From assembly GCF_001429395.1 (NCBI RefSeq), contig NZ_LMJT01000006.1:1-64000 (forward strand): 64,000 bases of DNA. Reading direction: 5' to 3'. Source of the DNA: Allobosea sp. Root381. GTDB taxonomy: Bacteria; Pseudomonadota; Alphaproteobacteria; Rhizobiales; Beijerinckiaceae. Positions within the stretch are counted from its first letter, which is position 1, and every line of letters starts with the position of its first letter. The notes beneath the pieces were generated by a model. The model was not told where the DNA came from and did no database searches. It saw nothing but the letters and a program-made list of their open reading frames with translations. Positions 1-64,000 of this stretch are shown one piece after another. A program made the translations under genes and the position numbers.

Positions 1-99
1 CTGATCGTCCCGATCGCGATGGAAGAGAAGCTCCGCTTCGCCATCCGTGAAGGCGGCCGTACCGTCGGCGCCGGCGTCGTCGCAACGATCATCGCGTAA
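1..99 (+). CDS. tuf: Elongation factor Tu, C-terminal end (partial)
   Basis: The window opens inside a reading frame that runs to TAA at 97-99. Its 32 residues contain [16 protein letters not shown] and end [11 protein letters not shown], the typical C-terminus of domain 3 of EF-Tu, the GTPase that delivers aminoacyl-tRNA to the ribosome. A tuf gene directly upstream of rpsJ is the usual arrangement where the str and S10 operons are adjacent. The 5' part lies outside the window. Confidence 0.95.
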
Positions 100-167
100 C
101 GCGTTTTCGTGAGGGCGCAGGCCCTGTCGGGCCTTCGCCCTTTCACGTCACGAGGAAGATTGAGACC

Positions 168-476
168 ATGAACGGTCAGAACATCCGGATCCGCCTCAAG
201 GCGTTCGACCACCGCATTCTCGACGCTTCGACGCGCGAGATCGTGTCGACCGCAAAGAGGACGGGCGCTCAGGTCCGCGGCCCCATCCCGCTGCCGACGC
301 TCATCGAGAAGTTCACGGTCAACCGCTCGCCCCACATCGACAAGAAGTCGCGCGAGCAGTTTGAAATGCGGACCCACAAGCGGGTTCTCGACATCGTCGA
401 CCCGACCCCCCAGACGGTCGATGCCCTCATGAAGCTTGATCTCGCCGCCGGCGTCGACGTCGAAATCAAGCTCTGA
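168..476 (+). CDS. rpsJ: 30S ribosomal protein S10
   Basis: This 102-residue protein matches the usual S10 length (103 in E. coli). It begins [19 protein letters not shown] and contains the conserved IPLPT loop and a late [16 protein letters not shown] tail. S10 sits in the 30S head and also takes part in NusB-dependent antitermination. It is the first gene of the S10 cluster, 68 nt after tuf, with a GAGGAAG ribosome-binding site upstream of the ATG. Confidence 0.98.
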
Positions 477-546
477 TCCAGTTTAAACGGGTCCTCTGTT
501 TCCGGTTCCCCCGGATGGACATGACCCAAGAGGAAGGTATGCACCG

Positions 547-1272
547 ATGCGTTCCGGTGTGATTGCACAGAAAGTCGGGATGACCCGCATCTTCACCGAT
601 GCCGGCGAGCATATCCCGGTCACCGTGCTGAAGCTCGACAACTGCCAGGTCGTCGCGCATCGCACGATCGAGAAGAACGGCTATGTGGCCGTGCAGCTGG
701 GCTCCGGCGCGGCGAAGGTGAAGAATGTCTCGAAGGCGGAGCGCGGTCACTTCGCGGTCGCCAAGGTCGAGCCCAAGCGCAAGGTGGTCGAGTTCCGCGT
801 CAGCGATGATGCGCTGATCCCGGTCGGCGCCGAGCTCACCGCGGACCACTTCGTCGTCGGCCAGTTCGTCGATGTCAGCGGCACCACCACCGGTAAGGGT
901 TTTGCCGGCGGCATGAAGCGCTGGAACTTCGGCGGTCTGCGCGCCACGCACGGTGTCTCGGTCTCGCACCGCTCGATCGGTTCGACCGGTGGCCGTCAGG
1001 ACCCGGGCAAGACCTTCAAGAACAAGAAGATGCCCGGCCATCTCGGCGCCGAGCGCGTCACCACGCAGAACCTGCGCGTCGTCCAGACGGATGCCGAGCG
1101 CGGTCTGATCCTGGTCGAGGGCGCCGTTCCCGGCGTTGCTGGCGGCTGGATCCACGTCCGTGACGCCATCAAGCGCCCGCTTCCGAAGGATGCGCCGCTG
1201 CCTGGCAAGTTCAAGTCCGCCGGCGAGGCGACGGCAGAGGCTCCTGCGGCCCAGGCTGAGGAGAACGCGTGA
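547..1272 (+). CDS. rplC: 50S ribosomal protein L3
   Basis: The product has 241 residues against 209 in E. coli. The N-terminus [16 protein letters not shown] and the RKMPGHLG-like segment ([15 protein letters not shown]) are diagnostic for L3, an early 23S rRNA binder whose loop reaches the peptidyl transferase centre. The extra length is a C-terminal Ala/Glu-rich tail of a kind common in alphaproteobacteria. An AGGAAGG site precedes the ATG; a nearer ATG at 540 is out of frame. Its TGA overlaps the rplD start. Confidence 0.98.
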
Positions 1273-1892
1273 TGAAACTCGATATCACCACCTTGGAAGG
1301 TGGCTCGGCCGGCTCGGTCGAGCTCTCGGATGCGATCTTCGGCCTCGAGCCGCGCGCCGATCTTCTCGCCCGCATGGTGCGCTACCAGCTCGCCAAGCGC
1401 CGCGCCGGCACGCACAAGTCCAAGGGCCGGTCGGAGGTCGACCGCACCCGCAAGAAGATCTACAAGCAGAAGGGTACCGGCGGCGCTCGCCACGGTGCGG
1501 CTTCGGCTCCGCAGTTCCGCGGCGGCGGCAAGGCCTTCGGTCCGGTTCTGCGCGACCATGCCCATGATCTGCCCAAGAAGGTCCGTGCGCTGGCGCTCCG
1601 CCATGCGCTCTCGGCCAAGGCTAAGGATGCCGGCCTCATCATCATCGATGACGTCAAGCTGAACGAGCCGAAGACCAAGGTGCTGCTCGGGCATTTCGGC
1701 AAGCTGGACCTGTCCAGCGCGCTGGTGATCGGCGGCGCCGAGATCGACACCAATTTCGGCCTGGCTGCCCGTTCGATCCCGAATGTCGACGTGCTGCCGG
1801 TTCAGGGCATCAACGTCTATGACATCCTGCGTCGCGACAAGCTCGTCCTGACGCGCGCGGCTGTCGATGCGCTGGAGGCGCGCTTCAAATGA
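1272..1892 (+). CDS. rplD: 50S ribosomal protein L4
   Basis: Starting at ATG 1272, which overlaps the rplC stop as TGATG, the product has 206 residues (E. coli 201). A GTG one codon earlier is also in frame, but the ATG gives the coupled start. The central [20 protein letters not shown] and GGGKAFGP region is the basic loop lining the exit tunnel. In E. coli L4 represses its own operon; I cannot see whether that control exists here. Confidence 0.97.
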
Positions 1893-2200
1893 GCCAGTCC
1901 GCCAAGAACCTGGACCCGCGCCACTACGACGTCATCCGTGGCCCGGTGATCACCGAAAAGGCGACCATGCTCTCCGAGCACAACAAGGTCGTCTTCAAGG
2001 TCGCCAAGACCGCGACCAAGCCGCAGATCAAGGCGGCGGTCGAGAAGCTGTTCGATGTCAAGGTGAAGAGCGTCAACACGCTCGTCACCGAAGGCAAGAT
2101 GAAGGTCTTCCGGGGCCGGCTCGGCCAGCGCTCGGATGTCAAGAAGGCGGTCGTGACCCTCGAGGAAGGTCACTCCATCGACGTGACCACGGGCCTGTAA
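1889..2200 (+). CDS. rplW: 50S ribosomal protein L23
   Basis: A 103-residue L23 whose ATG overlaps the rplD stop (ATGA). The core includes [15 protein letters not shown] near the N-terminus and a [11 protein letters not shown] segment. L23 lies at the tunnel exit and docks trigger factor and the signal recognition particle. The length matches the family (100 in E. coli). The short overlap implies translational coupling with L4. Confidence 0.97.
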
Positions 2201-2215
2201 GGAAAGATCGTCATC

Positions 2216-3058
2216 ATGGCTTTGAAAAGCTTCAAGCCGATCACGCCGAGCCAGCGCCAGCTCGTGATCGTCGACCGCAGCGAGCTCTACAAGGGCAAGC
2301 CGCTCAAGGTGCTGACCGAGGGCAAGTCGTCCTCGGGCGGCCGCAACAATCTCGGCCGCATCACCGTCCGCTTCCGCGGCGGTGGACACAAGCGCACGCT
2401 GCGCCTGATCGATTTCAAGCGTCGCGGCAAGGATGGCATCCCGGCCGTCGTGGAGCGGATCGAGTATGATCCGAACCGCACCGCCTTCATCGCCCTGATC
2501 AAGTATCAGGACGGCGAGCAGGCCTACATCCTGGCCCCGCAGCGCCTGGCCGTCGGCGACAGCGTCGTCTCCGGCCCGTCGGTCGACGTGAAGCCCGGCA
2601 ACGCGGCCCCGATGGGCTCGCTGCCGATCGGCACGATCGTCCACAATCTGGAGCTGAAGATCGGCAAGGGCGGCCAGCTGGCCCGTTCGGCCGGCAACTA
2701 CGCCCAGATCGTCGGCCGCGACCAGGGCTACGTCATCGTCCGCCTGAATTCAGGCGAACAGCGCCTGATCTCGGGCCTGTGCTATGCTACCGTCGGCGCC
2801 GTCTCGAATCCGGATCACATGAACCGGAACGACGGCAAGGCGGGTCGCTCGCGCTGGCTCGGCCGTCGTCCGCATAACCGCGGCGTCTCGATGAACCCGG
2901 TCGACCATCCGCACGGCGGTGGTGAAGGCCGTACCTCGGGCGGCCGTCATCCGGTCACGCCCTGGGGTCTGCCGACCAAGGGTAAGAAGACCCGCTCGAA
3001 CAAGCGGACCGATACGTTCATCGTGTCGAGCCGTCACGCCCGCAAGAAGAAGAACTGA
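2216..3058 (+). CDS. rplB: 50S ribosomal protein L2
   Basis: At 280 residues this is full-length L2 (273 in E. coli). It starts [15 protein letters not shown] and ends in the conserved [14 protein letters not shown] and [12 protein letters not shown] region. L2 is needed for subunit association and the peptidyl transferase centre; the histidine within HPHGGGEG is the conserved functional residue. It follows rplW by 15 nt. Confidence 0.98.
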
Positions 3059-3066
3059 GGTCCGTC

Positions 3067-3345
3067 ATGGCGCGTTCGCTTTGGAAAGGTCCGTTTGTCG
3101 ACGGATACCTTCTGAAAAAGGCCGAGGTTGCCCGTTCGGCGACCCGGTCCGAGGTCATCAAGATCTGGAGCCGTCGCTCCACGATCCTTCCGCAGTTCGT
3201 CGGTCTGACGTTCGGCGTCTACAACGGCCATAAGCATGTGCCGGTGTCCGTGTCCGAGGAAATGGTGGGCCACAAGTTCGGCGAGTTCTCGCCGACGCGC
3301 ACCTTCCACGGCCACGCTGCCGACAAGAAGGCGAAGAGGAAGTAA
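3067..3345 (+). CDS. rpsS: 30S ribosomal protein S19
   Basis: Exactly 92 residues, as in E. coli. [18 protein letters not shown] is the standard N-terminus, and [18 protein letters not shown] is the conserved C-terminal region that contacts 16S rRNA and S13 in the 30S head. It follows rplB by 8 nt and precedes rplV by 3 nt. Confidence 0.98.
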
Positions 3346-3348
3346 GCC

Positions 3349-3732
3349 ATGGGTAAAGCATCAGCCCCCCGTGCGCTGCCCGAGAACGAAGCGGTTGCGG
3401 TCGCCCGTAACCTGCGCGTCTCGCCGCAGAAGCTCAACCTCGTCGCCCAGCTGATCCGGGGCAAGAAGGTCTCGACCGCGCTCGCCGATCTCGAGTTCTC
3501 GCGCAAGCGGATCTCGCTCGACGTCCGCAAGTGCCTTCAGAGCGCGATCGCCAACGCCGAGAACAATCATGATCTCGATGTCGACGATCTCGTCGTGGCC
3601 CAGGCCTTCGTCGGCAAGGCGCTCGTGATGAAGCGCTTCCATGCCCGCGCCCGCGGCCGTGGCGCCCGCATCCTGAAGCCGTTCGCGAACATCACGATCG
3701 TGGTGCGCGAAGTCCAGGCTGCGAAGGCCTGA
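3349..3732 (+). CDS. rplV: 50S ribosomal protein L22
   Basis: This product is 127 residues (110 in E. coli); the extra residues are an N-terminal [16 protein letters not shown] stretch, a common alphaproteobacterial extension. The segment ending [15 protein letters not shown] is the beta-hairpin that lines the nascent chain tunnel, where macrolide-resistance changes occur in other bacteria. The hairpin looks wild type here. Confidence 0.97.
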
Positions 3733-3742
3733 GGAGAGAACG

Positions 3743-4456
3743 ATGGGTCAGAAAATCAATCCGATCGGGCTTCGCCTCGGCATCAACCGGACCTGGGATT
3801 CCCGCTGGTTCGCGCAGAAGGGCGAGTACGGCAAGCTGCTCCATGAGGACATGGCTATCCGCGCCGCCCTGATGAAGCTGCTCAAGCAGGCCGCGATCTC
3901 GAAGATCATCATCGAGCGCCCGCACAAGAAGTGCCGCGTCACCATCCACTCGGCTCGTCCGGGCGTGGTGATCGGCAAGAAGGGCGCCGACATCGAGAAG
4001 CTGCGCAAGACGGTGATGAAGCTCACCAAGGCGGATGTTGCGATTAACATCGTCGAGGTGCGCAAGCCGGAGATCGACGCGACGCTCGTCGCCGATTCGA
4101 TCGCGCAGCAGCTCGAGCGCCGCGTCGCGTTCCGCCGCGCCATGAAGCGGGCCGTTCAGTCGGCCATGCGTCTCGGCGCCGAGGGCATCCGCATCAACTG
4201 CTCGGGCCGTCTCGGCGGCGCCGAGATCGCGCGCCTCGAATGGTATCGCGAAGGTCGCGTGCCGCTGCACACGCTGCGCGCCGATGTGGATTACGGTGTG
4301 GGCACCGCCTTCACCACCTACGGCACGTGCGGCATCAAGGTCTGGATCTTCAAGGGCGAGATCCTCGAGCATGACCCGATGGCCCAGGACAAGCGTCTCT
4401 CGGACGAAGGCGGCCGCTCCGGTGAGCGTCGCGAGCGTCGCGAGCAGGCTGCGTAA
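3743..4456 (+). CDS. rpsC: 30S ribosomal protein S3
   Basis: The product has 237 residues (233 in E. coli). It begins [14 protein letters not shown] and carries a KH-type RNA-binding signature, [16 protein letters not shown], in its first third. The C-terminal half contains the [11 protein letters not shown] motif. S3 lies at the mRNA entry channel. The last 20 residues are rich in Arg and Glu. Confidence 0.98.
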
Positions 4457-4474
4457 GGCTGATCGAGAAGAGCC

Positions 4475-4888
4475 ATGTTGCAACCGAAAAGAACCAAGTT
4501 CCGCAAGCAGTTCAAGGGGCGCATTTCCGGCGTCGCCAAGGGCGGCACGGACCTGAACTTCGGCCAGTTCGGCCTGAAGGCCCAGGAGCCTGAGCGCGTC
4601 ACCGCCCGGCAGATCGAGGCGGCCCGCCGCGCGATCACCCGCGCCATGAAGCGCGCCGGCCGCGTCTGGATCCGCATCTTCCCTGACGTGCCGGTCTCCA
4701 AGAAGCCGACCGAAGTCCGCATGGGCAAGGGCAAGGGCGCGCCTGAATTCTGGGCAGCCAAGGTCAAGCCTGGCCGGATCATGTTCGAGCTCGACGGCGT
4801 GCCCGAGGATATCGCCCGTGAGGCGCTGCGCCTGGGTGCCGCCAAGCTGCCGATCAAGACGCGCTTCATTCAGCGCATCGCCGAGTAA
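4475..4888 (+). CDS. rplP: 50S ribosomal protein L16
   Basis: A 137-residue protein starting [16 protein letters not shown], the canonical L16 N-terminus (136 in E. coli). [19 protein letters not shown] includes the conserved loop that reaches the A-site tRNA. The gene sits 18 nt after rpsC and 11 nt before rpmC. Confidence 0.98.
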
Positions 4889-4899
4889 GGGAGGACGAG

Positions 4900-5112
4900 A
4901 TGAAAGCTTCGCAACGCCTGTCCGACCTGAACGCCATGAGCGTGGACCTGCTTCAGGATGAGCTCCTGAAGCTCAAGAAGGAGCAGTTCAACCTGCGCTT
5001 CCAGAAGGCCACCGGCCAGCTCGAGAACACCGCTCGGGTGACCGAAGTCCGCAAGGACATCGCCCGCATCAAGACGCTGCAGCGGTCGAAGACCGTCGCG
5101 GCGAGCGCCTGA
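4900..5112 (+). CDS. rpmC: 50S ribosomal protein L29
   Basis: A short, mostly helical 70-residue protein (63 in E. coli). It has the conserved [21 protein letters not shown] core and a [11 protein letters not shown]-terminal helix. L29 sits near L23 at the tunnel exit. The GGGAGGACGAG stretch before its ATG is a strong ribosome-binding site. Confidence 0.97.
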
Positions 5113-5123
5113 GGAGTTAGACA

Positions 5124-5366
5124 ATGCCGAAGCGCGTGCTGCAGGGCGTCGTCGTCAGCGACAAGCAGAACAAAACTGTTGTGGTCAAGGTCGAGCGGCG
5201 CTATACGCACCCACTCCTCAAGAAGACGGTTCGCCGTACCAAGAACTACCACGCGCACGATGAGGCGCAGGTGGCCAAGGTTGGCGATCAGGTCTGGATT
5301 GAAGAGTCCAAGCCCATTTCCAAGCTGAAAAGCTGGGTTTTGCTCGACAACGCCCCCAAGGCGTAG
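5124..5366 (+). CDS. rpsQ: 30S ribosomal protein S17
   Basis: An 80-residue OB-fold protein (84 in E. coli) beginning [21 protein letters not shown] and containing the KYHAHDE-type segment as [10 protein letters not shown]17 is a primary 16S rRNA binder. It is the last gene before the 214-nt spacer that marks the classical S10/spc operon boundary. Confidence 0.97.
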
Positions 5367-5383
5367 GTCAACCTGCTGTCCGA

Positions 5384-5515
5384 CGCCCGAATCACTCGGG
5401 CGATCGGGAAGCGGGGGCGAGGTAAAAGTCGGGCATGTTACGCCGCAAGAGTGGGCGCCACTTTTGCGGATCGTGCTTTGTTTTGAGGCCAGGGGGCGAA
5501 GCGACCCCCGTCAGT
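5384..5515 (+). other. Structured spacer between rpsQ and rplN (S10/spc boundary)
   Basis: The 214-nt gap between rpsQ and rplN holds three inverted repeats. The first is CGCCCGA/TCGGGCG at 5384-5402. The second is a 12-bp stem with one G-U pair at 5443-5469 (CCGCAAGAGTGG, loop GCG). The third is a GGGGG/CCCCC hairpin near 5492-5510. None is followed by a clear T-run. In E. coli the S10 operon ends and spc begins here, so attenuation, mRNA processing or a promoter in this spacer are all possible. No coding potential is seen. Confidence 0.6.
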
Positions 5516-5580
5516 CGTAGTCCCGTCGGCGCTGATGCCTGGCGGGAAACCGCGCTGATACACATGGAAGGATCAAGGCC

Positions 5581-5949
5581 ATGATCCAGGTGCAGACGAA
5601 TCTCGAGGTCGCCGACAATTCCGGCGCCCGTCGCGTGATGTGCATCAAGGTTCTGGGCGGGTCGAAGCGGCGCTATGCCCGCATTGGCGACATCATCGTC
5701 GTTTCGATCAAGGAAGCCATTCCCCGCGGTCGCGTGAAGAAGGGCGACGTCATGAAGGCGGTCGTCGTTCGCACCGCCAAGGACGTCAAGCGCGCCGACG
5801 GCTCGGTGATCCGCTTCGACCGCAATGCGGCCGTGCTGATCAACAACCAGAAAGAGCCGGTCGGCACCCGTATCTTCGGACCGGTTCCGCGCGAGCTGCG
5901 CGCGAAGAACCACATGAAGATCATCTCGCTTGCGCCAGAGGTGCTGTGA
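5581..5949 (+). CDS. rplN: 50S ribosomal protein L14
   Basis: The product has 122 residues, the standard L14 length. It begins [21 protein letters not shown] and carries the [14 protein letters not shown] motif. L14 forms part of an intersubunit bridge. It is the first gene of the spc-type block, and its TGA overlaps the rplX ATG (TGATG). Confidence 0.98.
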
Positions 5950-6266
5950 TGGCTGCGAAGATCAAGAAGGGCGACAAGGTCGTCGTGCTGGCCGGCCGCG
6001 ACAAGGGCAAGGCCGGTGAAGTGCTCCAGGTTCTGCCGAAGGATGCCCGCGCCGTGGTGCGCGGTGTCAACCTCGTCAAGAAGCACACCAAGGCTTCGGC
6101 GCAGTCCGAGGGCGGCATCATCTCCAAGGAAGCCACCATCGACCTGTCGAACGTCGCCGTGGCCGATCCCAAGGACGGCAAGCCGACCCGCGTCGGTTTC
6201 AAGGTCCTGGATGATGGCCGCAAGGTCCGTTTCGCCAAGCGTTCGGGGGATCTGATCGATGGCTGA
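5949..6266 (+). CDS. rplX: 50S ribosomal protein L24
   Basis: Starting at ATG 5949, within the rplN stop, the product has 105 residues (104 in E. coli). The KOW motif [18 protein letters not shown] is at residues 4-21. L24 initiates 50S assembly. The same frame is open upstream inside rplN, but the KOW N-terminus and the coupled start fix the call. It overlaps rplE by 8 nt. Confidence 0.97.
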
Positions 6267-6825
6267 GAATCAGCAGGCGGCCCTCACGCCGCGTATGAAG
6301 AAGCATTACGAGGACGTCGTCCGTCCGGCGATGATCGCCGAGTTCGGCTACAAGAACGCCATGGAAGTGCCGACCATCGAGAAGGTCGTCATCAACATGG
6401 GTGTCGGTGAAGCGACTGCCGACCGCAAGAAGGTCGACAACGCCGCCGGCGACCTCGCCCTGATCGCCGGCCAGAAGCCGGTCATCACCAAGTCCCGTCT
6501 CGCCATCGCCGGCTTCAAGCTGCGCGAGAACATGGCGGTCGGCTGCAAGGTCACGCTGCGCAAGACCAAGATGTTCGAGTTCGTCGACCGGCTCGTCACC
6601 ATCGCGCTGCCGCGTGTTCGCGACTTCCGGGGCCTCAACCCGAAGTCCTTCGACGGGCGCGGCAATTTCGCGCTCGGGATCAAGGAGCACATCGTGTTCC
6701 CCGAGATCAACTACGACAAGGTCGACCAGGTCTGGGGTATGGACGTGATCGTCTGCACGACTGCGAAGTCGGACGACGAGGCACGCGCCTTGCTCAAGCA
6801 CTTCAACTTCCCGTTCCGGCAGTGA
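6259..6825 (+). CDS. rplE: 50S ribosomal protein L5
   Basis: The product has 188 residues (179 in E. coli). It has the conserved [16 protein letters not shown] segment, [13 protein letters not shown] and the [17 protein letters not shown] signature. L5 binds 5S rRNA and contacts P-site tRNA. Its start lies inside the end of rplX, so translation is probably coupled. Confidence 0.98.
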
Positions 6826-6861
6826 GCCTCACCGCTCATACGCGGAAACCAGGAGAGATCG

Positions 6862-7167
6862 ATGGCTAAGAAAAGCTCCGTCGAGAACAACAACCACCGC
6901 AAGGCCCTCGTGAAGAAGTTCGCGGGCAGGCGCGAGCGGCTTCTCGCGATCGCCAATGACGAAAGCCAGTCCATGGACGAGCGCTTCCTCGCTCGCCTCA
7001 AGCTGGCCGAACTGCCGCGCAACTCGGCCCCGACCCGGGTGCGCAACCGCTGCGAAGTGACGGGTCGTCCGCGCGCGTTCTATCGCAAGCTGAAGATGTC
7101 GCGCGTTGCTTTGCGCGAGCTTGGCAACAAGGGGCTGGTTCCCGGCCTCGTCAAGTCGAGCTGGTGA
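6862..7167 (+). CDS. rpsN: 30S ribosomal protein S14
   Basis: A 101-residue protein, the length of the long zinc-independent (C-) S14 type. Only one cysteine is present ([16 protein letters not shown]), so the four-cysteine zinc ribbon of the short form is absent. It ends [10 protein letters not shown], the typical S14 C-terminus. It follows rplE by 36 nt with an AGGAGAG ribosome-binding site. Confidence 0.98.
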
Positions 7168-7179
7168 GGAGTACGCAAC

Positions 7180-7578
7180 ATGGCGATCATTGATCCGCTT
7201 GGAGATATGCTGACCCGCATCCGCAATGCGCAGATGCGGCGCAAGTCGCGCGTTTCGACGCCCGGTTCGAAGCTGCGGGCCCGCGTGCTCGACGTGCTTC
7301 AGTCCGAGGGCTACATCCGCGGCTATTCGCAGACCGAGTTCGGCAACGGCCGGACGGAGTTCGACATCGAGCTGAAGTATCACGAGGGGCAGCCGGTCAT
7401 CCGGTCGATCTCCCGTGTCTCGAAGCCCGGCCGACGCGTCTATTCGTCGGTCGAGACAATGCCGCGCGTGGCCGACGGCCTTGGCGTGACGATCGTCTCG
7501 ACCCCGAAGGGCGTGATGGCCGATCATTTGGCCCGCGAGCAGAACGTGGGCGGCGAAGTGCTCTGCAAGGTCTTCTGA
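7180..7578 (+). CDS. rpsH: 30S ribosomal protein S8
   Basis: A 132-residue protein (130 in E. coli) starting [18 protein letters not shown] and ending in a GGEVLCKVF tail. The [21 protein letters not shown] region is the conserved C-terminal domain that binds 16S helix 21. In E. coli S8 represses the spc operon by binding its mRNA; the equivalent site was not identified here. Confidence 0.98.
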
Positions 7579-7613
7579 CCTTACAGACGCCGCTCATTTT
7601 CAGGAGAGATCCA

Positions 7614-8147
7614 ATGTCTCGTATTGGTAAGAAGCCGGTTCCGGTTCCCGCTGGCGTCACCGCCAACGTCGCCGGCCAGCTCGTCAAGATCAAGGGCGCG
7701 AAGGGCGAGCTGTCCTTCACCGTTCCCGACGACGTCTCCGTCGTCATGGAGGACGGCGCGATCGCGGTGCAGCCGCGTTCGCAGAGCAAGCGCGCCCGTT
7801 CGCTCTGGGGCACCTCGCGTGCCCGCATCGCCAATCTCGTCGTCGGCACAACCGCCGGCTTCGAGAAGAAGCTCGAGATCAACGGCGTCGGCTACAAGGC
7901 CGCCGTCAACGGCAAGGTGCTCAAGCTCTCGCTCGGCTACAGCCACGACATCGATTATCCGGTGCCGGAGGGCGTCGCGATCACGACGCCGAAGCCGACC
8001 GAGATCGTCATCACCGGCATCGACAAGCAGGTGGTCGGGCAGACCGCAGCCGAGATCCGCGACTATCGCGGGCCCGAGCCTTACAAGGGCAAGGGCGTCA
8101 AGTACGCCGGCGAGTTCATCTTCCGCAAGGAAGGGAAGAAGAAGTAA
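7614..8147 (+). CDS. rplF: 50S ribosomal protein L6
   Basis: Exactly 177 residues, as in E. coli. [15 protein letters not shown] is the usual N-terminus and [18 protein letters not shown] is the family signature in the C-terminal domain. L6 lies near the GTPase centre. It follows rpsH by 35 nt and precedes rplR by 5 nt. Confidence 0.98.
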
Positions 8148-8152
8148 GCGCC

Positions 8153-8515
8153 ATGAGCAAGCAGACCGAAAACACTGCGCGCCGCAAGGCCCGCGTTCGC
8201 CGCGCGATCAAGGCCGTTGCCAATGGCCGCGCCCGCCTGTCCGTGCACCGCACCGGCAAGCAGATCTATGCCCAGGTCATCGACGACGCGAAGGGTCTCA
8301 CCCTTGCGTCGGCCTCGACCCTCGACAAGGACATCCGCGGCGACATCAAGTCGGGCGCGAATGTCGATGCCGCTTCGACGATCGGCAAGCTCATCGCAGA
8401 GCGTGCCGTCAAGGCCGGCGTGAAGGACGTGGTCTTCGACCGCGGCGCCTACATGTATCACGGCCGCGTCAAGGCGCTGGCGGAAGCGGCTCGCGAAGGC
8501 GGCCTGAACTTCTGA
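8153..8515 (+). CDS. rplR: 50S ribosomal protein L18
   Basis: A 120-residue 5S rRNA-binding protein (117 in E. coli). The start [20 protein letters not shown] is basic, and [30 protein letters not shown] is the conserved end region (split here only for description). A 152-nt spacer follows before rpsE. Confidence 0.97.
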
Positions 8516-8667
8516 CCTGGACCAACCCGGTTTTCCAGCTTCGACGCCGCAAGGCGCCGGGGCAGGGGCCGGGCTCTATCTTTTGAAGAGAAGTCGTTCC
8601 ATCAGGAACGCTCGAGCGAGCGGCGCGGGGCCTGGACCTCGTCGCCGCGCAAGTAAGAGGAAAGACA
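8516..8667 (+). other. Spacer rplR–rpsE with small inverted repeats
   Basis: The 152-nt gap contains CGTTCC/GGAACG with an ATCA loop at 8595-8610, immediately followed by the palindrome CGCTCGAGCG at 8609-8618. A GGCGCC-rich stretch lies near 8550. No ORF with coding character is seen. It may be an intercistronic processing or stability element. Confidence 0.4.
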
Positions 8668-9228
8668 ATGGCGAGAGAGCCTCGTGACCGCGATCGCGAA
8701 GAGCGCGATTCCGAATTCGTGGACCGTCTGGTCCACATCAACCGCGTCGCCAAGGTGGTGAAGGGCGGGCGTCGCTTCGGCTTCGCCGCGCTCGTCGTCG
8801 TCGGCGACCAGAAGGGCCGCGTCGGCTTCGGCCACGGCAAGGCCCGGGAAGTTCCCGAGGCCATCCGCAAGGCGACGGAAGCCGCCAAGCGCGGCCTGGT
8901 CCGTATCCCGCTGCGCGAGGGCCGCACCCTCCATCACGACGTGCAGGGCCGCCACGGCGCTGGCAAGGTCGTGCTGCGCGCGGCTCCTGCCGGTACCGGC
9001 ATCATCGCCGGTGGTCCGATGCGCGCCGTGTTCGAGGCGGTCGGCATGCAGGACGTGGTGTCGAAGTCGCTCGGCTCGTCGAACCCCTACAACCTGGTTC
9101 GCGCCACCTTCGACGCGCTGAAGAACGAGGACAGCCCGCGCAGCGTCGCCGCGCGTCGCAACCTCAAGGTCTCCTCCCTGCAGACCCGCCGCCGCGATGC
9201 CGGCGCGGATGCTGCGGCCGAAGCGTGA
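8668..9228 (+). CDS. rpsE: 30S ribosomal protein S5
   Basis: The product has 186 residues (167 in E. coli), longer at both ends. It contains [20 protein letters not shown] and the [16 protein letters not shown] signature of the double-stranded RNA-binding-like domain. S5 affects decoding accuracy and mRNA unwinding at the entry channel. An AGAGGAAAG site precedes the ATG. Confidence 0.98.
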
Positions 9229-9238
9229 GGGTTCGACC

Positions 9239-9433
9239 ATGGCAAAAGGTGAGAAGACCGTCGTCGTCGAGCAGATCGGCAGCCCGATCCGCCGCGAGGC
9301 GTCGCAGCGCCAGACCCTGATCGGTCTCGGCCTCAACAAGATCCGCCGGCAGTCGACCCTGGTCGATACGCCGTCCGTGCGGGGCATGATCGATAAGGTC
9401 AGGCACCTCGTGCGCGTCGTCGACGCGAAGTGA
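9239..9433 (+). CDS. rpmD: 50S ribosomal protein L30
   Basis: Starting at ATG 9239 this is a 64-residue L30 (59 in E. coli). It contains [20 protein letters not shown] and [13 protein letters not shown], then the [12 protein letters not shown] helix. An upstream in-frame start inside rpsE would add residues foreign to the family, so the ATG 10 nt after the rpsE stop is preferred. Confidence 0.97.
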
Positions 9434-9448
9434 GGGGGGTATCGTTCG

Positions 9449-9925
9449 ATGAAACTCAACGACATCCGTGACAATGAAGGCGCGCACAAGTCGCGCATCC
9501 GCGTCGGCCGTGGCATCGGTTCCGGCAAGGGCAAGACCGGCGGCCGTGGCGTCAAGGGTCAGAAGGCCCGTGCCGGCGTGGCGGTCAAGGGCTTCGAAGG
9601 CGGCCAGATGCCGCTCTATCGTCGCCTGCCGAAGCGCGGTTTCCACAATCTCTTCGCCAAGGATCTGAACGAGGTGAACCTCGGGCGCATCCAGCAGGCG
9701 GTGGAAGCCGGCAAGCTGGACGCCAAGGGCGCGATTACGATCGAGGCGCTGGTCGCCGCCGGCGTGATCACCCGCCAGGCCAAGGACGGCGTGAAGATCC
9801 TGGGCGTGGGCGAACTCAAGACCAAGCTCGCATTCGAGGTTGCCGGCGCGTCCAAGGGCGCGGTCGAGGCCATCGAGAAGGCCGGCGGTTCGGTCAAGAT
9901 TCTGGCTGCCGCTTCACAGGCGTGA
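9449..9925 (+). CDS. rplO: 50S ribosomal protein L15
   Basis: A 158-residue protein (144 in E. coli). The glycine/basic N-terminal extension [20 protein letters not shown] and [17 protein letters not shown] are diagnostic. L15 is a late-assembly 50S protein. It is followed by a 259-nt spacer before secY. Confidence 0.98.
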
Positions 9926-9950
9926 CACCAGCGCTTACATGAGCGCTTGC

Positions 9951-9986
9951 GAACGGCGGCCGGGCCTTGCGCCCTGGCCGCCGTTC
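9951..9986 (+). other. Strong stem-loop downstream of rplO
   Basis: GAACGGCGGCCGGGC at 9951-9965 pairs with GCCCTGGCCGCCGTTC at 9971-9986 around a CTTGC loop, apart from one mismatched or bulged base. The sequence after it is GACTGTTTG, so there is no proper T-run. It may slow or partly stop transcription, or set an mRNA 3' end, between the ribosomal genes and secY. Confidence 0.55.
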
Positions 9987-10061
9987 GACTGTTTGAGTGT
10001 GCTCCGACGATGCGGCCATAAGAGCTTGCATGGGGCGGCCGTCCCGGCCGGAAGGAGCGCA

Positions 10062-10120
10062 GAGACGGGGTCCATGCCTGAGCCTCGGCCTTGAGGGTTC
10101 AGGCATGGATCTGGGGTCTT
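10062..10120. repeat. Dispersed palindromic repeat upstream of secY
   Basis: GGTCCATGCCTGAGCC (10070-10085 region) is inversely repeated as GGGTTCAGGCATGGATC around a TTGA turn. The same CATGCCTGAA-type core occurs in the palindrome at 45639-45737, so this is one member of a dispersed intergenic family. It lies in the 259-nt rplO–secY gap, the only such element inside the ribosomal cluster. Confidence 0.55.
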
Positions 10121-10184
10121 CCCTCGATCGCCTTTGACGACGTCGTCGTCTTGGGAAACGAACCGCGACGTTAAGGACAGACGC

Positions 10185-11522
10185 ATGGCATCGGCGGCTG
10201 AACAGCTTGCTTCCAACCTGAACTTCGGGGCGTTCGCCAAGGCGGACGAGCTGAAGAAGCGGATCTGGTTCACCCTCGGGGCGCTGATCATCTATCGGAT
10301 CGGCACCTACATCCCGCTGCCGGGCATGAACCCCGAGGCCGTCGCCGATCTGTTCAGGCAATCGCAGTCCGGCATGCTCGGCATGTTCAACATGTTCTCG
10401 GGCGGCGCCGTCGGCCGCCTGGCGATCTTCGCGCTGGCGATCATGCCGTACATCTCGGCCTCGATCATCATCCAGCTCCTCTCCAGCGTCGTCCCGACGT
10501 TCGAGGCGCTGAAGAAGGAGGGCGAGCAGGGCCGCAAGGTCCTGAACCAGTACACCCGCTACCTCACCCTCGTGCTCGCGATCTTCCAGGCCTATGGCAT
10601 CGGCGTCGGCCTGCAGGGCTCGGGCAATCTTGTGCTGGAGCCGGGGCCGTTCTTCCTGCTCTCGACCACGATCACGCTCGTCGGCGGCACCATGTTCCTG
10701 CTCTGGCTGGGCGAGCAGATCACCAGCCGTGGCATCGGCAACGGTACCTCGATGATCATCTTCTCGGGCATCATCGCGGAGTTTCCGTCGCAGCTCGCGC
10801 AGACGCTGGAACTCGGCCGCCAGGGGGCGATCTCGACCGGCCTGCTGCTCCTGATCCTGGTCATGGCGATCTGCGTCATCGGCTTTGTGGTCTTCATGGA
10901 GCGCGCCCAGCGCCGACTGCTGATCAACTATCCCAAGCGCCAGGTCGGCAACCGGATGTATGAGGGCCAGACCTCGTTCCTGCCGCTGAAGCTCAACACG
11001 GCCGGCGTCATCCCGCCGATCTTCGCCTCGTCGCTGCTGCTGCTGCCGACGACGATCGCGAGCTTCAGCCAGGCCTCCGGCGGCACAGGCTTCCTATCGG
11101 TCGTTGCGACCTATCTCGCGCATGGCCGGCCGCTGTTCATGATCCTCTATGGGGCGCTGATCATCTTCTTCTGCTTCTTCTACACCGCGATCGTGTTCAA
11201 CCCGGTGGAGACGGCCGACAATCTCAAGAAGCATGGCGGCTTCATGCCGGGCATCCGCCCGGGGGAGCGCACCGCCGAGCATATCGACCGCGTGCTGACG
11301 CGCATCACCGTGCTCGGGGCCGGCTATTTGACGATCGTCTGCCTTATTCCCGAATTCATGATCACCTATGCCCAGATTCCGATCATCCTCCTCGGTGGCA
11401 CTTCGCTGCTCATCGTGGTGACGACGACCATGGATACCGTGGCGCAGGTTCACGGACATCTGCTGGCCCATCAATATGAGGGGCTGGTGAAGAAGGCTAA
11501 GCTCAGGGGGGCCAAGCGCTGA
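10185..11522 (+). CDS. secY: Preprotein translocase subunit SecY
   Basis: SecY is the central channel of the SecYEG translocon in the inner membrane. From ATG 10185 the product has 445 residues (443 in E. coli). It contains [21 protein letters not shown] before the first membrane segment, the plug-region signature [20 protein letters not shown], and about ten hydrophobic helices. The late loop [17 protein letters not shown] is a conserved ribosome/SecA contact region. An upstream in-frame start would add 17 non-conserved residues. The TGA overlaps adk (TGATG). Confidence 0.98.
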
Positions 11523-12106
11523 TGCGACTCATATTCCTGGGGCCGCCGGGGGCGGGTAAAGGCACTCAGGCTGCGCGCATCGTCGCGAAGCACGGCATTC
11601 CGCAACTCTCGACGGGCGACATGCTGCGCGCCGCGGTCGCCGCCGGCACGCCGGTCGGCGTGAAGGCCAAGGCGGTGATGGATGCTGGCGGTCTGGTCTC
11701 GGACGAGATCGTGATCGGCATCGTCGCCGACAGGATCGAGGAGGCCGACGCCAAGAAGGGCTTCATCCTCGACGGTTTCCCGCGGACGCTGGCGCAAGCC
11801 GAGGCGTTGGACGGCATGCTCGCTTCCAAGGGGCTGAAGCTCGACAAGGTGCTCGAGCTCCAGGTCGACCAGGGCAAGCTGGTCGATCGCATCGTCAAGC
11901 GTGCCGAAGAGGCGAGGGCGGCCGGGCAGCCGGTGCGCAAGGACGACGACCCGGAGGTCTTCAAGACCAGGCTCGAGGCCTATAACCGCGACACTGCGGT
12001 CGTGGCGCCATATTACGCCTCGCGCGGACAGGTCGTGACGATCGATGGCATGCAGCCGATCGACGGCGTCTCCGCCGCCATCGAGAAGGCTCTGACTTCC
12101 AACTGA
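11522..12106 (+). CDS. adk: Adenylate kinase, short-lid form
   Basis: This enzyme interconverts ATP + AMP and 2 ADP. The P-loop [13 protein letters not shown] is at residues 4-16, followed by TGDMLR in the AMP-binding region and the [16 protein letters not shown] motif. At 194 residues it is about 20 shorter than the E. coli enzyme (214). The missing part matches the LID insertion, so this is the short-lid type usual in alphaproteobacteria. The start overlaps the secY stop, as in many secY–adk operons. Confidence 0.97.
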
Positions 12107-12140
12107 TTTCGGCGTTGGCACGTTTCTTGGTCACGGCGGG

Positions 12141-12169
12141 TTGACTCTCCGTGATCAAGCGACTAACGA
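12141..12169 (+). promoter_or_regulatory. Putative sigma-70 promoter upstream of rpsM
   Basis: TTGACT at 12141-12146 and TAACGA at 12164-12169 are separated by 17 nt, a good spacing for a housekeeping promoter. It lies in the 238-nt adk–rpsM spacer, where a separate promoter for the rpsM–rpsK–rpoA–rplQ block would make sense. This rests on pattern matching only. Confidence 0.4.
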
Positions 12170-12344
12170 CCCGACTTCCGGTTTCATGCCAGCGATGCCG
12201 TTACCTTCGCGAGAAGGGGCGGCGTCGCGTTCCTGCATGGAGCTGGTTCAACGCTTCGCAGAGGCCGGCCTCCACCGGCGCGGAGTTTCTTGTTCACCGC
12301 CGGGCCGCCATCGGGCGCGATCCGGCCGACATGGAGAGACGATC

Positions 12345-12713
12345 ATGGCTCGTATCGCGGGCGTCAACATTCCGACCAACAAGCGCGTCGTCATCGGCCT
12401 GCAGTACATCCACGGCATCGGCGCCTACAAGGCCAAGGAAATCTGCGCGAAGGTCGGCATCGCCGACGAGCGTCGGGTCAACCAGCTGACCGACGCCGAG
12501 GTTCTCCAGATCCGTGAGGCGATCGACCGCGACTATCTCGTCGAAGGCGATCTGCGCCGCGACGTCTCGATGAACATCAAGCGCCTGATGGATCTCGGCT
12601 GCTATCGCGGCCTCCGTCATCGCCGCTCGCTGCCGGTCCGCGGCCAGCGCACGCATACCAACGCCCGCACCCGCAAGGGCAAGGCGAAGCCGATCGCCGG
12701 CAAGAAGAAGTGA
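12345..12713 (+). CDS. rpsM: 30S ribosomal protein S13
   Basis: From ATG 12345 the protein has 122 residues (118 in E. coli). [19 protein letters not shown] and the [23 protein letters not shown] signature (two adjoining halves) identify S13, a 30S head protein in intersubunit bridges. The frame is open far upstream, but the translation there is unlike S13. A GGAGAGACGATC ribosome-binding region precedes the ATG. Confidence 0.98.
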
Positions 12714-12718
12714 TTTCG

Positions 12719-12740
12719 GCGGGCCGGTTCTCCGGCCCGC
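12719..12740 (+). other. Stem-loop between rpsM and rpsK
   Basis: GCGGGCCGG (12719-12727) and CCGGCCCGC (12732-12740) form a perfect 9-bp stem around TTCT, starting 5 nt after the rpsM stop. It is followed by TGCTTTG, too weak a T-run to call a terminator. Similar GC hairpins follow rpsK and rpoA. Confidence 0.6.
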
Positions 12741-12828
12741 TGCTTTGCGCCGCCTGACCCCAGCAGGGGCGGGCGGCTTCCCCAGCGCCTGGCATCACGG
12801 GCGCGTCTGAAGGACAAGAGAGAAGACT

Positions 12829-13218
12829 ATGGCCAAGGAAGCCCAGCGCGTCCGTCGTCGCGAACGCAAGAACATCGTTTCCGGCGTCGCGCATGTGAAC
12901 GCCTCTTTCAACAACACCATGATCACCATCACCGACGCGCAGGGCAACACGATCTCGTGGTCGTCGGCCGGCACGATGGGCTTCAAGGGCTCGCGCAAGT
13001 CGACCCCCTATGCCGCGCAGGTTGCCGCTGAAGACGCCGCCCGCAAGGCCGCCGAGCATGGCATGCGCACCCTCGAGGTCGAGGTTACCGGTCCGGGTTC
13101 GGGTCGTGAATCGGCTCTTCGCGCGCTGCAGGCCGCTGGCTTCACCGTGACCTCGATCCGCGACGTGACGCCGATCCCGCACAACGGTTGCCGCCCGCGC
13201 AAGCGCCGTCGCGTCTGA
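12829..13218 (+). CDS. rpsK: 30S ribosomal protein S11
   Basis: A 129-residue protein identical in length to E. coli S11. [19 protein letters not shown] and [20 protein letters not shown] are family signatures, and the C-terminus ends [14 protein letters not shown]11 lies on the 30S platform near the mRNA exit. It is preceded by a 115-nt spacer with a hairpin. Confidence 0.98.
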
Positions 13219-13231
13219 GCTGTGACCTTCG

Positions 13232-13254
13232 AGGCGCCCGCACCGGCGGGCGCC
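13232..13254 (+). other. Stem-loop between rpsK and rpoA
   Basis: GGCGCCCGC (13233-13241) pairs with GCGGGCGCC (13246-13254) around ACCG, 14 nt after the rpsK stop. No T-run follows, so a role in mRNA processing or stability between rpsK and rpoA is more likely than termination. Confidence 0.55.
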
Positions 13255-13305
13255 TGTCCGGGGCGGCCGCCGCCGCCATTGAATTCAAGCACGAGGAGTG
13301 CGGTC

Positions 13306-14322
13306 GTGATCAGCAAGAACTGGCAGGATCTGTCAAAGCCCAACAAGCTCGAAGTCAAGGTCGGAGACGATCCGAAGCGGCTGGCGACCGTCGTCGCGCG
13401 CCCGCTGGAGCGCGGCTTCGGCATGACCCTCGGCAACGCGCTGCGCCGCGTGCTGCTCTCCTCGCTGCAGGGTGCGGCCGTCACCGCGGTCCAGATCGAC
13501 GGCGTTCTGCACGAGTTTTCATCGATCCCGGGCGTCCGTGAGGACGTGACGGACATCGTCCTCAACATCAAGGCCATCGCGGTCAAGATGCAGGGCGAGG
13601 GCCCCAAGCGCATGACCCTGCGCAAGACCGGCCCGGGCACCGTCACCGCCGGCGACATCAACACCGTCGGCGACGTCTCGATCCTGAACCCCGACCTCGT
13701 GCTCTGCACGCTGGACGAGGGCTCCGAGATCCGCATGGAGTTCACGGTCAACACCGGCAAGGGCTATGTCCCCTCCGAGCAGAACCGCCCCGAGGACGCG
13801 CCGATCGGCCTGATCCCGGTCGACAGCCTGTACTCGCCGGTCAAGAAGGTGTCCTACCGCGTCGAGAACACCCGTGAGGGCCAGAATCTCGATCGCGACA
13901 TGCTGACCCTGAACATCGAGACCAACGGCTCGGTGACGCCTGAGGACGCGCTGGCGCTCGCCGCCCGCATCCTGCAGGACCAGCTCGCGGTGTTCATCAC
14001 CTTCGAGGAGCCGCGCAAGGAAGAGGCCGTCTCGACCGCGCCGCAGCTGCCCTTCAACCCGGCGCTGCTCAAGAAGGTCGACGAGCTCGAGCTTTCGGTG
14101 CGTTCGGCGAACTGCCTGAAGAACGACAACATCGTCTATATCGGCGACCTGATCCAGAAGTCGGAGGGCGAGATGCTGCGCACCCCGAACTTCGGCCGCA
14201 AGTCGCTGAACGAGATCAAGGAAGTGCTCGCCACCATGGGCCTCCATCTCGGCATGGACGTCACCGGCTGGCCGCCGGAGAACATCGAAGAGCTGGCGAA
14301 GCGCTTCGAGGAGCACTACTGA
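13306..14322 (+). CDS. rpoA: DNA-directed RNA polymerase subunit alpha
   Basis: RpoA dimerises to nucleate RNA polymerase, and its C-terminal domain contacts UP elements and activators. I choose GTG 13306 ([17 protein letters not shown]), giving 338 residues (329 in E. coli). A GAGGAG site lies about 8 nt upstream, and the N-terminus matches alphaproteobacterial RpoA. The frame is open further upstream but reads Pro/Ala-rich. The N-terminal domain has [20 protein letters not shown]. The alpha-CTD has [20 protein letters not shown] and ends [20 protein letters not shown]. Confidence 0.97.
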
Positions 14323-14326
14323 TCCC

Positions 14327-14347
14327 GGCGCGGGCTCGTCCCGCGCC
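14327..14347 (+). other. Stem-loop between rpoA and rplQ
   Basis: GGCGCGGG (14327-14334) pairs with CCCGCGCC (14340-14347) around CTCGT, starting 4 nt after the rpoA stop. A further ACGGCCGT-containing inverted repeat lies at about 14385-14411. No T-run follows either. Confidence 0.5.
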
Positions 14348-14430
14348 ATCCCCGCCCGTCGCAGACGCGATGGAGCATAAAGAACGGCCGTACCGTGGCA
14401 CGGCGGCCGTAATTACCGAAGGAGCCAATC

Positions 14431-14847
14431 ATGCGTCACGGTTTTCGCGGTCGTCGTTTCAATCGCTCGGCCGAGCATCGCAAGGCGATGTTCGCCAACA
14501 TGTCCCAGGCCCTGATCAAGCACGAGCAGATCACCACCACGCTGCCGAAGGCCAAGGACCTGCGTCCGGTCGTCGAGAAGCTGATCACGCTCGCCAAGCG
14601 CGGCGACCTGCATGCCCGCCGCCAGGCGATCGCGCAGATCAAGGACGTCGCGCTGGTCGGCAAGCTCTTCGCGGTGCTGGGCCCGCGCTACAAGGAGCGC
14701 AACGGCGGCTATCTCCGCATCATGAAGGCGGGCTTCCGTTTCGGCGACAATGCGCCGATGGCGATCATCGAGTTCGTCGATCGCGACGTCGATGCCAAGG
14801 GGCTGGATTCCGGCCCGGTCTTCACGGCGGAAGACGAGGCGGCCTGA
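14431..14847 (+). CDS. rplQ: 50S ribosomal protein L17
   Basis: A 138-residue protein (127 in E. coli). [20 protein letters not shown] and the [20 protein letters not shown] segment are the L17 signature. The C-terminal extension ends FTAEDEAA. It is the last gene of the super-operon and is followed by an intrinsic terminator. Confidence 0.98.
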
Positions 14848-14872
14848 GCCCGGCTCAGTTCCCCAGAGATCG

Positions 14873-14900
14873 AAGGGCGGCCCATCGGGCCGCCCTTTTT
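14873..14900 (+). terminator. Rho-independent terminator after rplQ
   Basis: AAGGGCGGCCC (14873-14883), loop ATC, then GGGCCGCCCTT running into TTTTT (14896-14900). This textbook intrinsic terminator lies 26 nt after the rplQ stop and marks the end of the ribosomal super-operon. Confidence 0.93.
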
Positions 14901-14991
14901 CGTTCCGGCCGGGCGACCGCTTGGCTGGAAATGCCGTCGTCCTCGCCCTATTTCTCAGGCCGAGTCGCGGTGATCGCGAAGGAGATTCGAC

Positions 14992-16403
<1,412 letters not shown>

Positions 16404-16407
<4 letters not shown>

Positions 16408-17708
16408 GCGACCTCTTCGCCGCCTCCGGGCTGGACAAGTCCGGCCCGCGCCCGCTGGCCGATCGCCTGCGGCCGACCACGCTTGCCGAGGTCGCGGGCC
16501 AGGAGCACCTGACCGGCCCGGAGGGGGCGTTGACGCGGCTGGTGCAGTCGGGCTCGCTCGGCAGCCTGATCTTCTGGGGCCCTCCGGGCACCGGCAAGAC
16601 CACGGTCGCGCGGCTGCTGGCAGGGCAGGTCGATCTCGGCTTCGAGCAGATCAGCGCGATCTTCTCCGGAATCGCCGATCTCAAGAAGGTCTTCGAGGCC
16701 GCGCGCGGGCGCCGGCTCGGCGGCAAGGGCACACTGCTCTTCGTCGACGAGATTCACCGCTTCAACCGTGCCCAGCTCGACGCCTTCCTGCCGGTGATGG
16801 AGGACGGTACGATTACGCTGGTCGGCGCCACCACCGAAAACCCGTCCTTCGCTCTCAATGCGGCGCTGCTCTCTCGGGCGCGCGTGCTGACCTTCAAGTC
16901 GCTCGACGAGGGCTCGCTGCTCTTCCTGCTCGGCCGCGCCGAGCTGCTGGAGAACCGCGAGTTGCCGCTGACGCCGGAAGCGAGGGCGGCGCTGGCCCGC
17001 TTCGCCGATGGCGACGGCCGGGCGGTGCTGACGCTGGCCGAGGAGCTCTGGCGCGCCGCCAAGCCCGACGAAATCTTCGACGAGGCCGGGCTGGCCGAGG
17101 TGATCCAGCGGCGCGCTCCGATCTACGACAAGGCGCAGGACGGCCACTACAACCTGATCTCGGCGCTGCACAAGACGATCCGCGGCTCGGACCCCGACGC
17201 GGCGCTCTACTATTTCTCGCGCATGCTCGATGCCGGCGAGGATCCGCGCTTCCTGGCGCGTCGGCTGGTCCGGATGGCGGTCGAGGATATCGGGCTCGCC
17301 GACCCGCAGGCGCTGGTCCATGCCCGGGCCGCGGCCGAGACCTATGAGCAGCTCGGCACGCCGGAGGGCGAACTCGCGCTCGCCAACACGGTGATCTATC
17401 TCGCCACCGCGCCGAAATCGAACGCGGCCTATATGGCCTACAAGGCGGCGCGCCGGGTCGCCGCAGAGCGCGGCTCGCTGATGCCGCCCAAGACGATCCT
17501 CAATGCGCCGACCAAGCTGATGAAGCAGGAGGGCTACGGCGCCGACTACGCCTATGACCACGACGCGCCGGATGCATTCTCGGGGCAGAATTACTGGCCC
17601 GACGCACTTGGCCGCCAGCAGTTCTACGACCCGCCGGAGCGCGGCTTCGAGCGCGAGATCAGGAAGCGGCTGGAATATTGGGAGAAGCTCCGTCAGGAGC
17701 GGGGGTAG
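16404..17708 (+). CDS. rarA: Replication-associated recombination protein A (RarA/MgsA)
   Basis: A clamp-loader-like AAA+ ATPase acting at stalled replication forks. The GTG start overlaps the upstream stop codon (GTGA), giving 434 residues. It begins MSDLFAASGLDKSGPRPLAD and has RPTTLAEVAGQEHL, Walker A GPPGTGKTT and Walker B LLFVDEIHRF. The VGATTENPSFALN sensor motif is also typical. The C-terminal half carries the tetramerisation region with MPPKTILNAPTKLMK. It ends one nucleotide before the convergent porin gene. Confidence 0.95.
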
Positions 17709-17709
17709 T

Positions 17710-19008
17710 CTAAAACGTCCGCTCCAGGAACAGCTGCCCCGAAATCTGGCGCCCGCCGAGGGTTGCCGGCAGCGTGCGGCTTGCGATCTCGGCGCGGCCC
17801 CAGGCGAGCGTCGCCTCGAAGCCGGCCTTGAACCCGTCCAGGGGCGTCCAGACGAGATTGGCGGCGAGCCGGTCGATCCTGAGCTTGCCCTTGGCCTGCG
17901 CCGGCAGCGGCAGCGTGATCAGGTAGCGGCTTACATAGACGTTGCTCGCCCAGTGCTCGCTCCATTCCCGGCGGGCCGCGAGCACGGCCGAGAAACCGCG
18001 CGTCGAATCCTGCGGGAGCAGGACCTGCCTTACCACAGCCGCGTCCAGCGACGAGCCGATATAGGGCGCCGCGTCGATGGCGCCTGCGATCTGCGCGGTG
18101 ACCTCGCCGGCGGCGCCGAGCACGTTAAGCTCATAGGTGGCCCCGAGAATGCCGGCGCGGCCGAGCCTGGCAGGACGGCCGGCCACCTCGCGCAGGGCGC
18201 CGGCCAGATGCACGGTCAGCGGGCCGTTCGTATAGGTGATGCGCGCCACCCCGTCGGGGACACGGCTGGCGGGCGCCGGCAGCGAGGCCGTGGTCCCCGC
18301 CGACGGCTCCTCGAGCGAGAGCGCGAGGTTCCAGCGATCCGTCAGGTCGCGTTCCCAAGCGATCAGGGTGGCGTTCCTGGCCGGCAGCCGCGCGCTGAAG
18401 GCGAACTCGTCGCCCGTCCAGAAGTTGAAACGGGAATCGGTCAGGCCGAAGGTGACGGTGCCGAGCGTGACGGTCGCCTCGTCGAGCGTCACGCTGTCGG
18501 GCTGGCCGGGATTGGTGGCTACCGACATTTCGAAGGCAGTGCCGAGCCTGAGCCCCGAGGCGAGGTCATGCGCGGTCTCGATCCGGAAGGAGGCGCTGGG
18601 CAGCCAGGTGAAGCCGTCCGGCGGTACCTGCGAGCCGCCCCGCGGCACCCGGTAGCTGTCGAATTGCAAGCCGGCCGTGAGCGTGCCCGAGATCGCAAGA
18701 CAAGTTGCCGAGCCCGGCAGGATCAGGCCGGGGCTGTCGTCATCATCATCATCATCGTCGTCGTCCTTATCGTCGCTCGAATCTTCGGCGGTCTTGGCCT
18801 CTGCATCGGGCGACGGGAACACGGGCGCAATGTCGGGGGCCTTGATGATGCAGCTTCGAGCCAGCATGGGCGCCTTGGCCGGCAGCGGGCGAAGGGGGGC
18901 GGCCTCAACCTGCCACAGCGTCCCGGTTGCGCCTGCGAGGGCGAGCATCAGGACAAGGACAGACGGGGCGCCCGGCCCGCTTGCCACATCCTTTGCCGCT
19001 TTCGACAT
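17710..19008 (-). CDS. Porin-like outer-membrane beta-barrel protein with poly-Asp linker
   Basis: From ATG 19008 the product has 432 residues. It has a hydrophobic signal-like segment (VLVLMLALAGATGTLW), then a linker with a run of about ten aspartates (DDKDDDDD...), then CLAISGTLTAGLQFDSYRVP. That motif resembles the first strand of alphaproteobacterial porins. Alternating amphipathic strands follow, and the chain ends in phenylalanine (LFLERTF), as expected for BAM-dependent barrels. I infer a porin or porin-like channel; the substrate is unknown. It is convergent with rarA and divergent from crcB. Confidence 0.75.
   Translation of the reverse strand: MSKAAKDVASGPGAPSVLVLMLALAGATGTLWQVEAAPLRPLPAKAPMLARSCIIKAPDIAPVFPSPDAEAKTAEDSSDDKDDDDDDDDDDSPGLILPGSATCLAISGTLTAGLQFDSYRVPRGGSQVPPDGFTWLPSASFRIETAHDLASGLRLGTAFEMSVATNPGQPDSVTLDEATVTLGTVTFGLTDSRFNFWTGDEFAFSARLPARNATLIAWERDLTDRWNLALSLEEPSAGTTASLPAPASRVPDGVARITYTNGPLTVHLAGALREVAGRPARLGRAGILGATYELNVLGAAGEVTAQIAGAIDAAPYIGSSLDAAVVRQVLLPQDSTRGFSAVLAARREWSEHWASNVYVSRYLITLPLPAQAKGKLRIDRLAANLVWTPLDGFKAGFEATLAWGRAEIASRTLPATLGGRQISGQLFLERTF
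18736..18766. repeat. Trinucleotide repeat coding the poly-Asp run
   Basis: On the + strand TCG/TCA triplets are repeated about ten times (18737-18766), giving GAT/GAC codons on the coding strand. The uninterrupted TCA block of five is the part most prone to slippage. Changes of whole triplets would alter linker length without shifting the frame. Confidence 0.8.
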
Positions 19009-19136
19009 GCCGTCGCAGCCCCCTGATCCCCAAGTCCATGAAGCCCCTGCGTGCGGAGCCAAGTCAATCAGGCCCTAACCCGGCTCATGGCCCGAATTCG
19101 TTTGTGCGGCCGCAGTGCGCTGGCTATTGCAGGGGC

Positions 19137-19520
19137 ATGACCTCGACTGTTCTGGTTTTCCTGGGGGCCGGCATCGGCGGCGTGCTGCGGCACGGCGTCA
19201 ATCTCGTCTCGCCCCGCTGGTTCGGCACCGGCTTCCCGGCCGGCACGATGCTGATCAATATTGCGGGCTCGGCCCTGATGGGGCTGGTCGCAGGCTGGCT
19301 TGCCTTCAGGATGCAGCCCGACTGGTCGCGCCATCTCGGCCTGTTCCTGACCACCGGCATCCTCGGCGGCTTCACCACCTTCTCGGCCTTCTCGCTCGAC
19401 GCGATGCTGCTCTGGGAGCGGGGCGAGGCCATGCTCGCCGCGGCTTATGTCGCCGGTTCCGTCGTCCTCTCGCTGGCTGCTCTCGGCGCCGGCCTCGCAC
19501 TCGTCCGGAGCCTGTCATGA
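19137..19520 (+). CDS. crcB: Fluoride ion channel CrcB/FluC
   Basis: A 127-residue inner-membrane protein with four hydrophobic segments. It has the family motifs GAGIGGVLRHG near the N-terminus, GTMLINIAGS in helix 2 and the phenylalanine-box region GILGGFTTFSAFS in helix 3. Dimers export fluoride. I chose ATG 19137 (MTSTVLVFLGAG) because the upstream in-frame translation is unrelated to the family. No fluoride riboswitch was recognised in the 128-nt upstream region. Its stop overlaps the next gene (ATGA). Confidence 0.95.
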   Translation: MTSTVLVFLGAGIGGVLRHGVNLVSPRWFGTGFPAGTMLINIAGSALMGLVAGWLAFRMQPDWSRHLGLFLTTGILGGFTTFSAFSLDAMLLWERGEAMLAAAYVAGSVVLSLAALGAGLALVRSLS

Positions 19521-20863
19521 GAAGCGGTGGCAAGGGAGCCGGTGCCGGCAAGGCAGGCGGCAGGGGAGCGGGGGCAGGCCCCGGGCGTGGCGGCAGGACG
19601 CCGGCATCCGCAGGGCCGAAGGGCAAGCGGCCGAGCCATGACGCGCGCCGCTCGGCCCGCGCCGCGACGCGGCCTGTGCGCGAGGAGGCGGAGATTCGCA
19701 CCGAGCCGACGCGCAACCCGAAGCCGCATCATCCCGCGCCGCGCGCGGCCGGCCCAAGGAAGCCGGCTCCCAAGCCCTCTCCCAAGCCGGCCGCGCCGCG
19801 CAAGGCGCCTATCAGCGATGCGCCGACCCGCGCCGAGGTGAAGGCCGAGACCGCGCAGGTACTGGCCACCGGCGTGCAGCAACTCGTGGTCACCGCCGAC
19901 GAGAACGAGATGCGGATCGACCGCTTCCTCGAAAGCCGCTTCCCGCAGCTCTCCTTCAGCCATATCCAGCGCATCGTCCGGAAGGGCGAGCTTCGCGTCA
20001 ACGGCAAGCGCGCCGACAGCAAGGACCGGCTCGAAGAGGGCCAGACCGTACGTATCCCGCCGCTGAAGCTCGAGCCCAATGCCGAGCGGCCGCGCTCGGC
20101 CAAGGCGGACGAGGATACGATCGGCTTCCTGCGCTCGATCACGCTCTATGAGGACGACGACGTCATGGTGCTGAACAAGCCGGCCGGCCTCGCCGTGCAG
20201 GGCGGTTCCGGCACGACCCGCCATGTCGACCAGATGCTCGAGGTCCTGACCGACAAGAGCGGCCAGAAGCCGCGCCTGGTCCACCGGCTCGACAAGGACA
20301 CCGCCGGCTGCCTCGTCATCGCCAAGTCGCGTTTCGCCGCTGCGACGCTGGCCAAGACCTTCCGCTCGCGCTCGGCGCGCAAGGTCTACTGGGCGCTGGT
20401 CGCCGGCGTACCGCGCGTGCGCCAGGGCCGGATCTCGACCTACCTCGCCCGTGAGGAGGCCTATGACGGGGACCAGCGCATGGCGGTCGCCAAGCATGGC
20501 GAGGACGGCGCCATGCATGCCGTGACCTATTACGCCGTGGTCGAGACCGCGGCGCAGAAGCTCGGCTGGCTTTCGCTGAAGCCGGTCACGGGGCGCACCC
20601 ACCAGCTGCGCGCCCATGCCGCCCATATCGGCCATCCCATCGTGGGCGATCCGAAATACTTCAACATCCAGAACTGGGAACTGCCGGGCGGCATCCAGAA
20701 CAAGCTGCATCTGCTGGCCCGGCGCATCGTCGTGCCGCATCCGCGCGGCAAGGGTACGATCGACGTCAGCGCGCCGCTGCCGCCGCATATGCGCCAGAGC
20801 TGGAACCTGCTGGGCTTCGAGGATGAGCGCTACGACCCGATCGTCGACGCGCCCGACGCTTGA
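19517..20863 (+). CDS. RluC/RluD-family 23S rRNA pseudouridine synthase with long basic N-terminus
   Basis: This enzyme isomerises uridines to pseudouridine, most likely in 23S rRNA. The 448-residue protein has an S4 RNA-binding domain at about 131-190 (MRIDRFLESRFPQLSFSHIQ) and the catalytic HRLDKDT motif with D259. The usual family length is about 320. The excess is a residue 1-115 extension rich in Gly, Ala, Pro, Lys and Arg, beginning SGGKGAGAGKAGGRGAG. The start overlaps the crcB stop, indicating coupling. Confidence 0.92.
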   Translation: MRSGGKGAGAGKAGGRGAGAGPGRGGRTPASAGPKGKRPSHDARRSARAATRPVREEAEIRTEPTRNPKPHHPAPRAAGPRKPAPKPSPKPAAPRKAPISDAPTRAEVKAETAQVLATGVQQLVVTADENEMRIDRFLESRFPQLSFSHIQRIVRKGELRVNGKRADSKDRLEEGQTVRIPPLKLEPNAERPRSAKADEDTIGFLRSITLYEDDDVMVLNKPAGLAVQGGSGTTRHVDQMLEVLTDKSGQKPRLVHRLDKDTAGCLVIAKSRFAAATLAKTFRSRSARKVYWALVAGVPRVRQGRISTYLAREEAYDGDQRMAVAKHGEDGAMHAVTYYAVVETAAQKLGWLSLKPVTGRTHQLRAHAAHIGHPIVGDPKYFNIQNWELPGGIQNKLHLLARRIVVPHPRGKGTIDVSAPLPPHMRQSWNLLGFEDERYDPIVDAPDA

Positions 20864-20996
20864 GCCCCGAGAGCGCGCAAGGGCGCCGAAACACGAGTCG
20901 GAATGAAGTTGATGTGACCTAACGTAAGTGAACGATTGCGGAACAGATTTGACTGTGTTCTAAATTTGTTCCCGTTCTCTTGTCGCAGGTGCTCCG

Positions 20997-21491
20997 ATGT
21001 CTCGTTTCGCCTTCCTGCTTGCCGGCCTGCTCCTTGCCACAGCCGTTCCGGCTAACGCCCAGAATTCCGCTGCGTCCGCCGCAACGCCCGTTGCCGCCCA
21101 GGCCGACTAACCCGTGCCGCGCGCCGAGCGGGCCAAGGCGCGGCAGGACTGCCTGGCCGAGCATGTCGCGCTGTCCGGCGACGATCTCAGGGTGGCGATG
21201 CGCGACTGCATCCAGGCCAAGTTTCCGGGCGTGCAGCTCTACGCCCGCGACGGGCTGACGCGCGACGGCAAGCCCACGGCTGCGGCGGCACGGACCGCCT
21301 GCAAGCAGGAGGCGGATGGCCAGGGCCTGTCGGGTACCGGACGGACGGCTGCCCTCGTCTCCTGCTTCAATGCCAAGCGGCCGGACCTCGCCCAGCGCGC
21401 CGAATGCCGCAAGGAGGCGCGCGGCAAGGGGCTCGACGGGGCCGACCTGCGCAAGGCGGTCGACAGCTGCGCCCGCGAGGCCCGTTCCTGA
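20997..21491 (+). pseudogene. Secreted PsiF-repeat protein interrupted by an in-frame TAA
   Basis: ATG 20997 opens a 37-residue signal peptide and linker (MSRFAFLLAGLLLATAVPANAQ) that stops at TAA 21108-21110. The same frame continues to TGA at 21491 with 125-127 residues of cysteine-paired repeats. Counted from a GTG at 21114, the pairs are C13–C32, C63–C84 and C98–C119, each enclosing a GL.G-type centre as in PsiF repeats (periplasmic proteins named from the phosphate-starvation-induced E. coli PsiF). The second half has no signal peptide and no clear ribosome-binding site. Recent nonsense mutation, sequencing error or readthrough are all possible. Confidence 0.7.
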
Positions 21492-21570
21492 GCGATCGCG
21501 AGGCCGTCGGCCGGGGTGCCATGAGCGCCATGCAATGGATCGCATCCGCGATCCGGGCTACAGCGCGCAC

Positions 21571-22245
21571 ATGGACCTCGTCATCTTCGACCTCGACGGC
21601 ACCCTGATCAATTCCGAAGCGATCCTGCTCGCAGCGCAGGTCGAGACCTTCGTGCGGCATGGGCTCGTCCATCCCGGCCGCGAGGCCGGGCTCGGCGTGA
21701 TCGGGTTGACGCTCAACATCGCGCTGATGCGGCTCGGCGGCCTCGCCTTGCCGGACGAGGCGCTGACCGCGACCTACAAGGAGGTCTTCGGCGCCATGCG
21801 GCAGCAGGCGCTGTCGGATGCCGCCCTCGACGAGCCGCTGTTTCCCGGCGTCGCCGGGACGCTGGCGACGCTTGGCGCACGGCCCGGCCTCAAGCTCGGC
21901 ATCGCCACCGGCAAGTCGCGACGCGGCGCGGACTACATCATCGAACGCCATGGTTGGGGCGGCCTGTTCGCCACCATCCAGACCGCCGACGACGCGATCT
22001 CGAAGCCGCATCCGCAGATGATCCTGCAGGCGATGGCCGAGACGAGGTCAAGGCCCGAGCGGACCCTGATGGTCGGCGACAGCTCCTTCGACATGGAAAT
22101 GGCGGCGGCGGCCGGGGTTATACCCGTCGCCGTCTCCTGGGGCTTCCAGCCGGTCGGCGCGCTGCGGGCGGCCGGAGCGCGGCATGTGATCGAGCGCTGC
22201 GACGCGTTGCTCGATATCGTCGACGGGCGGCCGCAGCCGGCTTGA
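21571..22245 (+). CDS. HAD-superfamily phosphatase (Gph-like)
   Basis: A 224-residue hydrolase with the HAD motifs in order: MDLVIFDLDGTLINSE (nucleophile D7, acid D9), IATGKS (motif II Thr), a lysine in DAISKPHPQM (motif III) and MVGDSSFDMEMAAAAG (motif IV). A helical cap lies between residues 20 and 85. The family includes phosphoglycolate phosphatase and pyrophosphatases; the substrate cannot be read off. An in-frame ATG at 21535 would add 12 residues, but the motif normally starts almost at the N-terminus. Confidence 0.88.
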   Translation: MDLVIFDLDGTLINSEAILLAAQVETFVRHGLVHPGREAGLGVIGLTLNIALMRLGGLALPDEALTATYKEVFGAMRQQALSDAALDEPLFPGVAGTLATLGARPGLKLGIATGKSRRGADYIIERHGWGGLFATIQTADDAISKPHPQMILQAMAETRSRPERTLMVGDSSFDMEMAAAAGVIPVAVSWGFQPVGALRAAGARHVIERCDALLDIVDGRPQPA

Positions 22246-22276
22246 AGAGGCGGCCAGATGCGGGCGCTGCGACCGC

Positions 22277-23653
22277 TCAGGGCGCCTTGAACTGCCCGAG
22301 TTCGTGCAACAGCGCGGCGCCGGTGCGCAGCCCGCTATAGAAGCAGTCGAGCGTCAGGTTCTCGTTCGGCGCATGGTTCGCCTCGTCCGGGTTGGCATAG
22401 GGCGTGACGAAGGCGGGGATGCCGAGGATCTTGGTGAAGACGTAGCCGGGCAGGCTGCCGAATCCGGCCGGGATCAGCAGCGGCTCCACGCCCTGCGCGG
22501 CGACGAAGGCGCGCCGCAGCGGGGCGGTGAAGGGCGAGGCGATCGGCGTCTTCGAGGGCTGCATGCCGCTATCGGCCGCGACGAACTCGACCTCCGGCGC
22601 GTGCTCGGCGACATGGGCTGCGACCTTGCGCAGGATGTCCTGCGGATCCTGCGCCTCGACCAGGCGGATGTCGCATTTCACGAAGGCCTCGTTGGGCAGC
22701 ACGGTCTTGGTGCCGGGCCCGCCATAGCCGCCATGGAAGCCGTTGATGGTCAGCGTCGGGCGGAAGCAGAGGCGCTCATAGAAAGGCCGGTCGGCGGGCG
22801 CGTCGAGGCGCGTCAGCCCGAGGCTGCGCTGCACCGCCTCGATGTCGAGCGGCAGGCGCGCGATGGCGTCTAGCTCCTCGGGCGTCGGCGCTTCAATGTC
22901 ATCATGGAGGCCTGCGATGGTGATCTCGCCGTCCGCGTTCTTCATGGTGCCGAGCAGGTGGACCAGGGTCCAGATCGGGTTCGGCACGACGCCGCCGAAA
23001 TTGCCGGAATGGACGTCGCGGCTGGCATGGCGGCAGCGCAGTTCGAAGGAGACCACGCCGCGGGAACCGAACTTGATCGCGGCCGCGCCACTGGCGTGCC
23101 GCGGCCCGTCGGCGGTGACAGCCAGGTCGGCCTCGAGCAGGGCCTTGTTGGCCTGCACGAAGCCGGCGATGTTCGGGCTGCCGATCTCCTCTTCGCCCTC
23201 GAGCAGCAGGATGACGTTGCAGGGCAGCGTACCGTGCACCTTCAGATGCGATTCGATCGCGAGGATCTGGGCGAAGTGCTGGCCCTTGTTGTCGCCGACG
23301 CCGCGCGCATAGATGCGGCCGTCACGGATGGTCGGCTCGAACGGCGGCGAGAGCCATTTGTCGAGCGGATCGGGCGGCTGCACGTCGTAATGGCCGTAGA
23401 GCAGTACGGTGGGCTTGCCCGGAGCCTTCTGCCAGCGCGCGACCACCATGGGATGGCCGTCGGTCGGCACCAGGCTGGTTTCCAGCCCGATCTCGGTCAG
23501 CATCTCGACCAGCAGCGCGCCGACCTCGGCGATGCCGATGTTCTCGGCGCTGATGCTGGGGTGGCGCAGATAGGCGATCAGGCGATCGAGGAAGGCGCTT
23601 CGGTTCGTCTCGATATGCTCGAAGACCGCAGCCAGTGTGTCCGAAGAAGTCAT
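22277..23653 (-). CDS. M20-family metallopeptidase (dipeptidase)
   Basis: A 458-residue cytosolic zinc peptidase from ATG 23653 (MTSSDTLAAVFEHIE). Metal-ligand regions are LLYGHYDVQPPDP (His/Asp), ARGVGDNKGQ (bridging Asp) and LLEGEEEIGSPN (general base and ligand Glu). A dimerisation insert follows, with GFHGGYGGPGTKTVLP, and the late His lies in NEANHAPNEN-like DEANHAPNE. The architecture matches M20 dipeptidases of the carnosinase/DUG1 type; substrate is unknown. Convergent with the HAD gene and divergent from the small protein at 23927. Confidence 0.9.
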   Translation of the reverse strand: MTSSDTLAAVFEHIETNRSAFLDRLIAYLRHPSISAENIGIAEVGALLVEMLTEIGLETSLVPTDGHPMVVARWQKAPGKPTVLLYGHYDVQPPDPLDKWLSPPFEPTIRDGRIYARGVGDNKGQHFAQILAIESHLKVHGTLPCNVILLLEGEEEIGSPNIAGFVQANKALLEADLAVTADGPRHASGAAAIKFGSRGVVSFELRCRHASRDVHSGNFGGVVPNPIWTLVHLLGTMKNADGEITIAGLHDDIEAPTPEELDAIARLPLDIEAVQRSLGLTRLDAPADRPFYERLCFRPTLTINGFHGGYGGPGTKTVLPNEAFVKCDIRLVEAQDPQDILRKVAAHVAEHAPEVEFVAADSGMQPSKTPIASPFTAPLRRAFVAAQGVEPLLIPAGFGSLPGYVFTKILGIPAFVTPYANPDEANHAPNENLTLDCFYSGLRTGAALLHELGQFKAP

Positions 23654-23814
23654 TGTCGCCTGTCTTCTCAAAGTGGGGAATCCGAAGGGCACGGTAGAGC
23701 GCCCTGTGCGACCACGTCCAATGCACTGGGCGCAGCCCGCAGAGCCGCTGACGGGTACCCATGAGGGCGGACCAGTAACGACCTCGCAACCACGTCCGAT
23801 CAGGAGCGTTTAAC

Positions 23815-23830
23815 CTGAACACGTGTTCAG
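23815..23830. promoter_or_regulatory. Perfect 16-bp palindrome, putative operator
   Basis: CTGAACACGTGTTCAG reads identically on both strands. It lies in the 273-nt region between the divergent M20 peptidase (start 23653) and the 145-residue protein (start 23927). A TGAACA...TGTTCA core is the form of site bound by dimeric repressors. No candidate regulator gene is adjacent, so the binder is unknown. Confidence 0.5.
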
Positions 23831-23926
23831 ATTTGGCTGTTAACCACCTGCTGGATGGTGGCGATCCATGGTGTTCCCACAGCAGGAACGCAACGGCTCA
23901 AAACAAAGCCGAGCAGGGGTCGAACA

Positions 23927-24364
23927 ATGATTGCTCTTCAGCTTCGTGAATTCGTCGATCTCGTGTTGGATCGCGGCGCGATCAACATCGATGACGTCAA
24001 GTTCTTTCAGCGTGATATTGTCGCCGATGCCGTGCTGACGCGCGACGACATCGATGTGTTGATCGCACTCGACCGTGCCGTGCCGCGGCGCTGCGAGGCT
24101 TTTGCAGATCTCCTCGTCGCGCTCACCGTCGATTTCGCCGTCTGGCAGAACCGCCCGACCGGCTATATCGATCGCGACAAGGCCTATTGGCTGGTGACGA
24201 CGCTCTCCGCCGGGGAGGGCCCGACGCCGACGGCGCGCCGGATCGCCGCCGAGATCGTTCGCGAGGCCGAGGGCTGCGACGAGACGCTGCTGACCTTTGC
24301 CTTCGACACCGCGCTGCGCCCGGTGTCGCGCGCCCGTCGCGAGCGCCGCTTGCTGGTTTCCTGA
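23927..24364 (+). CDS. Conserved hypothetical protein, 145 aa
   Basis: I do not recognise a named family. From ATG 23927 (MIALQLREFVDLVLDRG) the protein is soluble, with no signal peptide or membrane span. It is rich in acidic residues in its first half (INIDDVKFFQRDIVADAVLTRDD in two parts) and ends basic (RARRERRLLVS). Predicted helices dominate. It lies between an M20 peptidase and pccA, with a 203-nt gap to pccA. Codon use is like its neighbours, so I regard it as a real gene. Confidence 0.7.
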   Translation: MIALQLREFVDLVLDRGAINIDDVKFFQRDIVADAVLTRDDIDVLIALDRAVPRRCEAFADLLVALTVDFAVWQNRPTGYIDRDKAYWLVTTLSAGEGPTPTARRIAAEIVREAEGCDETLLTFAFDTALRPVSRARRERRLLVS

Positions 24365-24567
24365 ATGCACGCAAAGCCGGTCGGCGACGCGCCGATAGCC
24401 GGCTGCCGACTTTAGCATCGGTGGACGCCGCTTTCGGCGTTCCCTACACCCCGAGCCGGATCGGCGCGCCGATCCGGCATTTTGCCGTCCGGCCGTGCAA
24501 GAATCGGGTAGCCGGTTCTGCCCGAGATGCTCTAACTGGGTCGACAGACCCCGGGGAGGCGCCACGC

Positions 24568-26568
<2,001 letters not shown>

Positions 26569-26572
26569 GCTT

Positions 26573-26678
26573 CGTCATTGCGAGTCTTGCCTTCGGCAAG
26601 CCAGCAGGCTCCGCGAAGCAACCCAGCATCGTGGAGCGTTACGTCCCCCTGAATTGCTTCGCTGCGCTCGCAATGACG
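26573..26678. repeat. Dispersed palindromic repeat (CGTCATTGCGAG type)
   Basis: The element is bounded by a perfect 12-bp inverted repeat, CGTCATTGCGAG at 26573-26584 and CTCGCAATGACG at 26667-26678. Inside are GAAGCAACCCAG and its partial complement CTGAATTGCTTC. This is the familiar intergenic palindrome of Rhizobiales genomes. It lies just after pccA and before the GST gene, and could act as an mRNA 3' structure. Confidence 0.8.
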
Positions 26679-26744
26679 TAAGCCTTGCCAATCAAGTCGG
26701 GCGCGCGGACAGTTCGAGCGACGATAACGAGGAATGAGCTGCGC

Positions 26745-27365
26745 ATGCTGACGATCTGGGGGCGGATCAGCTCCATCAACGTCCAGAAGGCGGTGTGGGC
26801 GGCCGGCGAGGTCGGCCAAAGCTTCGAGCGCATCGATTGCGGTGGACCGTTCGGCGGCCTGCGCGAGCCGGTTTTCCTCGACAAGAATCCCAATGCGCAG
26901 ATTCCGGTGCTGGAGGATGGCGAGGTCTGCATCTGGGAATCCAACAGCATCGTGCGCTATCTCGCCGCGCGCTACGGCTCGGGCTGGATCTGGGAGGAGG
27001 ATCCGGCGAAGCGCGCCGATGCCGACCGCTGGATGGACTGGATGCAGTCTGAGCTGCAGCCGGCATTGGCGCCCGTCCTCCGCGGTCTCGTCCGCAAGGA
27101 GCCGGAATTCATGGAGCCGAAGCAGATCGCGGCGAGCATCGCGAAGGCCGAGCGGCTGATGGAGATTCTCGACAATCATCTGGCCAAGCGCAGCTTCCTG
27201 GCCGGCGAGCGCTTCGGCATGGCCGACATTGCGGTCGGCTGCGGCGCGCATCGCTGGCTCAACATGCCGGTCGAGCGCTTCGCTCGGCCGCAAGTCCAGC
27301 GCTGGTACGAGGCGATCTTCGCCCGCCCGGCGGCTAGGCCTGCGCTTGCACTGCCGGTGACGTGA
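26745..27365 (+). CDS. Glutathione S-transferase family protein
   Basis: A 206-residue two-domain protein. The N-terminal thioredoxin-like domain begins MLTIWGRISSINVQKAVWAA and carries NPNAQIPVLEDGEVCIWESNSIVRYLA, with the cis-Pro and the ES pair that binds the glutathione gamma-glutamyl group. The C-terminal helical domain ends with FGMADIAVG and a typical RPQVQRWYEAIFARPA. Role is unknown: detoxification or redox. The serine in RISSINVQK may be the catalytic residue. Confidence 0.9.
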   Translation: MLTIWGRISSINVQKAVWAAGEVGQSFERIDCGGPFGGLREPVFLDKNPNAQIPVLEDGEVCIWESNSIVRYLAARYGSGWIWEEDPAKRADADRWMDWMQSELQPALAPVLRGLVRKEPEFMEPKQIAASIAKAERLMEILDNHLAKRSFLAGERFGMADIAVGCGAHRWLNMPVERFARPQVQRWYEAIFARPAARPALALPVT

Positions 27366-27411
27366 TCGCGGCGGCACTTGCCCCCGGCGCGATGGATGGC
27401 AAGATGGGCCC

Positions 27412-27936
27412 ATGCTGCTGCCAAGACTCGCCTTCCTGCTTTCGCCCATCCTCCTGCTCTCCTTCGTGCCGGCTGCGCCTGCTGCGGCGCAGGGCAATCC
27501 AACGATTGCGAGCGACCGCGCAGCCCTGGCCGCCTGCCTGCGCGACAGCCGCTCTCAGCGATCCTCCTGCGTCGGCGGGATCGCGGTTTCCTGCGTGCGC
27601 GCCGCCACCGGCGACAGGCGTGCGGCCGAGTTCGGCTGCGCGCGGCGCGAGGAGGCGGCCTGGCGCGAGCGCCTGACGGCGGCGATGCAGCAGAGCGGGC
27701 GCGGACTCGATGCCGGGCAACGCAGCCGGCTCGCGGCCCTTCACATCACCTGGGAAGGCTACATCGCCCAGAAGTGCGCCTTCTATGGAACGACGCAGCG
27801 CGAGGGCTGGCAGGCCGGGCGGCAGGCGGGCTGCGAGCTGCGAGAGGTCGCTGCGCGAGCGCTGGAACTGGAGCGCGGCATGCCGGGGCAGGGCGCGCAG
27901 CGCCGGCCGGCGCAGCCGCCGCGGATCATCCGCTGA
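27412..27936 (+). CDS. Secreted LprI-like (DUF1311) protein
   Basis: A 174-residue exported protein with a clear signal peptide (MLLPRLAFLLSPILLLSFVP, cleavage after AAAQ near residue 27). The mature part has six cysteines and the WEGYIAQKCAFYGTTQREGW region, followed by AGCELREVAARALELE. This pattern (Trp, then KC..Y, then a late Cys before a Leu-rich helix) fits LprI/DUF1311, a family that includes lysozyme inhibitors. A lysozyme-inhibitor role is inference only. Confidence 0.7.
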   Translation: MLLPRLAFLLSPILLLSFVPAAPAAAQGNPTIASDRAALAACLRDSRSQRSSCVGGIAVSCVRAATGDRRAAEFGCARREEAAWRERLTAAMQQSGRGLDAGQRSRLAALHITWEGYIAQKCAFYGTTQREGWQAGRQAGCELREVAARALELERGMPGQGAQRRPAQPPRIIR

Positions 27937-28016
27937 TCCCAAACCGGCGCGTTAGCTTGCTGTCAGGCTTCGCGGGTTAAGAGGAGCGCTCATCCGCCCC
28001 GGCCTGGAGCCCGTTC

Positions 28017-28805
28017 ATGTTCTTCGTTCTCTCCAAGCTGGTCTGGTTCGTCCTGTCGCCGGTGAACCTCGCGATCCTGCTCGCGGCCCTGGCCGCGCTG
28101 CTTGCCTTCACGCGCTTCGCCTGGCTGGCGCGCTGGTTCGGCGCCGCCGCGATGCTGTTCCTGATATTGATGGCCTTCAGCCCGCTGCCGCGGCTGGTAA
28201 TGTGGCCGCTCGAGAACCGCTTTCCGCAGCAGCCGGCGGAGAAGGGCCCGGTCGCCGGCATCATCGTGCTCGGCGGGTCGATCGGCGTGGCGCGCGGCGA
28301 CGTGGTGCTGACCAGCGCCGGGGCGCGCATGACCAAGGCGGTCGAGCTCGCCCGGCTGCATCCGGAAGCCAGGATCGTCTTCGCCGGCGGGGCCGCCAAC
28401 CTGATCTCCCCGGTCACCAAGACGGAATCGGACGGGGCGAGCGTGCTGTTCGAAGGGCTCGGCATCGCGCGCAAGCGGATCGTGCTGGAGGACAAGTCGC
28501 GCAACACCCGCGAGAACGCGATGTTCACGAAGCAGCTGGTCGATCCCAAGCCCGGCGAGCGCTGGCTTCTGGTGACCTCGGCCTGGCACATGCCGCGCTC
28601 GATGGGGGTGTTCCGCAAGGCCGGCTTCGATGTCGAGGCCTTCCCGGTCGATTACCTGACCGAGGAGAGGCTGCAGGAGTTCCTGCGTGTCTCGGGGCGT
28701 GCGCCGCGCGGGCTGATGATCGCCGATGACGGATTCAAGGAATGGGTCGGGCTCGTGGCCTACCGCCTCGTCGGTTACACCGACGCATTGTTTCCGGGGC
28801 CGTGA
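28017..28805 (+). CDS. YdcF/SanA/ElyC-family (DUF218) membrane protein
   Basis: A 262-residue protein with two N-terminal membrane segments (about 3-28 and 35-58) and a DUF218 domain from about 80. Motifs include GIIVLGGSIGVARGD, IVFAGGAAN, EDKSRNTRENA and LLVTSAWHMPRSMGVFRKAGF. E. coli members act in envelope integrity and lipid-carrier recycling. GGAG lies upstream of the ATG. It is convergent with the DUF3253 gene, 25 nt apart. Confidence 0.88.
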   Translation: MFFVLSKLVWFVLSPVNLAILLAALAALLAFTRFAWLARWFGAAAMLFLILMAFSPLPRLVMWPLENRFPQQPAEKGPVAGIIVLGGSIGVARGDVVLTSAGARMTKAVELARLHPEARIVFAGGAANLISPVTKTESDGASVLFEGLGIARKRIVLEDKSRNTRENAMFTKQLVDPKPGERWLLVTSAWHMPRSMGVFRKAGFDVEAFPVDYLTEERLQEFLRVSGRAPRGLMIADDGFKEWVGLVAYRLVGYTDALFPGP

Positions 28806-28830
28806 GGACGGTGCGATTGGCCGGGCGGGC

Positions 28831-29100
28831 CTACTCGCCCTCAGGCAGCCGCAGCCGGTAGACGCCGCGGAAATCGTCGGGATCGACCGGGCGGCCCTTG
28901 CGGGTGATGACGATCCGGCCCTCCTTCATCAGCCGCACCGCGGTCCGCCGGATCGGCTGCATCAGCGGGCCCCAGCCTTCGGGATGGTCGCCGCCGAGCG
29001 CGCGCGCAGCCTCGGAGGGGCAGATGGTGCGGCCTTCGCCCCGCTCTGCCGCGAGCCTCAGGATCGCCGCCTCGAGCTCGCTGTCGTCTGGCTTGGTCAT
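28831..29100 (-). CDS. DUF3253 small winged-helix-like protein
   Basis: An 89-residue soluble protein with TICPSEAARALGGDHPEGWGPLMQPIRRTAVRLMKEGRIVITRKGRPVDP (quoted in parts), the conserved DUF3253 sequence. The TICPSE box, the GW..LM..IR motif and the basic tail suggest a winged-helix fold; DNA binding is possible but unproven. Its ATG overlaps the DUF599 stop (ATGA), so the two are translationally coupled. Confidence 0.88.
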   Translation of the reverse strand: MTKPDDSELEAAILRLAAERGEGRTICPSEAARALGGDHPEGWGPLMQPIRRTAVRLMKEGRIVITRKGRPVDPDDFRGVYRLRLPEGE

Positions 29101-29789
29101 GTGATGTCCGGATAGCGGAAGACGCGGGCGGCGTCGGAGGCGAATTGCCGCCGGTACATCGCCACCAGGACGGCTCCCGTGAAGAGGAGGAAGGTGATCG
29201 GGCCGAGAAACCAGCCCATATAGGCCAGCGCGAAGAAGAAGGCGCGCTGGCCGCGGTTGAAATGCCGCCCGCCGGCGATGTTCATCTCGATCGCCTCATG
29301 GACGGCGCGCTCGGCGTCCTTTGCCTCATGCTCCCTGGCCGGCGGCAGCGAGCCGAGCAGGATGACGCAGTAGTTGAACAGCCGGTAGCTCCAGGCAAAT
29401 TTGAAGAAGGCGTAGCCGAAGATCACGGCGAGCCCGATCACCTTGAGCTCCCAGGCGGCGCGTGTCGGCGCCGTGCCCAGCGGGATGTCGGCGAAGATCG
29501 CGACGACGCGGTCGGTCGATTGCAGCAGGGTCAGCGTGGCGCCGATCGCGATCAGCGAGGTCGAGGCGAAGAAGGCGGTACCGTTCTGCAGGCCGTTCAT
29601 GATCTGCGCATCGAAGATTCGATTGTCCCGGCTCATCGCCTCGCGGATCCAGCGGGCGCGGCGCAGGTTCATCCGCATGTTGAGGCTCCTGCCGGCATGC
29701 GGGCCCATCTCGACGGCGAAGTGATAGCCGATCCAGGCCGCGCCGAAGAACACCGCGCCGATGATGTCGAGGGTCTCGAATCCGATCAT
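29097..29789 (-). CDS. DUF599 integral membrane protein
   Basis: A 230-residue protein with about four membrane segments (IIGAVFFGAAWIGYHFAV, FFASTSLIAIGATLTLL, VIGLAVIFGYAFFKFAW and GWFLGPITFLLFTGAVLV). Family motifs are NMRMNLRRARWI and RDNRIFDAQIMNGLQNGTAFFASTSL (in parts). An AGGGG ribosome-binding site sits 6 nt before ATG 29789; a GTG/ATG pair further upstream is less well placed. Function unknown. It forms a coupled operon with the DUF3253 gene. Confidence 0.85.
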   Translation of the reverse strand: MIGFETLDIIGAVFFGAAWIGYHFAVEMGPHAGRSLNMRMNLRRARWIREAMSRDNRIFDAQIMNGLQNGTAFFASTSLIAIGATLTLLQSTDRVVAIFADIPLGTAPTRAAWELKVIGLAVIFGYAFFKFAWSYRLFNYCVILLGSLPPAREHEAKDAERAVHEAIEMNIAGGRHFNRGQRAFFFALAYMGWFLGPITFLLFTGAVLVAMYRRQFASDAARVFRYPDIT

Positions 29790-29951
29790 GCCCATCCCCT
29801 GCCGACAGCTTGCGGGTTCCGTCGCCGCTTGAAGACACCCCTGCATTGACCTGCTTCGCTGGAGCCGACAAGGGTGTCGAGCAGGAAGAACGCAGGCCGC
29901 AGCCGGCGAATCGTCCCGCCTGCTGCCACCGGAACGGTTCGAGACTGCGCC

Positions 29952-30125
29952 TTGTCCCACATCCTGATCGTTCTCGTCGTCGTTGCCTTCGTGTTCCGCA
30001 GGCCGCTGGGCCGGCTGCTGGCGCGCCAGTTCCCGGACCGGGCGAAGCGCCACCAGGTCGTCGGCATCGTCATCACCGCCTTCCTGCTGGTGATCGCGAT
30101 CAGGTTGTTCGCGCTGTTCTGGTGA
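29952..30125 (+). CDS. Possible 57-aa membrane protein
   Basis: A TTG at 29952 opens LSHILIVLVVVAFVFRRPLG, and a second hydrophobic segment HQVVGIVITAFLLVIAIRL ends at TGA 30125. Two membrane helices flank a basic loop (RLLARQFPDRAKRH), which looks like a real small membrane protein. The start is uncertain: a GTG at 29874 gives 83 residues, but the extra part is not convincing and neither start has a strong ribosome-binding site. Confidence 0.4.
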   Translation: MSHILIVLVVVAFVFRRPLGRLLARQFPDRAKRHQVVGIVITAFLLVIAIRLFALFW

Positions 30126-30268
30126 GCGGGCTCATCGGCACCCTGCCGGAGGCGGGTGGCTGTTGCCGGGAAGCCTCATGCCGGCAGGGAAGCGCCGGGG
30201 CGGCTTGCCAGAGCGGCCGTGCTGCGGCATTTTGGGACGTTGCTCACAACGCGGACAGGGAGGGCCGA

Positions 30269-30397
30269 ATGGAATTCATCGTCAAGTTCGTCCCTTCGCC
30301 CGAGTTCGTCCCTTCGCCCGAGTTCGCCTCTTGGCCAGAGTTCGCCTCTTGGCCCGAGTTCGCTTCGGCGTCCATGCCCAGGCGACCACGCCGCTAG
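30269..30397 (+). CDS. Micro-ORF with PE-type hexapeptide repeats (42 aa)
   Basis: ATG 30269 has a good AGGGAGG site 6 nt upstream. It reads MEFIVK, then two FVPSPE units, two FASWPE units and a partial FASA unit, ending MPRRPRR before TAG. The DNA is an 18-bp tandem repeat. No homologue is recognised. It sits in the gap before the ABC exporter gene and might be a leader peptide or chance translation. Confidence 0.35.
   Translation: MEFIVKFVPSPEFVPSPEFASWPEFASWPEFASASMPRRPRR
30287..30364 (+). repeat. 18-bp tandem repeat, about 4.3 copies
   Basis: Units TTCGTCCCTTCGCCCGAG (30287-30304, repeated at 30305-30322) and TTCGCCTCTTGGCCAGAG (30323-30340, then CCCGAG at 30341-30358) are followed by a partial unit. 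Copies 1 and 2 are identical; copies 3 and 4 differ by one base, so the array grew by at least two duplication steps. Confidence 0.9.
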
Positions 30398-30532
30398 GCC
30401 GGATTCGCCCGTGGCCCGCCCGAGGCGGCGCCTGAGCATTCTTCCATCGCTTCTTGTCCTTCGCTGAAGACCGGCGCGCCGCGCCGTCTTCGCATTGCTC
30501 CGGAGTCGGCTCTTTACGGGCCGAATACGATC

Positions 30533-32326
30533 ATGTCCCGACTCGATTCAACCGGGCGGCGCGAGCCGTTCCGGGCCGTTCTCGGCTTCACATTCAACCA
30601 TTGGGCGCGCCAGCCCGGGCAGGTCGCCTGGGTCTCGGGCGTGACCATCGCCGGCACGCTGGCGGAGCTGTTCACCCCGCTCTATGCCGGCCGCCTCGTC
30701 GATGCCGTGGCGAGCGGCACCGGTGCGGCCGATGCGGCGCTATGGGCGCTCGGCGCCATGATGGTGCTCGCCGCCATCACCGTGCTCGGGCGGCATTTCG
30801 CCTATGTCGGGCTGACGACCATGACGCTGCGGACCATGAGCGACGTGGCGCAGGAATCCTTCGCGCGGCTGCAGCGCTTCTCGACCGACTGGCACGCCAA
30901 CAACTTCGCCGGCTCGACGGTGCGCAAGATCACGCGCGGCATGTGGGCGCTCGACCTCCTGACCGACACGATCCTGATCGCGCTGCTGCCCTCGCTCGTC
31001 ATCCTGCTCGGCATGACGGTGCTGCTCGCCTGGCACTGGCCGGTGATGGGGCTCGTCGTCGCGGTGGGGGCGTTCGTCTATATCGGGCTGACGCTCGGGC
31101 TGTCGCTGCGCTTCGTCGCACCGGCGGCGCGGCTGGGCAACGCCTGGGATACCCGTCTCGGCGGCTCGCTGGCCGACGCGATCACCTGCAACCCGGTGGT
31201 GAAGGCCTATGGCGCCGAGGCGCGCGAGGATCGCCGCCTTGCGACCGTCATGGCGAAATGGAGCCTGCGCACGCGCCGCGCCTGGCTGCGGGGCACCTGG
31301 TCGGGTACCGGCCAGCTCGTGGTGCTGCTGGCGCTGCGCGCGGCGGTGATCGGCCTTGTGATCTGGCTGTGGCTGAAGGGCCAGGCGAGTGCGGGCGACG
31401 TCGCTTTCGTGCTGACGGCCTATGCGGTGGTGCATGGCTATCTGCGCGATGTCGGCCAGCACGTGCATAACCTGCAGCGCTCGGTCAACGACATGGAGGA
31501 GCTCGTCGCGATGCACGATCTTCCCTATGGCGTGCCGGACCGGACGGGCGCTGTCGCGATGGGCGTGACGGCGGGCGAGATCGCCTTCGAGAACGTCACC
31601 TTCCACTATGGCAGCCATCACGAGCCGCTCTATCGCGACTTCTCGCTGACCATCCAGGGCGGCGAGAAGGTCGGGCTCGTCGGGCGCTCGGGCTCGGGCA
31701 AGACCACCTTCGTCAAGCTGGTGCAGCGGCTCTACGACCTCACCGCGGGTCGCATCGCCATCGACGGGCAGGACATCGCCGAGGTGACGCAGGAGAGCCT
31801 GCGCCGGCAGATCGCCATCGTGCAGCAGGAGCCCGTGCTGTTCCACCGCTCGCTGGCGGAGAACATCGCCTATGGCCGCCCCGGCGCCTCGCTCGCCCAG
31901 ATCGAGCAGGCGGCGATGCTCGCCAACGCGCATGACTTCATCGTGCGGCTGCCGAAGGGCTACGCGACGATGGTCGGCGAGCGCGGCGTCAAGCTCTCGG
32001 GTGGCGAGCGCCAGCGCGTAGCGATCGCGCGCGCCTTCCTTGCCGATGCGCCGGTCCTGATCCTGGATGAGGCGACCTCCAGCCTCGATTCGGAATCGGA
32101 GGCGCTGATCCAGGAGGCGATGGAGCGGCTGATGGAAGGCCGCACCACCATCGTGATCGCGCACCGGCTCTCGACGGTCCGGGCGATGGACCGGATCCTC
32201 GTCTTTGACCGGGGCCGGGTGGTGGAGGAGGGGCCGCACGAGGCGCTGCTCGGCGTCGAGGGCGGCGCCTATCGGGCGCTGTTCGAGAAGCAGGTCAGCG
32301 AGCTCGCCAAAGGGCTCGCGGTGTGA
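30533..32326 (+). CDS. ABC exporter, fused membrane and ATPase domains
   Basis: A 597-residue half-transporter. The exporter-type membrane domain with six helices spans about 25-320, beginning VSGVTIAGTLAELFTPLYAG. The ATPase domain follows from about 350, with Walker A GRSGSGKTT, signature LSGGERQR, Walker B VLILDEATSSLDSESE and H-loop IAHRLST. It should act as a homodimer in the inner membrane. The substrate is unknown; lipid, drug or peptide exporters share this layout. It is convergent with the downstream gene across a perfect hairpin. Confidence 0.92.
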   Translation: MSRLDSTGRREPFRAVLGFTFNHWARQPGQVAWVSGVTIAGTLAELFTPLYAGRLVDAVASGTGAADAALWALGAMMVLAAITVLGRHFAYVGLTTMTLRTMSDVAQESFARLQRFSTDWHANNFAGSTVRKITRGMWALDLLTDTILIALLPSLVILLGMTVLLAWHWPVMGLVVAVGAFVYIGLTLGLSLRFVAPAARLGNAWDTRLGGSLADAITCNPVVKAYGAEAREDRRLATVMAKWSLRTRRAWLRGTWSGTGQLVVLLALRAAVIGLVIWLWLKGQASAGDVAFVLTAYAVVHGYLRDVGQHVHNLQRSVNDMEELVAMHDLPYGVPDRTGAVAMGVTAGEIAFENVTFHYGSHHEPLYRDFSLTIQGGEKVGLVGRSGSGKTTFVKLVQRLYDLTAGRIAIDGQDIAEVTQESLRRQIAIVQQEPVLFHRSLAENIAYGRPGASLAQIEQAAMLANAHDFIVRLPKGYATMVGERGVKLSGGERQRVAIARAFLADAPVLILDEATSSLDSESEALIQEAMERLMEGRTTIVIAHRLSTVRAMDRILVFDRGRVVEEGPHEALLGVEGGAYRALFEKQVSELAKGLAV

Positions 32327-32331
32327 ACGGT

Positions 32332-32366
32332 GCCGTCATGCTCGGGCCAAGCCCGAGCATGACGGC
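32332..32366. repeat. Perfect 16-bp stem-loop between convergent genes
   Basis: CCGTCATGCTCGGGC (32333-32347) and GCCCGAGCATGACGG (32351-32365) pair around CAA, with one further G-C pair at the base. It has no T-run on either side. The GTCATGCTCGGGC arm recurs at 61491, so it belongs to a dispersed family, and it may protect the 3' ends of both convergent mRNAs. Confidence 0.75.
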
Positions 32367-32375
32367 CTTCGGCTC

Positions 32376-32891
32376 TCACTTCGGCGCCAGCGCGCGGGGC
32401 CGCACGCCCTTCACCGGCCCAGGCGGCAGGTCGCTTGGCTCATGATCCAGCGACCTCACATCCAGATTCGGCTTGCTCAGGAATCGATTCAGGCCGCTGA
32501 CGTAACTCTCTGGCAGGCCGAACTCTTTCGCTCCGGCGATGACCGTCTCCATATAGCCGGGCTTCGGCTTTCCGGGATCGGCCGAGCGGCCGATATAGAT
32601 CAGCGCGCGCTTGGCTCCGCCGGGCACGATCACCGGCTGATTGATCTTCACATAGAGCCCGCTCGCCAGCTCCTCGAACTTGTCGAGCGTGCGGATGTCG
32701 CCGAGCGAGCAATCCCAGAGCACGCCATGGACCTCCTCGCGCGGGTCGCGGATGGCGGAGGCGTAGCCGTCGCGTGTGACGATGAAGCGGTGGCGCGGCA
32801 GGCGCGCGAGGCCGAGCGCGCGCGAGTTGGGACAGCGCTGGGCCATGCCGGCGCGGTCCATGTTAAGGCCGTAGGCGAAGTAGAGGGGCAT
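32376..32891 (-). CDS. Gamma-glutamylcyclotransferase-like protein
   Basis: A 171-residue protein from ATG 32891 with YFAYGLNMD at the N-terminus, the substrate loop of the GGCT/AIG2 fold. The likely catalytic glutamate lies in DKFEELASGLYVK. Also typical are HGVLWDCSLGDIRTLD and ALIYIGRS. Such enzymes release 5-oxoproline from gamma-glutamyl compounds; the exact substrate is not visible. A TTG two codons upstream is in frame but less likely as a start. Confidence 0.85.
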   Translation of the reverse strand: MPLYFAYGLNMDRAGMAQRCPNSRALGLARLPRHRFIVTRDGYASAIRDPREEVHGVLWDCSLGDIRTLDKFEELASGLYVKINQPVIVPGGAKRALIYIGRSADPGKPKPGYMETVIAGAKEFGLPESYVSGLNRFLSKPNLDVRSLDHEPSDLPPGPVKGVRPRALAPK

Positions 32892-32911
32892 TGGCAAAAA
32901 CGTCTGAATCA

Positions 32912-33066
32912 GAGGGGTTCGGGAACCCCTCTCCCGGATGGGAGAGGGGCAAGGGTGAGGGACCGCCGCTATTCGTCAAGCCGTGACGGAGACGTTGCGC
33001 CATTTTGCTGCAACGGCAGGCCCTCATCCGGCCCTCCGGACCACCTTCTCCCATTCGGGAGAAGGA
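32912..33066. repeat. Compound palindromic repeat between GGCT-like gene and ivd
   Basis: Three inverted repeats lie in this 200-nt gap: AGGGGTTC/GAACCCCT (32913-32930), CTCTCCC/GGGAGAG around GGAT (32929-32946), and CCTTCTCCC/GGGAGAAGG around ATTC (33044-33065). With AAGGGTGAGGG and CCCTCATCC segments between them, this matches a common intergenic repeat of alphaproteobacteria. Confidence 0.7.
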
Positions 33067-33091
33067 AGAAAGGCGTTGCGGCTGCCTCGTC

Positions 33092-34264
33092 CTACTTCGT
33101 CTTCTGGAACAATTCCCGCCCGATCAGCATGCGCCGGATTTCGCTGGTTCCGGCGCCGATCTCGTAGAGTTTGGCGTCGCGCAGCAGGCGGCCGGTCGGA
33201 TAGTCGTTGATGTAGCCGTTGCCGCCGAGCAGCTGGATCGCGTCCAGCGCGATCTGCGTCGCCTTCTCGGCCGAGATCAGGATGGCGCCGGCAGCGTCCT
33301 CGCGGGTGGTTTCGCCGCGGTCGCAGGCTTTCGCAACGGCATACACATAGGCCTTGCAGGCGTTCATCATCACATACATGTCGGCGAGCTTGCCCTGGAC
33401 GAGCTGGAACTGGCCGATCGACTGGCCGAACTGCTTGCGCTCGTGGACATAGGGCATGACCACGTCCAGCGCCGCCTGCATGATGCCGAGCGGGCCGGCC
33501 GAGAGCACGACGCGCTCATAGTCGAGGCCCGACATCAGCACGTTGACGCCGCGCCCGACTGAGCCGAGCACATTCTCCTCGGGAACCTCGCAGTCCTCGA
33601 AGACGAGTTCGCAGGTGTCCGAGCCGCGCATGCCGAGCTTGTCGAGCTTCTGATGGGTCGAGAAGCCCTTCATGCCCTTCTCGATCAGGAAGGCGGTGAT
33701 GCCCTTCGAGCCGGCGGCCGGATCAGTCTTGGCGTAGACCACCAGCGTCTCGGCGATCGGCCCGTTGGTGATCCACATCTTGTTGCCGGTGAGGACGTAG
33801 CGGTCGCCCTTCTTCTCGGCGCGCGTCTTCATCGACACGACGTCGGAGCCGGCTGATGGCTCGGACATGGCGAGCGCGCCGACATGCTCGCCCGAGATCA
33901 GCTTGGGCAGGTACTTCGCCTTCTGCGCGGCGTTGCCGTTGCGGGCGATCTGGTTGACGCAGAGATTGGAATGGGCGCCGTAGGAGAGGCCGACCGAGGC
34001 CGAGGCCCGCGAAACCTCCTCGATCGCCACGACATGCTCGAGATAGCCGAGCCCGGCGCCGCCATCCTCCTCCTTGACGGTGATGCCGTGCAGGCCGAGC
34101 GTGCCCATCTGCGGCCAGAGATCGTGCGGGAACTGGTTGCTGCGGTCGATCTCCTCGGCGCGCGGCGCGATCTTCTCCTGCGCGAAGGCATGGACGGTGT
34201 CGCGGATGGCGTCGGCGGTTTCGCCGAGGTCGAAATTGAAGGGGCGGGGCGCGTTGGCGAGCAT
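33092..34264 (-). CDS. ivd: Isovaleryl-CoA dehydrogenase
   Basis: This FAD enzyme oxidises isovaleryl-CoA to 3-methylcrotonyl-CoA in leucine degradation, passing electrons to ETF. It has 390 residues in the acyl-CoA dehydrogenase fold. [16 protein letters not shown] and WITNGP bind FAD and substrate, and [20 protein letters not shown] is the C-terminal signature. The catalytic base is E250 in [10 protein letters not shown], the position used by isovaleryl-CoA dehydrogenases rather than the late Glu of most paralogues. mccB and mccA, encoding the next step, lie 7 and 12 kb away. Confidence 0.92.
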
Positions 34265-34379
34265 GGTGAACCTCCCGGCTGGCCGCGAGCGGGCGCGGCG
34301 TTTTCCTGAGTTATAGCGTGGAAAGACGGCGAGTCAGTGCGCGCGGCTGCGCAGGTCGGTTTGGCGTCCGAGCCCATTT

Positions 34380-34472
34380 CGTCATGGTCGGGCTTGTCCC
34401 GACCATCCACGTCTTCTTTCGGCGAGGGCTGTGTTCAGGACGTGGTTGCTCGCCACAGGGGCGAGCATGACG
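34380..34472. repeat. Dispersed palindromic repeat upstream of ivd
   Basis: The element is bounded by CGTCATG (34380) and CATGACG (ending 34472). It contains ATGGTCGGG/CCCGACCAT around CTTGT and TGCTCGCC/GGGCGAGCA around ACA. The 231-nt gap between ivd and the ZntB-like gene holds this repeat and no coding sequence that I can support. Confidence 0.65.
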
Positions 34473-34495
34473 GGAGAATGAGCCGGTGCGCAGAC

Positions 34496-35494
34496 CTATT
34501 TCCCGATCACGCCGCGTCGCCGTAGCAGGATCAGCGTCATCGTCGCGGCGCTGACGCAGGCCAGCGTCACGAAGCCGGCGCCGAGATCGGTCTCGACCCA
34601 GGGCAGGCCCTTTACATTGATGCCGAAGAGCCCGGTGATGAAGGTCGCGGGCAGGAACAGGGCGGTCAGGATCGAGAGCGTGTAGAGTTGGCGGTTGGTC
34701 TGGCTGGCCGAGCGGGCCGCCATCTCGTCCTGCAGCAGGCGGGCGCGATCCTGCACCGACTGGACGTCGGCATGCGGCCCGTCGATCCGCTGCAGCAGGC
34801 GGCCGGCGCAGGCCCGCATCGCATCGGGTGCGCCCCGGCCCGAGCTGCCGTCCGAGAAGCGGCGCAGCAGCAGGTGCTGCCCGCCGAGTTGCCGGTGCAG
34901 GCGGACCGCCGTGCGCCGGATCGCGCCGATGCGGCTCGGCGCGCCCTCGAAGCTGTCGGAGAGCACGAGGTCCTCGACGCTGTCGGTCAAGTCCATCAGC
35001 CGCACCACGGCGTCGGTGACGTCGTCGATGATGAATTCGACGAGGAGCTCGAAGAGATCGGCCGTGCTGGCCACCGTCTCGCCGCGGTCGAGCGTCTCGG
35101 CCACCAGCCTCGTCGAGCGCATCGCCTCGCGCCGTCCGGTGATGACGAAGCGTTCGGCGACGATCCAGTAGAGCGCGCCGACCTCGCCGGAGTTGCGGTC
35201 GACGTCGCGGATCAGGTCATGCGACACGCCCCAGACCAGCCCGGCCGAATGGTCGAGCCGCTGATGCGGCTCCGTCGAGAGGAAGACCTCCTCGGCGGTC
35301 GGCGAGAGCAGCCGCGCTTGCTGGCCGATCCAGGCCTTGGTGTGGTTATGGACGAGATCGAGATGCAGCCAGACGAAACCCTCCTGCGGCGGCAGGGTCG
35401 GAATTTCGCCGCGCGGGACCAGGGAAGGGCTGCCAGCTGCATCGAATCGGTAGGCCCAGACGATGCCGGCTCGCGACTGCTCGTCAGGCCGCAT
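34496..35494 (-). CDS. CorA-family metal transporter, ZntB-like
   Basis: A 332-residue protein of the CorA superfamily. A large cytosolic N-terminal domain is followed by two C-terminal membrane helices (LYTLSILTALFLPATFITGLFG and FVTLACVSAATMTLIL). The loop motif is GIN (FGINVKGLPW) rather than the GMN of CorA, as in ZntB zinc transporters. Transport of zinc or another divalent ion is therefore more likely than classical CorA magnesium uptake, but selectivity cannot be read from the sequence. Confidence 0.88.
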   Translation of the reverse strand: MRPDEQSRAGIVWAYRFDAAGSPSLVPRGEIPTLPPQEGFVWLHLDLVHNHTKAWIGQQARLLSPTAEEVFLSTEPHQRLDHSAGLVWGVSHDLIRDVDRNSGEVGALYWIVAERFVITGRREAMRSTRLVAETLDRGETVASTADLFELLVEFIIDDVTDAVVRLMDLTDSVEDLVLSDSFEGAPSRIGAIRRTAVRLHRQLGGQHLLLRRFSDGSSGRGAPDAMRACAGRLLQRIDGPHADVQSVQDRARLLQDEMAARSASQTNRQLYTLSILTALFLPATFITGLFGINVKGLPWVETDLGAGFVTLACVSAATMTLILLRRRGVIGK

Positions 35495-35616
35495 GGCGAT
35501 GGTCGAGGGCTTCGATGGTCGAGGTCATGGGCTGCGCGCCGGGAGAAACGAGGGACGGGCGCGAGCCCTGCGCGCCGCGCCTGACAGTTTCATGACAAGG
35601 CAGCCGGCCGCTCGCC

Positions 35617-36546
35617 TCAGTTGCGCGCCTCGGCGGTGCGCGACGGCACGCGCGCAGGCGGGCGCGGCGGCGCTCCGGCGCGGCTTCCGGCAACGCGGGC
35701 GGGCGGCGTCGGCAGGACGCCGGGGCGGGCGACCTGGATCTTCGGCTCGCCGCCGCGCCAGCTGCGCGTGCCGATGTCGAAGCGACCATCGCGCCAGGCC
35801 GCGAATTCGCGCTCGGTGCCGTAGAAGGCGTTGCGATCGACGTCGCCGGTGATGCCCGGCACCCGGCCGGTCGTGGTGAACTGCCAGAATTCCCATTTGG
35901 TGCGGTTGTAACGGTGCTTCAGCGGTGCCGCCGTCGAGCGGAGCCAATAGGGATAGTTGTTGAATTCGCCCTCGAGGATGTCCTCGTGGAAATTGATGTC
36001 GGTGTAGATGATCGGCTTCTTGCCGGTGTGCTCTTCCAGCGCGGCGAGCATGATGCGCATCTTCTCGAGCGCGTCTTCGCGCGAGACCTTGCGGGTGCAT
36101 TGCGAGCCGTTCTGCCATTCGACGTCGAGCACCGGCGGCAACGCGTCCCGGTCGCGCGGGATGTGGCGCTTCATCCAGCGCACCTGGTCCCTGGCGGGGC
36201 GGCACCACCAGACGAAGTGATAGGCGCCGCGCGCGACGCCGTGTCGCTTGGCCTCGGCCCAGTTGCGGCGGAAATTCGGGTCGAGATGGTCGCCGCCCTC
36301 GGTCGCCTTGATGAAGGCGAAGCGGGTGCCGGCGTCCTTGACGCGGGCCCAGTCGATCTCGCCTTGCCAGCGCGAGACGTCGATGCCGTGGATGGTGCGC
36401 AGCCGTGCCTCGCGGACGCCGTGATGCGGCTTGGCGTCGCTCTTCTTGGGATAGTGGGGCCCGGCCGTCGCGGCGAGGGGGGAGAGCAGGACCGCCAACA
36501 GCATCGCGGCGGCGCTGCGCGCCCAGATCGTCGTTCGAACCGGCAT
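35617..36546 (-). CDS. GH25 muramidase, exported (copy 2)
   Basis: A 309-residue glycoside hydrolase family 25 protein, the family of Chalaropsis-type lysozymes cutting peptidoglycan glycan strands. A signal peptide ends near residue 28 (SPLAATAG). Motifs are IHGIDVSRWQGEIDW, FAFIKATEGGDHLDP, the catalytic-site PVLDVEW and WEFWQFTTTGRVPGI. A Pro/Ala/Arg-rich tail of about 45 residues follows the domain. GGAGGG lies 6 nt before ATG 36546. The neighbouring gene upstream is a close paralogue. Confidence 0.92.
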   Translation of the reverse strand: MPVRTTIWARSAAAMLLAVLLSPLAATAGPHYPKKSDAKPHHGVREARLRTIHGIDVSRWQGEIDWARVKDAGTRFAFIKATEGGDHLDPNFRRNWAEAKRHGVARGAYHFVWWCRPARDQVRWMKRHIPRDRDALPPVLDVEWQNGSQCTRKVSREDALEKMRIMLAALEEHTGKKPIIYTDINFHEDILEGEFNNYPYWLRSTAAPLKHRYNRTKWEFWQFTTTGRVPGITGDVDRNAFYGTEREFAAWRDGRFDIGTRSWRGGEPKIQVARPGVLPTPPARVAGSRAGAPPRPPARVPSRTAEARN

Positions 36547-36660
36547 CAAGACCCTCCATCAAGCGAAGTCAGGAGAGGCGAGCGCGGTTAAGCGAGTATT
36601 ACCTGGACGGCTCGGATTGCGCGGAAGATGGGCGGTGTGGTTAACCGCCGCAGCCGCCGG

Positions 36661-37599
36661 TCATTCGGTCTCGGCGATCTCGTCGGCCACCGGCTGGAAG
36701 GCCGAGGAGACGGGCGTCGCGCTGCCGGGCATCTGCGCCACGGCAGGCGCGCGCGGCGCCTCGCGCTCGGGGCCCGGATTGGGCGGCACGGGCCGCTCGC
36801 GGGTCCAGCGGCGCGTGCCGATGTCGAAGCGGCCGGTCATCCAGCCGACGAACTCGCCCTCGTTGCCGTAGAAGGCGTTGCGGTCGACATCGCCCTTGAT
36901 GCCGGGCACGCGGCCGGTGGTGGTGAATTGCCAGAACGCCCAGGGCCGGTTGTTGTAGCGGGTCTCGGGCAGGGCGGCGGTGGAGCGGATCCAGTAGGGA
37001 TAGTCGTTGAACTGCCCTTCTAGGACGTCCTTGTGGAAGGGGATGTCGGTGTAGATCACCGGCTTCTTGCCGGTGAGCTGCTCGAGCTCGGTCAGCATGA
37101 GGCGGATCTTCTCGCGGGCGAGCTCGGGATCGATCTTCTGCGGGCAGCTGCGCGAATGGCCGTTCCATTCGACGTCGAGCACCGGCGGCAAGGCATCCGG
37201 GTCGTTGGGAATGTGCTGCTTGAACCAGATCGCCTGCTCATGGGCCGGGCGGCACCAGTAGACGAAATGATAGGCGCCGCGCGCGACGCCTGCGCGGCGC
37301 GCGCCTTCCCAGTTGCGCTTGAAGGCGGGGTCGATGTGGTCGCCGCCCTCGGTCGCCTTCATGAAGACGAAGCGGGTGCCCGCGCCCTTGACCGCGGTCC
37401 AGTCGATCTCGCCCTGCCAGCGCGAGATGTCGATGCCGTGGATCGGGTATCTGTGCGCGTCGGCGACGCCGGGATGGGGTTTGGCGTCGCCTTTGGCCGG
37501 ATAATGGCCTTCCATGGCAACGCAGCCGCCCAGAAGGGCGAGGGCAGCGGCCAACGCGAGAAGGGCCAAGGATGAGGTTTGCATGCGGCGGGCGGTCAT
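36661..37599 (-). CDS. GH25 muramidase, predicted lipoprotein (copy 1)
   Basis: A 312-residue GH25 protein closely matching its neighbour over the catalytic domain (GIDISRWQGEIDW, FVFMKATEGGDHIDP, PVLDVEW, FWQFTTTGRVPGIKGDVDRNAFYGN). Its N-terminus differs: LALLALAAALALLGGC is a lipoprotein signal with the lipobox Leu-Gly-Gly-Cys at C26, so it should be anchored in a membrane. An ATG five codons later could also be the start. It is transcribed ahead of copy 2, 111 nt apart. The pair looks like a tandem duplication that diverged in targeting. Confidence 0.92.
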   Translation of the reverse strand: MTARRMQTSSLALLALAAALALLGGCVAMEGHYPAKGDAKPHPGVADAHRYPIHGIDISRWQGEIDWTAVKGAGTRFVFMKATEGGDHIDPAFKRNWEGARRAGVARGAYHFVYWCRPAHEQAIWFKQHIPNDPDALPPVLDVEWNGHSRSCPQKIDPELAREKIRLMLTELEQLTGKKPVIYTDIPFHKDVLEGQFNDYPYWIRSTAALPETRYNNRPWAFWQFTTTGRVPGIKGDVDRNAFYGNEGEFVGWMTGRFDIGTRRWTRERPVPPNPGPEREAPRAPAVAQMPGSATPVSSAFQPVADEIAETE

Positions 37600-37659
37600 T
37601 GCCGCAAGATTGAGGAGAAAGCTTGACGCCCGGTTTACGTTACCGGCTTTTCGCTTCCG

Positions 37660-39066
37660 TCACCCCAGACGCAGCAGCACCGTCGCGATGCCCAGGAAGG
37701 AGAAGAAGCCGATCACGTCCGTGATCGTGGTGACGAAGGTGCCGGATGCGATCGCAGGATCGACGCCGGCCTTGTCGAGCGCCAGCGGCACCGCGACGCC
37801 GGCCAGCGCCGCGACGATCAGTGTGATCAACATCGCGATGCCGATCACCGTGCCGAGCATATGATCGGCAAACCAGAAGCCCGCCACGAGCGCGGTGATC
37901 GCCGCGAAGGCGACGCCGTTCAGGAGCCCGACGATCATCTCTCGCCGAAAGAAGCGGGCCATGTTCCAGCTGCCGAGCTCGCCGGTGCCGAGCGCGCGCA
38001 CCGCGACCGTCATCGTCTGCGTTGCGGCGTTGCCGCCCTGGCTGGCGACGATCGGCGCCAGCACCGCCAGCGCGACGAGCTTCGAGAGCTGCGCCTCGAA
38101 CATAGCCATTACGGATGCACTGATGAAGGCGGCGACGAGGCTGATGAAGCGCCAGCGGAAGCGGCCGAGCGCCACGGTGCGCACCGTGTCCGAAAGCTCT
38201 TCGTCGGCATGGACGCCGCCGAGCTGCTTGACGTCATCGTCGGCTGCTTCCTCGATCACGTCGACGATGTCGTCGACCGTGATCACGCCGACGAGCCGCC
38301 CGGCATCGTCCACGACGGGCGCGGCGATGAGGTTGTAGCGCTGGAACAGGCGCGCCACCTCCTCGATGTCCTGCGTCGCCTTGACGACGCGGCTGTCGTC
38401 CTCGACCAGCTCCGCGACCGGCACCGGGCGCTTGGTGCGCAGCAATCGGTCGAGCCTGACCGTGCCGACGAAGTGATGCGCCGGGTCGGCGACGAAAATC
38501 TCGAAGAAGCGCTCCGGCATGTCGTCAGCCTCGCGCAGATAGTCGATGGTCTGGCCGACATTCCAGAAAGCCGGAACCGCCACCACCTCGCTCTGCATGC
38601 GCCGGCCGGCGCTGTCCTCGGGATAGTCAAGGCCCTGCTGCAGGGCGATGCGCTCGGCTGCCGGCAGCTTGTCGAGCACCTCGCGCTTGTCGGCTTCGTC
38701 GAGGTCCTCGAGGATGTAGACGGCGTCGTCGGTGTCGAGGTCGCGGACGCCTTCCGCCAAAGTCTCGGGCGAGAGGCCCTCGAGAATCTCCTCGCGGACC
38801 GAATCGTCGACCTCGGTCAGGGCCGTGAAGTCGAAGTCCGGCCCGAGCAGCGAGATCAGGCGCGGCCGCTCCTCCGGCTCCAGCGCTTCCAGCAGCGCGC
38901 CGAGATCGGCCTCGTGCATGTCGGCGACGACGGCACGCAGCGTCGTCAGATCCGAGAGCAGCAGCGCCTGCGAGACCTGCTCGACGAGCACGGCATCGAT
39001 GGCGCCGTCCGCGTTGCGGATCTTGCGGTCGAACGTTTCGCCCGGAGCGTTTTCGGTGTCCGTCAT
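37660..39066 (-). CDS. mgtE: Magnesium transporter MgtE
   Basis: From ATG 39066 (MTDTENAPGETFDRKI) it has 468 residues. The acidic N-terminal superhelical domain (DIHEADL-like DMHEADLGALLEALEPEERP) is followed by paired CBS domains (APVVDDAGRLVGVITVDDIVDVIEE) that sense cytosolic magnesium. Five membrane helices end the protein, with PIVASQGGNAATQTMTVAVRALGTGE, the family hallmark, and a late GVDPAIASGTFVTTITDVIGF. It imports magnesium through the inner membrane. tRNA-Leu lies upstream on the same strand. Confidence 0.95.
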   Translation of the reverse strand: MTDTENAPGETFDRKIRNADGAIDAVLVEQVSQALLLSDLTTLRAVVADMHEADLGALLEALEPEERPRLISLLGPDFDFTALTEVDDSVREEILEGLSPETLAEGVRDLDTDDAVYILEDLDEADKREVLDKLPAAERIALQQGLDYPEDSAGRRMQSEVVAVPAFWNVGQTIDYLREADDMPERFFEIFVADPAHHFVGTVRLDRLLRTKRPVPVAELVEDDSRVVKATQDIEEVARLFQRYNLIAAPVVDDAGRLVGVITVDDIVDVIEEAADDDVKQLGGVHADEELSDTVRTVALGRFRWRFISLVAAFISASVMAMFEAQLSKLVALAVLAPIVASQGGNAATQTMTVAVRALGTGELGSWNMARFFRREMIVGLLNGVAFAAITALVAGFWFADHMLGTVIGIAMLITLIVAALAGVAVPLALDKAGVDPAIASGTFVTTITDVIGFFSFLGIATVLLRLG

Positions 39067-39198
39067 GGGCCCGTTCCGCGCTTGAAGATGTCGAAGAGAT
39101 GGATTCGGCGAGGCGCCTGTGCGCCCTTGTGTCAGCGCGGCCGCCCGGTTGCAATGCAACAACGCGCGTCCGCGGCAAAAAGCCAAGCATCGCCCCAA

Positions 39199-39230
39199 AC
39201 GCAAACGGCGACCCTTTCGGATCGCCGTTC
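39199..39230 (-). terminator. Putative terminator of tRNA-Leu
   Basis: AACGGCGA (39204-39211) and TCGCCGTT (39222-39229) form an 8-bp stem that can extend inward past a mismatch. Read on the minus strand it is followed by TGCGTTTGG, a weak T-run. It lies 22 nt beyond the 3' end of the tRNA gene, where a terminator is expected. Confidence 0.5.
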
Positions 39231-39251
39231 GCGGGGCCGGAGCCCTCAAAT

Positions 39252-39336
39252 TGGTGCGGTCAAGAGGACTCGAACCTCCACGGGTCTCCCCGCTACCACC
39301 TCAAGGTAGTGCGTCTACCAATTCCGCCATGACCGC
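39252..39336 (-). tRNA. tRNA-Leu (anticodon GAG)
   Basis: On the minus strand the 85-nt gene starts GCGGTCATGGCGG. The acceptor stem GCGGTCA pairs with TGACCGC, followed by discriminator A and an encoded CCA. The anticodon arm is CTACC–TTGAGGT–GGTAG, placing GAG at positions 34-36. A class II variable arm (GCGGGGAGACCCGT region) and a GGTTCGAGTCC T-arm complete the leucine tRNA. It reads CUC and CUU codons. Confidence 0.96.
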
Positions 39337-39437
39337 AGTGTCCCGGGACCCGTCCGCTTGGTGGCGGAGAACTCCGGAGCGGCGCGGGTCTAGCAAATCG
39401 AATCCGTCGCCACAAGAGCCTTCGGAAGGAAAAGCGA

Positions 39438-39776
39438 TCAGGCCGCCGCCGCGACGCTCTGAAGGCTGTAGACGGTCGGTCGTTTCAGCATCTGCGTGAT
39501 CTCGACGGCGATCTTCGAGCCGTTGACGACGACGATTCCCTTGGCGAAGGGATGGTTGTTGGCGAGAATCTGGACCTCGTCGGTCTCGCTGGCATTGAGT
39601 TCGATGATGGCGCCGCGGCCCATGCGCAGCAGCTTGTAGATCGGCATGCGGGCCGAGCCGAGCACGACGGTCAGCTCGACGGGTACGAGATCGAGATCGG
39701 CCTTCAAGTCCTGCCTCCGAGACCCTACTTCAGAATTCAACCAACGAAACTTGCCTGATTCCCCGTCCGGGGGCAT
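39438..39776 (-). CDS. Orphan FliN/SpoA-domain protein
   Basis: A 112-residue protein, nearly all of it one SpoA domain as in the C-terminal part of FliN: VELTVVLGSARMPIYKLLRMGRGAIIELN, then VQILANNHPFAKGIVVVNGSKIAVEIT (quoted in parts). FliN forms the flagellar C-ring, and SpoA domains also occur in type III secretion rings. No other flagellar or secretion gene is present nearby, so this is an isolated paralogue or a motor part encoded away from its operon. Divergent from lipB. Confidence 0.8.
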   Translation of the reverse strand: MPPDGESGKFRWLNSEVGSRRQDLKADLDLVPVELTVVLGSARMPIYKLLRMGRGAIIELNASETDEVQILANNHPFAKGIVVVNGSKIAVEITQMLKRPTVYSLQSVAAAA

Positions 39777-39828
39777 GAGGCTGGCCGCCGCTTCGATTCC
39801 GAGGTTGGCCGAACAGGGTTAATGCGCC

Positions 39829-40530
39829 GTGAAGACGCGCGATGCGCTTGCCGAGACTTTCCTGCCCGAAGCCGGCTCAGCGCCGGTCGAATGGGTCGTC
39901 GCCGAGGGGCTGACCGGTTATGACGAGGCGGTCGCCGAAATGGAGCGGCGCGCTGGCCTGATCGCCGACGGCCTGGCGCGCGAGCGGGCCTGGCTGGTCG
40001 AACATCCGCCGCTCTATACGGCCGGCACCTCGGCTGACGATGCAGACCTGATCGCGCCGGAACGCTTCCCGGTGCATCGCAGCGGGCGGGGCGGGCAGTT
40101 CACCTATCACGGGCCGGGTCAGCGCGTGGCCTATGTCATGCTCGACCTGAAGCGGCGCGAGCCGGACCTTCGCCGTTTCGTCGCCGCGCTCGAAGCCTGG
40201 CTGATCGCGACGCTGGACGGCTTCAACATCCGCGGCGAGCGCCGGGAGGATCGCGTCGGCGTCTGGGTGCGTCGCCCGGAGAAGGCGCCGAGCGCCGAGG
40301 ACAAGATCGCCGCGATCGGCATCCGGGTGCGCCGCTGGGTGTCGTTCCACGGCATTGCGCTCAATGTCGAGCCGGAGCTCGCGCATTTCGACGGCATCGT
40401 GCCCTGCGGCGTTACCGGCCACGGCGTGACCTCGCTGGTCGATCTCGGCCTGCCGCTGACGATGGCCGACGTCGATTCGGTGCTGCGGGCGCAGTTCGAG
40501 CAGATTTTCGGCGAAACCGTCGCAGTTTAA
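39829..40530 (+). CDS. lipB: Octanoyl-ACP:protein octanoyltransferase LipB
   Basis: LipB moves octanoate from acyl carrier protein to lipoyl domains, the first step of lipoate assembly. The 233-residue protein has [21 protein letters not shown], the catalytic lysine K159 in [12 protein letters not shown] and the acyl-thioester cysteine C193 in [16 protein letters not shown]. The start is GTG 39829; a nearby ATG at 39822 is out of frame. The gene is followed by a repeat-containing spacer. Confidence 0.95.
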
Positions 40531-40579
40531 GGGGTAGGGCCGGTCCTGCCGACCTTTGACAGCTTGGCTTAAACGCCGC

Positions 40580-40682
40580 TCAGCCCTCATCCTGAGAAGC
40601 CGCAGGCGCGGCTCGAAGGCGTTCCAGGAGGCTCCGGCGACATCTGGAGCATCGTTCGAGACAGCCCTTCGGGCTTCTTCAA
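40580..40682. repeat. Dispersed repeat (CCCTCATCCTGAG type), partial
   Basis: AGCCCTCATCCTGAG AAGC, GGCTCGAAGG and ATCGTTCGAGAC follow the same order as in the complete palindrome at 51530-51649, but the closing CTCAGGATGAGGG arm is absent. This 258-nt gap between lipB and the small lipoprotein gene holds no other recognised feature. Confidence 0.6.
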
Positions 40683-40788
40683 ACGAGGGCTCGAAAGACG
40701 GGGAATCGCATTCCAATAGTCCGATTTACCCTCCATTGACCATGGTGCGGCCATCCTCCCGGCGGGTAGACGGAGAGGAGGGACGATC

Positions 40789-40989
40789 ATGACACGCATC
40801 ATGCTCGCGGCCGCCATCACGGCGTGTCTTGCAGCCTGCACCACCACAGATCAGCGCATTGCCGGCGCCGCCGCCGGAGCGGGGGCCGGGGCGATCGTGC
40901 TGGGTCCGATCGGCGCGGTTGCGGGCGGCGCGATCGGTGCGGTCGCCGGACCGAGCGTGAAGGGCTCGGTCGACCGGCTCGACGGCTAG
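40789..40989 (+). CDS. Small glycine-zipper lipoprotein
   Basis: A 66-residue lipoprotein. The signal ends in the lipobox LAAC, with the lipidated cysteine at residue 17 ([18 protein letters not shown]). The rest is a glycine-zipper helix ([30 protein letters not shown], quoted in parts). Such peptides insert in or stabilise the outer membrane. GGAGAGGAGGG gives a strong ribosome-binding site. It lies 113 nt before mccB with no obvious functional link. Confidence 0.8.
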
Positions 40990-41102
40990 ACCCGCCGACC
41001 GCATGGGCGCCTTGCGCTTTCGCCTGTGAGCATCCGCGCCGGTTGGCGTTTGCCGCGTGCCGCGCGATAACCCGCAGGACGCCATCGCCTGGGAGCGGAT
41101 CC

Positions 41103-42710
41103 GTGCCGGTCATCGAAAGCAAGGTCGATCTGAACGCGGCCGAGATGCGCGCCAATGCGCAGGCCTGGTCCGCCCTCCGGACCGATCTGCAGGAGCGGCG
41201 CACGACGGCCGCGCTCGGCGGCAACGCCAAGTCGCGCGATCGCCATACGTCGCGCGGCAAGCTTCTTCCGAGGGAACGCGTGCTGCGCCTGCTCGATCCG
41301 GGCTCGGCCTTCCTGGAGATCGGCTCGCTCGCCGCCTTCGGCATGTATGAGGGCGATGTCCACGGCGCCGGCATGATCGCCGGCATCGGCCGCGTCGCGG
41401 GGCGCGAGGTGATGGTCGTCTGCAACGACGCCACCATCAAGGGCGGCACCTATTATCCGATGACGGTGAAGAAGCATCTGCGCGCGCAGGAGATCGCGCG
41501 TGAGAACCGGCTGCCTTGCGTCTATCTGGTCGATTCGGGCGGAGCGAACCTGCCGCACCAGACCGAGGTCTTCCCGGACCGCGAGCATTTCGGCCGCATC
41601 TTCTACAACCAGGCGACGCTCTCGGCCGAAGGCATCCCGCAGATCGCCGTGGTGATGGGCTCCTGCACGGCCGGCGGCGCCTATGTGCCGGCGATGTCGG
41701 ACGAGACCGTCATCGTTCGCCGGCAGGGCACGATCTTCCTCGGCGGTCCGCCGCTGGTGAAGGCCGCGACGGGCGAGGTCGTCTCGGCCGAGGATCTCGG
41801 CGGCGCCGACGTTCATGCGCGCCATTCCGGCGTGGCCGACCACTATGCCGGCGACGACACTCATGCGCTGGCGATCGCCCGGCGCATCGCCGCCAATCTC
41901 AACAGCGTCAAGCGGCCGGATATCGACATCGCCGAGCCGCTGGAGCCGCTCTACGATCCCGCCGAGCTCGAGGCGGTGGTGCCGACCGACCTCAAGAAGC
42001 AGTACGACATCCGCGAGGTCATCGCGCGCCTCGTCGACGGCTCCGAGTTCGACGAGTTCAAGAAGCTCTACGGCACGACGCTGGTGACCGGATTCGCCCG
42101 CATCCACGGCATGCCGGTCGGCATCATCGCCAATAACGGCATCCTGTTCTCTGAAAGTGCGCTGAAGGGCGCGCATTTCATCGAGCTCTGCTGCCAGCGG
42201 CGCATTCCGCTGCTCTTCCTGCAGAACATCACCGGCTTCATGGTCGGCCGCGACGTCGAGACGCGCGGCATCGCCAAGGACGGGGCGAAACTCGTGACCG
42301 CGGTCGCCTCGGCGCGGGTGCCGAAGATCACCGTGCTGGTGGGCGGCTCCTTCGGCGCAGGCAATTACGGCATGTGCGGGCGCGCCTACAGCCCGCGTTT
42401 CCTGTTCACCTGGCCAAATTCGCGCATCTCGGTGATGGGCGGCGAGCAGGCTGCGAGCGTGCTCGCGACCGTGCGCCGCGACAACATCGAGGCCGACGGC
42501 AAGAGCTGGGGTGCTGAGGAGGAGGAGGCCTTCAAGGCGCCGATCCGCGAGAGATACGAGGATGAAGGCTCGCCCTATTTCGCCACGGCGCGCCTCTGGG
42601 ACGACGGCATCATCCTGCCCTCGGAAACCCGGCGCGTGCTGGCGCTGGCCTTCTCCGCCTGCCTCAACGCGCCGGCGCCTGAGACGCGGTTCGGCGTGTT
42701 CCGGATGTGA
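41103..42710 (+). CDS. mccB: 3-methylcrotonyl-CoA carboxylase, beta (carboxyltransferase) subunit
   Basis: It transfers CO2 from biotin on MccA to 3-methylcrotonyl-CoA in leucine breakdown. From GTG 41103 ([15 protein letters not shown]) it has 535 residues, the usual length, with GGGAG about 8 nt upstream. The N-terminal carboxyltransferase half has [19 protein letters not shown] and [16 protein letters not shown]. The C-terminal half has [15 protein letters not shown] and [20 protein letters not shown], typical of MccB rather than PccB. The partner mccA is 3.7 kb downstream on the same strand. Confidence 0.93.
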
Positions 42711-42823
42711 GTGCTTCGTTCCGAAGGTCGTGCGCCGGGCACTCGCCGTGTTGCTCCCAGCTTATCGACAGCGCTTTGCACGGCTCCTAAGTCCCGCCGT
42801 GCATCACCATGCTCGGGGAGACT

Positions 42824-43570
42824 ATGAAAGCACGCGCGAGCCGCCTGCCAGCGCCCTATCTCAAGCGCGTCTGGCTCGATCCGAATGCAGTCGAGGACGC
42901 AGATGCCTATCCATTCTGCCTGCCCTTCCTGCGTAACGCGTTCGAGGTTTCATTCGAGAAGGCGATTACAATCATCGTCGGAGAGAACGGGACGGGGAAA
43001 TCGACGCTGCTGGAAGGTATCGCCTCGCTGGCCGGTTATGACGAGGCCGGTGGGGGGAAGGGCTATCGTCCCGTCGATCATTCGCAGGCGATCGAGGCGA
43101 TGGGCGGGCGGCTGGCCATCGCGCTTAGGGCGAGCTGGCTTCCAAAGATCACCAATGGCTGGTTTTTCAAGGCCGAAACCTTCTTTTCGGTGGCGCGCTA
43201 TCTCGATGAGGCTGGTGGCCCGATTGCGCCGGATTTCCTGTCTCATTCGCATGGGGAAGGCTTCCTGCGTTTTTTCGAGGAGCGCTGTCAGAGACAGGGG
43301 CTGTTCATCTTCGACGAGCCGGAGGCGGCCCTGTCGCCCTCCCGCCAGATCGAGTTCCTGAAGCTGCTGCGCCGGATGGACCGGCTGGGGCATTGCCAGG
43401 TGATCATCGCAACACATGCGCCGATGCTGATGGCCTATCCGGGTGCCACCCTGCTGGGGCTTACGAAATACGGGCTCGATCCCATCCGCGTCGAAGAGAC
43501 CGAGCATTTCAGGATCATGCGCGAATTCTGGGCCGACCCGGAGCTTTTCGTCGAAACGATGATTGATTAG
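42824..43570 (+). CDS. Stand-alone AAA/ABC-type ATPase (COG3910-like)
   Basis: A 248-residue soluble ATPase. Walker A is IIVGENGTGKSTLLEGIA, Walker B is LFIFDEPEAALSPSRQIEFL and the switch histidine is in IIATHAPMLMAYPGA. The C-terminal VEETEHFRIMREFWADPE is conserved in this small predicted-ATPase family. No membrane or nuclease partner is adjacent. ATG 42824 has GGGGAG upstream and is preferred to an ATG five codons earlier. Function unknown. Confidence 0.88.
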   Translation: MKARASRLPAPYLKRVWLDPNAVEDADAYPFCLPFLRNAFEVSFEKAITIIVGENGTGKSTLLEGIASLAGYDEAGGGKGYRPVDHSQAIEAMGGRLAIALRASWLPKITNGWFFKAETFFSVARYLDEAGGPIAPDFLSHSHGEGFLRFFEERCQRQGLFIFDEPEAALSPSRQIEFLKLLRRMDRLGHCQVIIATHAPMLMAYPGATLLGLTKYGLDPIRVEETEHFRIMREFWADPELFVETMID

Positions 43571-43579
43571 GGGGCACGG

Positions 43580-44665
43580 TCACCCCAACACGAACGCCTC
43601 ATGCACGGCGCTCTGCACGCCGCCGCCCATGACCGGGCCGCCGCCGGCGACGTGGATCGCGTCGCCGACCAGCGCCGCGCCCAGCCCGTGGCGCGGCGTG
43701 ATCATCGGGGCGTATTGCTCCCAGCCGTCCGTCGCCGGGTCATAGGCCTCCATCTGGCCGAAGACGCGGTTCGTGCCTTCGCCGCCCATGACGAACACCT
43801 TGCCGCGATAGAGCACCGCGCCATGGCCCGAGCGGGCGGTCGGAAGCGGGTTGCGCGGCGCCCATCGGTCGGTCGCCGGGTCGTAGGCGTGGTGCAGGTT
43901 CGAATTGGTGTGGAAGCTGTCGACGCGCCCGCCGATGACATGGATCAGCTTGCCGATCGCCAGCGTGCCGGTGTGGTCGCGCGCCGTCGGCATCGGGGTG
44001 CGCTCGCTCCAGCGGTCGCCCTTGGGGTCGTAGACAAGATGCCAATCGACCGAGCGCTTGGACTCGGTGGTGTTGCCGATCGCGCCGCCGATGACGTGCA
44101 GGACGCCGTTCAGGCCGACGACCGCGGCCGAGCCGACGGGGCGGGACAGGGCGGCGATCTCGCTCCAACGGTCGGCCGCCGGGTCCCAGACGAAGCAGCG
44201 CGGATGCGGCCTGCGGTTCTGGTCGAGGAAGCCGCCGATGGCGTAAAGCTTGCCGTCGAGGAAGGCGACGCCGACATGGTTGGCACCGAGCGGAAGGGGA
44301 GCGGCGTCGCTCCAGCGGTCGGCCTTGGGCTCGTAGACATGGTGATAGGGCCGGTCGACGCGCTGTTCGGCATAGCCGCCGACGATGTGCATGCGGTCCT
44401 CATGGGCCGCCGCCCAGGCCATTTCAGAGCGCGGCATCGGCAGGAAGGCCTTCGCGCTCCAGCGTCCGGGATCGGCGGCCTTGGGAACGGGCGAATCGAA
44501 GACGTTCTGGCTGGCCGCGAGCTCGGGCTTCTCGATGCGGCCGGGCTGGTTCAGGCGCTCGTAATGGCCGCCGTGATGCTCATGGCCGGGCTGCTGCGCC
44601 AGCGCGGGCGTGGCGATGGCGGCGCCGGCGACGACGAGCAGATGGCGGCGGGTCGGATCGGTCAT
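43580..44665 (-). CDS. Tat-exported Kelch-repeat beta-propeller protein
   Basis: A 361-residue protein from ATG 44665. The N-terminus [24 protein letters not shown] has a twin-arginine signal, so it is probably folded before export. A His-rich stretch ([12 protein letters not shown]) precedes about six Kelch units, each with a V.GG-type strand and a later DPATDRW-like repeat (e.g. [36 protein letters not shown]). Kelch propellers bind proteins or glycans; a few are oxidases or epimerases. No catalytic signature is evident. Confidence 0.85.
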
Positions 44666-44855
44666 GCGTCGGTTTCCCATTTCCGGCGAGAGTAGAGCGC
44701 TGCCGCATCTTGGCAACTCACGGTTTCTAAAGCACGCGGGACGGCGAAATCGCCGTGGAGCGCGGCGAAATGCTGTTCCGTCCGGCGGCGCCGCTGCTAT
44801 GGTCGCCGGCACCGAACTGAAACGGTTTAGCCGAGAAGAAACCAGAGGATACGCC

Positions 44856-45617
44856 ATGCCGTCGCACAACAAGGTCGCCATCATCACCGGAGCCGGCTCG
44901 GGAGTCGGACGGGCCGTGGCGCTCGCCTTCCTGAAGGACGGCTACCGCACCGTGCTGGCCGGGCGCCGCAAGGATGCGCTGGAGGAGACCGCGCAGCTGT
45001 CCGGCGCGCCGGCGGCCCAGGTTCTCGCGGTGCCGACCGACGTGACCGACAAGGCTTCGGTTGCGAACCTGTTCGCCAAGACCAAGGAGGCCTTCGGCCG
45101 CGTCGACGTCCTGTTCAACAATGCCGGCGTGAATGCGCCGGGCGGCATCATGCTGGAGGACCTCTCGCTCGAGGACTGGCAGAAGGTCGTCGACACCAAC
45201 CTGACCGGCCCGTTCCTGTGCACGCAGGAAGCCTTCAAGGCGATGCGGGACCAGCAGCCGCAGGGCGGTCGCATCATCAACAACGGCTCGATCTCGGCGC
45301 ACGCCCCGCGGCCGAACTCGGTCGCCTATACCGCGACCAAGCACGCCATCACCGGCCTGACCAAGACCGCCTCGCTGGACGGCCGCAAATACGGCATCGC
45401 CGTCGGGCAGGTCGACATCGGCAATGCACTCACCGAGATGGCGCGCCGGATGACGACGGGCGTGCCGCAGGCCGACGGCTCGATCAAGGTCGAGGCGGTG
45501 ATGGACGTCGACAACGTCGCGACGACGGTGCTGCACATGGCCGCCCTGCCGCCGGAGGCGAACGTGCTGTTCGTGACCGTGATGGCGACGAACGCGCCCT
45601 TCGTCGGGCGTGGGTGA
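44856..45617 (+). CDS. Short-chain dehydrogenase/reductase
   Basis: A 253-residue SDR from ATG 44856 ([20 protein letters not shown]). It has the cofactor-binding TGAGSGVG motif, [11 protein letters not shown], a catalytic serine in [11 protein letters not shown] and the YTATKHA tyrosine/lysine pair. An arginine shortly after beta-2 (LAGRRKD) favours NADP(H). Substrate unknown. It is divergent from the Kelch gene across 190 nt. Confidence 0.9.
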
Positions 45618-45638
45618 GGGTACATCCCGCTTGCCTGT

Positions 45639-45737
45639 CGTCCCGGGCGTAGCGCAGCGTAGACCCGGGATCCATGCCGGAACGCTTCAGGCATGGATCC
45701 CGGATCGGCGCGGCTTCGCCGCTTGTCCGGGATGACG
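45639..45737. repeat. Dispersed palindromic repeat (CCCGGGATCCATGCC type)
   Basis: Outer arms CGTCCCGG (45639) and CCGGGATGACG (ending 45737) enclose inner arms GGGATCCATGCC and GGCATGGATCCC around a short turn. This is the well-known intergenic palindrome of Rhizobiales. It occupies almost all of the 133-nt gap between the SDR and the membrane protein gene. Confidence 0.8.
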
Positions 45738-45750
45738 CTCGGGGATTGGC

Positions 45751-46410
45751 ATGACGCAGGCAGACGAAAGCCCCGCAACCACTCATCCTTCCGTCGCCCG
45801 CGCCTACACCCTCACCATCTGGGGCATCGCGCTCGGCATCCTGATCTTCGCCATCGCGGTCGTGCTCTGGGCGCTCGCGGTCGGCAACGCCCAGCTTTTC
45901 AAGGACGGCGTCGACTGGGTCTATGACGTCCTGCTCTACGGCATCGCGGCGGTGGTCTTCGGCCGCGATGCGCGGGCCGAGCGTGTGGCGGCGCTGGCGA
46001 TCGGCGCCGTCATGGCGGCGGCTGGACTGCACACGCTCTACGACCTCGCCTCCAAGATCATTACGCCGCGGCCGATCGAGGTCTGGATGCTCGGCTTCTC
46101 GGCCGCCAGCGCCATCGTCGTCGCGGTGCTGATCGTCGGAGTGCTCTGGCGCTTCCGGGGCGAGGACAATCCCGTCATCAAGGCGACCTGGCTGTCCTCG
46201 CGCAACGACGTCATCTCAACGACCGGGTTCGCGCTGGTCGGTCTCGCGGCGCGCGTCGCGCCGGTGCGCTGGCCGGAATATCTCTTCGACGTCGTCGTCG
46301 CCGGCATCTGCTTCCAGGCGACATGGGCGATCTGGCGCTCGCTGCGGGCGAAGCCTGCCGATCTGCCTGTGCAGGATAAGGCGGCGACAGGGCAGGCGGC
46401 CGGGCTATAA
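45751..46410 (+). CDS. Cation-efflux-like membrane protein lacking the usual HxxxD site
   Basis: A 219-residue protein with five or six membrane helices. DGVDWVYDVLLYGIAA resembles helix 2 of cation diffusion facilitators and NPVIKATWLSSRNDVISTTGFALVG resembles helix 5. In helix 5 the usual metal-binding HxxxD reads SxxxD (SSRND). The cytosolic C-terminal domain of full-length members is absent. A divergent or non-zinc transporter is likely; the call is by motif resemblance. Confidence 0.65.
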   Translation: MTQADESPATTHPSVARAYTLTIWGIALGILIFAIAVVLWALAVGNAQLFKDGVDWVYDVLLYGIAAVVFGRDARAERVAALAIGAVMAAAGLHTLYDLASKIITPRPIEVWMLGFSAASAIVVAVLIVGVLWRFRGEDNPVIKATWLSSRNDVISTTGFALVGLAARVAPVRWPEYLFDVVVAGICFQATWAIWRSLRAKPADLPVQDKAATGQAAGL

Positions 46411-46439
46411 AGGCGGCACGCCTTCGAGGACCGCCACCC

Positions 46440-48425
46440 ATGTCGATCGCTGCCAAACTGCCCTCCATCCTGATCGCCAATCGCGGCGAGATCGCCTGCC
46501 GGGTGATCCGCACGGCAAGCCGGCTGGGCTTACGCACCATCGCGGTCCATTCCGAAGCCGATGCCGAGGCGCTGTTCGTGCAGATGGCCGACGAGGCCTA
46601 TGCGATAGGGCCTGCGCCGGCGCGGGAGAGCTATCTCGACGCCGGGAAGATCCTGGCCGTCGCGAAGCAGGCCGGCGCTGCCTGCATTCATCCGGGCTAC
46701 GGCTTCCTCTCCGAAAATGCGGATTTCGCCGAGGCCTGCGCGGCGGCCGGCATCGTCTTCGTCGGGCCGCCGGCCTCGGCGATCCGCGCCATGGGCCTCA
46801 AGGACGCCGCCAAGGCGCTGGTCGAGAAGGCGGGCGTCCCGGTGGTGCCGGGCTATCACGGGGCCGAGCAGGGCGCCGATCACCTCCGCAGCGAGGCGCG
46901 TCGCATCGGCTACCCCGTGCTGATCAAGGCCGTTGCCGGCGGAGGCGGCAAGGGCATGAGAAAGGTCGAGCGGCCGGAAGATTTCGATGAGGCCCTGGCG
47001 AGCGCGCAGCGCGAGGGCGAGAACGCCTTCGGTGATGGCCGCGTGCTGGTGGAGAAATACGTGCTGGCGCCGCGCCATGTCGAGATCCAGGTGTTCGGCG
47101 ACAGTCACGGCAATGTCGTCCATCTCTACGAGCGCGACTGCTCGCTGCAGCGGCGCCACCAGAAGGTGATCGAGGAGGCGCCGGCGCCGGGCATGACGGC
47201 GGAGGTCCGGGCCGCGATGGGCAAGGCGGCGACGGAAGCGGCGAAGGCCGTCGGCTATGTCGGCGCAGGCACGGTCGAGTTCATCGCCGACGGGCGCGAG
47301 GGGCTCAGAGCCGACGGCTTCTGGTTCATGGAGATGAATACGCGGCTGCAGGTCGAGCATCCGGTGACGGAGGCGATCACGGGCCTCGATCTGGTCGAAC
47401 TGCAGTTGCGGGTCGCGGCTGGCGAGCCGCTCGGCTTCTCGCAGGCGGACGTCACCGCGACCGGTCACGCCGTCGAGGCGAGGCTGTATGCCGAGGACCC
47501 GGAGAAGGGCTTCCTGCCCTCGACCGGCAAGCTCTGGGCGCTGCAGTTTCCCGATGACGACGACATCCGCATCGATACCGGTGTCGAGGCCGGCGATACG
47601 GTGACGCCCTTCTACGACCCGATGATCGCCAAGGTGATCGCCCATGGCGCGACGCGGACCGAAGCGCTGGACCGGCTCGGCGAGGCGCTGGGCGAGACAT
47701 TGGTCGCAGGCCCGCGCACGAATCTCGCCTTCCTCAAGGCTTTGACCGAGGCGGAGGGGTTTCGCCAAGGCACATTCGACACCGGCTTCATCGAGCGCAA
47801 CCTTGCGGCGCTCGGGGCCGAGCCGCAGCCTCTCGACGCCGCGGCGGTGGCGGCCGCCGCGCTCCAGCTCGAGGAGGAGCGCCAGCTCGCCGGGCTGAAC
47901 CTGGCCTCGGAGCGGGCCGAGGGCGAGCATCGCTCGCCCTGGCTCGAGGCCGACGTGTTCTCGCTGATGCCGCGCCCGCCCCTGGGGCTGCCGCTCTCGG
48001 TCGATGGCGAGCGTGTCGATGCGCAGATCGAATGGCATGAGGCGGGCGCGCGGGTCAGCGTGCCCGGCCACGACATCGGCGAGGGCGAGCATGAGATCAC
48101 CCTCGCCGAGGCAGGACCGGGCAGTTATTTCGCGCTTCATCGCGGGCGCCAGACGACGGTCTCGCTGTTCGATCCCTTCGCCGTCGATCTCGACGCGGCG
48201 GCGGGCTCCGGCGGCGTCGTCAAGGCGCCGATGCACGGCAAGCTCGTCGCCGTCTTCGTCGCGCCCGGCGAGCCGGTGACGAAGGGCCAGCGCCTCGCCA
48301 TCGTCGAGGCGATGAAGATGGAGCATGTGCTCACCGCCCCGCGCGACGGCACCGTCAGCGAGGTCGTGGGCGAGCCGGGCTCGCAAGTGGCGGAAGGCGC
48401 GAAGGTGGTGGTGCTGGGGGAATAG
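46440..48425 (+). CDS. mccA: 3-methylcrotonyl-CoA carboxylase, biotin-carrying alpha subunit
   Basis: The 661-residue subunit carboxylates its own biotin for transfer by MccB. The biotin carboxylase domain spans about 1-450 (ILIANRGEIACRVI, KAVAGGGGKGMRKV, FMEMNTRLQVEHPVTE). A linker domain and a biotinyl domain with EAMKMEH (K626) follow. HGNVVHLYERDCSLQRRHQK is the form usual in MccA. Alone it could be confused with other acyl-CoA carboxylases, but mccB and ivd nearby support the leucine pathway. Confidence 0.88.
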   Translation: MSIAAKLPSILIANRGEIACRVIRTASRLGLRTIAVHSEADAEALFVQMADEAYAIGPAPARESYLDAGKILAVAKQAGAACIHPGYGFLSENADFAEACAAAGIVFVGPPASAIRAMGLKDAAKALVEKAGVPVVPGYHGAEQGADHLRSEARRIGYPVLIKAVAGGGGKGMRKVERPEDFDEALASAQREGENAFGDGRVLVEKYVLAPRHVEIQVFGDSHGNVVHLYERDCSLQRRHQKVIEEAPAPGMTAEVRAAMGKAATEAAKAVGYVGAGTVEFIADGREGLRADGFWFMEMNTRLQVEHPVTEAITGLDLVELQLRVAAGEPLGFSQADVTATGHAVEARLYAEDPEKGFLPSTGKLWALQFPDDDDIRIDTGVEAGDTVTPFYDPMIAKVIAHGATRTEALDRLGEALGETLVAGPRTNLAFLKALTEAEGFRQGTFDTGFIERNLAALGAEPQPLDAAAVAAAALQLEEERQLAGLNLASERAEGEHRSPWLEADVFSLMPRPPLGLPLSVDGERVDAQIEWHEAGARVSVPGHDIGEGEHEITLAEAGPGSYFALHRGRQTTVSLFDPFAVDLDAAAGSGGVVKAPMHGKLVAVFVAPGEPVTKGQRLAIVEAMKMEHVLTAPRDGTVSEVVGEPGSQVAEGAKVVVLGE

Positions 48426-48469
48426 TCAAATCGGCGGAATCGCTTGCAGGCGGTTCTTCGCTTTTTGAT

Positions 48470-49305
48470 TCAGTCATCGAGCGCGGCGATCGCTTTCGCC
48501 ATGACCGTCAGGTTGATCTCGGCAAGCGGATCGTCGTCGCCGAGGAACCATGCGGCCGAGAGCCCGCACCAGGCGATGATCCAGCACAGCAGTCGCCCGC
48601 GCTCCAGCCCCGATCTCTCCAGCACGATCTCCAGCCGGCGCTCGAAGACGCCCGGTGCGACGGCGACAGGCGGCTGGGGATCGGCGAGATCCGGGTCGCA
48701 GAACAGGATGGCGTATTCGAAGGCCCGGTCACCGATCACGCATTTCGGATCGATGGCGAGCCAGCCGCGTCCTTCGAAATCCAGCACGTTGTCATGGTGG
48801 CAATCGGCGTGCAGCGGTACGATCTCCTGCTGCGTCGCCAGGACCTCGCGCGCCACGGAGCCGGAGTGCGCCAGGGCGCCGCCGCGGCTGGCCGCCATCG
48901 GGAAGAGTTCGCGGAACCAGGTCTCGAGCGGGATCAGCCCGGCCGGCGCAGAACCGTGCGGTTTGTGCAGGGCGGCGATCGCGTCGCAGAGGATCGCGGT
49001 CGCTTCGTCGTCGTAGCCATTGCGGGCCATGGCTGAGAGCGAGCGGGAGCCCGTGGCGCGTTCGATCAGCATGGCGCTGCCGTCGTCGCTGCGGGAGAGC
49101 AGGCGCGCGGCGCCATCGCCGTTCCAGTATTCGAGCAGCCGGTGGCCCTGCCGTTCGTCCTCGGAGTCCGTCAGTTTCAGCATGGCGGGCGCGCCGCGCT
49201 GCCTGACCGGAAGCAGGCGGCTGGCGGGCGTCGTGATCGGCTGACCGTCGACGACGGCTTTCCACCGGGCGAGCCAGGGCGCGAAGGGAGCGAGGGCAGC
49301 GTCGT

Positions 49306-49309
<4 letters not shown>
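48470..49309 (-). CDS. APH(6)/hydroxyurea-type kinase family protein
   Basis: A 279-residue kinase-fold protein of the streptomycin 6-phosphotransferase family. The Brenner-type catalytic region is PLHADCHHDNVLDFEGRGWLAIDPK, with the catalytic Asp in LHADCHHDN and the magnesium-binding DPK. GDRAFEYA follows. Its ATG overlaps the stop of the upstream SDR (ATGA). Chromosomal context and ordinary composition suggest an intrinsic enzyme rather than an acquired resistance gene; the true substrate is unknown. Confidence 0.85.
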
Positions 49310-50073
<764 letters not shown>

Positions 50074-50199
50074 GAGAGTCTCCGTGCTTTTGGCATTGAT
50101 AGCGCAGTCCCGCGCGTCATGCTCCGGCGGTGCCTCACATCTGTGGAGAAGCGCGGCAGGCGCTGGTCTGGTTGCGCCTGCCGCAGTAGGTTGCCGCCC

Positions 50200-50637
50200 A
50201 TGCCGCTACATCTGCTCAAGCTCTGCGTCGGCGCGGAATCGATCAGCGATCTCGAGGGCTGGATCGCGCAGCGCATGGCGCAGCGCCGCCGCGCCGGCGA
50301 GCCGCAGGAGCAGCTCCACACCACCCGCATGGTGCCCAAGCGCATCGAGGAGATCGTCGCGGGCGGCTCGCTCTATTGGGTGATCAAGGGCCAGATCTCG
50401 GCCCGCCAGCGCCTGACCGACATCCGCCCCTTCACCGACGGCGAGGGCATCGGCCGCTGCCATCTCGTGATGGAGCCGGTGCTGGTGCCTGTGGAGCCGC
50501 GCCCGTTCCGGCCATTCCAGGGCTGGCGCTACCTGCAGGCCGAGGACGCGCCGCGCGATCTGGCCGATCGCGGCAGCGGTTTCGGCGAGATGCCGGAGGA
50601 AATGCGGCGCGAGCTCGCAGGGCTGGGGCTGCTTTAA
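50200..50637 (+). CDS. DUF1489 family protein
   Basis: A 145-residue soluble protein from ATG 50200 (MPLHLLKLCVGAESISDLEGW). It contains HTTRMVPKRIEEIVAGGSLYWVIKG and VEPRPFRPFQGWRYL (quoted in parts), the conserved blocks of DUF1489, a family largely confined to alphaproteobacteria. Function unknown. It is divergent from the SDR and convergent with panC, 10 nt apart. Confidence 0.88.
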   Translation: MPLHLLKLCVGAESISDLEGWIAQRMAQRRRAGEPQEQLHTTRMVPKRIEEIVAGGSLYWVIKGQISARQRLTDIRPFTDGEGIGRCHLVMEPVLVPVEPRPFRPFQGWRYLQAEDAPRDLADRGSGFGEMPEEMRRELAGLGLL

Positions 50638-50647
50638 GATCGCGCCT

Positions 50648-51496
50648 TCAGACCGCGATATTGTCGATCAGCCGCGTCGCGCCGATCCTCGCCGCGACCA
50701 GAATCCTGATCGGCCCGTCGGCGAGCGACGTGACATGCGCCAGGGTCTCGGCGTGCCGGGCCTCCAGATAGTCGAGCTCGAAGCCGGCGGAGATGATCTC
50801 GCCTTGCGCGTCCGCTACCGCCCGGAACAGGTCGTCGCGGTTGCGGATGCGGCCGGCGAGCGCCTGCATGACCCTGTGCAGCATCGGTGCGAGCGCGCGC
50901 TCCTCCGGCGAGAGGTAGCGGTTGCGCGAGGACATGGCGAGGCCGTCGCGCTCGCGGAAGGTCGGTAGCGGGACGATGCGGATGCCGAGGTCGAGATCGG
51001 CGGCCATGCGCGTCACGACCTTGAGCTGCTGGTAGTCCTTCTCGCCTAACACCGCGAAGTCGGCGCGGGACTGCGTGAACAGCTTGCAGCAGATCGTCGC
51101 GACGCCCTCGAAATGCGTCGGCCGGAAGCGGTCGTCGAGGCCGGCGGCAGCGGGACCGAGCAGCAGCACCCGGGTCGCGAAGCCGGCCGGGTACATCTCC
51201 TCGACCGACGGGAAGAAGACCGCGTCGGCGCCCGCGGCGACGAGCTTGGCGCAGTCGTCGTCGAAGGTGCGGGGGTATTTCTTGAAATCCTCATGCGGCG
51301 CGAACTGCGTCGGGTTGACGAAGATCGAGACGATCACGCGCCTCGCATGGCGCTGCCCCTCCTTCACCAGCGCGATATGGCCCTCATGCAGCGCGCCCAT
51401 GGTCGGCACGAGCCCGACTTTCTCGCCGGCGACGTGCCAACCGGCTACCGCGGCCCGCATCGCGGACACCGTCTCGAACACCGCGATTCCGGTCAT
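50648..51496 (-). CDS. panC: Pantothenate synthetase
   Basis: PanC joins pantoate and beta-alanine with ATP to make pantothenate. From ATG 51496 the protein has 282 residues. VGLVPTMGALHEGHIALV carries the HxGH nucleotide motif. FVNPTQFAPHEDFKKYPRT binds pantoate, VFGEKDYQQL-like VLGEKDYQQLKV is conserved, and AMSSRNRYLSPEERA is the KMSKS-like loop. panB and panD are not in the window. The upstream frame runs through a repeat and is not part of the gene. Confidence 0.96.
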   Translation of the reverse strand: MTGIAVFETVSAMRAAVAGWHVAGEKVGLVPTMGALHEGHIALVKEGQRHARRVIVSIFVNPTQFAPHEDFKKYPRTFDDDCAKLVAAGADAVFFPSVEEMYPAGFATRVLLLGPAAAGLDDRFRPTHFEGVATICCKLFTQSRADFAVLGEKDYQQLKVVTRMAADLDLGIRIVPLPTFRERDGLAMSSRNRYLSPEERALAPMLHRVMQALAGRIRNRDDLFRAVADAQGEIISAGFELDYLEARHAETLAHVTSLADGPIRILVAARIGATRLIDNIAV

Positions 51497-51529
51497 GGGC
51501 TTCACCTTCTCGTTCGCTCGCTCTCCCAC

Positions 51530-51649
51530 AGCCCTCATCCTGAGGAGCGCTCGCAGAGCGCGTCTCGAAGGATGGCCCAGAAGGCTCGGGAGAGACATCT
51601 GAAGCATCCTTCGAGACGCCGCGTGCCGTGGCTCCTCAGGATGAGGGCT
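51530..51649. repeat. Dispersed palindrome with perfect 19-bp arms
   Basis: AGCCCTCATCCTGAGGAGC (51530-51548) is repeated exactly inverted as GCTCCTCAGGATGAGGGCT (51631-51649). Inner arms CGTCTCGAAGGATG and CATCCTTCGAGACG also pair. The element lies between divergent panC and the vWA-like gene and shares its sequence with the partial copy at 40580. Confidence 0.85.
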
Positions 51650-51714
51650 GGAAGGAACGGGAGTTCCTGCCGCGACGGGTAGCAAATGTCCCGGCGATGG
51701 CCAATATCAGAGGC

Positions 51715-52455
51715 ATGAGCGACAAGACCGACAGGGCGCTGGACAAGAGTGCCGGCAAGGGTGTGAGCGCGCAGTCCGCGCCGGGCGAGATCGAGCGCTT
51801 CCTGGGGGCTGCGAAACAGCTCGTGCCGCTGGCGACGGGGCAGGCGGGCAGGCTCGTCTTCGCGCTCGACGCGACAATGAGCCGCCAGCCGACCTGGGAT
51901 CTCGCCTGCTCGCTGCAGGCGCGGATGTTCGAGATCGCCGCGACGAGCGGCGGGCTCGCGGTGCAACTCGTCTATTTCCGGGGCCTTGGCGAATGCCGCG
52001 CCTCCGGCTGGATCGGCGAGCCGCGACGGCTCAACGGACTGATGGCCGGAATCGCCTGCGAGGGCGGCCAGACCCAGATCGCGCGGGTGCTGAAGCATGT
52101 CCGCGACGAAGCGAAAGCCGTGCCGATCCGGGCTTTCGTCCTCGTCGGCGACGCGATGGAGGAGGAGCCGGATGCGCTTGCGGCGCTCGCCGGCGAGCTC
52201 GGCCTGCGCGGCATTCGCGGCTTCCTCTTCCAGGAGGGGCATGATCCGGCGGCGAGCGCTGCCTTCGCCTCGATCGCGCGCCTCACCGGCGGGGCGCATG
52301 CGCGCTTCGATGTGAACGCGCCGCAGTCGCTGCTCGAGCTGCTGCGCGGCGCTGCCGCCTATGCCGCGGGCGGGCGCGAGGCGATGTTGAAGCTTGCCGG
52401 TGCGAGCCCCGCTGTCCGTGGGCTGCTTGGGGCGATGGATGGAGACCGCCGTTGA
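51715..52455 (+). CDS. vWA-like domain protein, 246 aa
   Basis: A soluble protein with a von Willebrand A-like fold. RLVFALDATMSRQPTWDLA resembles the first beta-strand and the metal-site DxSxS (here D-A-T-M-S). IRAFVLVGDAMEEEPDALAALA resembles the later strand with an acidic ligand. ARFDVNAPQSLLELLRGAAAYAA follows near the end. ATG 51715 (MSDKTDRALDKSAGKG) is chosen; one at 51697 would add six residues. The stop overlaps the TTG of the J-domain gene, so the two are coupled. Confidence 0.75.
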   Translation: MSDKTDRALDKSAGKGVSAQSAPGEIERFLGAAKQLVPLATGQAGRLVFALDATMSRQPTWDLACSLQARMFEIAATSGGLAVQLVYFRGLGECRASGWIGEPRRLNGLMAGIACEGGQTQIARVLKHVRDEAKAVPIRAFVLVGDAMEEEPDALAALAGELGLRGIRGFLFQEGHDPAASAAFASIARLTGGAHARFDVNAPQSLLELLRGAAAYAAGGREAMLKLAGASPAVRGLLGAMDGDRR

Positions 52456-53165
52456 CGCTGCTCTATGGGCTAGCCGCCGTCCTGCTGGTCTGGTGGGTGT
52501 CGAAGCTCTTCGCCGGCACCAATCCGAAGTCGCTGGCCAAGGTCATGAAGAGCGGCGGCGGCGTGCTCTCGCTCGGCGTCGCCGGGCTGCTGATGATGCG
52601 CGGCCGCATGGACATGGCGCTGTTCGTCGGCGGGATCGGCGCCTGGCTGCTCGGCTGGAGCGCGACCGGGCCGGGTGGGATACGCTTTCCCTGGGGCCAG
52701 GACACCACCGCCACGCCCGGCGCCCGCTCCAAGGTGACGTCCGTGCTGCTCGCCATGGAACTCGACCATGACAGCGGGGAGATGACCGGAACGGTCAGCG
52801 GCGGGAGTTTCGCCGGGCGCAGGCTCGACGAGCTGGCGCTTCCGGAGATCGGCGCGCTGATGCGCGAATGCCTGGCGCAGGATCCTGACGGAGCCCGCCT
52901 GCTAGAGGCATATCTCGACCGCCGGTCGCCCGGCTGGCGTGAAGACGCTGATCGTCACCGCGACGCGGGGCAGGGCCGCGCGCCGGGCACGGGCGCGATG
53001 TCGCATCAGGAGGCCTACGAGATCCTGGGGCTTCAGCCGGGGGCGGGCGAGGAGGCGATCCGCGAGGCCCATCGAGCCCTGATGAAGCGCATCCACCCGG
53101 ATGCCGGGGGCACCAGCGGTCTTGCCGCTCGCGTCAACCAGGCCAAGGACGTCCTTCTGAAGTGA
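52452..53165 (+). CDS. Membrane-anchored J-domain protein, 237 aa
   Basis: The TTG start overlaps the vWA-like stop (TTGA). One or two N-terminal membrane segments (LLYGLAAVLLVWWVSKLFAG and VLSLGVAGLLMMRG to about 70) are followed by a cytosolic region and a C-terminal J domain. That domain begins SHQEAYEILGLQPGAGEEAI and has the HPD triad in LMKRIHPDAGGTSGLAARVNQAKD. The fold position resembles Tim14-type J proteins. It should stimulate DnaK at the inner membrane, perhaps with its vWA-like partner. Confidence 0.85.
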   Translation: MTLLYGLAAVLLVWWVSKLFAGTNPKSLAKVMKSGGGVLSLGVAGLLMMRGRMDMALFVGGIGAWLLGWSATGPGGIRFPWGQDTTATPGARSKVTSVLLAMELDHDSGEMTGTVSGGSFAGRRLDELALPEIGALMRECLAQDPDGARLLEAYLDRRSPGWREDADRHRDAGQGRAPGTGAMSHQEAYEILGLQPGAGEEAIREAHRALMKRIHPDAGGTSGLAARVNQAKDVLLK

Positions 53166-53228
53166 GGTTCCGGCCGGGAACAGGGAGGAGGTCTGGTACG
53201 ACATGGCAGCGTTCCTTGTCCTTGTCCG

Positions 53229-54929
53229 TCAGCCGCGGGTGGCGAAGCAGGCGAAGCCGTCGCGCTTGAGCCTGGCGCAGGCGTTCTGGGCGTCCTTGGA
53301 CTCCTCGAAGCCGGCGAAGCGGGCGCGGAACAGCGTCGATCCGCCCCTTTCGACCTTCTCGGTGAAGCCCGAGGCATCGGCGAGGGGGCCGGCCGCCTTG
53401 GCGCGGGCGCGGGCCAGGATGTCCTTGGCCTTGGCCTCGTCGTCGGTCGCGCCGAGCTGGATGACCCACTTGCTGGTGGCGACGGCCGGACGGCTCTCGC
53501 TGGCGCGCGCCGGCTCGGGCGCCCTCTCGGCAAGCTTGGCGATGGTGGTGGTGCCGGCTTCCGGAGCCCTTGCAACGGGGGCAGGAGCAGCGGCCTGGGC
53601 GGAAGCGGCGGGAGCCTTCAGCTCGGCGAGCGTGACGGCCGGCCGCTCCTCAGGCTCCGCGACCTTGGCGATCGAGGAGGTGACGTCGACATTGGCCGGC
53701 GGGCGCAGCACCTTGGCGTCGGCCGCGGGAGCGCCGATCGACCAGCGCATGGCAGAGGGCGTCGTGGTCGCGGTGACCGGGCGCATGCCGGAAATCTGCA
53801 GCGGCGGGCCGCCGACATTGACCGGGCGCGGCGGAGCGGTCGGCGTCGTGGTCGGGACCGGTGCATAGGCGCGGGCGACGGCCGGGAGCGGAGCTTCGGC
53901 CTCGATGCGCGGGCGCGGCACGGGCATCGGCGCCGGTGCGGGCGACGGCTCTGCCACGGCGGCGGTCACGACCGGGGCCGGGCGCTGGAGTTCCTGCGGC
54001 CGATCGACCGGCTCCGGGATCTCGGCGACCATCGTCGAGGCACGGCCGCTGGTCGCGGCCTTCGGCAGGTTGGCGACGACGAGATCGGCCATGATCTTGT
54101 CGCGAGAGGCGCCGGAGCGGCCGCCGAGCACGATCGAGACGACATGGCGGCCGTCGGCCTTGGCCGAGGTCATCAGGTTGAAGCCGGAGAGGCGGGTATA
54201 GCCGGTCTTGATGCCGTCCACGCCCTCGATCCGGCCGAGCAGCCTGTTGTGGTTGCGAAAATTGCCCTTCTCGTGGTTGAACACGCGCGTCGAGAACATC
54301 GGATAGTGGCGCGGGAAGCGCTCCTGGATGGCGCGGGCGAGGATCGTCAGGTCGCGCGCCGTGGTGATGTTCGGCGGGTTATGGGGCAGGCCGTGCGGGT
54401 TGTAGAAGGTGGTGCGGCCCATGCCGAGCGAGCGGGCTCGCGCCGTCATCAAGCGGGCGAACTCTTCTTCCGAGCCGCCGACGTTCTCGGCGACCACCAT
54501 CGCGACGTCATTGGCCGATTTGGTGATGAGGGCGAGGATCGCGTCCCGCACCGTGATCGTCTCGCCGGGCCTGAGGCCGATCTTGGAGGGTTCCTGCCGG
54601 GAGGCGTGGGACGAGACCGACAGCTCCGAGTTCATCGAAAGGCGGCCGCGCTCCAGCTGCTCGAACAGCAGATAGATCGTCATGACCTTGGTGATGGAGG
54701 CGGGGATGCGCGGCGCATCCTCGTTGACCGCGTGCAAGGTGCGGCCGGTCCTCGCGTCGACGACCATCGCCGCATAGGGCGGCGCGTAGCCGCCGCCGGC
54801 AGGGCGCTTCTTCTTGCGCGCCGCCTCGGCCGGTGAGGCAACCGCCGCGATGGCGACCGCGACAATGCCGATCATGCCGACGACGGCGCGAACGCGCGCG
54901 CGCCGGAAATCAACGCAACTGAAAACCAT
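53229..54929 (-). CDS. D-alanyl-D-alanine carboxypeptidase (PBP5/DacF type) with C-terminal SPOR-like domain
   Basis: It trims the terminal D-Ala from peptidoglycan stem peptides in the periplasm. The 566-residue protein has a signal peptide to about residue 36. The three active-site motifs are S78-I-T-K81, S138-A-N140 and K241-T-G243. A Pro/Ala-rich linker (about 290-480) leads to a SPOR-like domain at the end (KWVIQLGATDDEAKAKDILARA, quoted in part), which binds denuded glycan at the division site. Usual PBP5 proteins are near 400 residues; the linker and SPOR tail explain the excess. Confidence 0.93.
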   Translation of the reverse strand: MVFSCVDFRRARVRAVVGMIGIVAVAIAAVASPAEAARKKKRPAGGGYAPPYAAMVVDARTGRTLHAVNEDAPRIPASITKVMTIYLLFEQLERGRLSMNSELSVSSHASRQEPSKIGLRPGETITVRDAILALITKSANDVAMVVAENVGGSEEEFARLMTARARSLGMGRTTFYNPHGLPHNPPNITTARDLTILARAIQERFPRHYPMFSTRVFNHEKGNFRNHNRLLGRIEGVDGIKTGYTRLSGFNLMTSAKADGRHVVSIVLGGRSGASRDKIMADLVVANLPKAATSGRASTMVAEIPEPVDRPQELQRPAPVVTAAVAEPSPAPAPMPVPRPRIEAEAPLPAVARAYAPVPTTTPTAPPRPVNVGGPPLQISGMRPVTATTTPSAMRWSIGAPAADAKVLRPPANVDVTSSIAKVAEPEERPAVTLAELKAPAASAQAAAPAPVARAPEAGTTTIAKLAERAPEPARASESRPAVATSKWVIQLGATDDEAKAKDILARARAKAAGPLADASGFTEKVERGGSTLFRARFAGFEESKDAQNACARLKRDGFACFATRG

Positions 54930-55236
54930 GCAACTCGCCTCAACCAGAACTCACGTCCCGGTCCCCGGACACGCCCTGCGACGTGGCATATGGGACACAG
55001 TGGAGGAGGTTAGGACGGTGCGGTTACGGAGCCGTTAAAATGCGATCGATCTCGGTCGACCCTGCGGACGTGACCATGCGTCTGATGCAGTGCAGCGCGT
55101 CCTTGACATTCATGTTGCGTTGCACAATATACGCGCAGTCCCGTTGGTGAACCCTATTCATCTGGCCTTGGGGCGCTGAACCGGGCCGTAAGGCTCGCCT
55201 ACAGAGGCGGCACCCAGTGCCGAGGGAAGAAACAAC
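54930..55236. other. 307-nt divergent intergenic region, dacF-like/phasin
   Basis: No coding sequence is supported here. It contains the probable phasin promoter (55103-55131), preceded by a TGC-rich stretch (TGATGCAGTGCAGCGC at 55083-55098), and GAGGGAAG as ribosome-binding site before 55237. PhaR-type regulators of phasin genes bind TGC-rich sites in related bacteria, but I cannot show that this is one. The left part should hold the promoter of the carboxypeptidase gene; none was clear. Confidence 0.5.
55103..55131 (+). promoter_or_regulatory. Consensus-like promoter of the phasin gene
   Basis: TTGACA (55103-55108) is a perfect -35 hexamer. CAATAT or AATATA at 55125-55131 follows at 16-17 nt as the -10. 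The start point would be near 55138, leaving a leader of about 100 nt. Such a good match to the housekeeping consensus suits an abundant granule protein. Confidence 0.65.
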
Positions 55237-55578
55237 ATGATCCAGCAGTTCGAGACGATCCAGAAAGCCTCCAAGGACAACGTCGACGCGGCCCTGAAGG
55301 CCTTCGGCGCGACCTCCAAGGGCGTGCAGACCATCGCCGTCGAGGCGACCGACTATGCCAAGAAGTCCTTCGAGGCCGGCACCGCGACCCTCGAGAAGCT
55401 CGCCGGCGTCAAGACCTTCGACAAGGCGCTCGAGATCCAGGCCGACTACGTCAAGACCGCTTTCGAGGGCGCCGTCGCCCAGGCGACCAAGATGGGCGAG
55501 CTCTACGCTTCGCTCGCCAAGGACGCCTACAAGCCGTTCGAGGGCATCGTCGCCAAGGCCACTCCGGCCGCCAAGTGA
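55237..55578 (+). CDS. Phasin family protein
   Basis: A 113-residue, almost fully helical protein beginning MIQQFETIQKASKDNVDAAL, with KKSFEAGTATLEKLAGVKTFDKALEIQADYVKTAFE in the middle (quoted in parts). This amphipathic pattern matches phasins, which coat polyhydroxyalkanoate granules. A strong promoter and an intrinsic terminator make it a single-gene unit. No PHA synthase is in the window, so a granule role is inferred from the family; some phasin-like proteins have other roles. Confidence 0.88.
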   Translation: MIQQFETIQKASKDNVDAALKAFGATSKGVQTIAVEATDYAKKSFEAGTATLEKLAGVKTFDKALEIQADYVKTAFEGAVAQATKMGELYASLAKDAYKPFEGIVAKATPAAK

Positions 55579-55625
55579 GGCGCGGGCCTGCCGCCTGACG
55601 GCGGGCTCCCCCCTCCGACAGTTCG

Positions 55626-55652
55626 AGCCCGGCCGCAAGGCCGGGCTTTTTT
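55626..55652 (+). terminator. Rho-independent terminator after phasin gene
   Basis: AGCCCGGCC (55626-55634), loop GCAA, GGCCGGGCT (55639-55647) then a T-run to 55652. It lies 47 nt after the phasin stop and 37 nt before the end of the convergent symporter gene. Confidence 0.93.
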
Positions 55653-55689
55653 GTTCGGCTTTGCAGTCCGCGATGCGCCTTCAGCGTGC

Positions 55690-57051
55690 TCAGGCAGCTC
55701 TGGAAGTCGCTTCAGCCGGCTCGTGATGTCTCGCCGCCAGACCGTCGTCGCACGGCGCGATTGCCGCGGTCGCTGCTGCTGTGGTCGAGACGATGGTCAG
55801 CGTGCGCAGCGTATCGCTGAGCGAGTCGACCGCCAGGAACAGGGCGAAGGCCGCCTCGAAGGGCAGGCCGAGATAGCCGCAGAGGATCGCCATCTGCGAT
55901 AGCACCACGATTCCCGACATGCCGGCCGTGGTCAGGCCGATCAGGACCGAGGCGACGCCGACGAGGGCGAGCTCGCCGAGGCCGAGCGGACGGCCGTAGA
56001 GCTGCGCGATGAAGATCGTGCCGCAGACATAGAGCATGATCGGCCCGGCGCGGATCAGGGCGATCTGGAGCGGCACCAGCAATTCGACGACGACGCGGTT
56101 GAACCTCAGCCTCTCGCTCAGCAGATCGATGATCCACGGAATGCAGGCGACGCTGGAGCGGGTGGCGATCGCCATCATCAGGACCGGCTGATGGGCCTTG
56201 AGCGTCGTCCACAGGCTGGTGCGCGAGCGGGACGCGATGACGAAGATCGACAGCGCCATGAAGACGAGCGTCGCGAGCCCCAGCACCATCAGGAAGTCGA
56301 TCATCAGCCGCAGCGGCTCGATGCCGATCGAGGCGGTCTGGTCGGCGATCATCGCGAAGGACGCGAAGGGCAGCAGCACGTTGAACCAGTGGGTCAGGAT
56401 GATGCAGGCGCGATAGACCGTGTCGAGCGCATCGGCGAGGCTGGACGACACCGCCTGCGGGACATGCCCGACCGCCAGGCCGAAGAGCAGACAGAACAGC
56501 AGGACCTTGATCGTGTCGCCGCTGGAAAGCGCGCTGAAGACGTTGCTCGGCACGAGGTCGAGGATGTTGGCGAAGGGGCTCGGCGCCGCGGCGTTCTCGG
56601 CCACGGGCGCAAGCGTCATCTGCAGATCGGTCGCCACCGGGCCCTGGCTGTTGAGAACCTTGCCGAGCTCGATGCGCGACTGCTGGTCGTTGATCTCGCC
56701 GGGTTTGATGGCGAGCGTCAGCGCGCCGGCGATGGCGACCGCGAGGAAGGACACGACGGTGACGGCACCCGCGACCTTCACCAGGTAGGTCGCCGATTGC
56801 GGGTCGCGGACCATCGACCTCATCGAGAAGATGACCGACGAGACGATGAAGGGCAGCACGACCATCTTGAGGAGGTTGAGATAGGTGCTGCCGATCGGCG
56901 CCAGCGCCTTGGAAAAGGCTGGGAAATAGATCCCGCAGAGCACGCCGCCGATGATGAAGGCGACGACCGTCAGCGGCGAACGCAGGATCTTGGAGAGCCT
57001 CGCCCAGGCCGGGATCGGCGCTGCGGCTTGAGTGTCGCTTGCTGCGGTCAT
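55690..57051 (-). CDS. Divergent DAACS (dicarboxylate/amino acid:cation) symporter
   Basis: A 453-residue inner-membrane protein with about eight helices and the overall DAACS sequence (GIYFPAFSKALAPIGSTYLNLLKMVVLPFIVSSV, in parts). The hairpin-1 region reads IATRSSVACIP. Where family members carry NMDGT in helix 7 this protein has ALIRAGPIMLYVCGT, and helix 8 reads AVDSLSDTLRTLTIVSTT. The canonical cation/substrate site is therefore altered. It begins 3 nt after the stop of a periplasmic substrate-binding protein, so they form one transcription unit and perhaps one transport system. Confidence 0.85.
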   Translation of the reverse strand: MTAASDTQAAAPIPAWARLSKILRSPLTVVAFIIGGVLCGIYFPAFSKALAPIGSTYLNLLKMVVLPFIVSSVIFSMRSMVRDPQSATYLVKVAGAVTVVSFLAVAIAGALTLAIKPGEINDQQSRIELGKVLNSQGPVATDLQMTLAPVAENAAAPSPFANILDLVPSNVFSALSSGDTIKVLLFCLLFGLAVGHVPQAVSSSLADALDTVYRACIILTHWFNVLLPFASFAMIADQTASIGIEPLRLMIDFLMVLGLATLVFMALSIFVIASRSRTSLWTTLKAHQPVLMMAIATRSSVACIPWIIDLLSERLRFNRVVVELLVPLQIALIRAGPIMLYVCGTIFIAQLYGRPLGLGELALVGVASVLIGLTTAGMSGIVVLSQMAILCGYLGLPFEAAFALFLAVDSLSDTLRTLTIVSTTAAATAAIAPCDDGLAARHHEPAEATSRAA

Positions 57052-57054
57052 GGC

Positions 57055-57882
57055 CTAGAGACCCGTCGTCTTGCGGTAGCGGGCGAGCAGGTCGTCGCCG
57101 CTCAGCGGCTTGGCCGAATGCGCGAGCTCCAGGAACAGGTCGACGAAGGCGGCGAGCTGCGGCGCGTCGGGCCTGATGCCGATGGCGAGCGTGTCGGTGA
57201 GGTCCGTCAGCGTGACCGAGCGTGCGACAAGCGTCAGCGACGGGTCTTCGACCAGAAGGCGCTTGATCTCGAAATCGTCGCGATAGGCGGCATCGATGTT
57301 GCCGCTGCGGATGGCGTCGATCATCCCGGACCAGGTGTCGAAGCGCTGCAGGCGCGCCTTTGGAAAATTCCGGCCGGCGAAATCCGCAAAGGAGGAATTG
57401 CCGATCACGCCGAGTTCGCCCTCGAAGTTGCGGATGACCTCCGTCATGTCGCGGCCGCGGGCTACCGCGGCGAAGCGGACGCGGTGCGTCAGCAGCCCGT
57501 GGTTGAGCTGCGCGTAAGGGCGGGAATAGCCGATGATGCGGGCGCGCGGCAGCGTCCGGCTCAGCTTGCAGATGGCGAGATCGGCATCGCCCCGCGCCAC
57601 GAGCTGAACCGCTTCGTTGAAACTTGTGGGGCTGCGGTCGAAGGCGGCCTCGACCGCGAGTTCGGATGCGATGGCCTGCGCGAGATCGATGTCCAGGCCT
57701 TCGAGCCGGTTGCTCACGGCGCTGAAGAACGGTCGTGAGTCGAAGTTCGGAACGGTGACCCGGAGGCTGCCGCGCCCGGTGATGTCCTGAAGATCGGCCC
57801 GTTGGTCGACAGGCTGTGCGGCAGCCGGAGCGGCGGCCAGGAGCACCGGCGAGCCCAATATCAATCCGCGCCTCGAAAACAT
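57055..57882 (-). CDS. Family 3 solute-binding protein (amino-acid type)
   Basis: A 275-residue periplasmic binding protein. The signal MFSRRGLILGSPVLLAAAPAAAQ has a twin-arginine-like start. The mature part has GSLRVTVPNFDSRPFFS, LEGLDIDLAQAIASEL and DADLAICKLSRTLPRARIIGYSRPY, the SBP_bac_3 pattern used for polar amino acids or organic acids. No ABC permease or ATPase is adjacent. Instead a DAACS-type symporter follows 3 nt downstream. The ligand is unknown. Confidence 0.88.
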   Translation of the reverse strand: MFSRRGLILGSPVLLAAAPAAAQPVDQRADLQDITGRGSLRVTVPNFDSRPFFSAVSNRLEGLDIDLAQAIASELAVEAAFDRSPTSFNEAVQLVARGDADLAICKLSRTLPRARIIGYSRPYAQLNHGLLTHRVRFAAVARGRDMTEVIRNFEGELGVIGNSSFADFAGRNFPKARLQRFDTWSGMIDAIRSGNIDAAYRDDFEIKRLLVEDPSLTLVARSVTLTDLTDTLAIGIRPDAPQLAAFVDLFLELAHSAKPLSGDDLLARYRKTTGL

Positions 57883-58174
57883 CTTCAGGACTTCCCGGTT
57901 TCGTCGATAATGTTCGGCCGGGAACGCATCGCAGCCGGAAGCGCCCCGGTTTCCCGGCTGGCCGGGAATGCGGCGAGGGGCATCGGCCGCGCGGACCTGC
58001 GACGGCGGCAGTCTGGAGCTGCAACGGTTACCGCTCTGCTACCCGCGCCGATGGTTCCGCTTCGTTAGTTAGCAAATGGTAACGCCGCGGCGGCGCCCGA
58101 CAGGCCAACTGGCGATCCAGGCGCCAGCGGACAGCCTTTCCTTCAAACGATTGAAAAAAAGCTGGAGGAAGCGC
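57883..58174. other. Divergent intergenic region, binding-protein gene/uxaA-like gene
   Basis: The full gap to the uxaA-like ATG is 351 nt; this part precedes the leader ORF. Repeated CCGGGAA/TTCCCGG blocks occur at about 57890-57970 (ACTTCCCGGTTTCG, GGCCGGGAACG, GTTTCCCGGCTGGCCGGGAA), forming nested inverted repeats that could bind a regulator. AACGGTTACCG near 58022 is another small palindrome. No coding sequence is supported. Confidence 0.45.
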
Positions 58175-58267
58175 ATGTCTTGGCGTGCCGCCGCGGCCGT
58201 CGTGGGGGCCCGGAAGCCAGTGGTCACGATCCCATGCTCGACAAAGCGATCCCGCCGCGTACCCTGA
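58175..58267 (+). CDS. Possible 30-aa leader ORF overlapping the uxaA-like start
   Basis: ATG 58175 sits 6 nt after a strong GGAGG site (58164-58168) and reads MSWRAAAAVVGARKPVVTIP, ending at TGA 58267. It overlaps the dehydratase start (58234) in another frame. The dehydratase ATG itself has no clear ribosome-binding site, so translation of this leader may bring ribosomes to it. It is not known to be translated. Confidence 0.35.
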   Translation: MSWRAAAAVVGARKPVVTIPCSTKRSRRVP

Positions 58268-59763
58268 AGCTCAACGCCGCCGACAATGTCGCGGTCGCCG
58301 TCGATCCGATCGATGTGGGCGTGACGGCGGCCGGCGTCACGGCCCTGAAGCGCATTCCGCGCGGGCACAAGATGGCGCTGGCGCCGATCGCGACCGGCGA
58401 GCCCATCCGCAAATTCGGCCAGATCATCGGCTTCGCCACCGTCTACATCCCGCCCGGCGAATGGGTGCACGAGCATAATACCGGCTTCCACGCCTTCGAG
58501 CGCGACTATGCCTTCTGCGCCGAGGCGAAGCCGGAATTCGTGCTGCCGGTCGAGCAGCAGGCCACCTTCCAGGGGTTTAGGCGCAAGGACGGCCGGGCCG
58601 GCACCCGCAATTACGTGGGCATCCTGACCTCGGTGAACTGCTCGGCTTCGGCCGCGCGCTTCATGGCCGAGGAGGTCAAGCGTTCCGGCCTGCTCGACGA
58701 CTACCCTAATGTCGACGGCGTGATTGCCCTGACGCACGGCACCGGCTGCGGCATCGACTACAATGGCGAAAGCTTCGAGGTGCTGAAGCGCACGACCTGG
58801 GGCTATGCCTGCAACCCGAACATGGCGGCGGTCCTTGTCGTCGGCCTGGGCTGCGAGGGTTTTCAGATCAAGCGCATGAAGGACGCCTATGGCGTCGAGG
58901 AAAGCGACGTCTTCCGCACGCTGACGATCCAGGAGACCGGCGGCACCCGAAAGGCGGTCGCGGCCGGGATCGAGGCACTCAAGGTCATGCTGCCGATCGC
59001 CAACCGCGCCACGCGCGAGACGGTGCCGGCCTCCGAGCTGATGCTGGCGCTGCAATGCGGCGGCTCCGACGGCTATTCCGGCATCACCGCCAATCCGGCG
59101 CTCGGCAAGGCGGTCGACCTGCTGGTCGAGCATGGCGGCACGGCGATCCTCTCCGAGACGCCGGAGATCTACGGCGCCGAGCATCTGCTGACGCGCCGCG
59201 CCGCGACCCGCGAGGTCGGCGAGAAGCTCGTCGGCATCATCAAGTGGTGGGAGGACTACACCGCCCGCGCCCGCATGGACATGAACAACAACCCGTCGCC
59301 CGGCAACAAGGCCGGCGGGCTCACGACGATCCTGGAGAAGTCGCTGGGCGCGGCCGCCAAGGGTGGCACCAAGACGCTGGCCGCCGTCTACCACTATGCC
59401 GAGCCGGTGAAGTCGAAGGGCTTCGTCTACATGGACACGCCCGGTTACGATCCGGTCTCGGCGACGGGGCAGGTCGCCGGCGGCGCCAATATCCTCGCCT
59501 TCACCACCGGCCGCGGCTCGGCCTATGGCTGCAAGCCGACGCCCTCGGTCAAGCTCGCCACCAACACGCCGATGTACCTCAAGCAGACCGACGACATGGA
59601 CATCAACTGCGGCGATGTCCTCGACGGCGTGACGCTGGAGCAGAAGGGCCGGGAGATATTCGATTATCTCCTGCGCATCGCTTCGGGCGAAAAGTCAAAG
59701 TCCGAGGAACTGGGCTATGGCGATGCTGAATTCGTGCCGTGGCAGATCGGCGCGACGATGTAG
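58234..59763 (+). CDS. UxaA/GarD-family sugar-acid dehydratase
   Basis: A 509-residue dehydratase of the altronate/galactarate family, which removes water from hexonates or hexarates and needs a divalent metal. The N-terminal SAF-like domain (about 1-95) includes VGVTAAGVTALKRIPRGHKMAL. The main domain starts GFRRKDGRAGTRNYVGILTSVNCS and has HGTGCGIDY, LQCGGSDGYSGITANPALG, ETPEIYGAEHLL and GSAYGCKPTPSVKLATN. These blocks hold the conserved Cys and His residues. Altronate and galactarate activity cannot be told apart. The start MLDKAIPPRTLKL is the first consistent with the family; a TTG at 58180 is also in frame. Confidence 0.88.
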   Translation: MLDKAIPPRTLKLNAADNVAVAVDPIDVGVTAAGVTALKRIPRGHKMALAPIATGEPIRKFGQIIGFATVYIPPGEWVHEHNTGFHAFERDYAFCAEAKPEFVLPVEQQATFQGFRRKDGRAGTRNYVGILTSVNCSASAARFMAEEVKRSGLLDDYPNVDGVIALTHGTGCGIDYNGESFEVLKRTTWGYACNPNMAAVLVVGLGCEGFQIKRMKDAYGVEESDVFRTLTIQETGGTRKAVAAGIEALKVMLPIANRATRETVPASELMLALQCGGSDGYSGITANPALGKAVDLLVEHGGTAILSETPEIYGAEHLLTRRAATREVGEKLVGIIKWWEDYTARARMDMNNNPSPGNKAGGLTTILEKSLGAAAKGGTKTLAAVYHYAEPVKSKGFVYMDTPGYDPVSATGQVAGGANILAFTTGRGSAYGCKPTPSVKLATNTPMYLKQTDDMDINCGDVLDGVTLEQKGREIFDYLLRIASGEKSKSEELGYGDAEFVPWQIGATM

Positions 59764-59793
59764 AAAAATCCTGTAACGTCAGATCGTTACAGG
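59764..59793 (-). terminator. Intrinsic terminator for the VOC gene (minus strand)
   Basis: CCTGTAACG (59770-59778) and CGTTACAGG (59785-59793) form a perfect 9-bp stem around a 6-nt loop. Read on the minus strand the stem is followed by ATTTTT (59769-59764), the layout of a Rho-independent terminator for the convergent VOC gene. It begins right after the uxaA-like stop codon. Confidence 0.75.
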
Positions 59794-59917
59794 GATCGCG
59801 TGATCCGAGCTTGTGAAGTGCCTGCAACAAAGCAGGGGCGATTGTTCTGCCCCGACAGAGCCCTATGATGGATCCCGGAGCTGCGCGGCTTGGCGAGGAT
59901 GACGCGCCGGCGCATCG

Positions 59918-60892
59918 CTAGCCCTGCAGCAGCCTGACGCGCGTGCCCCAGGGGTCGGCGCTCTCGAAGCCGCCGGAGACCGGCTTGGTTGAGATGCCTG
60001 CAGCCTTCAGGCGCTCATGCGTGGCGGTCAGGAGATCGCCCTTCGCCGTCACCAGCGAGAACCAGTCGAGACCCGTAAGCGATGGATCGCGCGCCCCCGT
60101 GCCGGCGCTGTTCCAGGTGTTCATCGCCAGATGGTGGTGATAGCGGCCTGACGAGAGGAAGCTCGCCGTGTCGCGGCGCGAGGTCGGCTCCAGGCCGAGC
60201 AGGTCGCGGTAGAAGCGGTCGCCGGCCGCGACATCGCCGACCCGCAGATGGACATGGCCGATGCGCAGGCCATCCGGCGCGTTCGCATAGTCGCTCGCGC
60301 GAGCGTCTGTCAGGGACAGGATGTCGTCGACATCGAGGCGTTGGGTCCCCATCACGACGCGGCCTGCCTCCCAGCGCCAGCCCTCGGGCGCGCGGTCGGC
60401 ATAGACCTCGATGCCGTTGCCCTCGGGATCGTTGAGATAGACCGCCTCGCTGACGCTGTGGTCGGCGAAGCCGGTCAGCGGCGTCTGGTTGCGGGCGACA
60501 TGCACCAGCCAGCGCGCGAGGTCCTTGCGCGTCGGCATCAGGAAGGCGGTGTGGAACAGGCCGGCCTGCGTCGGAGGCTCCAGCCCGGCGCCGGGGCGCG
60601 GCTGCAGGATCAGCAGGGCGCCTTCCGCCGTGCCCAGAGTCACGCCGGCCTCGCCGCGTGCCAGCACTGTAAGGCCGAGCACGTCGCGGTAATAGGCGCT
60701 CATCCGCTCGACGTCGCGCACCCGCAGCGAAGCCGTGCCGATGCGCAGCGGCGTGCTGTTGGCAAAGCCGCTGCCCCCGGGCGGCGGCGCGACCGGGCCG
60801 CCCTCGGCGCGGACGGCACCGGCCATGGCTGCGGCAAGCGAGGAGACTCCGGCAAGCTGCAGCAGGATGCGACGGGTCAGGGCAGGGCGCAT
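59918..60892 (-). CDS. Exported VOC-superfamily protein (CatE/glyoxalase-like)
   Basis: From ATG 60892 a 324-residue protein with a Tat-like signal (ALTRRILLQLAGVSSLAAAMAGAVRA) and two VOC modules. The first starts IGTASLRVRDVERMSAYYRDVLGLTVL with HTAFLMPTRKDLARWL and LNDPEGNGIEVYAD. The second starts GHVHLRVGDVAAGDRFYRDLLGLE with YHHHLAMNTWNSAG. The layout matches CatE-type ring-cleavage dioxygenases, but export and unknown metal ligands leave the reaction open. The better ribosome-binding site belongs to an overlapping leader ORF. Confidence 0.82.
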   Translation of the reverse strand: MRPALTRRILLQLAGVSSLAAAMAGAVRAEGGPVAPPPGGSGFANSTPLRIGTASLRVRDVERMSAYYRDVLGLTVLARGEAGVTLGTAEGALLILQPRPGAGLEPPTQAGLFHTAFLMPTRKDLARWLVHVARNQTPLTGFADHSVSEAVYLNDPEGNGIEVYADRAPEGWRWEAGRVVMGTQRLDVDDILSLTDARASDYANAPDGLRIGHVHLRVGDVAAGDRFYRDLLGLEPTSRRDTASFLSSGRYHHHLAMNTWNSAGTGARDPSLTGLDWFSLVTAKGDLLTATHERLKAAGISTKPVSGGFESADPWGTRVRLLQG

Positions 60893-60939
60893 AGGTCGTC
60901 GGGCTCGCGGGCGGTTGATGGACAGGACCTGAAGGCCAT
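60877..60939 (-). CDS. Possible 20-aa leader ORF overlapping the VOC start
   Basis: Directly behind a GGAGGAGG site, ATG 60939 opens MAFRSCPSTAREPDDLCALP and ends at TGA 60877-60879, just inside the VOC gene (start 60892). The VOC ATG has no such site. Translation of the short frame would place terminating ribosomes on the VOC start, a common form of coupling. Expression is unproven. Confidence 0.35.
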   Translation of the reverse strand: MAFRSCPSTAREPDDLCALP

Positions 60940-61077
60940 GAAATCCTCCTCCGTGCATCTCACAAGCGCGTGCGCGGACGCGCCCTGAACCCGATCGGTC
61001 GTTCCCGCGACAAAGCCATGAACAGGCGAGGCCAGATCGGCCGCGCCGGCGTTTCCGTCTCCAGGCTGGGGCCTCCT

Positions 61078-61470
61078 ATGAAGACCATTCTTCTCGTCAC
61101 CGTCCCGCGCGTCCTGCTCGGGCTGCTTTTCCTCGTCTCCGCCGTCGACGGCTTCTGGTGGCTGGCGACCGGCAACCACCTGATCCATCCGCCGACCAGC
61201 GAGCGCGGCGTCGCCTTTGAGGTCGCGCTGCAGAATTCGGGCTTCTTCTGGCCGCTCTTGAAGACGATCAATCTCGTCGGTTCGCTCAGCCTGCTGACCA
61301 ACATCGCGCCGGCGCTCGGCCTGGCCCTGATCGCGCCGGTGATGGCGGTGATCGTGCTTTTCCATCTGGTGATCAATCCGCAGGGCATGCCCGTGGCGGT
61401 GATCCTGGTGGTGCTCGGCGGGCTGCTGGTCTGGGCTTATCGCGACCGCTACGCGGCGCTGCTGCGTTGA
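61078..61470 (+). CDS. DoxX-like membrane protein
   Basis: A 130-residue inner-membrane protein from ATG 61078 (MKTILLVTVPRVLLGLLFLVS) with four predicted helices. The NLVGSLSLLTNIAPALGLALIAPVMAVIVLFHL region (in parts) fits the DoxX/DoxD-like family. An in-frame ATG at 61018 would add a basic tail of 20 residues. It is divergent from the VOC gene. Function unknown; relatives act in redox or membrane processes. Confidence 0.7.
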   Translation: MKTILLVTVPRVLLGLLFLVSAVDGFWWLATGNHLIHPPTSERGVAFEVALQNSGFFWPLLKTINLVGSLSLLTNIAPALGLALIAPVMAVIVLFHLVINPQGMPVAVILVVLGGLLVWAYRDRYAALLR

Positions 61471-61490
61471 TAGGCGAAGTCAGTGCCGCG

Positions 61491-61567
61491 CGTCATGCTC
61501 GGGCTTGACCCGAGCATCTCTTGAAAGAGATTCTCGGGTCTGCGCTGCGCTTCGCCCGAGAATGACG
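61491..61567. repeat. Dispersed palindromic repeat (CGTCATGCTCGGGC type)
   Basis: CGTCAT (61491) and ATGACG (ending 61567) bound the element. Inside, ATGCTCGGG/CCCGAGCAT pair around CTTGA and CTCTT/AAGAG pair beside them. The first arm matches the hairpin at 32332. It lies between the convergent DoxX-like and aminotransferase genes. Confidence 0.75.
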
Positions 61568-61572
61568 GCGCC

Positions 61573-62769
61573 CTACATCGAAAATCCGCGCAGCCTGTCT
61601 CCGAGCTCGCCCAACCTGTCGGCCGCGACATTGGCGATGGCCACCCGCAGATGCTGCTCCTGCCCCGGCCCGAAATAGGGGCCGGGCAAGGCGAGCACGC
61701 CGCGCTGCTGAACCAGTTCGCGCACCACTGCCGCCGCCGGAACTCCGGCGAAGGGGTGGGCGACATAGGCGAAATAGGCGCCGGCCGCGAGCACCTGCCA
61801 GCCGTTATGCGGCGCCATCGCGGCCCGGAATAGCGCGGCGCGGGCGTTGATTTCGTCGCGGTTGGCCTCGCGCCAGGCGCGCGTACCCTCGATGGCCCAG
61901 GTGATCGCGGCCTGGCCGGCGCGAACCGGGCTGATCTGGACGCAGTCGAGCACCTTCGCGATCTCGGCCATCACGGGCTCGCCGGCCGTGATGGCGCCGA
62001 GCCGCCAGCCCGGCACCGCATAGGCCTTCGAGAAGCTGTAGAGCCCGATCACCGAGTCCTGCCAGGGCGTTGACGCGAAGACCTCATGCGGCGCGCCAGC
62101 ATCGGCCGGCAGGAAATCGCGATAGGTCTCGTCCAGCACCAGCCAGATGCCGCGACGGGCGCAGAGCGCGGCGAAGGCGGCGATGGTCTGCGGCGGATAG
62201 ATCGCGCCGGTCGGATTGTTCGGCGTCACCAGCACGATGGCGCGGGTGCCGGCATCGATCAGCGCCTCGGCCGTGGCGACATCGGGAACGAAGCCGGCGG
62301 CAGGGTCGCAGGGCAGCGGGCGCGCCTCGACGCCGAGCATGCGCAGCGTCATCTCGTGGTTGAAATACCAGGGCGCCGGCAGCAGCACATTCTGGCCGGC
62401 CTTCGCCACGGCCATCATCGTCATCACGAAAGCCTGGTTGCAGCCGGAGGTGATCGCGACCTCCGCCGGCCGGAACGCCGTGCCGTAGAGACGGGAGATT
62501 TCGGCCGCATAGGCCTCGCGCAGCGCCATGTCGCCGGTGATCGGGCCGTAGCGCGTCGCGTCGGGCGAGCGGGCGGCCTCGCTGAGGCGCTCCAGCAGCG
62601 CCGCCGGCGGCGGCGAGCCCGGGACCGCTTGGGACAGGTCGACCAGCGGGCCCGAGCGCCCGTCATAGGCGCGCGCCCAGCCCTGCGCCTCGGGGATGGG
62701 CGGGGTGGCGGTGTCGAGCAGGTCGGGGTTGAGGGCGGCGGCGGAGGTCTGGAGCATGGCCGGCAGCAT
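61573..62769 (-). CDS. PLP-dependent aminotransferase, class I/II
   Basis: A 398-residue fold-type I aminotransferase. Motifs are TSGCNQAFVMTMMA, VTPNNPTGAIY (Asn contacting the cofactor), VLDETYRDFL (Asp binding the pyridine nitrogen) and LYSFSKAYAVPGWRLG, where K248 forms the Schiff base. The late LRVAIANV supplies the substrate-carboxylate arginine. The amino donor is not evident. An ATG four codons later (62757) is an alternative start. Confidence 0.9.
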   Translation of the reverse strand: MLPAMLQTSAAALNPDLLDTATPPIPEAQGWARAYDGRSGPLVDLSQAVPGSPPPAALLERLSEAARSPDATRYGPITGDMALREAYAAEISRLYGTAFRPAEVAITSGCNQAFVMTMMAVAKAGQNVLLPAPWYFNHEMTLRMLGVEARPLPCDPAAGFVPDVATAEALIDAGTRAIVLVTPNNPTGAIYPPQTIAAFAALCARRGIWLVLDETYRDFLPADAGAPHEVFASTPWQDSVIGLYSFSKAYAVPGWRLGAITAGEPVMAEIAKVLDCVQISPVRAGQAAITWAIEGTRAWREANRDEINARAALFRAAMAPHNGWQVLAAGAYFAYVAHPFAGVPAAAVVRELVQQRGVLALPGPYFGPGQEQHLRVAIANVAADRLGELGDRLRGFSM

Positions 62770-62885
62770 TGGGATGCAGCCGGCTTCACGTCAATCGGGC
62801 GGCGGCGCGGGGCGCCCTTGCGCTTGGATGAGGCCGCACCCCGCGCCATATCCTGTCGGTCGGGAGCAAGGGAGCGCGAGCCGAG

Positions 62886-63641
62886 ATGCAGGACGAGACC
62901 AACGACGCCATCGACGAACTGCACGCGCTGCTCGACCGTGCCCCCAGTATTCTCAGCTTCACCGGGGCCGGCATCTCGACGGAATCCGGCGTGCCCGATT
63001 TCCGCTCCGCCGGATCGCCCTGGATGGTCAACAAGCCCATCCCCTTCGACGCCTTCGTGAAGAGCCGCGAGGCGCGGATCGAGGCCTGGCGGCGCAAATT
63101 CGTGATGGACGATCATTTCGCCGGGGCTGCGCCCAATCGCGGCCATCTTGCGCTGGCGCGGCTGGTCGCGGAGGGACGGTCGCCCGCCATCATCACGCAG
63201 AACATCGACGGGCTGCATCAGGCTTCCGGCGTCCCCGACGAGCAGGTGATCGAACTACACGGCAACGGCACCTATGCGATCTGCCTGCTCTGCGGCTGGC
63301 GCCATGAACTGGCGGCGATCCGTCCGGTCTTCGAGGCGACCGGGGAGCCGCCGGCCTGCACGATGTGCGCCGGCCCGGTGAAGTCGGCGACCATCTCCTT
63401 CGGGCAGGCGATGCCGCAGGAGAAGATGAGCAGGGCCCAGCAACTCGCGCTGGAAGCGGAGCTTCTCCTCGTCGTCGGCTCGTCGCTCGTGGTCTATCCG
63501 GCGGCGACGCTGCCGATCATCGCCAAGAAGCAGGGCGCGACGCTGGTCATCGTCAACCGCGAGCCGACGGAGCTCGACGAGATCGCCGATCTGGTCGTCA
63601 GGGCGGAGATCGGGGCGGCGCTGGGGCGGCTGGCGGAATAA
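62886..63641 (+). CDS. NAD-dependent protein deacylase, sirtuin (CobB/Sir2 type)
   Basis: A 251-residue sirtuin that removes acyl groups from lysine using NAD. It has SFTGAGISTESGVPDFRS for NAD, IITQNIDGLHQ, the catalytic histidine in IELHGNGTYA and two Cys-x-x-Cys pairs (CLLCGW, CTMCAG) for structural zinc. ISFGQAMPQEKM and VVGSSLVVYPAATLP follow. The length fits the bacterial class. It may control acyl-CoA enzymes such as those in this window, but that is only inference. Confidence 0.93.
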   Translation: MQDETNDAIDELHALLDRAPSILSFTGAGISTESGVPDFRSAGSPWMVNKPIPFDAFVKSREARIEAWRRKFVMDDHFAGAAPNRGHLALARLVAEGRSPAIITQNIDGLHQASGVPDEQVIELHGNGTYAICLLCGWRHELAAIRPVFEATGEPPACTMCAGPVKSATISFGQAMPQEKMSRAQQLALEAELLLVVGSSLVVYPAATLPIIAKKQGATLVIVNREPTELDEIADLVVRAEIGAALGRLAE

Positions 63642-63655
63642 AGGTGGCGGCTCTC

Positions 63656-63678
63656 CCAAAAGGCTCTGCGCCTTTTGG
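63656..63678. terminator. Stem-loop after the sirtuin gene
   Basis: CCAAAAGGC (63656-63664) pairs with GCCTTTTGG (63670-63678) around TCTGC, 14 nt beyond the sirtuin stop. It could act as a terminator in either direction, although only a short T-run (inside the arm) is present. The 230-nt region up to 63871 holds no supported gene. Confidence 0.45.
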
Positions 63679-63871
63679 TTTCGGCGCTCGCCGCTGCTGC
63701 CTTTTGGGCATCGCGTGGTCGGCCGAGCACGCCCCATGCAAAAAAGTCCGGCTCCGGCGCCATTTTATGGCTGCGAGGATGTGGATGACGCAAAGCCGGC
63801 TGTATCGCGACTCCGCAGCGATGGTAACCTGACAGCGCGAATCAAGGCAGTCGCGCGGGGGTGTACGGCAG

Positions 63872-64000
63872 ATGTCCGATGAGTTCGGTGAGAGCGGGCG
63901 GCGACCGATGGGCCCGATCCAATCGCTCAATCGTGTGATGCGACTCGACGGGCCGGAAGGACTCGGCAACGAGGCCACCGTCGAGATCAGCGGCCATGTC
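63872..64000 (+). CDS. Probable cold-shock-domain protein, N-terminus (partial)
   Basis: ATG 63872 opens a frame that stays open to the window edge: MSDEFGESGRRPMGPIQSLN then EATVEISGHV. The last residues match the start of a cold-shock domain, where ISGHV or VSGHV is normally followed by KWFD. Alphaproteobacterial two-domain cold-shock proteins often carry such an N-terminal extension. The domain itself lies beyond the window, so the call rests on a short segment. Confidence 0.5.
   Translation, partial: MSDEFGESGRRPMGPIQSLNRVMRLDGPEGLGNEATVEISGHV

Follow-up and report, generated by a model that had tools for sequence, protein, structure and literature searches.

The window analysed here, which is the whole stretch of 64,000 nucleotides from the Allobosea sp. 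Root381 contig, encodes a family 3 solute-binding protein (SBP), P0002, which is followed on the same strand and after 3 nt by P0001, a protein of the SDF/DAACS fold. The preliminary description of this DNA had reported the two genes as a binding protein and a DAACS-type symporter, and the open reading frames of the window and their Pfam matches confirm this arrangement. The features to which we refer are as follows.

55237–55578, plus strand: phasin gene flanking the pair (from comparison of neighbours)
55579–58179, no strand: stretch between the phasin and dehydratase genes without a counterpart seen in genus relatives
55690–57051, minus strand: P0001, SDF/DAACS-fold protein of 453 aa; Pfam SDF
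55780–55827, minus strand: TM8 of P0001, DSLSDTLRTLTIVSTT, residues 409–424 (alignment to solved chains)
56041–56055, minus strand: I333-R334-A335-G336-P337 of P0001, at the position of NMDGT 310–314 in GltPh (alignment to solved chains)
56137–56163, minus strand: HP1 tip of P0001, TRSSVACIP, residues 297–305 (from the sequence)
57055–57882, minus strand: P0002, family 3 solute-binding protein of 275 aa; Pfam SBP_bac_3
57544–57561, minus strand: S108-x-T110-x-x-R113 of P0002, predicted α-carboxylate site (20 aligned SBPs)
58180–59763, plus strand: dehydratase gene flanking the pair (from comparison of neighbours)

P0002 scores 53.3 bits against Pfam SBP_bac_3 (cut-off 26.4). Its N-terminus was judged by eye to be a Tat-like signal sequence (SRRGLIL...AAAQ); a hydropathy scan of P0002 found no stretch at threshold and the export signal rests on this reading of the sequence. 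When P0002 was aligned with 19 relatives, S108, T110 and R113 were invariant (20/20) and D202 was present in at least 90% of the 20 sequences. We take S108, T110 and R113 to be equivalent to the LAOBP-type residues that bind an α-amino acid and, with the roles assigned in this way, their invariance fits a bound α-amino acid. Both the Pfam domain and this predicted amino-acid carboxylate site place P0002 among the family 3 SBPs.

P0001 is the sole SDF match in its genome. Comparison of P0001 with 101 genomes, comprising its own and many from the same genus, gave a next best match of only 27% identity (E = 5.8e-24), which indicates that the pair is patchy in its distribution. The flanking dehydratase gene is common to all 41 genus genomes searched, and neither an SBP nor an SDF was found upstream of it in any of the 29 relatives' loci, in each of which up to 1.5 kb was examined. 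A phasin gene lies near the dehydratase gene in 12 of these 29 loci, and in seven relatives the phasin match ends 136–217 nt from the dehydratase gene, the corresponding distance in the window being about 2.6 kb. Given this empty site in the relatives, the pair looks like an insertion between the phasin and dehydratase genes. Transfer as judged from an odd base composition was also considered and gave no signal, the G+C content being 66.2% for the pair and 67.2% for the window.

No ABC permease had been noted near the pair, and this holds: the genome has at least 150 matches to BPD_transp_1 (150 of 189 candidates having been scored), all of them outside the window, with the closest one on this contig at C6:123502. 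P0002 is therefore not encoded with a permease in the manner of a PAAT-type ABC importer.

The carrier and its predicted fold

P0001 matches Pfam SDF over residues 30–431 with a score of 195.2 bits (cut-off 27.9). The AlphaFold model of P0001 (pLDDT 82.0, pTM 0.79) has its best VIA Z scores with ASCT2 (PDB entry 8qrs; 43.1), GltTk (42.2) and GltPh (PDB entry 6uwl; 41.7), with EAAT3 falling within the range 41.7–43.1. Helix 7 is broken at residues 333–334 of the model (helices 319–332 and 335–351), with R334 located at the break. By its sequence, which carries the Pfam domain, and by its predicted SLC1 fold with hairpins and a broken TM7, P0001 belongs to the SDF/DAACS superfamily (TC 2.A.23).

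The alignment to solved homologues places I333-R334-A335-G336-P337 of P0001 at N310-M311-D312-G313-T314 of GltPh. The two departures pointed out in the preliminary description, namely the replacement of NMDGT by RAGP-containing sequence and an altered helix 8, are both borne out. In GltPh numbering, TM8 retains D390, D394, R397 and T398, the last three of which are D413, R416 and T417 in P0001, and has lost N401 and D405, which are replaced by I420 and T424, respectively.

The available part of Reddy et al. (2025; PMC12668577) gives signatures for the sodium-coupled DAACS carriers ([S/T]92–93, N310, [M/S]311, [D/E]312 and [D/E]405) and for the proton-coupled carriers ([ALIVMF]92, L311 and N405). 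P0001 has I, R, A and T at positions 310, 311, 312 and 405, none of which fits the sodium (ExtNa) signature, and its R311 and T405 depart from the proton (ExtH) signature. Judged from these four positions of the sequence, P0001 is in neither the sodium-coupled nor the proton-coupled group. Among relatives, N405 is present in 64 of 87.

Pairing with binding proteins across genomes

SDF queries were run against 101 genomes near that of the window and 385 alphaproteobacterial genomes; further loci came from the four best of 444 plasmid records and from a genome-contig scan (the best 80 of 584 relatives), the query alignment of which included paired members. These gave 182 distinct SDF rows: 54 of NMDGT type, 39 second SDFs of the cassette (SDF2), one partial row (L142, left out of the residue-column count) and 88 non-NMDGT SDFs in first position (SDF1), which include P0001 and the divergent L048. 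Rows were removed for identical pairs (L102 = L032 and L107 = L033) and for SDF open reading frames shorter than 300 aa (L126, L129 and the second of L093). L129 adjoins an SBP gene. A pair was called adjacent if less than 600 nt separated the end of the SBP from the SDF domain.

The preliminary description had proposed counting how often this kind of symporter neighbours, or is fused to, an SBP_bac_3 domain. Linkage to an SBP is found for 84 of the 88 SDF1s with the window included (74 adjacent, two fused and eight one gene apart), whereas no free SBP lies within 600 nt of any of the 54 NMDGT-type SDFs (39 with short flanks and 15 with longer flanks from genome contigs). Outside the window, 66 of the 73 adjacent pairs lie within 60 nt of each other and 72 are on the same strand. 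A pairing seen in so many proteins of the kind of P0001 is not chance. Close homologues that mostly stand alone, an observation that would have spoken against the proposal, were not encountered: only L123, L128 and L044 are SDF1s for which the stretch examined contains no SBP, and one more, L043, is at a contig edge. L044 and L043 are what is left of ten alphaproteobacterial SDFs which appeared to be unpaired in flanks of 1.5 kb, wider stretches having placed an SBP one gene away in the other eight. What looked like an SBP next to a canonical SDF (L004/L183) was rejected, as Pfam identifies it as a GluR0-like channel (SBP_bac_3 with Ion_trans_2).

None of the SDF1s (n = 87) keeps N310, and 82 have an arginine at position 311, as do 38 of the 39 SDF2s; D394, R397 and T398 are kept in 69, 72 and 79 of the SDF1s, respectively. 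The part of the site that holds the substrate is thus largely preserved, and a single positive charge stands in for the part that holds the cations. The Mesorhizobium relatives have a methionine in place of R397, so that not all members of the group share one substrate.

A further set of 398 Pseudomonadota genomes, drawn evenly, overlaps the first set in part; the 30 best loci in it were examined and gave a similar picture. With the window left aside, the eight best loci all carry a non-NMDGT SDF; seven adjoin an SBP and the eighth, L199, begins at a contig edge. L196 from this sample and L064 seem to be one and the same pair. None of the next 21 loci (NMNGT, NMSGN or NLDGS) has a co-oriented SBP, and two of them, the canonical SDFs L203 and L204, have a weak convergent SBP match. 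In the reverse direction, a search with P0002 in 289 alphaproteobacteria found eight places besides the window (E ≤ 1e-25). Seven are at SDF loci, all of which had already been met in the search of 385 alphaproteobacterial genomes, and the eighth, L192, is a short stretch without an SDF; orthologues of the binding protein sitting beside ABC permeases, which the preliminary description had named as evidence against its proposal, are not what this search returned.

Two tandem genes of a Ca. Wallbacteria locus (L127) encode fusions of 728 and 751 residues, in each of which Pfam finds SBP_bac_3 followed by SDF. The first consists of a signal peptide (residues 5–23), the SBP (41–233), a hydrophobic helix (292–310) and the SDF (328–723); the second, which contains four unread residues, has an N-terminal hydrophobic stretch and an inter-domain helix (303–321). 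The N-terminus of an SDF is cytoplasmic in the topology of GltPh, and the extra helix would therefore bring the chain from the periplasmic SBP to the cytoplasmic start of the SDF. In Foldseek searches the two halves find SLC1 structures and amino-acid SBPs, AncCDT-1 among them. For the first fusion the model has a pLDDT of 84.6 and a pTM of 0.60, with helix 291–311 at a pLDDT of about 52–68; in view of this pTM, the docking seen in the model was rejected as evidence.

These observations bear on the reading in which the SDF works by itself as an ordinary symporter and the SBP is merely co-regulated with it, for example as a scavenger or in chemotaxis. Characterised DAACS carriers do function alone, taking their substrate straight from solution, and the three SDF1s without a detectable SBP agree with such a reading. 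It sits poorly with a fusion that includes a topology-correcting helix, with the lack of free SBPs alongside the 54 canonical SDFs, with the single phylogenetic group formed by the SDF-linked SBPs (see below) and with a linkage that spreads across Pseudomonadota and, in few and mostly metagenome-assembled genomes, Chlorobiota, Cyanobacteriota, Bacillota and Ca. Wallbacteria. We regard it as quite improbable.

Trees were built on representatives of less than 75% identity. A quick tree of 94 representatives has a branch (SH-aLRT 100) that splits the 27 NMDGT SDFs from all the others; P0001 falls with Mesorhizobium (support 100). In the SBP tree one branch (100/100) sets 53 SDF-linked SBPs apart from nine other SBPs of the window's genome, which are those of its 17 other SBP_bac_3 places that aligned over at least 180 residues. 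The distances among the SBPs and among the SDFs give a Mantel r of 0.943 over 54 pairs (the highest of 2000 permutations being 0.31), a correlation that includes organismal descent. The GluR0-like channel mentioned above had been drawn into the SBP profile by iteration; it is among the 54 Mantel pairs but took no part in the final SBP tree. A combined alignment of SBP and SDF misplaced SBP rows; the choice of rows was revised until the SBP and SDF halves were both aligned, and the final set leaves out one plasmid row.

An SBP of family 3, in a genome with so many ABC permease matches, might instead serve an ABC permease encoded elsewhere, the SDF being unrelated to it. ABC genes do occur near some relatives: six of 94 SDF1 loci (many with flanks of 1.5 kb) have a PAAT-type permease, L117, L109 and L115 have ABC ATPases near the pair and L110 has a Peripla_BP_6 protein. 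All six permeases are in Mesorhizobium and about 3 kb off, and the locus examined there is a methionine-type ABC cluster (NlpA, an ATPase with a NIL domain and a permease by Pfam) which has its own NlpA-type binding protein; this permease was rejected as the partner. Since P0002 also groups with the SDF-linked SBPs, away from the nine others tested, we consider service to a distant ABC permease to be highly improbable.

Neighbouring genes

A dCache-guanylate/adenylate cyclase gene lies between the SBP and the SDF in eight alphaproteobacterial loci (L171–L176, L179 and L180), the cyclase domains being found in four of them and the other four being assigned by similarity. We take these eight to be marine-type, as in small genomes. 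Such a cyclase is also found near the pair in L181, L073 and L102.

An Asp/Glu-racemase-type gene is present in 51 of the 65 loci of at least 7 kb by similarity search. The racemase-type genes given to Pfam contain PF01177, and those of L071 and L067 pass the NCBIfam cut-off for cysteate racemase (233.1 and 194.3 bits, respectively, against 190). Of the same 65 larger loci, 38 are within a T6SS cluster, recognised by two or more of TssK, VgrG and TssL, six of these 38 being without a racemase. The genes of L071, the one locus annotated with Pfam and NCBIfam, run in the order TssH, VgrG, MORN-repeat protein, PAAR-like protein, SBP, SDF1, racemase, SDF2, an unnamed protein, TssK, TssL and TssM. 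The available part of Hug et al. (2021; PMC8356804) describes the order SBP–SDF–racemase–SDF among the T6SS-b accessory genes of Paraburkholderia phymatum (Bphy_5989–5992), the same as in L062; those authors knew of no earlier report of a T6SS with two symporters of this kind, and they suggest that the symporters may sense dicarboxylates. In the window there is no racemase beside the pair and no relative of the cyclase, TssK, TssL or VgrG, P0001 and P0002 having served as positive controls.

Neighbours of this kind raise the main rival to a transporter, a sensory module or transceptor in which the loaded SBP binds a non-transporting SDF that reports to the dCache cyclase or to T6SS control. 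The cyclase genes, the frequent T6SS surroundings, the loss of the cation sites in SDF1 and the suggestion of dicarboxylate sensing made in Hug et al. (2021; PMC8356804) would all suit it. However, most SDF1s keep the substrate residues D394, R397 and T398, the racemase-type gene points to metabolism of the ligand and the window itself encodes neither the cyclase nor the T6SS proteins sought. The sensory alternative has some chance of being correct, but in our view it is unlikely.

Proposed mechanism and relation to known systems

The linkage, the fusion with its topology-consistent extra helix, the co-inheritance, the residue pattern and the predicted fold are what the analysis shows. The interpretation that we prefer, at a probability of roughly 0.68, is that P0002 and P0001 together make up a single binding-protein-dependent secondary transporter. 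The exported P0002 would bind an amino acid in the periplasm and dock on P0001, an elevator carrier of the SLC1/DAACS fold, at its outer face; the ligand would then be passed to the site formed by HP1, TM7, HP2 and TM8 (D413, R416 and T417) and carried inward. The near-invariant R334 (position 311 of GltPh) in the broken TM7 would provide a fixed positive charge in place of the bound cations, so that uptake would be expected to be sodium-independent, that is, proton-coupled or by exchange. The binding protein may set affinity, and also direction, the latter as in TRAP transporters (from the available part of PMC5812351). The importer is probably sodium-independent, and we infer that the substrate is an acidic amino acid or an analogue such as cysteate. 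Points that count against this interpretation are the three SDF1s without an SBP, the methionine at R397 in Mesorhizobium, the share of organismal descent in the Mantel correlation, the pTM of 0.60 of the fusion model, the lack of a racemase beside the pair in the window and the cyclase and T6SS neighbours.

The proposal of a binding-protein-dependent secondary transporter made in the preliminary description is thus supported by comparison of sequences; its remark that the type is otherwise known from TRAP systems was too narrow, as TTT systems are also of this type. A wider reading would add the pair to TRAP and TTT as a third class, one that uses the SLC1 elevator fold, with an arginine for the coupling sodium and an SBP for affinity and direction, and with versions wired to T6SS and to a cyclase; we give it about an even chance. 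In betaproteobacteria SDF1, SDF2 and the cysteate-racemase-like enzyme may be a heteromeric version wired into the T6SS, and in the marine-type alphaproteobacteria the system would, as part of the same joint reading, be wired to the membrane cyclase.

Sodium coupling through an elevator motion has its model system in the glutamate transporters. If the transporter reading is correct, the loss of the cation sites together with a fixed arginine and a dedicated SBP is a natural experiment on the role of the ions, and binding-protein dependence arose on the SLC1 elevator fold too. It would also re-annotate genes named 'cation:dicarboxylase symporter' and 'amino acid ABC transporter' (as in the available part of PMC8356804), some of them within T6SS clusters. 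Our literature search, which covered few subscription journals, found no description of an SBP-dependent DAACS/SDF transporter. As far as the sequences indicate, the pair very probably forms a type of uptake system that was hitherto unrecognised on the glutamate-transporter fold.

P0001 is homologous over most of its length to the DAACS/SLC1 carriers (GltPh, GltTk, EAAT3 and ASCT2), with 20–24% identity in the structural alignments among the matches listed, and shares their predicted fold and the TM8 residues D394, R397 and T398. It differs from them in being without NMDGT, in the loss of N310, D312 and D405, in the arginine at 311 and in its linked SBP. The best sequence match among solved chains is an ancestral sodium-uncoupled aspartate transporter (AncInt; PDB entries 9bgy, 9bgz and 9bh0, going by their titles). 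AncInt likewise has the SDF fold with sodium-independent transport but, unlike P0001, retains the full set of sodium-binding residues according to the available part of its description (PMC12668577), from the text of which the term 'binding protein' is absent. In the P. phymatum cluster the SBP is named 'amino acid ABC transporter' and is not linked to the symporter in the available part of PMC8356804.

PAAT-type ABC importers share with P0002 the SBP family and the predicted amino-acid site, but P0002 is partnered by an SDF and has neither a permease nor an ATPase beside it. TRAP (TC 2.A.56) and TTT (TC 2.A.80) systems are secondary transporters with a periplasmic SBP (from the available parts of PMC5812351, PMC10942642 and PMC11574862); their membrane parts are DctQM and TctAB, whereas Pfam finds SDF alone in P0001, and the SBP here belongs to SBP_bac_3. 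The P0001–P0002 system is neither TRAP, TTT nor ABC, and most likely it functions in the manner of TRAP transporters but with another fold.

Apparent insertion site and type VI secretion clusters

The pair of genes encoding the family 3 solute-binding protein (SBP) and the glutamate-transporter-fold protein (SDF) occupies an apparent insertion site in the window:

55579-58179, apparent insertion site, flanked by a phasin gene and a galactarate/altronate dehydratase-type gene

The two flanking genes are close neighbours in some relatives within the genus.

Among the relatives in other genomes, loci of at least 7 kb (n = 65) were assigned to a type VI secretion cluster when they carried at least two of TssK, VgrG and TssL. 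An SBP-SDF1-(racemase)-SDF2 cassette was found within such a cluster in 38 of these 65 loci, with a PAAR-like gene on one side and TssK on the other.

Loci with the cassette embedded in a type VI secretion cluster
First part: L060, L062, L063, L071, L072, L074-L082, L084-L092
Second part: L095, L096, L098-L101, L103-L105, L108, L116, L119, L122, L125, L140

Cyclase genes and divergent transporters

A dCache-guanylate/adenylate cyclase gene separates SBP from SDF in the alphaproteobacterial loci L171-L176, L179 and L180, and related cyclases lie close to the pair in L073, L102 and L181.

Family 3 SBPs also occur near divergent SDFs in which TM7 reads NQHGQ or NLNRHG (L048, L198 and L200), the SDF preceding the SBP in L048 and L200; these SDFs possibly represent a second SBP-linked branch. 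At L203 and L204, an SBP-like gene is convergent to an NMSGN-type SDF gene approximately 120-140 nt away.

Natural fusions and a channel neighbour

Two tandem genes of Ca. Wallbacteria (L127) are natural fusions, in both of which a hydrophobic helix separates the SBP from the SDF domain:

3523-5709, SBP-SDF fusion
5706-7961, SBP-SDF fusion

At L183 (6529-9257), and likewise at L004, a canonical NMDGT transporter gene is followed by the gene for a GluR0-like ligand-gated channel with the domains SBP_bac_3 and Ion_trans_2.
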